Of a stretch of DNA of 64,000 nt, positions 1-64,000 are shown one piece after another. The stretch is taken from positions 36,360,329-36,424,328 of the forward strand of contig OZ024880.1 in assembly GCA_964017185.1 (NCBI GenBank), read 5' to 3'. Source of the DNA: Rugalucina vietnamica. Taxonomy: Eukaryota > Mollusca > Bivalvia > Lucinida > Lucinidae. The first letter of the stretch is position 1, and every line of letters starts with the position of its first letter. Below the pieces are notes generated by a model. It searched no databases. It saw only the letters and a list, made by a program, of their open reading frames with translations, and had not been told where the DNA came from. Both the position numbers and the translations under genes were made by a program.

Positions 1-66
1 TGCTGTTTTATCGAAACCAGATTATCGAAACCATTTCTATCTGCTGTTTTATCGAAACCAGATTAT
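1..66 (+). repeat. Short direct duplication at unit start
   Basis: A 25-base word beginning TGCTGTTTTATCGAAACCAG occurs at 1-25 and again at 42-66, a 41-base period. The AACCAGAT junction word that starts every macro-unit lies inside it. Probably a local slippage or unequal-exchange duplication at the array junction. Confidence 0.8.
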
Positions 67-500
67 TGCTACATGCGTATGCAATTTTCACAGCTCATCA
101 ACACACTTCACTTCAGTGTTGTATCTGGGTTAAAGAAATTGAATTGCATTTATGTACGAGGACCACTATGGAATTAACAACAAATGGTTGTGTCAGACAC
201 AAACATTCGCTTCAGTTTCAAACAATTAACACGTATGTGTAATTATATATCTGTAAGTTTGACGTTTGTGTACATGTAATATGACTTTGCATATTTACAT
301 TTACATTGTAGGGAAATGCTTGGCTTTGGTCAAAATTGTAATGCTGAGTAAACACAACTTGTGACCAGATTTAACGTATTTTGATGAAATTGTACACGCA
401 AACCAAACATGCTCAGACAGCAATACATGCAAGACTTATTGTTTGTCCAGTTCTCTTCTGTTCAGTTCCCATGACCACCATCGTTGCCAGTATATGAAAG

Positions 501-947
501 AAAAAGGTACAAGTAGGCAAAGATCAGGAAAAGGCGCAATCAGAAAAAGATTTCCACCCCAAAAACCGAGGTGGGAAAAAACAAACTAACAATTAGGTAC
601 TTATACCATGAAAACATATCGTCTGCCGAATGAGCAGCTATTTTCCCAATAGACAGCAACTCAGTTACATAAACTTAACTAAAAATGTGAAAACATACAT
701 AAGGCGCCAACAGCACAAAAAATTTTAAACACCAAGACATAAAACAAAAAGAGCCACCATAGAAGTATCGCCTTGGCACGATCAGTAACACAAAGTTACT
801 GGCGAGCTTAAACCAGTTTTACATGGCCATAACCTCACCCTCAGCTTCTGCGGTGGTTCATAACATTTAGTTAGTTCTTCGGTCCTCGTGGTGAATCTCT
901 AACTAGTCAATGAATCATCAAGAACAAACAACTAAATCATGATAAAT
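501..947 (-). mobile_element. Truncated copy of the GGTACAAGTAGGCA retroelement family
   Basis: Begins with the family's constant end (AAAGGTACAAGTAGGCAA on the plus strand) and stops about 445 bases in. U3 (near 23,730), U5 and U6 are uninterrupted at the same place, so this is an insertion specific to U1. On the minus strand the constant end is the element's 3' end, so the missing part is the 5' part, as expected for truncated target-primed retrotransposition. It splits the 86-codon frame seen intact in U3, U5 and U6. Confidence 0.7.
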
Positions 948-2126
948 CTTCTCAATATAAGTATGCTCAAAGTCCAACGTTCTTGAAATTTTGCATGTAG
1001 CACTAATTGGAGACATTATCTCTAATAATCTTAAAAAAATGTTTACCTGACAGAAAGTCGATTTCAATAAAATGTCACTTACTGAGAATGGACCTTTCAC
1101 CCACACATTTGTCCCTTTCAGCATTATTCATAATAACTATGTTATGTATTTTTCTGCTTAACCCATTGATTGTTGTGTTTCAATTATGAAACATGAATAT
1201 AGGCTAAGGATTTAGGTGTAATTGGAGGTAAACTTAATTTTGCGTTGCATTAAATCCACATAAAATAAAGTTAATGGAAATATTGATATCAAATTCCTTT
1301 TTTGCAATTCTAATATAGTTCTGTTGTTAACTTGTTGACTTCAGGAGTGACCGACCTCATGTGACTAATAAGTTGCCATGCTCGTAGTGTACTAAATAAA
1401 AGATCCAAAATATTTCAACTTGAAAGGACAATATAAAGTGTTCATTTAGCTCTCAGTGTAAGGCCACATGATTAGCTAATAAGATGGTACCAAGGCCAGC
1501 ATCTGTCCGTCCGTTCGCCTGTCCCTTCTTTAAAATATGAATGTTTCCGAAACGAGGAGGCATAACACAACCAAACATCATTACAGCTGCGTTCACTTAT
1601 TAATATACCCCTGCAATATTCAGAGATAAATTGACAACTCTTCTTGTTTTTGAAAAACCGTCACCGGCAAGAAATGGACAACTGTAGGAATTTGTTTATA
1701 TAATTTGATAAGTATGAGGGTAGATATTTACTCTGTGTATTAAACTTCCAGATCTTGTGATGTTGTATGCCTAAATTAATTACATAACATATGAAGTCCA
1801 ATTTGTAACAAAAATTGCTGATATTCGAGTTTTAAGATTAGTCAAAGAACCTTGGTTAATGGTTTGTAATTTATTTTTGTAATTTATGAATGAATAACCG
1901 TATTCGTACTAAGGCTGAAAATTTGGTGTCTTTATGAGCACTATTTATTTGGTTACACCCTGATTTTCATTCAATGTGCATTTTAGAATGTCATTGTAAA
2001 GTGGTTGGTACAAATTAAAGCAAAACACGTCAGTGATATTTTGCACGAAAACTAATATTTCACCGGGACGTTTGTTCAAAGAAACCTTGCTAATGGGTTT
2101 CTTAATAAGGAAAGCATGCCTTAAAG

Positions 2127-2641
2127 CACTGTGGAGTCACCTCTGGCTTTGAATTTTACAAATAGGTGGGTTAGAATTTTATCATACGGTTTTTTATGTG
2201 TTTTCTCCGCAGAGAATACCATAGGGGGCTGGAATTTTTACCGAAAAGCTTTTATTGTTATGCTATCTCTCACAGCTTATCTTCGTGGTATTTCAACACT
2301 CTTGTACAGGGTTAAAGTCAATGGAATCAACAGGACATTCAAAGACAGACAGACGTTCCTCTAATATAAAGAACTTGTTTTGCAGATTAAGGATTAATAC
2401 AACGAACATTGCCTTTCATATATACTAATTCTTTTTGCATCTTTATTGGCATGTTAATTTCCAGGACTTAAACCCTATAGAAGAGGTTTGGAATGTCATG
2501 AACAGGAGATGTGAGTCGTTGCCTAGCAATAAATTCAGCCCGCTATGGTATTCGTTGCAGAGGAACAAATCATGAAACTGTATGATGAAATTCTAATTCA
2601 CTTTTTGGCAGAATAAGAAAGACAGAGATGACTCCACAGTG
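2127..2641 (+). mobile_element. Decayed Tc1/mariner-like element nested in FB1
   Basis: Inverted ends CACTGTGGAGTCA (2,127) and TGACTCCACAGTG (to 2,641) bound about 515 bases sitting exactly between the arms of FB1. The right half encodes a transposase relic. At about 0.5 kb against the usual 1.3-1.7 kb for this superfamily, most of the element is deleted. Confidence 0.7.
2462..2574 (+). pseudogene. Tc1/mariner transposase C-terminal fragment
   Basis: Translation from 2,462 reads QDLNPIEEVWNVMN and ends at a TGA near 2,572. The stretch DLNPIEEVW matches the well-known P-D-L-N-P-I-E-x-x-W signature around the last catalytic acidic residue of Tc1-type DD34E transposases, which cut and rejoin DNA at TA sites. 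The two upstream catalytic aspartates and the DNA-binding domain are absent, so the fragment cannot be active. It lies in the correct orientation between the inverted ends of its element. The family assignment comes from the motif, not a database search. Confidence 0.75.
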
Positions 2642-2735
2642 CTTAAAGACAGTTTTGGTTAGCTCATGAAGAATTTCTTCGTACAACCGTCCTCATGAAA
2701 TATAAATTTTCGTGCAAAATAATACTGACATTCTT

Positions 2736-2897
2736 TTTTTTTTTTTTTTTTTAAATTGATTCTATTGCTAACGTTATTTACTTTTTCCAGCAACCTACTG
2801 GTAGCCTATTTAATCTCCCCGTAACATGACATGCAGAGGGTCGGGGAGCACCATCCCACTACTCATCTTACAGTTATATGAATGATATTATTATGAC
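2736..2897 (-). mobile_element. Poly(A) retroposon with 12-bp target duplication
   Basis: A run of T (the poly(A) tail of a minus-strand insertion) followed by about 145 bases interrupts the right arm of FB1. ACTGACATTCTT is duplicated on both sides (2,724-2,735 and 2,898-2,909) and occurs as a single related site in the opposite FB1 arm. Tail plus duplication is the hallmark of LINE-mediated retroposition. The body, which contains GGGTCGGGGAGC, was not recognised; it could be a SINE or a processed transcript fragment. Confidence 0.75.
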
Positions 2898-3229
2898 ACT
2901 GACATTCTTAGTTTTATATTATAACAGCCGCTTTACCATGGCATTCTATTATGCACATTGAATGAAAATCAGGCTGTAACATTCTGTAACAGTGCTCATA
3001 AAGACACCACATTATCAGCCTTGGTACAAAAATGGTTATTCATTTATAAATTACGAACAATATTACAAACCATTAACCATGGTTCCTTGTGGAATCTTTG
3101 AAACTCGAGTATCAGCAAAAGTTTTGTTAAAACATTGGGCTCCATAGATTTTGTAATCAATTCAGGCATACAACATCTCGTGATCTGGAAGTTTTATTTA
3201 CATAGTAATTATTTACCCTCATACTTAAC

Positions 3230-3331
3230 GGGCTTCTCCAGTCCGTCGGATGGGACTATAAACCGAGGTCCAGTCTCCATATGACCTTAGCTGTTGGTGG
3301 GACGTTAAACCCCAATCAACCAACCAACCAA
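3230..3331 (+). mobile_element. SINE with (CAAC)n tail and 13-bp target duplication
   Basis: About 100 bases (GGGCTTCTCCAGTC ... GACGTTAAACCCC, then CAAC repeats) are flanked by CCTCATACTTAAC at 3,217-3,229 and 3,332-3,344. The opposite arm of FB1 has the site uninterrupted near 1,711. The GGGACGTTAAAC-type 3' region and (CAAC)n tail match a SINE type common in molluscs. Older relatives lie at 11,731 and 59,911. Confidence 0.8.
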
Positions 3332-3725
3332 CCTCATACTTAACAAAATATATAAACAAATTAGTTGTCCATTTCTTGCCAGTGAAGATTGTATAAAGAC
3401 AAGATGAGTTGTCAATTTATTTCTGAATATTGCAGGTGTATACTAATAACTGAACGCAGCTGTAAGGTGGGGTTACCCTGTATGAGGTGCAGATCAGATA
3501 CGAACTCTGGTTGCCATGGCAACAGATAGCTCCCATAGGGTTATAATGGGAGGGGGAAATATTGTGAACACTCTAGTGCCTTTATTTTTGATCTGACCTT
3601 TTTCTTTCTATCAAGTAACGAGGACAGCGACAATATCTCATGCGAGTTCGTCATTCGGCCAAATTACTACGGAGTTAGTTGTCCTTGTACGTCTTGAGGA
3701 ATCCCCATAGATTAATAATTAGTAG

Positions 3726-4845
3726 AAAAGGTACAAGTAGGCAATGATCAGGAAATGGCGCAATCAGAAAGAAACTCCCATTCCATAAACCGAGGGGTGG
3801 GAAAAAAACTAAAATGACACTAAAATTCCCCAATAGGCGGCCACTCAGTTACCTGAACTGACCTAAAAATATAAAAACGTACATAAGTCTTAAACAGGAC
3901 AAAAATTGGACTCCAAAACACAAAACAATTAGAACCACATTAGAATTATTGCCTTGGAACGATCAGTAATATAAAATTACTGCGGGACTTAAACCGGTTT
4001 TACAGGCGCCTAACCTCACCCTCATCTTCTGCAGTGGTTCACAACATTTAGTTAGTTGTTCGGTACTCGTGGTGAATCTCTAACTAGTCAATGAATCACC
4101 AAGGACAAACGAATAAATCATGATAATCACCTTGATAAATCAAAAACAAGGACTCAACAGATTCAGTAAGCTGCCTGACGATAAAGATCCCTGGGCGCCG
4201 AATGACTTACTGAAACCCGGCCCGGAGCAAAAGTAAAACACCAGTTGAACCCCGGTGGGCCAAGCAACAGACAAGAAGCTCCGGCCCCAACCAACTAAAA
4301 TGAATAGCTTTATGTTGGGGCCATCATACAGTCTAACGCCCGACCCACCGGCGTGCAATTACAGAAGGCAGCATAGTCATCAACCGTGATTTGGTTAAAA
4401 CTAAGCATTCAGACTGCCGCATAACATTCAAGTTATACGTCTGTAACTTATGATTTTTCTGAACTGATAAGTAAAATCATTCCTTCCTATAAGCCTCTAA
4501 AATTTGTAAAGCAAGTCACCATAAAATCCTGGTTCCGAAAGACCCTCACGTAAAAGCGTGTTTAGCCCAACATTAAATTTGGAAATCAACTCATAGTGCT
4601 GCGATGAAATTTAGAAAATGTTTTTAGAAGTTTATGATACCGATAGCCCTGCTGGAGAAGTTTTGCGGTGAAACATTTATTTCGCGTGTTGAAGTCCGCT
4701 ATATGATTGCAGACTCTAGCAAACCTAATAAGTTGCGAAATGTATACACAATACGATGCACGGTTCTTTCCCGCCTCGGTTTTTGAAGTGGGAATCTTTT
4801 TCTGATTGCGCCTTTTCCTGATCGTTGCCTACTTGTACCTTTTTT
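3726..4845 (-). mobile_element. Retroelement copy with inverted constant ends and RT relic
   Basis: The left end is the family's constant end (GGTACAAGTAGGCAATG). The right end at about 4,769-4,845 is a second copy of that end in inverted orientation, giving about 75-base inverted termini. Between them, on the minus strand, lie the 3' region and a decayed reverse-transcriptase C-terminus (FNCTP-type words near 4,350, GLSE-type words near 4,545). Homologous copies in U3, U5 and U6 lack the inverted right end and instead continue about 300 bases further into the RT gene, so the right end here arose by a later insertion or rearrangement. Confidence 0.65.
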
Positions 4846-5250
4846 CACATGACATACTGTCCAGTGCATAGTTGGGATATTCTGAAATACAAAATGCTTG
4901 AAAGGAGTTATGTTTTGTGGGAGGTCCCCAACACAATTTGATCAAAGATTTTGTCACAATGTGAAGATGGGATACAGATTCTGAAAAAGTCGTTTCGACT
5001 TTGTTCTGAATCCCTTGTTATATTTGCCAAGGTTGTATAAAATGCTTTGTTTGTCTTGTTATATGTGCATGTATTACAGAAAAGTTTAAACCAAGATGGT
5101 ATTTTCACTGCTTTTTTCACACGTCATTGACTGTGTGTTGTCAGACCGTTATCTTATTGTGATTACCTGTGTGTACTCTTGTTGTATTTGTCGGCTACTT
5201 TGCTATTTTTGATAAATTGAGTTTGTATTAAGATTGAACGTCTCGGTGAA
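4846..5250. repeat. Conserved L-unit block, no recognised gene
   Basis: Present in all L units (26,700; 41,790; 51,960) and shortened in the S units (18,990; 35,310). A minus-strand frame of 70 codons (4,908-5,120, 26,781-26,993, 52,037-52,249; longer in U5) is retained, but it matches nothing I recognise and has no start or splice context. It is most simply a passively duplicated open stretch. Confidence 0.5.
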
Positions 5251-5405
5251 CAATGTTTCAGCCATTCCGAGGCGGAACCAACGCTTCCTGGGTGGAGAGT
5301 TAGCGTTCCCTGCTCAAGGACACAACATGGTGCCCAGTGTGGGGATCGAATCAAGTATCTCTCGATTTAAAGCCCGATGCTCTGCCTCCAGGCCACCGCG
5401 CTCCC
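5250..5405 (-). mobile_element. tRNA-derived SINE (U1 copy)
   Basis: On the minus strand the head starts GGGAGCGCGGTGGCCTGG, contains an A-box-like TGGCCTGGAGG and a B-box-like GATTCGATCCC (plus-strand 5,341-5,352), and runs into a TGTGTCCTTGAGCA body typical of metazoan tRNA-SINEs. These are polymerase III promoter elements, but the sequence cannot fold as a functional tRNA. It is shared with U3, U5 and U6, so it was inserted before the segment was duplicated. Confidence 0.75.
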
Positions 5406-5575
5406 TTACAAGTTTTGCAGTTTTAACGAAGAACAGCAGATTAACCAGGAAAGAGCTTAATCTTGATAAATACATGTTTTTGGTACCATCTTTTGTATAA
5501 ATTGTGATTTTACTCTGAGCAAGTTCCTTAACATTTTCTAAACGTACCAGTCATTATCTTATTATAGGAGCGTTT

Positions 5576-5700
5576 GTATACGGGTTTGTAGACGGAATAT
5601 TTACATCGGTATTCCGTTAAACCTCTCCATGTCAGGGAAGTGGTACGAGGTACCGAAGTGGAGCGGAGTGACAGTTAGCCCGCTGATCTAACGGGTTTGT
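5576..5700. repeat. About 120-bp block shared only by U1 and U6
   Basis: Extra sequence bounded by CGGGTTTGTAG direct words (5,581 and 5,694), absent at the same place in U3 (27,455) and U5 (42,540). The U6 counterpart is at 53,730-53,855. It marks U1 and U6 as the closest L pair. Unrecognised. Confidence 0.55.
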
Positions 5701-5803
5701 AGCGAGTAATGAGAGTATTAAGAGTGGGTAAAGAATCTCTAAAACTGCTAACAAAGGCATTCATGTGTTATTATTGTCAATCTCATTAATTAATGTCTCC
5801 GAA

Positions 5804-6480
5804 AATACGAGTGTCGCGAGAATTTTCATGTGTTGCTTAATAGTCGCGAATGTTTTAAACATGTTTAAAATTTTATGCGAATTTATTCGACAAAATATTC
5901 GTGAATCCGTCGCAAGACTGTCGCGCGACTGTCATACCACAATCGCACGACGTTCGTGCCAGTGTCGCTAGCATGTCGCTACGAACTTTAGTGAACTTAC
6001 AATGCGGAAATTTCGCGAAACTCGTTCGAATGTTGTACTTATGTCATACGACAGTCTCGCGAGAGTCCTGACAAACCATGCGAACAACTCGCGACTATCT
6101 GCTGAGAAAATAAAACTAAGTAACATTCCAATGAATGTCGTGATACACTATCAAGAATGTATTGCGACTGTCGTACGAATGAAAATAAATCTAAGCTACT
6201 TAGGCATTCTCACAAATGTCTCGCAACTGTCGTACGAGTGCAAAATGAAACTTAACTACATTCGTGAGAACGTCGTGAGACACTCTCACGAATGTTTGGC
6301 GACTGTCGTACGAGTGTCTCGCTACTATCATGCGACACTGAGTCATGAGATATAATTGCAAAATTATGCCACAATTTGCGAAATAGACGCTTAAATGGCG
6401 ATTCAATGAGACTGAAAATTGCGTTTGTATCGTTAACTTTTGTCGCGAACTAGTAGCGAACTAGTCTCCAGTTGTCGCAT
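5804..6480. repeat. GTCGTACGA-rich short-motif repeat block (U1)
   Basis: A block much richer in CpG than its surroundings, built from diverged copies of words such as GCGACTGTCGTACGAGTG, TCGCGA and CTCACGAATGT, many self-complementary. It is bounded by GTCGCGAACTAGT-type words in opposite orientations at the two ends, suggesting a repeat-filled transposable element. Long open frames arise because the motif is stop-poor in several frames on both strands. They are not taken as genes. Confidence 0.65.
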
Positions 6481-6598
6481 TCCAGTGAGATAGGGGCTTA
6501 ACCCCTCTACAGTTAAGTCCATACATGTTTTAGCATCAGTTTGAGTAGCTGGTAAATATCAATTAGTGACGGATTAGGGGCGTACACTGTACACTCGT

Positions 6599-6825
6599 TA
6601 ACTCATTTAAGCCTGGCGTCCCTATTATGGGACATAGGCAAACAGCATAGCCCCAGATGTGACGCCGCAGAACGCGGCGCCACATCTGGGGCTATTCTGT
6701 TTTCTTGGAGGAATTTCATCCAAAAATGAGATAAAAATAAAAACTCACTCTTAACACCCCTAAAAATGAACGTGGGCTCACCTAATTGATAATGATGGGA
6801 GAATCCATTCGTCAAATATGGGTGA
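6599..6825. mobile_element. Hairpin MITE with CCCCAGATGTG palindrome
   Basis: About 227 bases specific to U1; U3, U5 and U6 read straight through (for example 54,755). Near its left end, arms 6,648-6,668 and 6,674-6,694 pair over 21 bases with one mismatch around a 5-base loop. The TTAACTCATTTAAGCC start and near-inverse GGGTGAA end, plus the CCCCAGATG hairpin, match a miniature element type seen widely in bivalve genomes. Confidence 0.7.
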
Positions 6826-7716
6826 AACCTTCATGTGGTAACCGTAGTTTTAGTATATCAACGTGATTTCAAATACCCTTCATGTCATTAGTTTGTATTT
6901 CTAGTCAAAACGTGGTGGGAAATATCCTGAAATTCGGCTCAAATAGAAAGTCGAAGCTCTAAATGAAATCTGATGCATTCTGCTGGGACTTGATAACGAT
7001 TGTTTGTCATTGAATGTCAAAGCTAAGATTTATGAAGTGACACTTTGCATTTGTCAAATAATCGGTAAATTGGGCTTCAGACCATTTCAGTTTTAGAGCG
7101 GTTCGAAACGAATTTTCTTTCCGGGAAATTGTTGGCAAAGTGCAATTTTTAATGATATTATACATATATTTTTCAACCGTTTTTAATTTAATACACCATT
7201 CTACATAACTGGAATGTAAACTGACATATTCAAATTATACTTTGCAATACGAGTCCAAGAACGTTATAGTGTGCTCAAATGTGGTTTTAAGTGGATAATA
7301 TCAAATATCAGGCGAGTTCGCATTAACTGAATGACGCCAGTTTTGATCTACTGCGAGGTGCACATGCACTTTAAATAACCCAGAGAATAAAATGCCCCAT
7401 ATCATACAGACAAATAGCGCATTTAATCCTAATGATAATCGGTTTGGTTCTGAAGTAGTTTCCCTGAAAGCGGCCGAGACGTTACAAATGTCTAGAATGC
7501 ATTAAAACCGCTGTATGTAATTGCTTTCTAGAAGACATTTAAATAATTTAAAACACCCTAATTACAAATTACATTTTAATATCAGTTAATTTCTTTTTGA
7601 GAAGACACATATTAGAGTGCGTACGACCATGAAATCATTTGTATGAGTATATACCTCGTGGGAATAATAACTGCAAAGTTTCCGATCAAGTTTGCACAAC
7701 CTAGAACTGTACATAG
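6826..7716. repeat. L/S-shared block without a gene
   Basis: Aligns with U3 28,650-29,525, U5 43,440-44,295, U6 54,770-55,649 and, more diverged, with S units at 20,380-20,930 and 36,420-36,970. No open frame, RNA gene or mobile end is evident. Confidence 0.6.
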
Positions 7717-8529
7717 CCTCTATAATTCGCTACTGACCGTTCCAAGGCGGTTCTGTTGTTATTTATATTCATGTTGCGTGTTTTGTCCGTATGTATATCT
7801 ATTGTGCTCGTCGGGGTGTTTTGATTTATTATGGTCGAGTTGCTGCTTTTCTTGTTGGGCTCTTGTTTAGATTCGTGAATGAACATCTTGATGAACCAGT
7901 AGAAATGGTCTCCTTCCCGCCTAGAGGTTTTGGCTTTATTGCAGCAACATTTTGTAATGCATGTGTTAGCCAGTTGAGATCTTGGTTTAACTATATTCTA
8001 ATCCGCTTTGAATCGTCGTTTATGCATTTTCGCTGTACTGATAGAAATGGTAATTTCGCTGTCCTAGTAAAATGGTTTTATTAATGATAATGATAATCTC
8101 TGTGTATTTCTGGTGTCTTTGGTTGGGATTTTAACTTAATTACATCAAAAGTTTTCGTTACGTGTGTTCGCCAGCTGAACACTATGTTTGTTTTTATTTA
8201 ATTTTCTTTCTTTATGAAATCGAGGATGTTAATGTCCCCAGGAAAAATAGTTTTTGGCGTTGTCCCAATTGGTGTCCCACGAAAAGTGATTTATCTTCAT
8301 TATACTACTGTTTATTGTGCCTGCCTCTCTGTCGTGCTCGTTGCCTTTCGTTTTGGTTGAAACTTAGCCGGATGGCTACGTTGTTGGTGAAAAACTAGTC
8401 ATTCTGCTCTTTGTGTGTGTTGTCGGAAAAATGTTTTGTTGTGTTTTATGTACTTTCTTTCCCACCTGGTGTCTATGTTGGGACTTTAAATTTAATTGAA
8501 TCGATTCCTGGTCACTTAATTCTTACTTT
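7717..8529. repeat. About 0.8-kb insert shared by U1, U3 and U6
   Basis: U5 (44,290), U2 (20,930) and U4 (36,970) join directly across this place, so it was inserted in the ancestor of U1/U3/U6. A plus-strand frame at 7,791-8,084 (97 codons) recurs at 55,727-56,008 (93 codons) and is cut to 64 codons at 29,601-29,795. It contains VNEHLDEPVEMVSFPPRGFG and is not a family I recognise. No target duplication or inverted ends were found. It may be a truncated retroelement or a captured fragment. Confidence 0.5.
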
Positions 8530-9079
8530 TGAAATAACGGATTGAAAACAAGAGTGCACTACAGTAATTACAAGAAGAGAAACCAAAGCTTCTCGAAAAA
8601 CAATGAAAAAGGAATTATTGACATCAAATATATGCTGGAGACACTTGATCTTGACAGGAGAAGTTTAAACTATGTAACATGTATTTACTTATTTAATTAA
8701 CAAGGCACTAAAATTAGGCTTTCAACGACGATCTATTGGCTGTCATTGGCATCAATCAATGTATGAAGCAGGGTGTCGGAAACGGAATATGAAGTGGTGA
8801 AATCAAACAGTGGGTTCAAATGACGTGCTTGCAAGCCCTCACACCCAGCCAGAGGCTCTTTGTTATTCAGTGTTAGGAGCATGTTCTGTTGTTTTAACGA
8901 TCATTGTATATTCTATCATCTGATTATTGCACGATCGGATAGTGCAATTTAGTTTGTGCGTTTACAAGTGTGTTGCGTGGATGGAACATGCATTATCGTG
9001 CTTTCAGATTCTATATTTTATGTTGGGCTTTATCTAGTAAATGATCAAAATGAATTTAGTGTTAACTTGTCTGAAAAAT

Positions 9080-9081
9080 AT

Positions 9082-9128
<47 letters not shown>

Positions 9129-9143
9129 GTAATAATAATAATG
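9080..9143 (+). repeat. (TAC)n-(AAT)n microsatellite (U1)
   Basis: About 15 TAC units followed by a few AAT units. The same locus is mainly AAT in U2, U3, U4 and U5, and TAC again in U6, another mark of U1-U6 kinship. The poly-Thr and poly-Val frames across it are artefacts of the repeat. Confidence 0.95.
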
Positions 9144-9293
9144 AGTACATGCGTAAAAGTTTTAGAGAAATAGACACCAAAACAAGAGAAAAAAAGTTCA
9201 CTAGAGGTGTACATCCTTGGTAACAAAAATAAAACTGAGATCCTTTTAGAGCAGTTAACATATTAATGAGAATGGGGATTGGTGGACAAATCG

Positions 9294-9515
9294 ATTTTAC
9301 ATGGCCATAACCTCACCCTCAGCTTCTACAGTGGTTCATAACATTTAGTTAGTTCTTCGGTCCTCGTGGTGAATCTCTAACTAGTCAATGAATCATCAAG
9401 GACAATCAAATAAATTATGATAAACATCCTAATGAATCAAAAACGAGGACTCAACAGATTCAGTAAGTTGCCCGATAGGCCTTTTCCTGATCATTGCCTA
9501 GTTTGACTTTCTTAT
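9294..9515 (-). mobile_element. Internally deleted retroelement-family copy
   Basis: Holds the internal part of the GGTACAAGTAGGCA family (CATAACCTCACCCTCAGCTTCT ... GATTCAGTAAG) joined to an inverted piece of its constant end (CCTTTTCCTGATCATTGCC). U3 has a fuller version at 31,852-32,362 and U6 an equivalent at 57,238-57,455. Confidence 0.6.
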
Positions 9516-10013
9516 GTCATCTATGGCTGGCTAAAAGGAGGAATTCAATGCAAGATGGTTTTAAGCAACTAATTAAGGCGTCTCGATAACAATTTTTGTT
9601 GATAAATTAGCCAGCTTAAAATATAGGCGAAATGCTACTCAAAAAGCAAAATATTTGTGGGGGTATCCATGCTTTTTAAAAAGTCATCGATTTTCAAAAT
9701 TAGAAAAATAGACTTTTTCAAATGTTTTCAATTTCATTTTTCAAGGATTAGATCTAAAATATGTCAATGGAATGTGTTTTAAAGCCACAGTACATTTTCA
9801 ATTATTTTTTTCAATTTTGATATTTTTGATATGTTCTAGTGCTTCGGTTGCCGAACAAGGATCTGTCGAAAACTTCCCAAATGCATTACAGATAAACCAA
9901 TTTAAGACTAATAAATGAGTGACAGTGATAGATATATATTTTTGCCCGCCTTCACACTCGAATTTCATTCGCAAAGTTCTGGAATTCCGGAAGTAAACAG
10001 GAACACGTGCTAA

Positions 10014-10229
10014 ACCCCTATGTAGCCTCTCCGTAAATAAAATCGATTATGTATGACAAAATACCACTTTGTTTAGGGCACACGCTATTGCCTTTCAATG
10101 AATGGGGCAAGTAGTCATGAACAAGATTTGTCAATGCACACGATCATACTTTCAAATATTTTTATTAGGTTATATTACACAACTCCGTAATTATAATCGA
10201 TTTTATTTACGGAGAGGCTACATAGGGGT
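10014..10229. mobile_element. 216-bp MITE with about 36-bp inverted repeats
   Basis: The ends ACCCCTATGTAGCCTC and its inverse (to 10,229) continue as near-perfect inverted repeats for about 36 bases into the CGATTAT/ATAATCG words. There is no coding capacity. The equivalent copy in U6 is 57,957-58,172. The target duplication is unclear. Confidence 0.8.
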
Positions 10230-10314
10230 ATATTAAGAAAAATAACAATCGGCGCAGACTGCCCTGTACATGAAACCGTCGTGTTCTGTAGCAACTCTGC
10301 ATTCTCTTTATAGA

Positions 10315-10411
10315 GAATCTTACACAAGTGGTCATTTTATATGAAATGTATTAAACGAGCCTTCGGCGAGTTGAATAAATTTCATATGAAATGACCACGA
10401 GTGTAAGATTC
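10315..10411. repeat. Long hairpin (foldback) with GAATCTTACAC arms
   Basis: Arms of about 34 bases (GAATCTTACAC ... ATGAAAT and its inverse) surround a loop containing GAGCCTTCGGCGAG. A second pair, TTTTATCATATGAC near 10,414 and its inverse near 10,590, lies just outside, so this may be part of a larger miniature element ending near 10,604. The U6 copy is 58,258-58,354. Confidence 0.75.
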
Positions 10412-10910
10412 GTTTTATCATATGACTTTTATTTCATCGCCTTCGAAGTGGACATAATTATTTTCAATGAAAATTTACATTGTTGTTACGGACGTCGTTA
10501 ATGACGTTACGTATTCCCACAAGAGTTTTATTACACGTGTGGCCATACGATTTTTATGACGACGTTATCCACTGGAAAACAGCGACGTCATATGATAAAA
10601 TGCATTACCCGAACGTTGTCACATTCATTTTTATGCCAACATCATGACCACAACGTCATATTTTCTCCGATAAGTAATGTTGTGTTTTGTGGTTTTAACG
10701 AGTACGTACCATAACGGTACCATACCGCCGCAGTTCCGATACGCCACGTGCATACGTCAATCACATGTATAAGAATGCAACGCAGTAGGTATTCCTAATA
10801 CGCCACGTGTACGTAACGATTAAGTAATACGTCACGTAAAAACGTTGTAGAAATGTTGATCTTGTGTCATCAAACTGCATTTTACTAATTTTATAAGCAA
10901 TTTATACATA

Positions 10911-11112
10911 TGGCCCTTCGCATGAGAAAACCCAACAATCTATGATTTCGACCAGCTTTGACACAAACTGGCCTGTACAACCACAGAAGAAGGCCCAGAG
11001 AAGCTTGAAATTTTGAATTTTAGAAGAAGAGGGATAACACTTTCAGTGTAGCGAAAACAAAGGTGCTGATCAGCTATGCATTTACTGGACATCTGATCGG
11101 CGCTTTTGCTTT
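10911..11112 (+). repeat. Dispersed repeat family R, plus orientation
   Basis: Sequence from CGCATGAGAAAACC to GTAGCGAAAACAAAGGTGCTGATCAG. The same sequence occurs in opposite orientation in S units (18,640-18,815 and 34,905-35,100), in U6 at 59,061-59,240, and as a short piece near 33,740. No coding frame recognised. Confidence 0.6.
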
Positions 11113-11120
11113 CGCAGATG

Positions 11121-11124
<4 letters not shown>

Positions 11125-11158
<34 letters not shown>
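11125..11158 (+). repeat. Poly(T) tract
   Basis: An uninterrupted run of T. The U6 counterpart at 59,277-59,331 is interrupted by G and C. Probably the tail of an old minus-strand retroposon. Confidence 0.9.
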
Positions 11159-11161
<3 letters not shown>

Positions 11162-11730
11162 CTGCTGCTCATTACCATAAAATAAGCCCTTAAAATAAGA
11201 TTTTTTTTAAAACTTATGTTTTGAAATTCAATCGGTTTCTAAGCGACCAAAATGCAAAACGATCAAAGCCTCAGTACAAAGGTAGTATTGTGGTCCATCA
11301 TTCTGTAAAGAAGACGGCCACACATGTGACTAGTCACACATACGCCACAGGACCGCCAAAGATACGTCGTACGTACGCAGCTGGAGCAAGATATGTCCTT
11401 GGTCTCAGCGTACAAAGTCAATTCAAAATATCTTTATTCCCACATGCAAGGAAACACTAGAAAGAAACAATATTACACACAAGAAGCTCAACAATGACCA
11501 CAGACAGATCAAAGACCGAATAAGTATCGAAATTCACATGCGCACATCACTGATACCTGTCAGTAGCATTATGACTCGTCGGGCCATATTTACTATGATA
11601 TAATGGATTCATAACATTTTATAAACGTATCAAATCATATAATTCGTGTATCATAGATAGACCTTTACATGGATCTGGAAAAAGCTTCTGTGGTGTAGTT
11701 TTGCCAGGCAAAACATGGCCATGTGTTCCA

Positions 11731-11835
11731 CCCCGGGCTTCTATAGTTCTTCGGGCGAGACATTAAACCAAGATCCCGTCCTCGTGCGACCATAGCTGTT
11801 GACTGGGACATAAAAACCAAATCATCAAACCAACT
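11731..11835 (+). mobile_element. Old copy of the (CAAC)n-tail SINE
   Basis: CGGGCTTCT ... GACCATAGCTGTTGACTGGGAC ... ATCAAACCAAC aligns with the young copy at 3,230-3,331 but is more diverged. The U6 equivalent is about 59,911-60,010. A further fragment (GACATGACCGTAGCTGTTGA) lies near 15,010 and 62,285. Confidence 0.6.
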
Positions 11836-12054
11836 GAATGCACATGACTGTACCATATCTACTGTCCACATCATTCCATCACTTGGTCTTCCGATCAAAA
11901 TGACGACTTTTCCACCCAGAACTAGTATCCCTTGGTTTCAGCATATCGCTATTAGCGTTTAACTTTCCTATTGGTGTGCGGGTTGGAATTTAATTGTTTT
12001 AGTTCCTCACCATTTTTACGTTTTTACTTTTTAAGTGTACCTTACGTTCTAAGG

Positions 12055-12204
12055 AATGTCGGGACGGAGTCACCGCTTCCGCGGTTTTAACCAGCACTCT
12101 GGGCTAGATGTTAATATGTCTTACTCAAGGACACAGCACTATTCCACCAGTGGGGATCGAAACAAGGACCTCTCCATACGGAGTCCAACGCCACTGCGCT
12201 CCCC
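12055..12204 (-). mobile_element. tRNA-derived SINE inside the 7.6-kb element
   Basis: On the minus strand: GGGAGCGCAGTGGCGTTGG head, a B-box-like TTTCGATCCCC, then TGTGTCCTTGAGTAAG. Same family as the copy at 5,250-5,405 but a separate insertion. The U6 copy is at about 60,230-60,379. Confidence 0.7.
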
Positions 12205-12413
12205 TACTTTCTGAAGTCAACCACATATAGAATGAAGTCAATTGAATGGAAACGTCAGAAATGATTAAAATTTTACTGCAGATATATCGTCTGACTTCAA
12301 GCAGTATCAATATCATTAATATTACTTAAATATATAAATTAAACTATACGTATACTATGCACATCAAACGCAATTTGTGAACTACATTTGCAAGTCTCTG
12401 CACGTAATGAATA

Positions 12414-13307
12414 AAAAAGGCACAAGTAGGCAAAGATCAGGAAAAAGCGCAATCAGAAAAAGATTCCCACTCCAAAAACCGAGATGGGAAAAAACCAAAC
12501 TAACAATCAGGTACTTATACCATGAAACATATCGTAAGCCGAATGAGCAGCTATTTTCCCAATAGGTGGCCACTCAGTTACCTTAACTTAACTAAAAATA
12601 TGAAAACATACATAAGGCGCCAACAGCACAAAAAATTTTTTATACACTAAGACATAAAACAAAAAGAACCACCACAGAAGTATCGACTTGGAACGATCAG
12701 TAACACAAGTTACTGGCGGGCTTAAACCGGTTTTACATGGCCATAACCTCACCCTCAGCTTCTGCAGTGGTTCATAATATTTAGTTAGTTATTCGGTCCT
12801 CGTGGTGAATCTCTAACTAGTCAATGAATCATCAAGAACAAACAAATAAATCATGTAAAACATCCTGATGAATCAAGAACCAGGACTCACAGACTGAGTA
12901 AGCTGCCCGACGATGGAGATCCCTGGGCGCCGAATAACCTACTAACTCCGGAGCAAAAGAAAAACACCAGTTAGACCCCGGTGGGCCAAGCAACAGACAA
13001 GAAGCTCCGGCCCCAACCAACTAAAATGAATAGCTTTATGTCGGGGCCATCATAGAGTCTGACGCCCGACCCACCGGCGTGCAATTAAAGAAGGCAGCAC
13101 AGTTATCAACCATGATTGGGTTAAAAACTAAGCATGCAGACTGTCGCATAACATTCAAGTTATAACCTATACGTCTGTTACGTGTTATAATTTTTCTGAA
13201 CTGAAAAGAAAAATCATTAATTCCTTTAAGTTTCTTAAATTTGTAAACCAAGTCACCATAAAATTCAGGTTCCGAAAGGCCCTCACTTAAAAGCGTCTTT
13301 AACCCAA
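12414..13307 (-). mobile_element. 5'-truncated retroelement copy with RT relic
   Basis: Constant end at 12,416 (AAAGGCACAAGTAGG), truncated end at 13,305. U6 has the empty site (ATGAATAAAGGCTATAATT near 60,591), and AAA may be a 3-base target duplication. The U6 counterpart of the host element lacks it, so it inserted after the U1-U6 duplication. It is one of the younger copies and shows the longest undamaged 3' portion. Confidence 0.8.
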
Positions 13308-13308
13308 A
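13036..13308 (-). pseudogene. Reverse-transcriptase C-terminal fragment
   Basis: The minus strand encodes GLKTLLSEGLSEPEFYGDLV, then RIGYNLNVMRQSACLVFNP, then FNCTPVGRASDSMMAPT and a stop. I recognise this as the end of a reverse-transcriptase-like protein abundant in bivalve, coral and lancelet genomes; its class (Penelope-like or other) cannot be settled here. The catalytic YxDD region lies upstream and is missing because the insertion is 5'-truncated at 13,307. The open frame continues to 13,401 only by running into host sequence, which is not part of the protein. Confidence 0.7.
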
Positions 13309-13309
13309 G

Positions 13310-14250
13310 GCTATAATTAAGCGGTTCAACCTTTCGACAAGAACTTGCAAGCAAAAAATTTCGAAAAAGCAAACCTTACGGCGATACTGACGTGACGTCA
13401 CAAATTAAGACGCATGATCAAAACTTGCAGGTCTGCTTAAATTGGAAAACCAAAATCATGCTTAAGCAACTGTTTAGTAATCAAAACAAAGAAAACAAAA
13501 CATTTACCAAATTAAATCGCCGAGAAATAAAGATCTTTGGTTTTTGAATTTGACGCTTTTTCCTTTGCTCCTACATTATCGCCTTACAATTACGTTTCTA
13601 ATAATCGGAACTGAGTTTAAATGCCTGGTGCATACCAATATGTTAAACAAAATGTCCTATCTTGGCTTCATAACGTGAGCTTAAATAATGAGTTTTACGT
13701 CAGCGCTGTCTCACTAGCATGACGCGTTATGGGCCCTGAAACTTTCAAGTGTTATTCGCCACTGTATTGGCTACATTGTGCTTTGTCTGTCTTGTTTCGT
13801 TTTTCTGAAAATCAATGGAAACCAAGTAACCCGAAATTAAGACAATTTCGACCAACTGACGACACGTTGACGTCGTTTTTTTTCGGCTGGTAAAGTTTGT
13901 ACCGAAAAAGACCAATTTCATATGTCACATTATCAACAACGTTGATAAACAAGGGATGAAAAGGATGTGTCTAATGGACTAAACAAAAGTCAGTTGTTTG
14001 CATTGTGTTCAGTGGTTGAGAATTTTGCCTTCACACCCTTTCTGTATTTCTTGGTTGCTCCAAAAACCTCTTTAAATAATGGCGTTTTTAAATTCATCTT
14101 ATCATGACCCTATTCTTGTCATTTAAATGAAAGAAATATCCAAAATTGCTCTAAGATGATCAAAAATGTATAAAACATCAAAAGTTGCTAAATTTATTTT
14201 GCATAGTATAGTTTTGATATAGATCTTCATTTATTTCACTGATATGAAGA
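13310..14250. other. Interior of the 7.6-kb element, no feature seen
   Basis: AT-rich sequence, nearly identical in U6 at 60,594-61,530. No coding, inverted-repeat or RNA signal recognised. Confidence 0.5.
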
Positions 14251-14254
14251 TGGA

Positions 14255-14660
14255 CCCGGTGGAGCCACGTTTTTGCTGTGTTCCACTATGCAGGCCGGTG
14301 GATCCCGGTGTTACTTCGGTAAACCCCGATGTTAAACCGGATGGTTGTCAACGATGGTGTCGGTGACGACCGGGCCAAAAATGGGCTTCACGGTGGGCAA
14401 ACTTTTACATGCCCGGTTCATCATGAAGGAGCCCCGATGAAGGCCCAGCTTGTGTCGAATAGCACGGTGTCGTCTTAATTACCCCCAGTTACGATGGATC
14501 ATCCCGGTTTATCATGCTCGAACGGTTTGTCCCGATGTCGCACAGTTCTGCACCGAAATGTCCCGGCTTGCCACGCAAGTCCACGGTGGCGCTATGGTTC
14601 TATCCCGGTCCGACACGATTTGTCCTAGTTAACCGTAGATAATCCCGGGCAGTTAGAACA
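14255..14660. repeat. CCCGGT-rich short-period repeat block
   Basis: A GC-rich island in AT-rich DNA with CCCGGT/CACGGT words recurring every 15-35 bases (CCCGGTGG, TCCCGGTTTATC, CCACGGTGG). Frames across it are short and unlike any known protein. Probably a degenerate tandem repeat. The U6 copy is 61,533-61,935. Confidence 0.55.
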
Positions 14661-15171
14661 TGGCTTAAGCATCTCCCCAACACCTCCGAGCATTAAACCG
14701 TCTTCTACTGTGTAAGTTAGCACCGTACGTCTTTGCCTAAGATAATAATATAAAACAACTATAATTTCAATGAGGTAATCTTGTGCAAACAAGCAAAATT
14801 AGTAGCAGAGGACAGATCTGCAGCAAGATAACTACGATAACTACTTCCGAGCAGTGTTCTTTAACAAGGCATTTTTAAGCTTCGCATAATACTGGTTGAC
14901 ACCCAGAAACCCAGGAACCGCTGGCGTCGTTCCAACATGGCTGAAAAATCGTTGATAGGTGACATGAAGTCAGAACCAAACAAAGCCCAATACTACCTAC
15001 TCACCGTCCCGACATGACCGTAGCTGTTGAATGTGACGTAAAGCATCAAGCAAACTCGTTGAGAAAGACCGTATCTTAAGTTAGGTTGGCACTCCATTTC
15101 TGAGACTCTAAGTTAACAAACACGTTTTAACCTACGCTGTAAATGACCAAACACCTAGGTATAAAACAAGA

Positions 15172-16237
15172 ACGCCGCGGAGGTCGATATCGCACCTGCA
15201 CCGGGCAAAATAACTTAAAACGTGAAATATAGGTCGACAGCACCACGTTAAGGTGTGTTCTGAAAGGGAATGTTAAGGACATTTACTATGCAAGCTTTCA
15301 CACTCGCAGTTATCACTGATGCAGAAAAAAAACAAACTTCGACATTAAAATTAACAAAGTCAATGGACCGTAAAATATAGTTCAAGGTCAGCGGGTCAAG
15401 GTGCGTGCTTGAAGGGTATGTCAAGGGCAATTACTTTACAAGGTTTTAGACTCGCAGCTATCACTGATGTTGAGAAAACCAAACTGACAATTACTATGCA
15501 AGGTTTCACGCTCGCAGCTATTACTGATGCAGAGAAAACAAAACTTTGACATAAAAATCAACAAAGTCAATGGACCATGAAAAATATGGCAAGGTCAGCG
15601 GATCAAGGTGCGTGCTAGAATGGTATGTCAAGGACAATTACTATGCGAGGTTTCACCCTCGTAGCTATCATTGATGTCGAGAAAACCAAACTTCGACGTA
15701 AAAAATTTCAAAGTCAGTAGACCGTGAAATATAGGTCAAGGTCAGCGGGTCAAGGTGCGTGCTTGAAGGGTATGTCAAGGGCAATTACTTTGCAAGGTTT
15801 TAGACTCGCAGCTATCACTGATGTTGAGAAAACCAAACTTCGACGTAAAAATTTTCAAAGTCAGTGGACCATGAAATATAGGTACAGGGTACTAGGTCAA
15901 GGTGCGTGCTTAAAGTGTATGTCAAGGACAATTAGTATGCAAGGTTTCAGACTTGCAGCTATCACTGATGTCGAGAAAACCAAACTTCGACGTAAAAATT
16001 TTCAAAGTCAGTGGACCGTGAAATATAGGTCAAGGGTACTGGCTCAAGGTGCATGCTTGAAGTGTATGTCAAGGACAATGACTATGCAAGGTTTCAGACT
16101 TGCAGCTGTCATTGATGTCGAGAAAACTAAACTTCGACGTAAATGTTGACGGACGGACGGACGAACGAACGAACGAACGTACGGACGGACGGAAATTTGA
16201 ACTCCTATATCGCACCCTGCTATAAGCAGGTGCGATA
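15172..16237 (+). mobile_element. Tandem-core element (pearl/Helentron-like), U1 copy
   Basis: Left end GCCGCGGAGGTCGATATCGC, then about six to seven monomers of roughly 147 bases (CAAGGTTTCAGACTCGCAGC ... GAGAAAACCAAACTTCGACG), then a GGAC/GAAC microsatellite (16,149-16,193), then a terminal hairpin (TATCGCACCCTGCT / AGCAGGTGCGATA, 16,208-16,237). Left and right ends share inverted TATCGCACCTGC. A tandem core, a microsatellite and a 3' hairpin are the architecture of bivalve pearl-type, Helentron-associated non-autonomous elements. The open frame at 15,724-16,149 exists because the monomer length is a multiple of three. Confidence 0.7.
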
Positions 16238-16239
16238 AT

Positions 16240-17357
16240 GACAAAATTAGTCACGAATATTTAGTACCCAGATAGCTAGGGCGGAAATGATGAAAGTGGT
16301 TACGAAATTACCTTGATGTGGAATGGTTGTAATTAGGTACGAAATGAACAAAAAATATGTACGAAAAGACCGAAGTGGCTTTCGAAATGACATGGGTTGG
16401 AAAAAAAATATATCCGGGTACGAAATGATTGGACACCATAGTGAAAATAAATGAAAATCTATCACTCAATGAAAAATTTACCTCAGCCCTCTCAAAAGGT
16501 CTTGGTAGCATCTCTGTCTGACTTTCACTAACAATGCCTAAAACGATAAAATCATGCATCATGACCCGGTATGAATGTATAATATGAATGCATTGTTGTT
16601 ACTGGTTATAGGCATCGAAAAGTATGATGATCTGTGATTATCGAAATCTCAATGTACAGCTCGACACTGCTACTTCCCTTTGAGAAGCGAATACTTGTCG
16701 TAATTAGCCAATACCCGTATCGAACCTCAAATAAAATATATCTACAGTACATGCAATAAAATCGTGTCTCTATACCACTTCCAACTGTTATACAATATCT
16801 AAATTGGATGGGAGACAAGGCTCTATTCTACAGATTTATATATACGCCCATCCATGGGGCATCTCAGTGGCTCCTTAAGCAGGATGCGTATACATGTAAA
16901 CGAGTGTTATTATTTAGTTTTATGTTTGAAAAACAGAACTGATACTGAACCCTTACCAAATGTCTAGAAGTTTTGAAGCCGCCTCGCCATGGGACCTGCA
17001 TAACATTCCTCCTGTTCCCCGCTTCCCATCTCCTCCATATTCCTTTAGATTTTAATATTTTTTGCTTCCGCATTCAGGTATTGACGAACCGCTCATTGCT
17101 ACATGTTGTTCATATTTTATTGATGACGCGAGACTATGTGAGTGCACAAGCCTACTACGGTACCTCGCTTTAAGTCACGCCTAGAACTCTTTATAATATT
17201 TGCGGTAGAATCGAAAAATGTAAATGAAGCAAAATTAAGGTATTTCCCTTAACTTTAGTCCAAATTAAGGCGCGTAAATGACAGTTTTAATACCCATGTT
17301 TAGCCATCATTTTAGCATAAAACTTATGACTAACAATTTTTTTACCATATGAAATTG
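16240..17357. other. Right part of the 7.6-kb element, no gene seen
   Basis: Near 16,270-16,430 the word TACGAAATGA recurs at irregular spacing (also TACGAAATTA and TACGAAAAGA), a weak tandem pattern. Otherwise featureless. The first 760 bases are matched in U6 (63,480 to window end). Confidence 0.45.
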
Positions 17358-18850
17358 ATTGAAAATGTACTGTGGCTTTAAACTGTAAATGTAATCATAA
17401 ACTACTTGCCAAATAACAAAATTGAAAGGTAAAAATGAATATATGTTTTAGGGCAAAATACAATTATTTGCAAAAACTATTTTTTTCAAAATTTTGATCA
17501 TATTTGCCTAGTACATCTCCGAGAATATAAACACCCAACGCGTTAACACTCATTAAGATTAGAACGTTTATCAAGTCGAGCGTCAATGTGCCGGACAGAC
17601 CTGCATTTTTATCTTCATCTTAATCGGAACCAGATTATTGCTACCAGCTTCTGGTTTTCTTCTCGGCTAATAAACACATGTTGAGGAAATAGACTCAGTT
17701 ATTGTGTCTGGGTAAAAACATTTAAGTACATTTTTGTACGAGAAATTTTACGGAATTAATCCCGTCAGATGATTGTGTCTGGCAAAAACATTCACTTAAG
17801 ACTGTAGCAAAGAATAATATTGTATGATTCAGCAAGTTTGACGTTTGGTTTTGCATGTATTTCATATTAGAGAAAAATGTTTTCTAAGGGCAAACATGTA
17901 ATAGTCAATTTAAAATTGTGACCAGACATAACGCATTTTAATGAACGTGTACCCCAAACAAATATACTCGGATAACAACAAAACACAAGCAAGTCGATTT
18001 CAATGAAATGTTGGTTACTGGACATGGTCCTTTAACCAACACATTTCTTTTTCAGCATTTCTCATAATAACTATGTTATGCATTTTTGTGCTTAAAAGAT
18101 TGAATGCCGTGTATCAAAGATGAAGACGCTAATGATTTAGGTGTAATTGGACGTTAACAATTTGGCACTGCTTAAAATCCACATAAAACGAGGTTAATGG
18201 AAATATTGACATCAAAATGTTTTGCAATTCAAATATAGTTCTGTCGTAAACGTGTTGACTGCAACAGTGATCGAACGCGATCAGATCATAAGCCAGGTTG
18301 TAATGCTTGAAGTACTAAATAAAATATCCAAAATATCTAAACGAAGTGAGAACACAAATTGTCCATTTTAGCTTACCTGAGTGAGACTAAGGCCACAAAA
18401 TAAGCATATAGGATGTTACCCGATCCAGCATCTGTCCGTCCGTCCGTCTGTCCCTACATTAGTATATCAAATTAGAATATCTCTGACATCAGAAGGTTAA
18501 ACACTATCAAATATGTTACACTGTCAAATGTAATGCATGATGTTGTGAACATTCTAGCAACTTTAATTTTGACCAGCTTTATTGACGTTCAGCCTGATGG
18601 GACCATCGACTGCAGGGTAAGATGCCTTTGTGTGTCTTAGAAAATCCCCAGTAACTGCACAACTGATCAGTGCCTTTGTTTTCGCTACACGGATAGTACA
18701 ACTGCTCTTCTAGTAAAATCCAAACTGTCAATGCTATAGCCTGTTTCCCTGACTGTACAGGCCGGTTTGTGTCGCACCTGGTCGGAAACCCTAAAGACCG
18801 GTTTTCTCATTATTTGCTATTTTAATTGTGTGTCTATACTTATATTGGAG

Positions 18851-19400
18851 AAAAACGTTAAGGCAATTGTGCTTTAAATACAATATAAAAGAATCGAACC
18901 ACTTTAAGATTACAGTTTTTTGTTTCTTCTTGTAATACTTTCAGTCATTTGTTTTTCGTAAAAGCCAAGTACCCGATGACACGTTTTCCAAATGACAAGC
19001 TGTCCAGTACACGAACAGATTTCCTGAAAATTGAACAATAATTATACTAATATTTTTTACAGGTCATTGACTTGCTGTTGCCACTATCCATCCTTATTTT
19101 ACTTTGATTACAATATAAAAGAATCTAGACAAAAACGTTAAGGCAATTGCGCTTTAAATACAATATAAAAGAATCGAACCACTTTAAGATTACAGTTTTT
19201 TGTTTCTTCTTGTAATACTTTCAGTCATTTGTTTTTCGTAAAAGCCAAGTACCCGATGACACGTTTTCCAAATGACAAGCTGTCCAGTACACGAACAGAT
19301 TTCCTGAAAATTGAACAATAATTATACTAATATTTTTTACAGGTCATTGACTTGCTGTTGCCACTATACATCCTTATTTTACTTTGATCACCTATGTGTT
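18851..19400 (+). repeat. 280-bp recent tandem duplication
   Basis: The word AAAAACGTTAAGGCAATTG starts at 18,851 and again at 19,131. The two 280-base copies differ at only a few positions. In U4 only a 60-base remnant of the duplicated junction remains (35,145-35,250), so the duplication predates U2-U4 divergence or was partly lost there. Confidence 0.85.
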
Positions 19401-19574
19401 ATCTGTTACGTTTGTCTGCTGCTCTGCTTTAACAGTTTTTTTTCTGTTTGCTTTGTGGAGGACAACATGACGATTATCTAACTGGAAAAGAACTGATTGT
19501 TTTGATGACGTGTTATGAAACCATGATATTATTTTACATGTATGTCTGTGTTGGGATGTTTACCTTGAGCTATA

Positions 19575-20366
19575 GTTCACGGCCTTGCTAGTTTTTACGT
19601 AGAAGTTTGGCTTTCTCTGCATCGGTGATAGCCGCGAGTGTGAAACCTTGCATAGTAATTGTCCTTGACATACCCTTCAAGCAAGCCCTTTGACCCAGTG
19701 CTCTTGTCCTATATTTCACGGTCCATTGACTTTATTTTTTACGTCGAAGTTTGGTTTTCTCTGCATCAGTGATACCTGAGAGTGTGCAACCTTGCATAGT
19801 AATTGTCCTTGACATACCCTTCAAGCACGCACCTTGACCTATATTTCACGGTCCATTGACTTTGTTAATTATACGTCGAACATTTGTTTTCTCTGCATTG
19901 GTGATACCTGCGAGTGTGAAGCATTGCATAATAATTGTTCTTGACATACCTTTCAAACACCTTGACCCGGTGCCTTTGATCTATATTTCACGGTCCAATG
20001 AATTTGTTTATTTTTGAGTAAAAGTTTGGTTTTCTTTGCACCTGTGATCACTGCGAGTGTCAAACCTTGCGTACTTATTGTCATAGATTGACCTTTCAGG
20101 CACGCACCCTGACCCGTTGCCCTTTACCTATATTTCATGGTCCATTGACTTTATTATTTTTTACATCAAAGTTTGATTTTCTCTGCACCTAAGGTATCTG
20201 CGAATATGAAACCTTGCATAGTAATTGTTCTTGACATACCCTTTAAGCGCACACCTTGACCTGATGCATATCCTTTAAGTACACACCTTGACCTGGTGCC
20301 CTTGACCTATATTTCACGTTTTTGATTATTTTGCCTGATGCAGGTGCGATATCGACCTCCGCGGCG
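19575..20366 (-). mobile_element. Tandem-core array, reverse orientation (U2)
   Basis: About five monomers of 130-150 bases (CCTTGCATAGTAATTGTCCT, CACGGTCCATTGACTTT) end at TGCAGGTGCGATATCGACCT near 20,337-20,356, the inverse of the left end of the element at 15,172. The microsatellite and hairpin end are missing on the other side, so the copy is truncated. Confidence 0.7.
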
Positions 20367-21568
20367 TTCATGTATTATATATTTTTCAACCGATTTAACT
20401 TAAATAAGTCATTTTCACATATAAAATGGAATGTAAACTGACATAGACAAGTCATATTTTGGAGTGCGAGCCCAAGAACGTTGTAATATGCTCAAACGCG
20501 GTTTAAAATAGATACTATAAGTTAAGTACGCTAAAATTGGTTGACGCCAGTTTTGAAGACCTTTGAGGTGCACACGCACTTTAAATACGTAAGAGTATAA
20601 AAAGCCCTATATACTGACAAATAGCGCATTATTATAATTCTTATGGTAATCGGTTTGGTTCTTAAGTAATTTCCCTGAATGACGCCGAGACGTTAGACGT
20701 GTATAGAATGCATTTAAACCCTTATATGTAATTGTTTTCTGCGATGCATTTTTAAAAATAATAAAAACACTCTAATTACAAAGTACGTTTAATGTAACAG
20801 TTGATTTCTCTTAGAGAAGACACATTATAAAGTACGTACGACCGAAAACCATTTGTATGAGTCTCGTGGGAAAAGTGCATGCAAAGTTTCCAATCAAGTC
20901 TGTGCAACCTAGAACTGTACAGAGGCTTGAAATTACAGATTGAAAACAAGATTGCACCATTGTAATTACAGGAAGAGAAACCAAAGACACTGACATATTG
21001 GTAAAGTTTTTAGAAAAACATTAAAAAGGAATTATTGACATCAAAGTTATACTGGAGGCACTTATCTTGACAGGAAAAGTTTATATATGTTATTTACTAA
21101 AGAAGGCACTTCTTTAGGCTTTCAACGTATCAATAAAATTAAGGCATCTAAACTTTGAGCAGACAATGACACATTTCGATGAAATCTAGTTTAAATTTTG
21201 GGAGAAATGAAGAAAATATATCAACGGTCTGGGACATTCAAACGACGATCTATTGGCTGTCATTGGTATCAAGTAATATATGGAACAGGGCGTCGGTACC
21301 GGAATATGAAGTGGTGAAATAAACAAGTGGCCGGTTCAAATGGCTTGTTTCAAACCCTCACATATCTTTCCATTACCATTGTTAATTTCATCATTTGATT
21401 TTTACATGGATTACGCAATTTACGCAATTTACTCGTAGTTTGTGTATCCTCCATGTGTGTTGCGTCGATGGAACATTATATATAACTATCGCGCCATAAT
21501 ATTTTATATTTTATGTTCGACTTTATCAAGTGGTTTATCAAAATGAATTTAGTGTTGGCTTGTCTGGG

Positions 21569-21598
21569 GAATAATAATAATAATAATAATAATAATTA
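21569..21598 (+). repeat. (AAT)n microsatellite (U2)
   Basis: The U2 allele of the unit-end trinucleotide locus. Confidence 0.9.
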
Positions 21599-22469
21599 TA
21601 ATGAGCATATGAGAAAAAAATTCCAGAAAAAAATTAGACACCGAAAAAAGAAAGAAGAAGATCACTGGAGACGCACATGCTTGGAAAGCCTATATACGTG
21701 TAGTATGCGAGAATATACTCGTAGGATAAGAATTACATTAAGCATATCACATTTTCTCATTATTTTAGTGTACTGTACGTACAGTGTTAAGAAGTATTAT
21801 GCTACATAGATTAGGCTGGCGAAGAATCCGGTCGTATTAAATCTGACTTCCGGAAATATTCCTAGACACGTATCTGATCTACTGTAAAAGAGTTTCTATT
21901 GAAAGTAATGTCATGGGTTTATAAACAGAAGCCATGAAATGAAATGAAGAGTTTGTAGTTGAAATGACGGAGTTCGTCCTTATGTAATATGTGTCCGGCA
22001 AAAAAAAAGGAAAGCAAGATGATTTTTACAACCACATCAATTACAGACATATCATTGACAGTTGTTGAAATATGTTTTCCATATGAACAGATATTAAAAT
22101 ACATTATTATATAATCGTCCAAAGTAAAAAAAAAAAAAAAAAAAAAATAAATAAAATGAAATAAATAAGGTAAATCTGAATCAAATTATTAAAACATTTT
22201 TTACAAGACGGTTCTAAAAGTTTTGATCCCTATCAAACTTTGTGTAGTATATATTCGTGATACAAAGTTGACACAGGGAAAATGACAATGCAAATATACC
22301 TGTGAAGAAACGTTCTGCCAGATACAAAGAAAATTATCCACGACCAAGACAAGACGAAGTAAACAACATGGTCGTTAACACTCATTAAAAGAATATTTAT
22401 CAAGTCGAGCGTTTATGAGACAGACCTGCTTCATTTATCAGAATTTGCATTTTAATTGGAACCAGATAA

Positions 22470-22637
22470 AAAGGTACAAGTAGGCAAAGATCAGGAAAAG
22501 GCGCAATCAGAAAAAGATTCCCACTCCAAAAGCCGAGGTGGGAAAAAACAAACTAACAGTCAGGTACTAATACCATGAAAACATTTCGTAAGCCGAATGA
22601 GCAGCTATTTTCCCAATAGGTGGCCACTCAGTTACCT
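22470..22637 (-). mobile_element. 168-bp shortest copy of the retroelement family
   Basis: Only the constant end is present (GGTACAAGTAGGCAAAG to CTCAGTTACC), flanked by TAA at 22,467-22,469 and 22,638-22,640. U5 (38,449) and U6 (48,559) have the single-TAA empty site. It demonstrates variable truncation and a likely 3-base target duplication. Confidence 0.85.
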
Positions 22638-23649
22638 TAACACTGTGGGCTTCTACTTTTTTCACAGCTAATAAACACACATTGAGGTATTTGACTTCTT
22701 TATTGTATCAGGGTGGAGAACGTAAAGAATATATTTGTACAAGACATTTTATGGAATTTAACCCGTCAAATGATTGTGTCTGGAATACATTCACTTAAAG
22801 TAAAGAAATACAAAAAGCTTTCACGCGCAACGTTAACATTGTATACCGGCGTTGTTTTGGATAACATCATTTATGACGGTTATGACCGTCATTGTCATTA
22901 AAACGTCGCAAAATTAGCATAAATTGCGATAATGATTGACAAATAGCAGCGAAACTAACTCGGTATAATCCTTGCATTGTTGATTGTCACCTCCCCGTGA
23001 CCAACTGTGTCCGGTTTATCTGTTAAGTTAACGGAACACGGAACCAAAGTGACCTTTGCTGCCACGACATGTTTACATAATGAGATTATAGTCAAGGACT
23101 TTTATTGTATTTGCTGATTCGAAATAGAAATAAATAAATTCAGTTTTAATTAAATTCTATGGATCATGTTTTGAAAAATACCAGTTTTTATGCCTGAAAA
23201 GCAACGCGATTTTCGCAATTTCCCATTACGTTACGTACAAATTGACAATTAAATCGCCCATTTTCAAGATGGATTTCCGGCGAAACCAACTCGGTAACCA
23301 TATGTTTTATTGCAGGAATCAATAGAAGAACATGCTTAGTTTAAAATTACAAAAAATAATGAAAATCTATGGGTAGGCTTTTTGTGGTTCTTTAACTAAA
23401 GTCCAAGCAAACGATGCTAATGAATTTTCATATGATTCACCACGTTTCACATTGTGTGTGTATTTGCATGCATTTTATATTGGAGACAAATAGTTTACAG
23501 AGGGCGAAAATGTAATCATTAAGCGTGTGACATAAAACAAGGCATAAACCAACTAACAGTCGGAAATGAGTGGAATTTAGATTTTGTGACCAATTCTAAC
23601 GCATTTTATGCTCTTTTACCAATACCAAACATGCTCACTACAATAAGTC

Positions 23650-23910
23650 TTACAGTTTCCCCAGTTCTCTTCTGTACAGTTCCCATGACCAAGATGCCAA
23701 GATAACCGCCATGATTGCCAATACATGAAAGAGAAGCTTTCTTCTCATATACTCAAAGTCCAACATTCTTGAAACTTGGCATGTAGCACTAATTGGAGAC
23801 ATTATCTCTAATATTCTCAAATAAATGTATTCCTGACAGAAAGTCGATTTCAATAAACTGTCAGTTACTGAACATGGTCCTTTCACCCATACATTTGTCT
23901 CTTTCACCAT
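23650..23910 (-). other. 86-codon conserved open frame, probably not a gene
   Basis: A frame with MSPISATCQVSRMLDFEY and a hydrophobic HVLAIMAVILASWSW end, kept open in U3, U5 (39,422-39,682) and U6 (49,567-49,827), split in U1 by a retroelement insertion and deleted in S units. Among the three intact copies I count about four amino-acid changes and one silent change, a pattern without evidence of purifying selection. I do not recognise a family. It is best read as an open stretch in the duplicated entry block. Confidence 0.4.
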
Positions 23911-24648
23911 TTGTCATAATAATGACTATGTTATGTATTTTTGTGCTTAACTGATTGACTGTTGTGTTTCAATTACGAAACATTAAGATGCTAATGATTT
24001 AAGTGTAATTGGAAGTAAACTTAATTTTGAACTGCATTAAATCCAGATTGAACGAAGTTAATGGAAATATTGACATCGAAATATTTTTGCAATTCTAATA
24101 AAGTTCTGTTGTTAACTTGTAGACTTCAACAGTGATCGAACGCGATCGACTCATTAGGTTGTAAAGTTGGAAGTACTAAATAAAATATCCAAAAGATTTA
24201 AAACATTTAAACTTGGAAGAGTAATATAAAGTGTCCATTTAAGCTGAGCTGAGCTGAAGGACACATGATTAACGTATAAATTGTACTCGGGCCAGCATTT
24301 GTCCGTCCGTTCGTCTTTCCCTACTTTAAAATAAAGATTTGTCTGAGACCAGGAGTCTTAACACAACCAAACCTCATTAAAATAGGGGTTACTCTGTATG
24401 AGATAATGATGCAGATCAGATACGAACTCTGGTTCCCATGATAACAGATAGCTCACATAGGGTTATAATGGGAGGGAAAATTGTTTTGAACACTCAAGTG
24501 CCTTCATTTTTAATCTGACCTTTTTTCATTCTATCAAGTAACGAGAACAACGACAATATATCATGTGAGTTCGACATTAGGCCAGATTACTGCGGAGTTA
24601 TGTGTCCTTGTACGTCTTGAGGAATCCACATAGATTGATAATGAGTAG

Positions 24649-26655
24649 AAAAAGGTACAAGTAGGCAATGATCAGGAAATGGCGCAATCAGAAAGAAACT
24701 CCCACTTTTTAAACCGAGGGGTGGGAAAACACTAAAATGACACTTAGGTACTTATACCAAGAAAACATATCGTAAGCCGATCGAGCAGCTATTACCCAAT
24801 AAGCGGCCACTCAATTACCTGAACTGGAAAATTACTGGGGGGTTTAAACCGGTTTTACAGGCGCCTTACCTCACCCTCATCTTCTGCAGTGGTTCACAAC
24901 ATTTAGTTAGTTGTTCGGTCCTCGTGGTGAATCTCTAAAAAAGGTACAAGCAGGCAAAGATCAGGAAAAGGCGCAATCAGAAAAAGATTCCCACTCCAAA
25001 AACCGTCCGAGGTGGGAAAAAACCAAACTAACAATCAGGTACTTATATTATGAAACATATCGTAAGCCGAATGAGCAGCTATTTTCCCAATAGGTGGCCA
25101 CTCAGTTACCTTAACTTAACTAAAAATATGAAAACATACATAAGGCGCCAACAGCACAAAAAATTTTAAACACCAAGACATAAAACAAAAAGAACCGATA
25201 CAGAAGTATCGATTTGGAACGATCAGTAACACAAAGTTACTGGCGGGCTTAAACCGGTTTTACAGGTACCTAACCTCACCCTCTGCTTCTGTAGTGGTTC
25301 ACAACATTTAGTTAGTTCTTCGGTCCTCGTGGTGAATCTCTAACTAATCAATGAATCATCAAGAACAAACAAATAAATCATGATAAACATCCTGATGAAT
25401 AAAAAACCAGGACTCACAGATTGAGTAAGCTGCCCGACGATGGAGATCCCTGGGCGCCGAATAACCTACTAACTCCGGAGCAAAAGAAAAACACCAGTTG
25501 GACCCCGGTGGGCTAAGCAACAGACAAGAAGCTCCGGCCCCAACTAACTAAAATGAATAGCTTTAAGTCGGGGCCATCATAGAGTCTGACGCCCGACCCA
25601 CCGGCGTGCAATTAAAGAAGGCAGCATAGTTATCAACCATGATTGGGTTAAAAACTAAGCATGCAGACTGTCGCATAACATTCAAGTTATAACCGATACG
25701 TCTGTAACGTGTTATGATTTTTCCGAACTGAAAAGATTACTAGTCAATGAATCATCAAGGACAAACGAATAAATCATGATAATCACCTTGTTCAATCAAA
25801 AACAAGGACTCAACAGATTCAGTAAGCTGCCTAACGATGGAGATCCCTGGGCGCCGAATAACTTACTGAAACCCGGAGCAAAAGAAAAACACAAGTTGAA
25901 CCCCGGTGGGCCAAAGAACAGACAAGAAGCTCCGGCCCCAACCAACTAAAACGAATAGCTTTATGTTGGGGCTATCATAGAGTCTAACGCCCGACCCTCC
26001 GGCGTGCAATTAAAGAAGGCAGCATAGTCATCAACCGTGATTGGGTTAAAAACTAAGTATGCAGACTGCCGCATAACATTCAAGTTATAACCTATACGTC
26101 TGTAACTTATGATTTTTCTAAACTGAAAAGTAAAATCATTCCTTCCTATAAGCTTCTTAAATTTGTAAACCAAGTCACCATAAGATTCTGGTTCCGAAAG
26201 ACCCTCACGTAAAAGCTTCTTTAGCCCAACACTAAATTTGGAAATCAACTCATAGTGTCTGCGATAAAATTTAGAAAAAGGTTTTCGAAGTTAATGAAAC
26301 CGATAGCCCTGCTGGAGAAGTTTGGCTGTGAAACATTTAGTTCGCGCGTTGAAGTTCGCTACATGATTGCAGACTCTAGCAAACCTAATAAGTTGCGAAA
26401 TGTATACACCATAAGAAGCACGGCGAGGCACGTCACCATCCAAAAACGGAAAATTTACTATATCAAAATCAAAGTCATCGCGTTTATCATAAATCTTAGA
26501 CGAAACAAAATCAGTTGCAATAGAAAAATGTTAGTCCAAATAGGGGGCTTCGGTATCTGTGGTGTTGGCTTTATTCAACTGTGGTTCAGGTGGATAAATT
26601 TGATTGTGCTGTAGATCAGGTGGATAAATTTGATTGTTGTGAATGCACCAGCAGC
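24649..26655 (-). mobile_element. Ancestral retroelement copy with nested younger copy (U3)
   Basis: The outer element starts at the constant end (24,649) and occupies the same place as copies in U1, U5 and U6, so it predates the duplications. A second member (24,938-25,738, truncated) inserted within it at CTCTAA|CTAGTC. The outer copy's RT remnant lies at 25,961-26,450. The far end is approximate; a roughly 30-base word containing CAGGTGGATAAATTTGATTG is tandemly doubled near 26,588-26,637. Confidence 0.7.
25961..26450 (-). pseudogene. Reverse-transcriptase relic (U3)
   Basis: The minus strand gives GLSEPESYGDLVYKFKKLIG, RIGYNLNVMRQSAYLVFNP and FNCTPEGRALDSMIAPT, then a stop. Upstream, FSKFYRRHYELISKF is readable, but a stop codon interrupts shortly before it (near 26,293). 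The plus-strand frame over the same bases (26,255-26,614) is a shadow. It is a piece of a retroelement polymerase, lacks its catalytic core and is not functional. Confidence 0.7.
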
Positions 26656-27127
26656 TTTCTTGTTATTGAATCCTCTTCATTCTCGCAGGTAGCAAGGACT
26701 AAATGATGACATACTTTCCACATGACATACTGTCCAGTGCATAGTTGGGATATTCTGAAATACAAAATGCTTGAAAGGGATTATGTTTTGTGGGAGGTCC
26801 CCAACACAATTCGCTCAAAGATTTTGTCACAATGTGAAGATGGGATACAGATTCTGAAAATGTCGTTTCGACTTTGTTTTGAATCCCTTGTTATATATGC
26901 AAAGGTTGTATAAAATGCTTTGTTTGTCTTATTATATGAGCATGTATTACAGAAAAGTTTAAACCAAGATGGTATTTTCACTGCTTTTTTCACACGTCAT
27001 TGACTGTGTGTTCTCAGACCGTTATCTTATTGTGATTACCTTTGTGTACTCTTGTATTTGTCGGTTACTCTGCTATTTTTGATAAATTGAGTTTGTATTG
27101 AGATTGAACGTCTCGGTGAACAACGTT

Positions 27128-27290
27128 TCAGTCATTCCGAGGCAGAACCAACGCTTCCTGGGTATTCAGTACTGTGGAGAGTTAGCGGTTCCTTGCTCAA
27201 GGACACAACATGGTGCCCAGTATGGGGATCGAATCCAGTATCTCTCGATTTAAAGACCGATACTCTGCCTCCAGGCCACCGCGCTCCCTT
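27128..27290 (-). mobile_element. tRNA-derived SINE (U3 copy)
   Basis: Orthologous in position to the copy at 5,250-5,405, with the same head, B-box-like TTCGATCCCC and CCTTGAGCAAGG body. Confidence 0.7.
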
Positions 27291-27578
27291 ACAAGTTTTG
27301 CAGTTTTAACGAAGAGAAGCAGATTAACCAGACAAGAGCTGAATCTTAATAAATACATACTTTTGGCACCATCTTTTGTATAAATTGTGATTTTACTCTG
27401 AGGAAGTTCCTTAACATTTTCTCAACGTACCAGTCATTGTCTTATTATAGGAGCGTTTGTCTAAAGGTTTGTCGCGAGTAATGAGAGTGTTAAGAGTGAT
27501 AAAAGAATCTCTAAAACTGCTAACAAAGGCATTCATGTGTTATTATTGTCAATCTCTTTAATTAATGTATCCGAAAAT

Positions 27579-28235
27579 ACGAGTGTCGCGAGAATTTTCA
27601 TGTGTCGCGAACTAGTCGCGAAGGTTTCAAACATGTTTAAAATTTTATGCGAATTTATTTGACGAAATATTCGTGAGCCCGTCGCAAGACTATTGCGCGA
27701 CTGTCGTACGACAATCGCACGACGCTCGTGTCAGTGTCGCTAACCTGTCGCCGCGAACTTTAGCGAATTTACAATGCGGAAATTTCGCGACACTCGTACG
27801 AATGTCGTATTAATGTCGTACGAAATACTCCCGACTATCTGCCGAGAAAATAAAACTAGTTAACATTCGTACGAATGTCGTGTGACATTCTCACAAATGT
27901 ATCGCGACTGTCGTACGAGTGAAAATCAAAACTAAGCTACTTTCGTGAGAAAGCCATGAGGCATTCTCACAAATGTCTCGCGACTGTACTACGAGTGAAA
28001 ATGAAACTTAGCTACATTCGTGGGAACGTCGTGAGACACTCATACGAATGTTTGGAGACTGTCGTACGAGTGTCTCGCTACTATCATGCGACAGTCATGA
28101 GATATAATTGCAAAATTATGCCACAATTTGCGAAATTGACGCTTAAATGGCGATTCAATGAGACTGCAGTGTAAAAATTGCGTTTGTATCGTTAACCTTT
28201 GTCACGGACTAGTAGCGAACTAGTCTCCAGTTGTC
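27579..28235. repeat. GTCGTACGA-rich block (U3)
   Basis: Positional counterpart of 5,804-6,480, with the same bounding GTCGCGAACTAGTCGCGAA-type words. Confidence 0.65.
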
Positions 28236-28326
28236 GCATTCCAGTGAGATAGGGGATTAACCCCTCTAAAGTTAAGCCCATATATGTTTTCGCATCAGTT
28301 TGAGTAGCTGGTAAAATCCAATTAGT

Positions 28327-28611
28327 CATTACGAAAACATGTCCATGCAATATACAGAGATTTTTTAAGGTGTAAAAAATGAAAAATTTCAGTACAAAAT
28401 TTTGGATATTTTTCTTTTTTTTTTTTTTTGCTCAAAACATAGATTGTGAGTACATGTTAGAACCGACTCAGCGAGGCGGTTCTAACGAGTACCCACAATC
28501 TATGTTTTGGAGCAAAAATAAGAAAAATAGGCATACCCCTGCAAACCCAAGTTTTAATATATAAAAGTGGGGTTCAAGGGGGTGAACATTACACGGACAT
28601 GTTTTCGTGAT
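28327..28611. mobile_element. 285-bp MITE with ACGAAAACATGTCC inverted ends and inner hairpin
   Basis: The ends TACGAAAACATGTCC (28,330) and GGACATGTTTTCGT (to 28,608) are inverted. U1, U5 and U6 are uninterrupted near AATTAGTGACGG. Inside, arms 28,430-28,465 and 28,477-28,513 form a near-perfect hairpin around the word ATAGATTGTG and its inverse. Found only in U3, so a recent insertion. Confidence 0.8.
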
Positions 28612-29525
28612 GTGACGGATTAGGGGCTTACACTGTACACTCGTAAGACCATCATGTGGTAACCGTAGTTTTAGTATATTTCAAATACCCTTCATGTCAC
28701 CAGTTTGTATTTCTAGTCAAAACGTGTTGGGAAATATTCTGAAGATCGGCTCAAATAGAAATTCGAAGCTCTAAATGAAATCTGATGCATTCTTCTGGGA
28801 CTTGATAACGACTGCTTGTCATTGAATGTCAAAGCTAAGATTTATGAAGTGACACTTAGCATGTGTGAAATAATCGGTAAATTGGGCTTCAGATCTTTTC
28901 AGTTTTACAGCGGCTCGAAACGAATTTTCTTTCCGGGAAATTGTTGGCAAAGTGCAATTTTTAATGATATCATACATATATTATTCAACCGATTTTAATT
29001 TAATACACCATTCTACATAACTGGAATGTAAACTGACATATTCAAATTATACTTTGCAATACGAGTCCAAGAACGTTATAGCATGCTCAAATGTGGTTTT
29101 AAGTGGATAATATCATATACCAGGCGAGTTCGCATTAACTGAATGACGCCAGTTTTGAGCTACTGCGAGGTGCACATGCACTTCAAATAACCAAGAGAAT
29201 AAAATGCCCCATATACAGACAAATAGCGCATTTAATCCTAATGGTAATCGGTTTAGTTCTGAAGTAGTTTCCCTGAAAGCGGCCGAGATGTTACAAATGT
29301 CTAGAATGCATTAAAACCGCTGCATGTAATTGCTTTCCAGAAGACATTGAAATAATTTAAAACACCCTAATTACAAATTACATTTTAATATCAGTTAATT
29401 TCTTTTTGAGAAGACACATTTTAGAGTGCGTACGACCATGACATCATTTGTATGAGTATATACCTTGTGGGAAAAATAACTGCAAAGTTTCGGATCAAGT
29501 TTGCACAACCTAGAACTGTACATAG

Positions 29526-30314
29526 CCCCCTATAATTCGCTACTGACCGTTTCAATGCGGTTCTGTTGCTATTTATATTCATGTTGCGTGTTTTGTCCGT
29601 GTGTCTATCTATTGTGCTCGTCGGGGTCTTTTGATTTATTATGGTCGAGTTGCTGCTTTTCTTGTTGGGTTCTTGTTTAGATTCGTGAATGAACATCTTG
29701 ATGAGCCAGTAGAAATGGTCTCCTTCCCGCCTAGAGGTTTTGGCTTTATTGCAGCAACATTTTGTAATACATGTGTTAGCCAGTTGAGATCTTGATTTAA
29801 TTTTATTCTAATCCGTTTTGAATCGTCGCTTATGCATTTTCGCTGTACTGATAGAAATGGTAATTTTGCTGTCCTAGTAAAAATGATTTTGTTAATAATA
29901 ATGATAATCTCTGTGTATTTCTGGTGTCTTTGATTGGGATTTTAACTTAATTACATCAAAATGTTTTGTTACGTGTGTTCGCCAGCTGAACAGTATGTTT
30001 GTTTTTATTTAATCGAGGATGTTGATGTCCCCAGGAAAAATAGATTTCGGCGTTTTGTCCCCAGTAAAAACGATAATCGGTGTCCGACGAAAAGTGGTTT
30101 ATCTTCATTAATATCCTGCCTCTCTGTCGTGCTCGTTGCCTTTCGTTTCGGTTGAAATTTAGCCGGATGGCTACCTTGTTGGTAAAGAACTAGTCATTCT
30201 GCTCTTCGTGTGTGCTGTCGGAAAAATGTTTTGTTGTGTTTTATGTACTTTCTTTCCCACCTGGTTCTATGTTGGGACTTTAAATTTAATTACATCGATT
30301 CCTGGTCACTATAT
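29526..30314. repeat. 0.8-kb insert (U3 copy)
   Basis: Counterpart of 7,717-8,529, with its right edge and part of the interior deleted. The plus-strand frame is cut to 64 codons (29,601-29,795). Confidence 0.5.
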
Positions 30315-30582
30315 TCAACGGATTAAAAGCAAGAGTGCACTACAGTAATTACAAGAAGAGAAACCAAAGCTTCTCGAAAGACAATGAAAAAGGAATTATT
30401 GACATCAAATATATACTGGAGACACTTGATCTTGACAGGAGAAGTTTAAACTATGTTACATGTATTTACTTATTTAATTAACAAGGCACTAAAATTAGGC
30501 TTTCAACGACGATCTATTGGCTGTCATTGGCATCAAGCAATGTATGAAGCGGAATATGAAGTGGTGAAATCAAACAGTGGGT

Positions 30583-30904
30583 TCCCCGTATATAGTGCAG
30601 ATTATATTTTTCTTTTGATCCTTTGGGATCAGTGAATATATTTGGAGTATGTCAAAATTATTATATGTTAAGAATCATCTTCTTGACAGTATTTCGATTA
30701 TTTGGCCCCTTTGGGAATGTGAGTTTTTGATTTAGACTACATACAATGTAAATTCTTGAAATTGCAACTAAAATGTCTGGCTTTCGCTGCCAGTTTTGAA
30801 AAGGGTCACTGATGAAGGTTCATTACCCGAAATTGTACAATATGGCCCATCTTCTCGCTTTGAATGTTTTACTGCTTCCAAAGGATCTAACAATTATTTT
30901 TAAT
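30583..30904 (+). mobile_element. U3-specific 0.32-kb insert carrying a ribozyme motif
   Basis: All other units read directly through GTGGGTTCAAATGACG (or its S version), so about 320 bases were inserted here. Near its ends lie inverted GATCCTTTGG (30,617-30,626) and CCAAAGGATC (30,878-30,887). No target duplication is obvious. The hammerhead motif suggests a fragment of a ribozyme-bearing retroelement, such as a Penelope-like terminal repeat or a retrozyme. Confidence 0.65.
30803..30848 (+). ncRNA. Candidate type I hammerhead ribozyme
   Basis: Stem I 5' strand GGGUCA (30,803-30,808); core CUGAUGA (30,809-30,815); stem II GGU/ACC closed by UCAUU (30,817-30,827), with an A-C mismatch at its base; core GAA (30,829-30,831); stem III AUU/AAU around GUAC (30,832-30,841); then A at the cleavage position (30,842); stem I 3' strand UGGCCC (30,843-30,848), pairing with GGGUCA over six base pairs including one G-U. 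All invariant hammerhead positions are present in the order expected for type I, with the very short stem III typical of animal retroelement hammerheads. Activity is inferred, not shown. The single copy and mismatched stem II are cautions. Confidence 0.65.
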
Positions 30905-31157
30905 CAAATGACGTGCTTGCAAGCCCTTATTCCCAGCCAGAGGCTCTTTGTTATTCAGTGTTAGGAGCGTGTTCTGTTGTTATAACGATCATTCTATCAT
31001 CCGATTTTTGCACGATCGGATTGTGCAATTTAATTTGTGTGTTTACAAGTGTGTTGCGTGGATAGAACATGCATTATCGTATCAGATTCTATATTTTATG
31101 TACGGTTTTATCTAGTAGATGATCAAAATGAATTTAGTGTTAACTTGTTTGAGAAAT

Positions 31158-31161
31158 ATTG

Positions 31162-31198
<37 letters not shown>

Positions 31199-31206
31199 TA
31201 ATAATG
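31158..31206 (+). repeat. (AAT)n/(GATAAT) microsatellite (U3)
   Basis: U3 allele of the unit-end trinucleotide locus. Confidence 0.9.
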
Positions 31207-31209
31207 AGT

Positions 31210-31851
31210 ACATGCGACAAAAGTTTTAGAGAAATAGGCATCAAAACAAGAGAGAAAAAAGTTCAATAGATGTGTACATCCTTGGAAACAAAAACAAAAC
31301 TGAGATCCTTTAAGAGCAGTGAACATATTTATGAGAATGGGGATGGGCCATACCGCGGCGACGGCTACTTAAGCCTCTTCAGTGACCCTATAGATATGGC
31401 AACATTAAGCCAAGTGAAATTACTGTAATTATTCAACATTTAACTGGGTAGTCGATACAAAGACTGGATCTTGGATAAAGTACAATCTAAGAACTACACA
31501 AAAACTTCTAAAATCTATAAAAGCATGTTAAAATATGACTAACATAACGGTCGTACCTGCACAAAGCCGCTGTGAACGTAGGTTACTTGAGTGATCATCA
31601 GCCAATTACCCTAAATGCCATCCGCGCATTAGATACCTCGAGTTCTCGCGCTTTTCAAACAACGTCACGGTATGAATTTAGCGCCTTTGATATACGGCCT
31701 TACCTTTGATATGGGTTACAGCGCAACTTCATGGATACTTTAATTAGCGTGTGTGGTAGCATTGTCACTTCCAAAATAAAAACACATATCATTGTATTTT
31801 ATCATTCTTGAGCTTTTAAATCCCACCTTCTTCACTAAGAGAAGGGGTTCT
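31210..31851. other. L-unit tail, no gene seen
   Basis: The first 130 bases and the last 130 align with U5 (45,130-45,270 and 45,700-45,809 plus 46,772-46,820). The middle is private. It contains CACATATCATTG near 31,781, equal to the right arm of the U5 hairpin. Confidence 0.5.
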
Positions 31852-32362
31852 ATAGATGGGTACAAGTAGGCAAAGGTCAGGAAAAGGCGCAATCAGAAAA
31901 AGATTCCCACTCCAAAGGCCGAGGTGGGAAAAATTAGGTACTCATACCATGAAAACATATCGTAAGCCGAATGAGCAGCTATTTTCCAATAGGTGGCCAC
32001 TCAGTTACCTGAACAACTCAAATATGAAAACATACATAAGGCGCCAACAGCATAAAAAATTTAAACACCAAGACATAAAACAAAAAGAACCACCACAGAA
32101 GTATCACCTTGGAACGATCGGCAGCGGGCTTAAATCGATTTTACATAACCTCACCCTCAGCTTCTGCAGTGGTTCATAATATTCATAATATTTAGTTACT
32201 TCTTTCGGTTCTCGTGATGAATCTCTAACTAGTCAATGAATCATCAAGGACAAACAAATAAATCATGATATAGATCCTGATGAATCAAAAACGAGGACTT
32301 GAACAGATTCAGTAAGCTGCCCGATAGGCCTTTTCCTGATCATTGCCTAGTTTTACTTTCTT
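31852..32362 (-). mobile_element. Internally deleted retroelement copy with inverted right end
   Basis: Runs from the constant end (GGGTACAAGTAGGCAAAG, 31,858) through the 3' region to GATTCAGTAAGCTGCC, then joins an inverted piece of the constant end (CCTTTTCCTGATCATTGCC). A second example of inverted termini besides 3,726-4,845. The 107-codon plus frame across it is a shadow. Confidence 0.65.
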
Positions 32363-32698
32363 ATGTCATCTATGGCTGGCTAAAAGGACGAATTCAATGC
32401 AAGATGGTTTTAAACAACTAATTAAGGTGTCTCGATACCAATTTTTGTTGATAAATAAACCTATATTTTAACCAGATTAACATATAGGTGAAAAGCAAAA
32501 TATTTGTGGGGGTATCCATACTTTTTAAAAAGTTATCGATTTTCAAAATGAGAAAAATAGACTTTTTTAAATATTTTCAATTTCATTTTTCACGGATTAG
32601 ATCTAAAATATGTCAACCGAATGCGTTTTAAACTGTAAATGAAATCATAAACTTCTTGCAAAATAACAAAATTGAAAGGTTAAATATGAAAATAAATA

Positions 32699-33631
32699 CA
32701 CATGGAAATAAGTTAGGGAACACCTGTAATAATGTGACTACTAATTTTGGACTGTATATATCCTTCTTTGTAAAAATTATGAAGAATGTTTTGACAATTT
32801 GTCAGAATCTGTAGTCTCCAAAGTTGCTTCTATGCGAAAATGGTTAGCATCAAACATAAACTGCGGCGGAGAGCGGCCATCTTTGATTCAGAAAATATTT
32901 GTTAAATTTAAGAAACGCACTGCTAGTCTTTGCGATAACTTCATTAATTGAACTCACGTTGTCGTAATATTTCGTAAGCATAAAGCTGAGACATTGCTTG
33001 TGCAACTTTGATCATAAATTCTTTATTTTCTGATCGACTGTCGGCGGTAGGCCCATACTTTTCCGGGGGTAGGTTTCATGTCCACGTTTTGTTCTTTGGG
33101 TATACATTTTGCAGGTTGTAAATGTTAGGCCAGATACTCGATATGACCAGTTAGGAATCTACGCATGTACGTTCTGGTTGTAGTGTCCTAGTGGAATAAT
33201 TCTTTTACGGCTTTATTTGCAAAATATTCAAGAGTTTTGCTTTCTATAGAAATCAATGCAAACAGTAGATTTTGTACGATTAGTTGGTTTGGAGATGAAG
33301 CATGAAGTTTTAGGTCCGAGGTCGTTTATTCATTCAGAATGATCAGATTCAACATTTTATTCCCGTTTTGCTTTCAAAAATTGAGTTTTGTGGAGTGCAG
33401 AAGCAAAAAGGCAAACTTGTATTCAGTAAAAGTGGAGTTTTTCGCATATGGCATATTGTATCCTCCGTAGCACAAAGACAGAATGGTATGGATTTCCATA
33501 AATTGGTCTGTAGCTAGGCCAAGGTATGAAATATATGTGATAAAAATTTCAAGATCGCCAGAAAAAAGGAAAATGGATTTTTTCAAACTTTCCCCAAGGG
33601 CTAAAAGTGTTCCCTAACTTATTTCCATGTG
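32699..33631. mobile_element. 933-bp TA-target element with 25-bp perfect inverted ends
   Basis: The ends CACATGGAAATAAGTTAGGG (first 20 bases of 25) and the exact inverse (33,607-33,631) are flanked by TA at 32,697-32,698 and 33,632-33,633. U1 reads uninterrupted at the equivalent place (17,420-17,460). Size, TA duplication and terminal repeats fit a non-autonomous or decayed Tc1/mariner-type element. I could not recognise transposase motifs in the interior. Confidence 0.85.
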
Positions 33632-35631
33632 TATATAAATACATTTTTTTTTTTTTTGCAGAAAGTATTTTTCAAATTTTGAACGTATTTGCCTAGTATA
33701 TCTCCGAGAATATACTGCGAAGCTGATTTTCGCCTTTGTTTTCGCATAGGCGAAATTCCGGTTTTCTCATGACCAGGCTCAAATAAACTTATTGGCTTTA
33801 ATTGTCTGTTAATCGTGTAGGAAACAACGACAAAGTAAACATCTAACTCGAAAACGCTCATTAAGATTAGAACGTTTATCAAGTCGAGCGTCAATGTGCC
33901 GAACAGACCTGCATTTTTATCTACATCTTAATCGGAACCAGATTATTGCTACCAGCTTCTGCTTTTCTTCTCGGCTAATAAACACATGCTGAGTAAATAG
34001 ATTCAGTTATTGTGTCTGGGTAAGACATTTAAGTACATTTTTGGACGAGAAATTTTACGGAATTAATCCCGTCAAATGATTGTGTCTGGCAAAACATCAA
34101 CTTAAGTCTCTAACAAGCAGTAATAGTGTATGTTGATATGATTTAGCAAGTTTGACGTTTGTTTTTGCATGTATTTCATATTAGAGAAAATGTTTTCTAA
34201 TGGCAAACATGTAATAGTCAATTTAAAGTTGTGACCAAATATAACGCATTTTAATGAACGTGTACCCCAAACAAATATACTCGGATAACAACAAAACACA
34301 AGCAAGTCGATTTCAATGAAATGTTGGTTACTGGACATGGTCCTTTAAACAACAAATTTGTCTTTCAGCATTTCTCATACATAATAACTATGTTATGCAT
34401 TATTGAACAAGAAGACGCTAATGATTTAGGTGTAATTAATTTTAACTTAATTTTGCACTGCTTTAAATCCACATAAAACGAGGTTAATGGAAATATTGAC
34501 ATCAAAATGTTTTGCAATTGTAATATAGTTCTGTCGTAAACTTGTTGACTTCAACAGCGATCGAACGCGATTGACTCATAAGGTTGTAATGCTTGAAGTA
34601 CTAAATAAAATATCCAAAATATCTAAACGAAGTGATAGCACAAATTGCCCATTTTAGCTTATCTGAGTGAGCCTAAGGCCACAAAATAAGCATATAGGAT
34701 GTTACTAGATCCAGCATCCGTCCGTCCGTCCGTCTGTCCCTACATTAAAATAAGAATATCTCTGACATCAGAAGGCTAAACACTATCAAATATGTTACTG
34801 TCAAATGTAATGCATCATGTTGTGAACATTCTAGCAACTTTAATTTTGACCAGCTTTATTGACACTCAGCCAGATGGGACCATCGACTGCAGGGTAAGAT
34901 GCCTTTGTGTGTCTTAGAAAATCCCCAGTAACTGCACAGCTGATCAGCGCCTTTGTTTTCGCTACACGGATACTACAACTACTCTTCTAGTAAAATCCAA
35001 ACTGTTAATGCTATAGCCTGTTTCCCTGACTGTACAGGCCGGTTTGTGTCGTACCTGGTCGGAAACCCCGAAGACCGGGTTTCTCGCGTTGCGGCTCATT
35101 ATTTGCTATTTGAATTGTATGTCTATACTTATATTGGAGAAAAACGTTAAGGCAATTGTGCTTTAAATACAATGCAAACGAATCTAGACAAAAACGTTAA
35201 GGCGATTGTGCTTTAAATACAATATAAAAGAATCGAACCAGTTTAAGATTACAGTTTTTTGTTTCTTCTTGTAATACTTTCAGTCATTTAATTTTCGTAA
35301 AAGCCAAGTACCCGATGACACGTTTTCCAAATGACAAGCTGTCCAGTACACGAACAGATTTCCTGAAAATTGAACAATAATTATAATAATATTTTTACAT
35401 GTCATTGACTTGCTGTTGCCACTATCCATCCTTATTTTACTTTGATCACTTATGTGTTATCTGTTGCGTTTGTCTGCTGCTCTGCTTTAATTAACAGTTT
35501 TTTCTGTTTGCTTTGTGGAGGACAACATGACGATTATCTAACTGGAAAAGAACTGATTGTTTTGATGACGTGTTATGAAATCATGATATTATTTTACATG
35601 TACATGTATGTCTGTGTTGGGATGTTTACCT

Positions 35632-36402
35632 TGAGCTATATTTCACGGCCCATAGACTTTGTTAGCTTGAAGTCGAAGTTTGGCTTTCTCTGCATCGGTG
35701 ATAGCCGCGAGTGTGAAACCTTGCATAGTAATTGTCATTGACATACCCTTCAAGCAAGCACTTTGACCCAGTGCTCTTGTCCTATATTTCACGGTCCATT
35801 GACTTTATTTTTTTACGTCGAAGTTTGGTTTTCTCTGCATCAGTGATACCTGAGAGTGTGCAACCTTGCATAGTAATTGTCCTTGACATACCCTTCAAGC
35901 ACGCACCTTGACCTATATTTCACGGTCCATTGGCTTTGTTAATTATACGTCGAAGTTTTATTTTCTCTGCATCAGTGATACCTGCGAGTGTGAAGCATTG
36001 CATAATAATTGTCCTTGACATACCTTTCAAACATGCACCTTGACCCGGGGTCTTTGATCTATATTTCACGGTCCAATGAATTTGTTTATTTTTGAGTAAA
36101 AGTTTGGTTTTCTTTGCACCTGTGATCACTGCGAGTGTCAAACATTGCGTACTAATTGTCATAGATTTACCTTTTAAGCACGCATCCTGACCCGTTGCCC
36201 TTTACCTATATTTCATGGTCCATTGACTTTATTATTTTTTACATCAAAGTTTGATTTTCTCTGCACCTAAGGTAGCTGCGAATATGAAACCTTGCATAGT
36301 AATTGTTCTTGACATACCCTTTAAGCGCACACCTTGACCTGGTGCCCTTGACCTATATTTCACGTTTCTGATTATTTTGCCTGATGCAGGTGCGATATTG
36401 AC
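35632..36402 (-). mobile_element. Tandem-core array, reverse orientation (U4)
   Basis: Five monomers matching those at 19,575-20,366, ending with TGCAGGTGCGATATTGACCT at about 36,384. Truncated at its left side as in U2, so the truncation predates the U2-U4 duplication. Confidence 0.7.
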
Positions 36403-37606
36403 CTCCGCGGCGCTCATGTTTTATATATTTTTCAACCGATTTAACTTAAATGTCATTTTCACATATAAAATGGAATGTAAACTGACATAGACAAGTCATA
36501 TTTTGGAGTGCGAGTCCCAGAACGTTGTAAAATGCTCAAACGCGGTTTAAAATAGATACTATAAGTTGAGTACGCTAAAATTGGTTGACGCCAGTTTTGA
36601 AGACATTTGAGGTGCACACGCACTTTAAATACGTAAGAGCATAAAAAGCCCTATATACTGACAAACAGCGCATTATTATAATTCTTATGGTAATCGGTTT
36701 GGTTCTTAAGTAATTTCCCTGAATGACGCCGAGACGTTACACGTGTATAGAATGCATTTAAACCCTTATATGTAATTGTTTTCTGCGATGCATTTTTAAA
36801 AATAGTCAAAATACTCTAATTACAAAGTACGTTTAATGTAACAGTTGATTTCTCTTACAGAAGACACATTATAAAGTGCGTACGACCGAAAACCATTTGT
36901 ATGAGTCTCGTGGGAAAAGTGCATGCAAAGTTTCCAATCAAGTCTGTGCAACCTAGAACTGTACAGAGGCTTGAAATTACAGATTGAAAACAAGATTGCA
37001 CCATTGTAATTACAGGAAGAGAAACCAAAGACACTGACATATTGGTAAAGTTTCTAGAAAAGCAATAAAAAGGAATTATTGACATCAAAGTTATACTGGA
37101 GGCACTTATCTTGACAGGAAAAGTTTAAACTATGTTATTTACTAAAGAAGGCACTTCTTTAGGCTTTCAACGTATCAATAAAATTAAGGCATCTAAACTT
37201 TGAGCAGACAATGACACATTTCGATGAAATCTATTTAAATTTTGGGAGAAAAGAAGAAAATATATCAACGGTCTGGGACATTCAAACGACGATCTATTGG
37301 CTGTCATTGGTATCAAGTAATATATGGAACAGGGCGTCGGAACCGGAATAAGAAGTGGTGAAATAAACAAGTGTCCGGTTCAAATGGCTTGTTTCAAACC
37401 CTCACATATCTTTCCATTACCATTGTTAATTTCATCATTTGATTTTTACATGGTCGGATTACGCAATTTACTCGTAGTTTGTGTATCCTCCATGTGTGTT
37501 GCGTCGATGGAACATTATATATAACTATCGCGCCATAATATTCTATATTTTATGTTCGACTTTATCAAGTGGTTTATCAAAATGAATTAAGTGTTAGCTT
37601 GTCTGG

Positions 37607-37607
37607 G

Positions 37608-37643
<36 letters not shown>
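37607..37643 (+). repeat. (AAT)n microsatellite (U4)
   Basis: U4 allele of the unit-end trinucleotide locus. Confidence 0.9.
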
Positions 37644-37647
<4 letters not shown>

Positions 37648-39421
37648 CATATGAGAAAAAAAATCTAGAAAAAAATTAGACACCGAAACAAGAAAGAAGA
37701 AGATCACTGGAGACGCACATGCTTGGAAACCCTATATACGTGTGGTATGCGAGAATATACTCGTAGGATAAGAATAACATTATATGCATATCACATTTTC
37801 TCATTATTTTAGTGTACTGTACGTACAGTGTTAAGAAGTATTATGTTACATAGATTAGTCTGGCGAAGAATCCAGTCGTATTAAATCTGACTTCCGGAAA
37901 TATTCCTAGACACGTATCTGATCTACTGTTAAAGAGTTTCTATTGTAAGTAATGTCATGGGTTTATAAACAGAAGCCATAAAATGTTTGAGTTTGTAGTG
38001 TTGAAATGACGGAGTTCGTCCTTATGTAATCTGTGTCCGGCAAAAAAGAAGAACGCAAGATGATTTTTACAACCAGATCAATTACAGACATATCATTGAC
38101 AGTTGTTGAAATATGTTTTCCATATGAACAGATATTAAAATACATTATTATATAATCGTCCAAAGTAAAAAAAATAAAATGAAATAAATAAGGTAAATCT
38201 GAATCAAATTATTAAAACATTGTTTACAAGACGGTTCTAAAAGTTTTGATCCCTATCAAACTTTGTGTAGTATATATTCGTGATACCAAGTTGACACAGG
38301 GAAAATGACAATGCAAATATACCTGTGAAGAAAAGACGAAGTAAACAACATGGTCGTTAACACTCATTAAATTTTTTTTTATCAAGTCGAGCGTTTATAA
38401 GACAGACCTGCTTCATTTATCAGAATTTGCATTTTAATTGGAACCAGATAAACACTGTGGGCTTCTGCTTTTTTCACAGCTAATAAACACACATTGAGGT
38501 ATTTGACTTCTTTATTGTATCAGGGTGGAGAACGTAAAGAATATATTTGTACAATACATTTTATGGAATTTAACCCGTCAAATGATTGTGTCTGGAATAC
38601 ATTCACTTAAAGTAAAGAAATACAAAAGGCTTTCACGCGCAACGTTAACATTGTATACCGGCGTTGTTTTGGATAACATCATTTATGACGTTTATGACCG
38701 ATTGCATATGATAGACAAATAGCAACGAAACTAACTCGGTATAATCCTTGCATTGTTGATTGTCACCTCCCCGTGACCAACTGTGTCCGGTTTATCTGTT
38801 AAGTTAACGGAACACGGAACCAAAGTGACCTTTGCCACGACATGTTTACATAATGGGATTATAGTCAAGGACTTTTATTGTATTTGCTGATTCTAAATAG
38901 AAATAAATAAACTAAGTTTTAATTAAATTCTACGGATCGTGTTTTGAAAAATACTAGTTTTTATGCCTGAAAAGCAACGAGATTTTCGCAATTTCCCATC
39001 ACGTTACGTACAAATTGACAATTAAATCGCCCATTTTCAAGATGGATTTCCGGCGAAACCACTCGGTAACCATATGTTTTATTGCAGGAATCAATAGAAG
39101 AACATGCTTAGTTTAAAATTACAAAAAATAATGAAAATCTATGGGTAGGCTTTTTGTGGTTCTTTAACTTAAGTCCAAGCAAACGATGCTAATGAATTTT
39201 CATATGATTCACCACGTTTCACATTGTGTGTGTATTTGCATGCATTTTATTTTGGAGACAAATAGTTTACAGAGGGCGAAAATGTAATGATTAAGCGTGT
39301 GACATAAAACAAGGCATAAACCAACTAACAGTCGGAAATGAGTGGAATTTAGATTTTGTGACCAATTCTAACGCATTTTATGCTCTTTTACCAATACCAA
39401 ACATGCTCACTACAATAAGTC

Positions 39422-39682
39422 TTACAGTTTCCCCAGTTCTCTTCTGTACAGTTCCCATGACCAAGATGCCAAGATAACCGCCATGATTGCCAATACATGA
39501 AAGAGCAGCTTTCTTCTTATATACTCAAAGTCCAACATTCTTGAAACTTGGCATGCAGCACTAATTGGAGACATTATCTCTAATATTCTCAAATAAATGT
39601 ATTCCTGACAGAAAGTCGATTTCAATAAACTGTCAGTTACTGAACATGGTCCTTTCACCCATACATTTGTCTCTTTCGCCAT
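39422..39682 (-). other. 86-codon conserved frame (U5 copy)
   Basis: Counterpart of 23,650-23,910, differing from it by three replacement and one silent change by eye. Not considered a gene. Confidence 0.35.
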
Positions 39683-40420
39683 TTGTCATAATAATGACTA
39701 TGTTATGTATTTTTGTGCTTAACTGATTGACTGTTGTGTTTCAATTACGAAACATGAAGATGCTAATGATTTAAGTGTAATTGGAAGTAAACTTAATTTT
39801 GAACTGCATTAAATCCAGATTGAACGAAGTTAATGGAAATACTGACATCAAAATATTTTTGCAATTCTAATAAAGTTCTGTTGTTAACTTGTTGACTTCA
39901 ACAGTAATCGAACGCGATCGACTCATTAGGTTGTAATGTTGGAAGTACTAAATAAAATATCCAAAAGATTTAAAACATTTAAACTTGAAAGGGTAATATA
40001 AAGTGTCCATTAAAGCTGAGCTGAGCTTAAGGACACATGATTAACGTATAAAATTGTACTCGGGCCAGCATATGTCCGTCCGTTCGTCTTTCCCTACTTT
40101 AAAATAAAGATTTTTCTGAGACCAGGAGTCTTAACACAACCAAACCTCATTAAAATAGGGGTTACTCTTAATGAGATAATGATGCAGATCAGATACAAAC
40201 TCTGGTTCCCATGATAACAGATAGCTCACATAGGGTTATAATGGGAGAGAAAATTGTTTTGAACACTCAAGTGCCTTCATCTTTAATCTGACCTTTTTCA
40301 TTCTATCAAGTAACGAGAACAACGACAATATCTCATGTGAGTTCGACATTAGGCCAGATTACTGCGGAGGTAGTTGTCCTTGTACGTCTTGAGGAATCCC
40401 CATGGAATAATAATGATTAG

Positions 40421-41745
40421 AAAAAGGTACAAGTAGACAATGATCAGGAAATGGGGCAATCAGAAAGAAACTCCCACTCCATAAACCGAGGGGTGGCAAA
40501 AAACTAAATGACACTTAGGTACTTATACCGAGAAAATATATCGTAAGCCGATTGAGCTGCTATTCCCCAATAGGCGGCCACTCAGTTACCCGAACTGAAC
40601 TAAAAATATGAAAACGTACATAAGGCTTAAACAGCAAAAAAATATCGACTCCAAAACACAAAACAATTAGAACCACATAAGAAGTATTTCCTTGGAACGA
40701 TCAGTAATATAAAATTACTGGGGGTTGCTGGGGGGGGGGTTAAACCGGTTTTACAGGCGCCTAACCTCACCTCATCTTCTGCAGTGGTTCACAACTTTTA
40801 GTTAATTGTTCGGTCCTCGTGGTGAATCTCTAACTAGTCAAAGAATCATCGAGGACAAACGAATAAATCATGATAATCACCTTGATGAATCAAACACGAG
40901 GACTCAACAGATTCAGTAAGCTGCCTGACGATGGAGATCCCTGGGCGCCGAATAACTTACTGAAACTGGGAGCAAAAGAAAAACATCAGTTTGACCCCGA
41001 TGGGCCAAGCAACAGCCAAGAAGCTCCGGTCCCAACAAACTAAAATGAATAGCTTTATTTTGGGGCCATCATAGAGTCTAACGCCCGACCCACCGGCGTG
41101 CAATTAAAGAAGGCAGCATACTCATCAACCGTGATTTGGTTAAAAACTAAGCATGCAGACTGTCGCATAACATTCAAGTTATAACCTATACGTCTGTAAC
41201 TTGTCATGATTTTTCTGAACTGAAAAGTAAAATCTTCCTTCCTATAAGCTTCTTAAATTTGTTAACCAAGTCACCATAAAACTCTGTTTCCGAAAGACCC
41301 TCATGTAAAAGCGTCTTTAGCGCAATTTGGAAATCAGCTTATAGTGTCTGCGATAAAATTTAGAAAATGTTTTTCGAAGTTTATGATACCGGTAGCCCTG
41401 CTGGAGAAGTTTAATTTGGCTGTGAAACATATTTCGCGCGTTGAAGTCCGCTACATGATTGCAGACTCTTGCAAACCTAATAAGTTGAGAAAAATATACA
41501 CCATACGAAGCACGGCGAGGAACGCCACCATCCAAAAACGGAAAATTTACTATATCAAAATCAAAGTCATCGCGTTTATTATAAAAGAAGAAACAAATCC
41601 ATTTGCAATAGAAAAATGTAAGTCCAAAAAAGGCGGCTTCGGTATCTGTGGTGTTGGCTTTATTCATCTGTGGTTCAGGTGGATAAATTTGATTGCACTC
41701 TAGATCAGGTGGATAAATTTGATTGTTGTGAATGCTCTAGCAGCT
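40421..41745 (-). mobile_element. Ancestral retroelement copy (U5)
   Basis: Constant end at 40,421. It contains a G-run at 40,732-40,739 and the longest RT reading of the window (41,317-41,667). The far end is approximate, near the doubled CAGGTGGATAAATTTGATTG word at 41,675-41,727. Confidence 0.65.
41317..41667 (-). pseudogene. Reverse-transcriptase relic, most complete N-terminal part
   Basis: Reads MNKANTTDTEAAFFGL, then KRDDFDFDIVNFPFLDGGVP, ASYGVYFSQLIRFARVCNHV, and LLQQGYRYHKLRKTFSKFYR. This is the region just after the catalytic palm in the RT-like proteins abundant in bivalves and corals. The YxDD motif is not present in the window. Beyond 41,317 the frame is lost, though GLSE/FNCTP-type words continue to about 41,080 in other frames. 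A dead fragment. Penelope-like affinity is possible from the FLDL-K-YDK layout but unproven. Confidence 0.7.
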
Positions 41746-42209
41746 TTCTTTGTATTGAATCCTCTTCATTCTATAGGTATCAAGGACTAAATGATGACAT
41801 ACTTTCCAGATAAAATACTGTCCAGTGTATAGTTGGGATATTCTGAAATACAAAATGCTTGAAAGGGATAATGTTTTGTGGGAGGTCCCCAACACAATTT
41901 GCTCAAAGACTTTGTCACAATGTGAAGATGGGATACAGATTCTGAAAAAGTCGTTTCGACTTTGTTCTGAATCCCTTTTTATATATGCCAAGGTTGTATA
42001 AAATGCTTTGTTTGTCTTGTTATATGTGCATGTATTACAGAAAATTTTAAACCAAGATGGTATTTTCACTGCTTTTTTCACACGTCATTGACTGTGTGTT
42101 GTCAGACCTTTATCTTATTGTGATTACCTTTGTGTACTCTTGTATTTGTCGGCTACTCTGCTATTTTTGATAAATTGAGTTTGTATTGAGATTGAACGTC
42201 TCGGTGAAC

Positions 42210-42375
42210 AATGTTTCAGTCATTCCGAGGCGGAACCAACGCTTCTGGGTATTCAGTACTGTGGAGAGTTAGCGTTCCTTGCTCAAGGACACAACATGGT
42301 GCCCAGTATGGGGATCGAATCCAGTATCTCTCGATTTAAATTCCGATACTCTGCCTCCTGGCCACTGCGCTCCCT
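42210..42375 (-). mobile_element. tRNA-derived SINE (U5 copy)
   Basis: Positional counterpart of 5,250-5,405, with the same B-box-like and CCTTGAGCAAGG words. Confidence 0.7.
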
Positions 42376-42640
42376 TACAAGTTTTGCAGTTAACAAAGAG
42401 CCGCAGATTAACCAGGAAAGAGCTGAATCTTGATAAATACATACTTTTGGCACCATCTTTTGTATAAATTGTGATTTTACTCTGAGGAAGTTCCTTAACA
42501 ATTTATTAACGTACCAGTCATTATCTTATTATAGGAGCGTTTGTCTAAAGGTTTGTCGCGAGTAATGAGAGTGTTAAGAGTGATTAAAGAATCTCTAAAC
42601 ATTCATGTGTTATGATTGTCAATCTCTTTAATTAATGTCT

Positions 42641-43305
42641 CCGAAAATACGAGTGTAGCGAGAATTTTCATGTGTCGCGAACTAGTCGCGAAGGTTTTAA
42701 ACATGTTTATTTTTTTTTTGCGAATTTATTCGACGAAATATTCATGAGCCCGTCGCAAGACTATCGCGCGACTGTCGTTCGACAATCGCACGACGTTCGT
42801 GTCAGTGTCGCTAACCTGTCGCCGCGAACTTTAGCGAATTTACAATGCGGAAATTTCGCGACACTCGTACGAATGTTGTACTAATGTCGTACGAACTACT
42901 CCCGACTATCTGCCGAAAAAATAAAACTAGGTTACTTTCGTACGAATGTCGTGTGACATTCTCACGAATGTATCGCGACTGTCGTACGAGTGAAATTAAA
43001 ACTAAGCTACTTTCATGAGAAAGTCATGAGGCATTCTCACAAATGTCTCGCGACTGTAGTACGAGTGAAAATGAAACTTAGCTTCATTCGTGGGAACGCC
43101 GTGAGACACTCTCACGAATGATTGGCGACTGTCGTACGAGTGTCTCGCTACTATCGTGCGACAGTCATGAGATATAATTGCAAAATTATGCCACAATTTG
43201 CGAAATAGACGCTTAAATGGCAATTCAATGAGACTGTAACGTGAAAATTGCGTTTGTATCGTTAACCTTTGTCACGAACTAGTAGCGAACAAGTCTCCAG
43301 TTGTC
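42641..43305. repeat. GTCGTACGA-rich block (U5)
   Basis: Counterpart of the U1, U3 and U6 blocks, with the same motif vocabulary and bounding words. Confidence 0.65.
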
Positions 43306-44979
43306 ACATTCCAGTGAGATAGGGGATTAACCCCTCTACAGTTAAGCCCATATATGTTTTTGCATCAGTTTGAGTAGCTGGTAAAATCCAATTAGTCAGT
43401 GACGGATTAGGGGCTTACACTGTACACTCGTAAGACCATCATGTGGTAACCGTAGTTTTAGTATATCAATGTGATTTCAAATACCCTTCATGTCATTAGT
43501 GGTGGGAAATATTCTGAAGATCGGCTCAAATAGAAATTTGAAGCTCTAAATGAAATCTGAATTATTCATGGACTTGATAACAACTGCTTGTCATTGAATG
43601 TCAAAGCTAAGATTTATGAAGTGACACCTCGCATATGTGAAATAATCGGTCAATTGCACTTCAGACATTTTCAGTTTTAGACGGCGGTGCGAAACGAATT
43701 TTCTTTTCCGGGAAAATGTTGGCAAAGTGCAATTTATAATGATATCAAACACATACTTTTCAACCGATTTAAATTTAATACATCATTTTACATAACTGGA
43801 ATGTAAACTGACATATTCAAATCATACTTTGCAATACGAGACCAGGATTGTAAAATATGCTCAAACAAGGTTTCAAATGGATACTACTATAAGGCTCCGC
43901 TTTAACTGGTTGACGCCAGTTTTGAGCTACTACGAGGTGCATACGTACTTTAAATACGCAAGAGAATAAAATGCCTTATATACAGGCAAATGGCGCATAT
44001 ATTCCTAATGGTAATCGGTTTGGTTCTGAAGTAGTTTCCCTGAAGTAGGCCGAGACGTTACAAATGTCCAGAATGCATTAAAACCGCTGTGCGTAATTGC
44101 TTTTTCCAAGACAATTAAATGATTTAAAACACCCCTTATTACAAATAACGTTTTAATGTAACAACAGTTAATTTATTTTCGAGAAGACACATATTAAAGC
44201 GCGTACGACCATGAAACCATTTGTATGAGTATACAGTATACCTCGTGGGAAAAGTGAATGCAAAGTTTCCGATCAAGTCTGTACAACCTAGAACTGTTCA
44301 TAGGCTTGAAATAACGGATTGAAAACAAGAGTGCACTACAGTAATTACAGGAAGAGAAACCAAAGCTTCTAGAAAAAACAATGAAAAAGGAATTATTGAC
44401 ATCAATTTTATACTGGAGGCACTTATCTTGACAGGAGAAGTTTAAACTATTTTACATGTATTTACTTAACAGGGCACTAAGAGTAGGCCTTCAACCTATC
44501 AATATAAAAATGAAAACATCTAAACATTTAGCAAACAATGACACATTTCGATGAAATCTATTTGAAGTATTGGGAGAAATGAAGAAATATATCGACGTTC
44601 TGGGACATTCTTACGACGATCTATTGGCTGTCACTGGTATCAAGCAATGCATGAAGCAGGGTGCCGGAACCGGAATATGAAGTGGTGAAATCAAACAGTG
44701 GGTTCAAATGACGTGTTTGCAAACCCTCACACCCAGATGCTTTCGTTTCCCGTGAGGCTCTCTGTTATTCAGTGTTACGGGCGAGTTCTGTTCTTTTCAT
44801 GATCATTGTATATTTTATCATTTGATTTTCATATGATCGGATTACGCAATTTAGTTTGTCTATCCTCCAAGTGTGATGTGTCGATGGAACATGCATTATC
44901 GTGCCATCATATTCTATATTTTATGTGCGGCGTTATCTAGTGGTTGATCAAAATAAATTTAGTGTTAGCTTGTCTTGGG

Positions 44980-45012
44980 AATAATAATGATAATAATGAT
45001 AATAATGATGAG
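44980..45012 (+). repeat. (AAT/GAT)n microsatellite (U5)
   Basis: Short, interrupted allele of the unit-end trinucleotide locus. Confidence 0.85.
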
Positions 45013-45269
45013 CACATGAGAAAAAAACTCTAGAGAAATAAACACCAAAACAAGAAAAAAAATAACTCAGTCTAGAATAGTACATCCTTGATAATAAAAA
45101 CAAAACTGAGATCCTTTAAGAGCAGTGAACATATTAATGGAAATGGGGGATGGGCCATACCTCGGTTTCGGCTACTTAAGCCTCTTCAGTGACCCTATAG
45201 ATTTTGCAACATGGAGCCAAAGAGAATTACTGTAATTATGCAACTTTAAACAGGGTAGTCGATACAAAG

Positions 45270-45728
45270 ACTGGTATACTAGGGTCAAATATCTTAAACG
45301 TTTTTAAGAAAAATGAATCTAAACTGATCGTAATTTTCTGATTTCTCAGAATACCCTCGCTGATCTCAAAGGGCAATATATATATATGATGGATGATGTA
45401 CGGGGAGTCTTTTTAGGGCCGCCACACGGCACACCACCAGCCTATACGCTCGTATACACTTAACCAAAATTCTAGGTGGTCGCCTTCGCATCACTATATA
45501 ATTAACGTATAAAAAGTACGTATATTAGCTTCGTCACCTGGTGAAAAGCCATAAATTGTGTCAGTTTTGACATCTGCACTGGCACTTCAATTTGCCATTC
45601 AAACAGCATGATGGGTCGGAAACCGATCGAAGAACAGCACCGGAACTACAAGCTTGTTGACTGAAGAGTTTTTGATACAGTTTACCATCGTTACAGAGTC
45701 ATCTTCAAGGGCACTTTGATTAGCATGT
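45270..45728. other. Private U5 stretch, no feature seen
   Basis: Not matched by eye in other units. It contains a TATATATATA run near 45,385 and CGCCACACGGCACACCACC near 45,422. No gene recognised. Confidence 0.4.
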
Positions 45729-45780
45729 AAAAAACAATGATATGTGTTATTCACTTCGAAAAACACATATCATTGTTTTT
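45729..45780. repeat. Perfect short hairpin with ACAATGATATGTGTT arms
   Basis: Arms of about 19 bases pair around a loop containing ATTCACTTCG. U3 has only the right arm near 31,781. Possibly a local inversion-duplication or the end of an unseen element. Confidence 0.8.
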
Positions 45781-45809
45781 TTTTTTTTTTATAATTCTTG
45801 TGCTTTTAA

Positions 45810-46767
45810 GGATGTTCGCTGCCAATGAAAAAGTATTTTTTCTAACCGCTGTTTTTATTCCAAAATATAAAATAAGACATATGAAAACAAAATAAATATA
45901 GGGTAGTGTGCATTTTTTCAAGCTACATGCCTCTGAATGAGGCCCCTAAACAACATGTTTGAAAACTTAAGTAGAAGAATACATTTAATTTTCAATTCTT
46001 TCACATATACCTTCCTGGACAAACAATACATCACGAATGCTTTCACGCGTCATTTTGTTTAAGTAACGCTGACTATTTTGGACCAAAAACATACATAAAT
46101 CTTCATCTTGAAGATTATGTCAATTTTTTTCGGCTCATTTAACAACCCTTCTCCCTAACTTGAAAAGTCAGAAAAAGCCATATCTATAAATGTATCAAAT
46201 CCATATTTGTTGATTCAAACATTTTCTTGTATTTTCACACAATATAGAATCACACAACATAGAACTTGTTCATATTTTTCGCTTTCGATTAAAAGAATTA
46301 ACAATATAGGGTAGTTAGCATATAAGAGAGAACCAACAACTTGAAAATCGTCAGTCTAAGCCTTTTTTCGGCTGTTTTATTTCTTACACCCCATTTCAAA
46401 AAACCTCCCACAATTTGAAAACTAGCGCACCAAAGAAAGAAATACTGATAAAGAAAACCTTGTATACACCTGCTTCTGCTAAAATAAACATCAAATCAGT
46501 GCAACTAATTTGAAGTTGTGTAATATTGAAGTTTAATCTACCCTACCCCCTAAATTTTGCTAATAATTAAATTTTTCTAACAAGTTGCAGAAAATGGGGT
46601 GAAAAATGAAGTTCCTTTGATTGGCAATTTTCATGACTCGTTCAATGCATACCATCAATATGTATTCAAGTATAAAATATTAGGAAAATATCTGCAATTG
46701 TTTACGAGATATTTAACAAAATAAAAACCGGAAGTTATGAAATGTCAAATGTTGGCAGCGAACATCC
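45810..46767. mobile_element. 958-bp TTAA-target element with 16-bp inverted ends
   Basis: GGATGTTCGCTGCCAA (45,810-45,825) and its exact inverse (46,752-46,767) are each flanked by TTAA (45,806-45,809 and 46,768-46,771). U3 has the single-TTAA empty site in GCTTTTAAATCCC at 31,815-31,818. TTAA duplication is diagnostic of piggyBac-type integration. The interior is AT-rich without a transposase frame, so this is a non-autonomous member. It is unique in the window, hence recent. Confidence 0.85.
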
Positions 46768-46820
46768 TTAAATACCACATAGCGCACACCTTCTTTACTA
46801 AAAGAAAGGGTTCTATAGAT

Positions 46821-47190
46821 AGGGCAATATCGACCTCGTATAACAGTTCGATTAACACATAACGTCAAATAGGTATTGAGACAAAATAAAGAAAAAAATG
46901 TCCATAACGTTTGGGGATGGGGGACTATAAGGTGACAATCATATGAAGTGGTCAATGCAAATTGCGAGCCAATTTAATATAATGTCGAAATACAGCCAAA
47001 CTCTACAGATGCGAATTCGTAAAGTGGGGGTACTGTTACGTTAACGGTGATATAATGAATGGCTATTTCCGTATGATTTTCTGAGTGACAACTCTCAATA
47101 AAATATTTCAAAGTATGATGATAAAATATTGCTGAATATTTATTACTTTTCTTGAAATTTACAATCAATTGACAGCTTAGAACTTTGGTT
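46821..47190. other. Private stretch with a tandem-core-element end
   Basis: Starts with GGGCAATATCGACCTCG, which resembles the inverted left end (GAGGTCGATATCGC) of the tandem-core element, but no monomers follow. The rest is featureless. Confidence 0.4.
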
Positions 47191-47489
47191 GAGTGTAGTA
47201 TGCGAGAATAAAGGATAAGAATAACAATCTATATACTGCATTTCTAATCATTATTGTATGTGGAATGTTAAGAAGAAGTATGCTTTTAGATTAGTCTAGT
47301 GATGAATCCAGTCGTATCAAATCTGACTTCTGGAAATAGACACGTATCTAATCTACTGCAAAAATTCTATTGAAGGCTTATAGACAGAAACCTTGAAATG
47401 GCAAAGTCATTGAACGTCGTTGAAATGGCGGAGTTCGTCATTATCCAAGTTATTTTAATTTACTTGTTATGTCAAAGCTAGCACTATGA

Positions 47490-47882
47490 CCACCTCACTT
47501 TAATAGCTGATTTGTTGTTTATATCTGTGTATGATTTAACCACTGTGGAAGCTGATGATGAGGTTATGACCATGTCAAATCGATTTAAGCCCGCCAGTAA
47601 TTTTATTACTGAGCGTTCCACCGCAACACTTCTGTTGTGGTTCCAATTATTATATGTGTTGGTGTTGAATAGTTGTACTGTTTGCATCTTATGTACGTTT
47701 TCATTTCGTAGGGGTAATTGAGTGGCCACCTTTAAAGAAATAGCTGCTCACTCGGCATACGATATGTTCCCTAGGTATAAATACCTTACTGTAAGTTTAG
47801 TTTTTTCCCATCTCGTTATTGGAGTGGGAATTTCTTCCTGATTGCACAATTTCCTGATCATTGCCTACTTTTACCTTCTTAT
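47490..47882 (+). mobile_element. Diverged retroelement copy in opposite orientation
   Basis: Reads as the reverse complement of the other copies: GATTTAAGCCCGCCAGTAA, then GAGTGGCCACCT, then GGAGTGGGAATTTCTTCCTG and CATTGCCTACTTTTACC at its constant end (47,882). The frames at 47,484-47,729 on either strand are shadows of it. One of only two places where the family's constant end is on the right. Confidence 0.65.
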
Positions 47883-49566
47883 GTCATCTGTGGCTGGCTA
47901 AAAGAAGGAATGCAAGATGGGTTTAATTAGTCTGGCGAAGAATCCAGTCGTATTAAATCTGACTTCCGGAAATATTCCTAGATACGTATCTGATCTACTG
48001 TAAAAGAGTTTCTATTGTAAGTAATGTCATGGGTTTATAAACAGAAGTCATGAAATGTTACAGTTTGTAGTTGAAATGACGGAGTTCGTCCTTATGTAAT
48101 CTGTGTCCGGCAAAAAAGAGGAAAGCAATATGATTTTTACAACCAGATCAATAACAGACATATCATTGAAATGTTGAAATATGTTTTCCATATGAACAGA
48201 TATTAAAATACATTATTATATAATCGTCCAAAGTAAAAAAAATGAAATGAAATAAATAAGGTAAATCTGAATCAAATTATTAAAACATTGTTTACAAGAC
48301 GGTTCTAAAAGTTTTGATCCCTATCAAACTTTGTGTAGTATATATTCGTGATACCAAGTTGACACAGGGAAAATGACAATGCAAATATACATGTGAAGAA
48401 AAGTTCTGCCAGAGACAAAGAACATTATCCACGACCAAGACAAGACGAAGTAAACAACATGGTCGCTATCACTCATTAAAAAAATATTTATCAAGTCGAG
48501 CGTTTATGAGACAGAACTGCTTCATTTATCAGAATTTGCATTTTAATTGAAACCAGATAAACACTGCGGACTTCTGCTTTTTTCACAGCTAATAAACACA
48601 CATTGAGGTATTTGACTTCTTTATTGTATCAGGGTGGAGATCGTAAAGAATATATTTGTACAAGACATTTTATGGAATTTAACCTGTCAAATGATTGTGT
48701 CTGGAATACATTCACTTAAAGTAAAGAAATACAAACAGCTTTCACGCGCAACGTTAACATTGTATACCGGCGTTGTTTTGGATAACATCATTTATGACGG
48801 TTATGACCGTCATTGTCATCAAAACGTCGCAAAATTAGCATAAATTGCGATAATGATTCACAAATAGCAGCGAAACTAACTCGGTATAATCCTTGCATTG
48901 TTGATTGTCACCTCCCCGTGACCAACTGTGTCCGGTTTATCTGTTAAGTTAACGGAACACGGAACCAAAGTGACCTTTGCCACGACATGTTTACATAATG
49001 GGATTATAGTCAAGAACTTTTATTGTATTTGCTGATTCGAAATAGAAATAAATAAATTCAGTTTTAATTAAACTCTATGGATCATGTTTTGAAAAATATT
49101 AGTTTTTATGCCTGAAAAGCAACGAGATTTTCGCAATTTCCCATTACGTTACGTACAAATTGACAATTAAATCGCCCATTTTCAAGATGGATTTCCGGCG
49201 AAACCAACTCGGTTACCATATGTTTTATTGCAGGAATCAATAGAAGAACATGCTTAGTTTAAAATTACAAAAAAATAATGAAAATCTATGGGTAGGCTTT
49301 TTGTGGTTCTTTAACTTAAGTCCAAGCAAACGATGCTAATGAATTTTCATATGATTCACCACGTTTCACATTGTGTGTATTTGCATGCATTTTATATTGG
49401 AGACAAATAGTTTACAGAGGGCGAAAATGTAATGATTAAGCGTGTGACATAAAACAAGGCATAAACCAACTAACAGTCGGAAATGAATGGAATTTAGATT
49501 TTGTGACCAGTTCTAACGCATTTTATGCTCTTTTACCAATACCAAACATGCTCACTACAATAAGTC

Positions 49567-49827
49567 TTACAGTTTCCCCAGTTCTCTTCTGTACAGTTCC
49601 CATGACCAAGATGCCAAGATAACCGTCATGATTGCCAATACATGAAAGAGAAGCTTTCTTCTCATATACTCAAAGTCCAACATTCTTGAAACTTGGCATG
49701 TAGCACTAATTGGAGACATTATCTCTAATATTCTCAAATAAATGTATTCCTGACAGAAAGTCGATTTCAATAAACTGTCAGTTACTGAACATGGTCCTTT
49801 CACCCATACATTTGTCTCTTTCACCAT
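49567..49827 (-). other. 86-codon conserved frame (U6 copy)
   Basis: Counterpart of 23,650-23,910, with one replacement change by eye. Not considered a gene. Confidence 0.35.
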
Positions 49828-50563
49828 TTGTCATAATAATGACTATGTTATGTATTTTTGTGCTTAACTGATTGACTGTTGTGTTTCAATTACGAAACAT
49901 GAAGATGCTAATGATTTAAGTGTAATTGGAAGTAAACTTAATTTTGAACTGCATTAAATCCAGATTGAACGAGTTAATGGAAATATTGACATCAAAATAT
50001 TTTTGCAATTCTAATAAAGTTCTGTTGTTAACTTGTTGACTTCAACAGTGATCGAACGCGATTGAATCATTAGGTTGTAATGTTGGAAGTACTAAATAAA
50101 ATATCCAAAAGATTTAAAACATTTAAACTTGAAAGGGTAATATAAAGTGTCCATTTAAGCTGAGCTGAGCTTAAGGACACATGATTAACGTATAAAATTG
50201 TACTCGGGCCAGCATATGTCCGTCCGTTCGTCTTTCCCTACTTTAAAATAAAGATTTTTCTGAGACCAGGAGTCTTAACACAACCAAACCTCATTAAAAT
50301 AGGGGTTACTCTGTATGAGATAATGGTGTAGATCAGATACGAACTCTGGTTCCCATGATAACAGATAGCTCACATAGGGTTATAATGGGAGGGAAAATTG
50401 TTTTGAACACTCAGGTGCCTTCATTTTTAATCTGACTTTTTTCATTTTATCAAGTAACGAGAACAACGACAATATATCATGTGAGTTCGACATTAGGCCA
50501 GATTACTGCGGAGTTAGTTGTTCTTGTACGTCTTGAGGAATCCCCATAGATTAATAATGAGTA

Positions 50564-51890
50564 GAAAAAGGTACAAGTAGGCAATGATCAGGAAATGGGG
50601 CAATCAGAAAGAAACTCCCACTCCATAAACCGAGGGGTGGCAAAAAACTAAAATGACACTTAGGTACTTATACCAAGAAAATATATCGTAAGCCGATTGA
50701 GCAGCTATTCCCCAATAGGCGGCCACTCAGTTACCCGAACTGAACTAAAAATATGAAAACGTACATAAGGCTTAAACAGCAAAAAATATCGACTCCAAAA
50801 CACAAAACAATTAGAACCATATTAGAAGTATTTCCTTGGAACGATCAGTAATATAAAATTACTGGGGGTTACTGGGGGGGGGGGGTGTGGCTTAAACCGG
50901 TTTTACAGGCGCCTAACCTCACCCTCATCTTCTGCAGTGGTTCACAACTTTTAGTTAATTGTTCGGTCCTCGTGGTGAATCTCTAACTAGTCAATGAATC
51001 ATCAAGGACAAACGAATAAATCATGATAATCACCTTGATGAATCAAACACGAGGACTCAACAGATTCAGTAAGCTGCCTGACGATGGAGATCCCTGGGCG
51101 CCGAATAACTTACTGAAACCCGGAGCAAAAGAAAAACATCAGTTGGACCCCGATGGGCCAAGCAACAGACAAGAAGCTCCGGTTCCAACAAACCTAAATG
51201 AATAGCTTTATGTTGGGGCCATCATAGAGTCTAACGCCCGACCCACCGGCGTGCAATTAAAGAAGGCAGCATAGTCATCAACCGTGATTGGGTTAAAAAC
51301 TAAGCATGCAGACTGCCGCCACATAACATTCAAGTTATAACCTATACGTCTGTAACTTGTCATGATTTTTCTGAACTGAAAAGTAAAATCTTCCTTCCTA
51401 TAAGCTTCTTAAATTTGTTAACCAAGTCACCATAAAACTCTGTTTCCGAAAGACCCTCATGTAAAAGCGTCTTTAGCCCAACATTAAATTTGGAAATCAG
51501 CTCATAGTGTCTGCGATAAAATTTAGAAAGTGTTTTTCGAAGTTTATGATACCGATAGCCCTGCTGGAGAAGTTTAATTTGGCTGTGAAACATCTATTTC
51601 GCGCGTTGAAGTCCGCTACATGATTGCAGACTCTTGCAAACCTAGTAAGTTGAGAAAAGTATACACCATACGAAGCACGGCGAGGAACGTCACCATCCAA
51701 AAACGGAAAATTTACTATATCAAAATCAAAGTCATCGCGTTTATTCTAAATCTTAAACGAAACAAATCCATTTGCAATAGAAAAATGTAAGTCCAAAAAG
51801 GCGGCTTCGGTATCTGTGGTGTTGGCTTTATTCAACTGTGGTTCAGGTGGATAAATTTGATTGTACTGTAGGTCAGGTGGATAAATTTGA
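50564..51890 (-). mobile_element. Ancestral retroelement copy with RT relic (U6)
   Basis: Constant end at 50,564, with a G-run near 50,875. On the minus strand RT words are split over two frames: GVYFSQLTRFARVCNHVADF (51,497-51,700) and LLQQGYRYHKLRKTLSKFYR (51,360-51,593). The frame change between them marks a frameshifted pseudogene. Confidence 0.7.
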
Positions 51891-52384
51891 TTGCTGTGAA
51901 TGCTCTATCAGCTTTCTTGTGATTGAATCCTCTTCATTCTATAGGTATCAAGGACTAAATGATGACATACTTTCCAGATGACATACTGTCCAGTGCATAG
52001 CTGGGATATTCTGAAATACAAAATGCTTGAAAGGGATTATGTTTTGTGGGAGGTCCTCAACACAATTTGCTCAAAGATTTTGTCACAATGTGAAGATGGG
52101 ATACAGATTCTGAAAAAGTCGTTTCGACTTTGTTCTGAATCCTTTGTTTTATATACCAAGGTTGTATAAAATGCTTTGTTTGTCTTGTTATATGTGCATG
52201 TATTACAGAAAAGTTTAAACCAAGATGGTATTTTCACTGCTTTTTTCACACGTCATTGACTGTGTGTTGTCAGACCGTTATCTTATTGTGATTACCTATG
52301 TGTACTCTTGTATTTGTCGGCTACTCTGCTATTTTTGAAAAAAAAAATGAGTTTGTATTGAGATTGAACATCTCAATGAACAAT

Positions 52385-52550
52385 GTTTCAGTCATTCCGA
52401 GGCGGAACCAACGCTTCCTGGGTATCCAGTACTGTGAAGAGTTAGCGTTCCTTGCTCAAGGACACAACATGGTGCCCAGTGTGGGGATCGAATCCAGTAT
52501 CTCTCGATTTAAAGTCCGATGCTCTGCCTCCAGGCCACCGCGCTCCCTTA
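52385..52550 (-). mobile_element. tRNA-derived SINE (U6 copy)
   Basis: Positional counterpart of 5,250-5,405, with head GGGAGCGCGGTGGCCTGG and B-box-like GATTCGATCCCC. Confidence 0.7.
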
Positions 52551-52618
52551 CAAGTTTTGCAGTTTTAACGAAAAACAGCAGATTAACCAGGAAAGAGCTG
52601 AATCTTGATAAATACATA

Positions 52619-53628
52619 CAGCTGCGTTTCATAAGTTTAGTACATACCGATTTGTTTCATAAGTAATGACATAGCAGTAACCCATACTTGAAGCTTGGCC
52701 AAATTTTATTGGGTGTTTGCAGATTTGAACGGATTTCGCTAAGTCAGTCCTAAAACATAGAATTATTCACTGATTGTAACAATTTAGATTTTGATTGATT
52801 TATAAAGAGATAATAACACATAAAATACGATGAACGAAATAACATAACTTCTGTGACACAAATATCAATGTTAACATTGATTTCTCACATTACAGGACAG
52901 CTTGAACTAAAAATTTATTATTCCAATAACATGACAGAGCGTCCAGGAGAATACACCTTACATACATGTAATATGTAATATTTGGTCTACCCTATGTACA
53001 GTTGAGGTTATTGAAGCTTGAAATCTTGCATCCTACTAGACATGCCTTACCTTGTTTGAACTGTCGTTTCGACATTTTGTGTCTCAGTACCTTTTCGAGC
53101 GGCTTTCTTTGGATCAAATATTTATATTCAACTGTAAGAGCAGTGTTATTTGTAAAAACAAACGGCTGTGTGTGTAATTATGTAACAAACGCTGACTGAT
53201 TGTATAATTTGGTGTACCACGGCTATTTGGGTGCAATATTTCAAGCTTCAATAAACTTTAATATACACAGGGTAGATCAAATATTATGTTAGGTGTAGTA
53301 TGTCGGGTGATATGCCAATTAAACGATATAATCTATTTTTGGTTAAAACTTTCTTAAAGTGTATGAAACCAATGGTAAAGTTAATATTTGTTTCTGTAAA
53401 GTTATGATATTTCGCTTGTCATTTTAATGTGTTACCATTGATTAATCAATCGATTAAAATCTAAAATGTTACAATCAGTGAATAGTTTTATGTATTAAGT
53501 TTGAAATAACAAAATCCGTTCAAATCTGCAAACACCAAATAACATTTGGCCAAGCTTCAAGTACGGGTACTGCTATGCCATTACTTATGAAACAAATCGG
53601 TATGTACTAAACTTATGAAATGGAGCTG
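52619..53628. mobile_element. Foldback element FB2, TA target duplication
   Basis: The ends CAGCTGCGTTTCATAAG and CTTATGAAATGGAGCTG are inverted and flanked by TA (52,617-52,618 and 53,629-53,630). U3 (27,355) and U5 (42,438) have the empty site AAATACATACTTTTGG. The arms pair over about 420 bases each, with a centre of roughly 53,040-53,200. Same size class, target and CAGCTGCGTT tip as FB1, but a different arm sequence. No transposase seen. Confidence 0.85.
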
Positions 53629-53957
53629 TACTTTTGGCACCATCTTTTGTATAAATTGTGATTTTACTCTGAGCAAGTTCCTTAACATTTTCTAAACGTA
53701 CCAGTCATTATCTTATTATAGGAGCGTTTGTATGCGGGTTTGTAGACGAAATATTTCCATCGGTATTCCGTTAAACCTCTCCATGTCAGGGAAGTGGAAC
53801 GAGGTACCGAAGTGGAGCGGAGTGACAGTTAGCCCGCTGATCTAACGGGTTTGTAGCGAGTAATGAGAGTATTAAGCGTGGGTAAAGAATCTCTAAAACT
53901 GCTAACAAAGGCATTCATGTGTTATTATTGTCAATCTCTTTAATTAATGTCTCCGAA

Positions 53958-54632
53958 AATACGAGTGTCGCGAGAATTTTCATGTGTTGCTTACTAGTCG
54001 CGAAGGTTTTAAACATGTTTAAAATTTTATGCGAATTTATTCGACAAAATATTCGTGAATCCGTCGCAAGACTGTCGCGCGAATGTCGTACCACAATCGC
54101 ACGACGCTCGTGCCAGTGTCGCTAACCTGTCGCTACGAACTTTAGTGAACTTACAATGCGGAAATTTCGCGAAACTCGTTCGAATGTTGTACTTATGTCG
54201 TACGACAGTCTCGCGAGAGTCCTGACAAACCATGCGAACAACTCGCGACTATCTGCTGAGAAAATAAAACTAAGTAACACTCTAACGAATGTCGTGAGAC
54301 ACTATCAAGAATGTATTGCGACTGTCGTACGAATGAAAATAAATCTAAGCTACTTAGGCATTCTCACAAATGTCTCGCGACTGTCGTACGAGTGCAAAAT
54401 GAAACTTAGCTACGTTCGTGAGAACGTCGTGAGACACTCTCACGAATGTTTGGCGACTGTCGTACGAGTGTCTCGCTAGTATCATACGACAGTCATGAGA
54501 TATAATTGCAAAATTATGCCACAATTTGCGAAATAGACGCTTAAATGGCGATTCAGTGAGACTGCACCGTAAAAATTGCGTTTGCATCGTTAACCTTTGT
54601 CGCGAACTAGTAGCGAAATAGTCTCCAGTTGT
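53958..54632. repeat. GTCGTACGA-rich block (U6)
   Basis: Closest to the U1 block. Frames of 107-109 codons on both strands are by-products of the repeat. Confidence 0.65.
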
Positions 54633-55649
54633 CGCATTCCAGTGAGATAGGGGCTTAACCCCTCTACAGTTAAGTCCATACATGTTTTAGCATCAGTTTG
54701 AGTAGCTGGTAAAATCCAATTAGTGACGGATTAGGGGGCTTACACTGTACACTCGTAAGACCATCATGTGGTTACCGTAGTTTTAGTATATCAACGTGAT
54801 TTCAAATACCCTTCATGTCACTAGTTTGTATTTCTAGTCAAAACTAGCGTTGGGAAATATTCTGAAGATCGGCTGAAATAGAAATTCGAAGCTCTAAATG
54901 AAATCTGATGCATTCTTCTGGGACTTGATAACGACTGCTTGTCATTGAATGTCAAAGCTAAGATTTATGAAGTGACACTTTGCATGTGTGAAATAATCGG
55001 TCAATTGGGCTTCAGACCTTTTCAGTTTTAGAGCGGTTCGAAACGAATTTTCTTTCCGGGAAATTGTTGGCAAAGTGCAATTTTTAATGATATTATACAT
55101 ATATTTTTCAACCGATTTTAATTTAATACACCATTCTACATAACTGGAATGTAAACTGACATATTCAAATTATACTTTGCAATACGAGTCCAAGAACGTT
55201 ATAGTGTGCTCCATTGTGGTTTTAAGTGGATAATATCATATATCAGGCGAGTTCGCATTAACTGAATGACGCCAGTTTTGATCTACTGCGAGGTGCACAT
55301 GCACTTTAAATAACCAAGAGAATAAAATGCCCCATATCATACAGACAAATAGCGCATTTAATCCTAATGATAATCGGTTTGGTTCTGAAGTAGTTTCCAT
55401 GAAAGCGACCGAGACGTTACAAATGTCTAGAATGCATTAAAACCGCTGTATGTAATTGCTTTCTAGAAGACATTTAAATAATTTAAAACACCCTAATTAC
55501 AAATTACATTTTAATATCAGTTAATTTCTTTTTGAGAAGACACATTTTAGAGTGCGTACGACCATGAAATCATTTGTATGAGTATATACCTCGTGGGAAA
55601 AATAACTGCAAAGTTTCCGATCAAGTTTGCACAACCTAGAACTGTACAT

Positions 55650-56470
55650 AGCCCCCTATAATTCGCTACTGACCGTTCCAAGGCGGTTCTGTTGTTATTT
55701 ATATTCATGTTGCGTGTTTTGTCCGTATGTATATCTATTGTGCTCGTCGGGGTGTTTTGATTTATTATGGTCGAGTTGCTGCTTTTCTTGTTGGACTCTT
55801 GTTTAGATTCGTGAATGAACATCTTGATGAACCAGTAGAAATGGTCTCCTTCCCGCCTAGAGGTTTTGGCTTTATTGCAGCAACATTTTGTAATACATGT
55901 GTTAGCCAGTTGAGATTTTGGTTTAACTTTATTCTAATCCGTTTTGAATCGTCGTTTATGCATTTTCGCTGTACTGATAGAAATGGTAATTTCGCTGTCC
56001 TAGTATAGTAAAATGGTTTTATTAATGATAATGATAATCTCTGTGTATTTCTGTTGTCTTTGGTTGGGATTTTAACTTAATTACATCAAAAGTTTTTGTT
56101 ACGTGTGTTCGCCAGCTGAACACTATGTTTGTTTTTATTTAATTTTCTTTCTTTATTAAATCGAGGATGTTGATGTCCCCAGGAAAAATAGTTTTCGGCG
56201 TTGTCCCAATTGGTGTCCCACGAAAAGTGATTTATCTTCATTATACTACTGTTTATTGTGCCTGCCTCTCTGTCGTGCTCGTTGCCTTTCCTTTCGGTTG
56301 AAACTTAGCCGGATGGCTACGTTGTTGGTGAAGAACTAGTCATTCTGCTCTTCGTGTGTGTTGTCGGAAAAATGTTTTGTTGTGTTTTATGTACTTTCTT
56401 TCCCACCTGGTGTCTATGTTGGGACTTTAAATTTAATTGCATCGATTCCTGGTCACTTAATTCTTACTTT
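55650..56470. repeat. 0.8-kb insert (U6 copy)
   Basis: Counterpart of 7,717-8,529, retaining the plus-strand frame (55,727-56,008). Confidence 0.5.
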
Positions 56471-57018
56471 TGAAATAACGGATTGAAAACAAGAGTGCAC
56501 TACAGTAATTACAAGAAGAGCAACCAAAGCTTTTCGAAAAACAATGAAAAAGGAATTATTGACATCAAATATATACTGGAGACTTTTGATCTTGACAGGA
56601 GAAGTTTAAACTATGTTACATGTATTTACTTATTTAATTAACAAGGCTCTTAAATTAGGCTTTCAACGACGATCTATTGGCTGTCATTGGCATCAATCAA
56701 TGTATGAAGCAGGGTGTCGGAAACAGAATATGAAGTGGTGAAATCAAACAGTGGGTTCAAATGACGTGCTTGCAAGCCCTCACACCCAGCCAGAGGCTCT
56801 TTGTTATTCAGTGTTAGGAGCATGTTCTGTTGTTTTAACGATCATTGTATATTCTATCATCTGATTATTGCACGATCGGATTGTGCAATTTAGTTTGTGC
56901 GTTTACAAGTGTGTTGCGTGGATGGAACATGCCTTATCGTGCTATCAGATTCTATATTTTATGTTCGGCTTTATCTAGTAGATGATCAAAATGAATTTAG
57001 TGTTAACTTGTCTGAGAA

Positions 57019-57019
57019 A

Positions 57020-57069
<50 letters not shown>

Positions 57070-57086
57070 ATAGTAATAATAATAAT
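57019..57086 (+). repeat. (TAC)n-(AAT)n microsatellite (U6)
   Basis: TAC-type allele like U1. Confidence 0.95.
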
Positions 57087-58635
57087 GAGTACATGCGTAA
57101 AAGTTTTAGAGAAGTAGACACCAAAACAAGAGAAATAAAGTTCACAAGAGGTGTACATCCTTGGTAACAAAAATAAAACTGAGATCCTTTTAGAGCAGTT
57201 AACATATTAATGAGCATGGGGATTGGTGGACAAATCGATTTTACATGGCCATAACCTCACCCTCAGCTTCTACAGTGGTTCATAACATTTAGTTAGTTCT
57301 TCGGTCCTCGTGGTGAATCACTAACTAGTCATTGAATCATCAAGGACAATCAAATAAATCATGATAAACATCCTGATGAATCAAAAACGAGGACTCAACA
57401 GATTCAGTAAGTTGCCCGATAGGCCTTTTCCTGATCATTGCCTAGTTTGACTTTCTTATGTCATCTTTGGCTGGCTAAAAGGGGGAATTCAATGCAAGAT
57501 GGTTTTAAGCAACTAATTAAGGTGTCTCGATAACAATTTTTGTTGATAAATTAGCCAGCTTAAAATATAGGCGAAATGCTACTCAAAAAGCAAAATATTT
57601 GTGGGGGTATCCATGCTTTTTAAAAAGTTATCGATTTTCAAAATTAGAAAAATAGACTTTTTCAAATTTTTTCAATTTCATTTTTTAAGGATTAGGTCTA
57701 AAATATGTCAATGGAATGTGTTTGAAAGCCACAGTACATTTTAAATTATTTTTTCAATTTTGATATTTTTGATATGTATTAGTGCTTCGGTTGCCGAACA
57801 AGGATCTGTCGAAAACTTCCCAAATGCATTACAGATAAACCAATTTAAGACTAATAAATGAGTGACAGTGATAAATAAATATTTTTGCCCGCCTTCACAC
57901 TCGAATTTTATGTGCAAAGTTCTGGAATTCCGGAAGTAAACAGGAACACGTGCTAAACCCTTATGTAGCCTCTCCGTAAATAAAATCGATTATGTATGAC
58001 AAAATACCACTTTGTTTAGGGCACACACTATTGCCTTTCAATGAATGGGGCAAGTAGTCATGAACAAGATTTGTCAATGCACACGATCATTCTTTCAAAT
58101 ATTTTTATTAGGTTATATTACACAACTCCGTAATTATAATCGATTTTATTTACGGAGAGGCTTCATAGGGGTATATTAAGAAAAATAACAATCGGCGCAG
58201 ACTGCCCTGTACATGAAACCGTCGCGTTCTGTAGCAACTCTGCATTCTCTTAATAGAGAATCTTACACGAGTGGTCATTTCATATGAAATGTATTAAACG
58301 AGCCTTCGGCGAGTTGAATAAATTTCATATGAAATGACCACGAGTGTAAGATTCGTTTTATCATATGACTTTTATTTCATCGCCTTCGAAGTGGACATAA
58401 TTATTTTCAATGAAAATTTACATTGTTGTAACGGACGTCGTTAATGACGTTACGTATTCCCACAAGAGTTTTATTACACGTGTGGCCATACGATTTTTAT
58501 GACGACGTTATCCACTGGAAAACAGCGACGTCATATGATAAAATGCATTACCCGAACGTTGGCACATTCATTTTTATACCAACATCATGACCACAACGTC
58601 ATATTTTCTCCGATAAGTAATGTTGTGTTTTGTGG

Positions 58636-58849
58636 TCAGTTTTCATACGGGGTGGCGTTGCAATGAAATCAGAGAAAACTTACGTTTACCGCAAAAATTC
58701 TCAATGCCCGGGTTACTGAAAACGAGAATAAAGTGGAGAATAAAGTCGAGTATGAGCCACGTCGACCCGGGAAAAACCGGAACTAAGCGTGTAAACAGTT
58801 AAAGAGTATACGTAGCTCGCTTTCTTCACAACTGACAGACTGAGATGCT
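58636..58849. mobile_element. About 214-bp private insert in U6
   Basis: U1 reads TTTTGTGGTTTTAACGAG without it (10,686). GC-richer than its surroundings (GACCCGGGAAAAACCGG). No inverted ends or target duplication recognised. The 60-codon frame over it is not a known protein. Confidence 0.5.
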
Positions 58850-61800
58850 ATAATTTTAACGAGTACGTACCATAACGCCGCAGTTCCGATACGCCGTGTG
58901 CATACGTCAATCACATGTATAAGAATGCAACGCAGTAGGTATTCCTAATACGCCACGTGTACGTAACGATTAAGTAATACGTCACGTAAAAACGTTGTAG
59001 AAATGTTGATCTTGTGTCATCAAACTGTATTTTACTAATTTTATAAGCAATTTATACATATGGCCCTTCGCATGAGAAAACCCAACAATCTATGATTTCG
59101 ACCAGCTTCGACACAAACTGGCCGGTACAACCACAGAAGAAGGCCCAGATAAGCTTGAAATTTTGAATTTTAGAAGAAGAGGGATAACACTTTCAGTGTA
59201 GCGAAAACAAAGGTGCTGATCAGTTATGCATTTACTGGACAGCTGATCGGCGCTTTTGCTTTCGCAGATGCAGATTGTTTTTTTTTTTTTTTTTTTTTTT
59301 TTTTGTTTTTGTTTTTTTTTCCTTCTTCTTCTTATGCTGCTGCTCATTACCATAAAATAAGCCCTTAAAATAAGATTTTTTTTTAAACTTATGTTTTGAA
59401 ATTCAATCGGTTTCTAAGCGACCAAAACGCAAAACGATCAAAGCCTCAGTACAAAGGTAGCATTGTGGTCCATCATTCTGTAAAGAAGACGGCCACACAT
59501 GTGACTAGTCACACATACGCCACAGGACCGCCAAAGATACGTCGTACGTACGCAGCTGGAGCAAGATACGTCCTTGGTCTCAGCGTACAAAGTCAATTCA
59601 AAATCTCTTTATTCCCACATGCAAGGAAAGACTAGAAAGAAACAATATTACACACAAGAAGCTCAACAATGACCACAGACAGATCAATGACCGAATAAGT
59701 ATCGAAATTCACATGCGCACATCACTGATACCTGTCAGTAGCATTATGACTCGTCGGGCAATATTTACTATGATATAATGGATTCATAACATTTTATAAA
59801 CGTATCAAATCATATAATTCGTGTATCATAGATAGACCTTTACATGGATCTGGAAAAAGCTTCTGTGGTGTAGTTTTGCCAGGCAAAACATGGCCATGTG
59901 TTCCACCCCGGGCTTCTCTAGTTCTTCGGGCGAGACATTAAACCAAGATCCCGTCCTCGTACGACCATAGCTGTTGACTGGGACGTAAAAACCAGATCAT
60001 CAAACCAACTGAATGCACATGACTGTACCATATCTACTGTCCACATCATTCCATCACTTGGTCTTCCGATCAAAATGACGACTTTTCTACCCAAAACTAG
60101 TATCCCTTGGTTTCAGCATATCGCTATTAGCGTTTAACTTTCCTATTGGTGTGCGGGTTGGAATTTAATTGTTTTAGTGCCTCACCATTTTTACGTTTTT
60201 ACTTTTTAAGTGTACCTTACGTTCTAAGGAATGTCGGGACGGAGTCACCGCTTCCGCGGTTTTAACCAGCACTCTGGGCTAGATGTTAATGTGTCTTACT
60301 CAAGGACACAGTACTATTCCACCAGTGGGGATCGAAACAAGGACCTCTCCATACGGAGTCCAACGCCACTGCGCTCCCCTACTTTCTGAAGTCAACCACA
60401 TATAGAATGAAGTCAATTGAATGGAAACGTCAGAAATGAATAAAATTTTACTGTAGATATATCGTCTGACTTCAAGCAGTATCAATATCATTAATATTAC
60501 TTAAATATATAAATTAAACTATATGTATACTGTGCACATCAAAAGCAATTTGTGAACTACATTTGCAAGTCTCTGCACATAATGAATAAAGGCTATAATT
60601 AAGCGGTACAACCTTTCGACAAGAACTTGCAAGCGAAAAATTTCGAAAAAGCAAACCTTACGGCGATACTGACGTGACGTCACAAATTAAGACGCATGAT
60701 CAAAACTTGCAGGTCTGCTTAAATTGGGAAACCAAAATCATGCTTAAGCAACTGTTTAGTAATCAAAACAAAGGAAAAAAACATTTACCATGTTAAATCG
60801 CCGAGAAATAAAGACCTTTGGTTTTTGAATTTGACGCTTTTTCCTTTGCTCCTACATTATCGCCTTACAGTTACGTTTCTAATAATCGGAACTGAGTTTA
60901 AATGCCTGGTTCATACCAATATGTTAAACAAAATGCCCTATCTTGGCTTCATAAGGTGAGCTTAAATAATGAGTTTAACGTCAGCGCTGTCTCACTAGCA
61001 TGACGCGTTATGGGCCCTGAAGCTTTCAAGTGTTATTCGCCACTGTATTGGCTACATTGTGCTTTGTCTGTCTTGTTTCGTTTTTCTGAAAATCAATGGA
61101 AACCAAGTAACCCGAAATTAAGACAATTCGACCAATTGACGACACGTTGACGTCGTTTATTTTCGGCTGGTAAAGTTTGTACCGAAAAAGACCAATCGCA
61201 TTTGTCACATTATCAACAACGTTGATAAACAAGGGATGAAAAGGATGTGTCTAATGGACTAAACAAAAGTCAGCTGTTTGCATTGTGTTCAGTGGTTGAG
61301 AATTTTGCCTTCACACCCTTTCTGTATTTCTTGGTTGCTCCAAAAACCTCTTTAAATAATGGCGTTTTTAAATTAATCTTATCATGACCCTGTTCTTGTC
61401 ATTTAAATGAAAGAAATATCCAAAATTGCTCTAAGATGATCAAAAATGTATAAAACATCAAAAGTTGCTAAATTTATTTTGCATAGTATAGTTTTGATAT
61501 AGATCTTCATTTATTTCACTGATATGAAGATGGACCCGGTGGAGCCACGTTTTTGCTGTGTTCCACTATGCAGGCCGGTGGATCCCGGTGTTACTTCGGT
61601 AAACCCCGATTCTAAACCGGATGGTTGTCAACGATGGTGTCGGTGACGACCGGGCCAAAAATGGGCTTCACGGTGGGCAAACTTTTAAATGCCCGGTTCA
61701 TGAAGGAGTCCCGATGAAGGCCCAGCTTGTGTCGAATAGCACGGTGTCGTCTTAATTACCCCCAGTTACGATGGATCATCCCGGTTTATCATGCTCGAAC

Positions 61801-62462
61801 GGTTTGTCCCGATGTCGCACAGTTCTGCACCGAAATGTCCCGGCTTGCCACGCATGTCCACGGTGGCGCTATGGTTCTATCCCGGTCCGACACGATTCGT
61901 CCTAGTTAACCGTAGATAATCCCGGGCAGTTAGAACATGGCTTAAGCATCTCCCCAACACCTCCGAGCATTAAACCGTCTTCTACTGTGTAAGTTAGCAC
62001 CGTACGTCTTTGCCTAAAAGAATAATATAAAACAACTATAATTTCAATGAGGTAATCTTGTGCAAACAAGCAAAATTAGTAGCAGAGGGCAGATCTGCAG
62101 CAAGATAACTACGATAACTACTTCCGAGCAGTGTTCTTCAACAAGGCATTTTTAAGCTTCGCATAATACTGGTTGACACCCAGAAACCCAGGAACCGCTG
62201 GCGTCGTTCCAACATGACTGAAAAAACGTCGATAGGTGACATGAAGTCAGAACCAAACAAAACCTAATACTACCTACTCACCGTCCCGACATGACCGTAG
62301 CTGTTGAATGTGACGTAAAGCATCAAGCAAATTCGTTGAGAAAGACCGTAACTTAAGTTAGGTTGGCACTCCAAATTACCACCATTATTTCTGAGACTCA
62401 AAGTTAACAAACACGTTTTAACCTACGCTCTAAATGACCAAACACCTAGGTATAAAACAAGA

Positions 62463-63478
62463 ACGCCGCGGAGGTCGATATCGCACCTGCACCGGGCAAA
62501 ATAGCTTAAAACGTGAAATATAGGTCGAGAGCACCACGTTAAGGTGTGTTCTGAAAGGGAATGTTAAGGACATTTACTATGCAAGCTTTCACACTCGCGG
62601 CTATCACTGATGCAGAAAAAAACAAACTTCGACATAAAAATTAACAAAGTCAATGGACCGTTAAATATAGTTCAAGGTCAGCGGGTCAAGGTGCGTGCTT
62701 GAAGGGTATGTCAAGGACAATTACTATGCAAGGTTTCACGCTCGCAGCTATTACTGATGCAGAGAAAACAAAACTTTGACGTAAAAATCACAAAGTCAAT
62801 GGACCATGAAATATATGGCAAGGCCAGCGGATCAAGGTGCGTGCTTGAATGGTATGTCAAGGACAATTACTATGCGAAGTTTCACCCTCGTAGCAATCAT
62901 TGATGTCGAGAAAACTAAACTTCGACGTAAAAAATTTCAAAGTCAGTAGACCGTGAAATATAGGTCAAGATCAGCGGGTCAAGGTGCGTGCTTGAAGGGT
63001 ATTTCAAGGGCAATTACTTTGCAAGGTTTTAGACTCGCAGCTATCACTGATGTTGAGAAAACCAAACTTCGACGTAAAAATTTTCAAAGTCAGTGGACCA
63101 TGAAATATAGGTTAAGGGTACTGGGTCAAGATGCGTGCTTGAAGTGTATGTCAAGGACAATTAGTATGCAAGGTTTCAGACTTGCAGCTATCACTGATGT
63201 CGAGAAAACCAAACTTTGACGTAAAAATTTTCAAAGTCAGTGGACCGTGAAATATAGGTCAAGGGTACTGGATCAAGGTGCTTGCTTGAAGTGTATGTCA
63301 AGGACAATGACTATGCAAGGTTTCAGACTTGCAGCTATCATTGATGTCGAGAAAACTAAACTTCGACGTAAATGTTGACGGACGGACAGACGGACGAACG
63401 AACGAACGAACGAACGAACGTACGGACGGACGGAAATTTGAACTCCTATATCGCACCCTGCTATAAGCAGGTGCGATA
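62463..63478 (+). mobile_element. Tandem-core element (pearl/Helentron-like), U6 copy
   Basis: Same architecture as 15,172-16,237 with about one fewer monomer and a longer GGAC/GAAC microsatellite (63,378-63,434). The terminal hairpin is at 63,449-63,478. Confidence 0.7.
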
Positions 63479-64000
63479 ATGACAAAATTAGTCACGAACA
63501 TTTAGCACCCAGATAGCTAGAGCGGAAATGATAAAAGTGGTTACGAAATTACCTTGATGGGGAATGGTTGTAATTGGGTACGAAATGAACAAAAAATGTG
63601 TACGAAAAGACCGAAGTGGCTTTCGAAATGACATGGGTTCGAAAAAAAAAATTATCCGGGTACGAAATGATTGGACACCATAGTGAAAATAAATGAAAAT
63701 CTATCACTCAATGAAAAATTTACATCAGCCCTCTCAAAAGGTCTTGGTAGCATCTCTGTCTGACTTTCACTAATAATGCCTAAAACGATAAAATCATGCA
63801 ACATGACCCGGTATGTATAATATGAATGCATTGTTGTTACTGGTTATAGGCATCGAAAAGTTACATGTATGATCTATGATTATCGAAATCTCAATGTACA
63901 GCTCGACACTGCTACTTCCCTTTGAGAAGCGAATACTTGTCGTAAGTAGTCAATACCTGTATCGAACCTCAAATAAAATAGATCTACAGTACATGCACAA

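What the first reader, a model, noticed from the sequence alone, without database searches (positions are those of the whole stretch)
30803..30848. Candidate hammerhead ribozyme in a U3-only insertion
The segment has CUGAUGA and GAA cores at the right spacing. A six-pair stem I (GGGUCA with UGGCCC), stem II GGU/ACC and a minimal stem III AUU/AAU with loop GUAC place the cleavage site after A30842. Short stem III, type I hammerheads are known in Penelope-like elements and animal retrozymes. Presence in an insertion absent from all five other units links it to a mobile element. It could generate self-cleaved or circular RNA.
Basis: partly seen in the sequence, partly recalled or inferred. Interest (0 to 1): 0.85.

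Follow-up and report, generated by a model that had tools for sequence, protein, structure and literature searches.

The report
Truncated hammerhead retrozyme with Penelope signal
The sequence is a real hammerhead-ribozyme motif inside a shortened copy of a small mobile RNA element that occurs thousands of times in this genome, and that element shares a 41-letter signal with a larger retrotransposon that probably copies it.

Summary
In detail: 30803-30848 reads as a type I hammerhead (cleavage expected after A30842), with one correction: an A30816/C30828 mismatch at the base of stem II.

It is not chance. The core pattern has 2,471 exact places in the genome (reversed control 0), in units of about 376 bp, often tandem. 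A diverged subfamily keeps stem I by compensatory change. A covariance model of this family finds a second hammerhead family in the window (45152-45195, minus) with changed but paired stems II and III. The insert is a copy of an animal-type non-LTR retrozyme. This copy is 0.83 unit with one ribozyme, so it probably cannot release a circle by itself.

New: 63 of 72 sampled arrays end at unit 372-376 while 5' ends scatter. That end lies 18 nt before a 41-nt stretch identical in a tandem Penelope-like element (PLE), whose copies mostly end 17 nt before it. This suggests PLE reverse transcriptase starting internally and running round a circular or concatemeric RNA. A review calls the partner not deducible from the repeats. 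Cleavage, circles and PLE action are untested.

The parts
30585..30903 (+). Inserted 5'-truncated retrozyme copy (0.83 of a 376-bp unit), absent from sister units
   Evidence: window 30592-30902 = unit 64-373 at 95.8% identity
30803..30848 (+). Type I hammerhead motif, family 1 (A10.1 subfamily)
   Evidence: one search also matches it, but one training row is identical to it
30803..30808 (+). Stem I 5' strand GGGTCA, pairs with 30843-30848
   Evidence: compensatory GGGCTA/TAGTCC in L070
30809..30815 (+). Catalytic core CTGATGA
30816..30828 (+). Stem II GGT/ACC with loop TCATT; A30816/C30828 mismatch at the base; G at this position in a minority subfamily
30829..30831 (+). Catalytic core GAA
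30832..30841 (+). Stem III ATT/AAT with loop GTAC; the ten bases are a perfect palindrome, so stem III can form between two copies
30842..30842 (+). Predicted cleavage after this A (unit position 313)
   Evidence: cleavage not tested
30902..30903 (+). 3' end of the insertion, at the family's common 3' end (window matches the unit to 373; common end 372-376)
45093..45441 (-). Family-2 retrozyme copy: shared motif (45389-45441, 96% to unit 13-65) and family-2 hammerhead
45152..45195 (-). Family-2 hammerhead: CTGAAGA core, stem II GGCT/AGCC, stem III ACC/GGT
   Evidence: (45.6 bits, not in the training set)
31345..31388 (-). Family-2 hammerhead remnant whose GAA core is lost (GTC)

Best explanation
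The insert is a probably dead, 5'-truncated copy of an animal-type non-LTR retrozyme. Complete units are about 376 bp and carry one minimal type I hammerhead. Multi-unit copies are transcribed, cut at each hammerhead and closed into small RNA circles (inferred from described retrozymes; not shown here). A Penelope-like element (PLE) of the same genome then copies the RNA: its reverse transcriptase recognises a 41-nt stretch shared with the PLE RNA, starts 17-18 nt upstream of it, and runs a variable distance, sometimes several laps (inferred from fixed 3' ends, scattered 5' ends and the shared stretch). Because the signal lies 3' of the start point, copying a linear monomer would lose it; a circle or concatemer regenerates it. 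The window copy stopped after 0.83 lap, lacks most of the signal and has one hammerhead, so at most it cuts a transcript running through it. Shown: family, ends, shared stretch, conserved stems. Inferred: cleavage, circularisation, PLE action.
For: Copies and tandem units of about 376 bp. 2,471 exact core places, control 0. Stem I compensation in L070; family-2 hammerhead found by a model not trained on it, with changed but paired stems II and III, 3,380 exact places, control 0. Fixed 3' end: 63 of 72 arrays at unit 372-376, 5' ends from 1 to 356; 5' phase not different from uniform (KS p 0.77 in 39 C1-list arrays, 0.21 in all 63). Units within an array differ by a median 1.5%, between arrays 6.2%. 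PLE tails: 41 of 52 end at L077 688-694. 41 of 41 identical nt, 17 nt after the PLE end and 18 nt after the retrozyme end, the only exact shared word of 12 nt or more with L077. Junction patterns genome-wide: retrozyme type 6,331 (control 39), PLE type 386 (control 2). Published precedent: a PLE starts reverse transcription inside its RNA, downstream of its hammerhead.
Against: No RNA or biochemical data. Rfam finds no hammerhead at 30803. The A/C mismatch should weaken the ribozyme; the predicted monomer minimum is another fold, and in the predicted circle of one unit the hammerhead is not formed. A dimer of one G10.1 variant also prefers another fold, by 0.8 kcal/mol. Lengths fit an exponential in the C1-list sample (p 0.41) but not pooled (p 0.043), and the choice favoured places with a single listed hit, so lengths are biased and I do not lean on them. 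The shared stretch folds clearly better than shuffles only in the PLE copy (z -3.0; retrozyme -1.4; family-2 copy +0.6). Multi-lap copies could come from linear multimers. Only one tandem PLE junction was read in full (L077); the 386 places are pattern matches. No target-site duplication, while the published description mentions duplications when present.
Confidence: 0.78

Rival explanations
1. The retrozyme is moved by a LINE or another reverse transcriptase that uses linear transcripts ending at the T-rich tract (for example a Pol III-type stop at ATTTTT), with read-through giving the longer arrays.
For: The common 3' end is T-rich..AATTATTTTTATTT; 5' truncation with a fixed 3' end is LINE-like; frames that look LINE-like by eye lie near some copies.
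Against: The 41-nt stretch lies 3' of the end point, yet PLE copies end at the same offset from it, which the T-tract does not explain; no target-site duplications.
Confidence: 0.15
2. The arrays are ordinary tandem satellite DNA amplified and moved at DNA level (slippage, Helitron-like rolling circle), and the hammerhead is incidental.
For: Tandem arrays with low divergence within arrays.
Against: Single and sub-unit copies dispersed on many contigs with one fixed end and scattered other ends; the window insertion is clean, with a 2-nt overlap; hammerhead pairing is kept across diverged families.
Confidence: 0.05
3. The family-1 A10.1 hammerhead is inactive or nearly so, and the copies spread as passive PLE templates without self-cleavage.
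For: A at 10.1 in 37 of 44 C1-list arrays typed at this site, facing C in 87 of 97 units; monomer minimum fold is not the hammerhead, nor is it in the predicted circle; in one PLE, hammerhead mutants did not affect insertion in vitro.
Against: An axolotl hammerhead with a U-U mismatch at the base of helix II still cleaves, 22% in an hour, and better as a dimer. The palindromic stem III allows a double hammerhead (-26.6 against a minimum of -29.2 kcal/mol for the window sequence; it is the minimum for one G10.1 core set into the window stems, and 0.8 above the minimum for another). The hammerhead window ranks 25 of 331 in conservation in loci found by similarity to the whole insert.
Confidence: 0.3

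Closest known systems
Animal non-LTR retrozymes (Cervera and de la Pena 2020, PMC7229834; mussel family of about 350-390 bp)
   Same: Type I hammerhead, short non-coding tandem repeats from monomers to multimers, low GC, thousands of copies, short stem III
   Different: Here: A10.1/C11.1 mismatch in the major subfamily; one common 3' end; a stretch shared with a PLE; no target-site duplication. RNA forms untested
Penelope-like elements with hammerheads (Anolis PAc, PMC11167929)
   Same: Internal start of reverse transcription downstream of a hammerhead; tandem copies; fixed genomic ends
   Different: The retrozyme unit encodes no such protein; the 2.6 kb of PLE read here (L077) has no CTGANGA on its + strand; the end lies 63 nt after the hammerhead cut here, about 85-92 nt in PAc (computed from the figures)
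Axolotl HHR_Amex2 (PMC7229834)
   Same: Mismatch at the base of helix II, short stem III with a tetraloop, proposed to act as a dimer
   Different: U-U there, A-C here; the repeat sequences were not compared
RAGATH-1 hammerhead (Rfam RF03152)
   Same: Core and stem order; the one hammerhead model listed for the family-2 copy
   Different: 12.3 bits against a gathering score of 56.3, so not assigned

Membership tests
Type I hammerhead ribozyme | CUGANGA and GAA cores in order with stems II and III closed and stem I open | tested here: met
Type I hammerhead ribozyme | Stems conserved by compensatory change | tested here: met
   Stem I: L070 GGGCTA/TAGTCC. Stems II and III: family 2. On family 1 alone (7 rows) the statistics are weak: 28 of 500 shuffles reach the covariation score
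Type I hammerhead ribozyme | Standard pair at 10.1-11.1 (recalled as usual) | tested here: not met
   A/C in the window copy and in 87 of 97 units; G/C in 9, A/T in 1
Type I hammerhead ribozyme | Score above the Rfam gathering threshold | tested here: not met
   No hammerhead hit, nor for RF00163 in the genome search (which warns it does not show absence); L066 and L070, which carry G/C units, are missed too at E 1, so the models seem insensitive to this type
Type I hammerhead ribozyme | Self-cleavage and loop I-loop II contacts | not testable with these tools
   No bench data
Animal non-LTR retrozyme | Non-coding unit of about 150-450 bp with one type I hammerhead | tested here: met
   376 bp; longest ATG frame 57 aa in the doubled unit, + strand only
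Animal non-LTR retrozyme | Monomer to multimer tandem copies, many loci | tested here: met
   0.3 to 3.7 units; the window copy itself is 0.83 unit
Animal non-LTR retrozyme | GC below 50% | tested here: met
   37.2% in the L005 unit, 33.2% in the window insert
Animal non-LTR retrozyme | Expressed as linear and circular RNA | not testable with these tools
   No RNA reads on hand
Penelope-like element | Encodes reverse transcriptase and GIY-YIG endonuclease | tested here: not met
   No ATG frame over 57 aa on the + strand of the doubled unit; with the tandem PLE L077 only the 41-nt stretch is shared

The most novel reading that the evidence does not exclude
Animal retrozymes are parasites of Penelope-like elements. 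A 41-nt RNA hairpin placed 17-18 nt 3' of the start point recruits the PLE reverse transcriptase, which begins inside the ribozyme-made circle and reverse-transcribes several laps during insertion, so circularity is what lets a 3'-lying start signal be inherited.
Probability: 0.6. Interest if true: 0.85.

Novelty: new member of a known kind. Interest (0 to 1): 0.7.

Why it matters
Which enzyme mobilises animal retrozymes has been open: a 2020 review says their repeats show no conserved motif from which the partner could be deduced (PMC7761336, passages), and PLEs were proposed on general grounds (PMC7229834). Here one genome offers such a motif, shared and position-matched. That makes the question directly testable with a purified PLE protein and circular against linear RNA. 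It also suggests why the ribozyme is kept: without circles or concatemers, internal initiation would discard its own signal.

Tried and rejected
Chance hammerhead: rejected by genome-wide copies with zero controls, although local statistics were uninformative. Private decay of stem II in the window copy: rejected, because A10.1 is the majority form. Target-site duplication: 2 of 63 arrays share a word of 7 or more, against a shuffled mean of 0.49 and a largest value of 3 in 200 runs. Hammerhead in the PLE: no CTGANGA on the + strand of the 2.6 kb of L077. RF00163 on the whole genome: 0 matches, with the tool's own warning that nothing rang in its controls. Host identification was not attempted. 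Pfam on two PLE pieces gave RVT_1 below its cut-off (E 0.05) and two other weak hits; I call the element Penelope-like from recalled RT motifs and a GIY-YIG-like stretch in L077. Craig et al. (PLEs with N-terminal GIY-YIG and selenocysteine) is recalled; the PMC records of Cervera 2014 and Lunse 2017 are not held, seen only as references. A structure evaluation with a wrongly cut 49-nt piece was replaced; the circle fold stands.

Full report
What is there. The 46 bases 30803-30848 read as GGGTCA / CTGATGA / A-GGT-TCATT-ACC-C / GAA / ATT-GTAC-AAT / A / TGGCCC. Stem II carries an A/C mismatch at its base. The bare core pattern is expected by chance in a window of this size, the isolated segment does not fold better than shuffles, and Rfam is silent, so the question had to be settled by relatives.

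Relatives. The window lies in a 1.09-Gb genome held as G000. The 319-bp insert has 79 listed matches in it, itself included; the tool says such counts are lower bounds. In one array (L005) successive units are 376 bp apart and identical. A pattern with 26 fixed letters of the hammerhead has 2,471 exact places, its reversed control 0. In 97 complete hammerhead units of my loci, stem I departs from its commonest pairs in 21 cells by another standard pair and in 11 cells by a non-standard one (counted). In L070 three units read GGGCTA/TAGTCC: one pair changed on both sides (C-G to U-A), two on one side. The base of stem II is A/C in 87 of 97 units, G/C in 9, A/T in 1. By array, the C1-list sample has 37 A, 6 G and 1 T; G arrays differ more among themselves (median 10.1%, 15 comparisons) than A arrays (6.7%, 666 comparisons), which suggests, without proof, that the mismatched form is the younger, expanding one.

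Sampling. L001-L030 are the best matches to the whole insert. L031-L070 are 40 of about 73 distinct places that I made out among the 100 listed (of 2,471) for the core pattern, all on contig C1. They were therefore chosen by the core itself, and the 20 were mostly places with a single listed hit, so core conservation and array length are biased in this sample. In the similarity-chosen loci the hammerhead window ranks 25 of 331 in conservation; in the C1-list loci, 6 of 331.

A second family. A covariance model built from seven family-1 hammerheads (one training row is identical to the window copy, so that match is by construction) finds two further motifs in the window. The first, 45152-45195 minus, scores 45.6 bits: GGGTCA CTGAAGA GGCT-TAAGT-AGCC GAA ACC-GA-GGT A TGGCCC. 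The second, 31345-31388 minus, scores 34.2 bits and has lost GAA. The next match scores 9.6 bits. Against family 1, stem II is GGCU/AGCC instead of GGGU/ACCC (the form with G10.1) and stem III ACC/GGU instead of AUU/AAU, while core, cleavage base and stem I stay. With a two-base loop only two stem III pairs can close within one strand. The family-2 core has 3,380 exact places, control 0. This is the strongest argument that the hammerhead architecture was under selection. On family 1 alone the pair statistics are weak.

Kind of element. Unit 376 bp, 37.2% GC, no ATG frame over 57 aa on the + strand, dispersed single to multi-unit copies: this matches animal non-LTR retrozymes (PMC7229834; parts 1-4 of 6 read). 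That paper reports a mussel family of about 350-390 bp and an axolotl hammerhead with a mismatch at the base of helix II that cleaves weakly alone and better as a dimer. Here stem III is a perfect ten-base palindrome. In a two-strand fold the double hammerhead is -26.6 kcal/mol for the window sequence against a minimum of -29.2; with the core seen at C1:10239176 set into the window stems it is the minimum (-34.0); with the core seen at C1:3084612 another fold is lower (-34.8 against -34.0). One unit folded as a circle reaches -86.7 kcal/mol against a shuffled mean of -76.9 (5 of 100 shuffles as low); the hammerhead is not formed in that fold.

How copies end. In 66 loci (70 minus four that overlap others) I found 72 arrays of 90 bp or more. 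63 end at unit position 372-376 (41 at 376, 16 at 375), while 5' ends lie anywhere from 1 to 356. The nine others are listed; in one (L009) a PLE piece interrupts the array. The 5' phase is compatible with uniform (KS p 0.77 in 39 C1-list arrays, 0.21 in all 63). Lengths fit an exponential in the 39 (p 0.41) but not pooled (p 0.043), and are biased as said. Units within an array differ by a median of 1.5% (50 comparisons), units of different arrays by 6.2% (5,912 comparisons). No target-site duplication stands out. The window insertion has a 2-nt overlap (TC) with the empty site.

The Penelope link. One locus (L043) held fragments that I recognise as Penelope-type reverse transcriptase. A search with one fragment listed 150 matches, many identical in protein, often in open frames of 640 codons, some with neighbours about 4.2 kb apart. 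I read the stretch between two tandem copies (L077): end of the RT frame, a 3' region, then at 709-749 41 bases identical to retrozyme unit 19-59, then a GIY-YIG-like frame and the next RT frame. It is the only exact shared word of 12 nt or more. PLE copies elsewhere stop just before it: of 52 PLE tails 41 end at L077 688-694, 7 at 695-700, 3 earlier (one at a locus edge), 1 continues through the motif (L001 repeats one window tail, and window copies may be duplicates of each other). So both elements end 17-18 nt before the same 41 nt. Genome-wide the retrozyme-type junction pattern has 6,331 places (control 39; it does not separate the two families), the PLE-type pattern 386 (control 2), and a 24-letter piece of the motif 4,190 (control 0). 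L072, a PLE copy, carries after its end point the motif followed by sequence like retrozyme unit 60-178, so part of the retrozyme may descend from a PLE. The motif can fold as a hairpin, but only the PLE copy folds clearly better than shuffles; in a nine-sequence alignment 2 of 13 pairs show double changes.

Mechanism. For one PLE (Anolis PAc) reverse transcription starts inside the RNA, downstream of the hammerhead, at a site unlike the target, needs RNA beyond the start, and explains the genomic tail signature (PMC11167929; parts 1-2 of 4 and passages read). The retrozyme ends fit this: 63 nt after the hammerhead cut, shared stretch beyond the start. An element that starts upstream of its own signal loses it unless the template is circular or repeated. 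A retrozyme circle, or a tandem PLE transcript, solves this. I infer, and have not shown, that the PLE protein acts on retrozyme circles. Linear multimers remain possible templates.

The window copy. It is 0.83 unit, carries one hammerhead and lacks most of the 41-nt stretch (it begins near unit 49, my reading). Of 39 C1-list arrays 16 are long enough to hold the stretch and 7 to hold two hammerheads (of all 63: 35 and 18). This copy is thus a probable dead end.

Literature. Searches with the terms in the held open-access library listed no title or abstract start that reports a retrozyme-PLE shared signal; a 2024 review (PMC11722881, passages) still names LINEs or PLEs as candidates and proposes that retrozymes arose by reduction of PLEs. 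I read no supplements, and most subscription papers are not held.

Noticed in passing
window 4268-4335, 12994-13061, 25521-25588 (-); L077 48-115: Rfam SECIS_1 hits above threshold; in L077 the hit lies at the end of the PLE reverse-transcriptase frame, and the four stops inside the PLE coding stretches examined are all TGA. The PLE may encode a selenoprotein; I recall, not from a call, that such PLEs have been described.
   Followed up: partly
window minus strand, e.g. 12414-13307, 24938-25736, 40421-41695, 50565-51863: The tandem units of the window contain many PLE 3' pieces that stop at or near the same PLE end point.
   Followed up: partly
window 31246-31467, 9182-9277, 57153-57221 (-): Sequence like the family-2 retrozyme region occurs at corresponding places in sister units, so that insertion may be older than the unit duplication, whereas the family-1 insert is younger.
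   Followed up: partly
L048 2721-3097: A retrozyme copy with an inverted 5' part next to the forward part, like a 5' inversion during reverse transcription.
   Followed up: no
genome, e.g. C1:83952986, 83957209, 83961432: Tandem PLE copies about 4.2 kb apart with identical protein stretches and open frames of about 640 codons, which suggests recent activity.
   Followed up: no
window 15278-16143, 19703-20261, 35672-36364, 62512-63372: Arrays of a 147-bp tandem repeat, in both orientations along the window.
   Followed up: no
unit position 287 (window 30816): The majority subfamily carries a weakened stem II and is less diverged than the canonical G form; a weaker ribozyme might favour stable circles.
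   Followed up: partly
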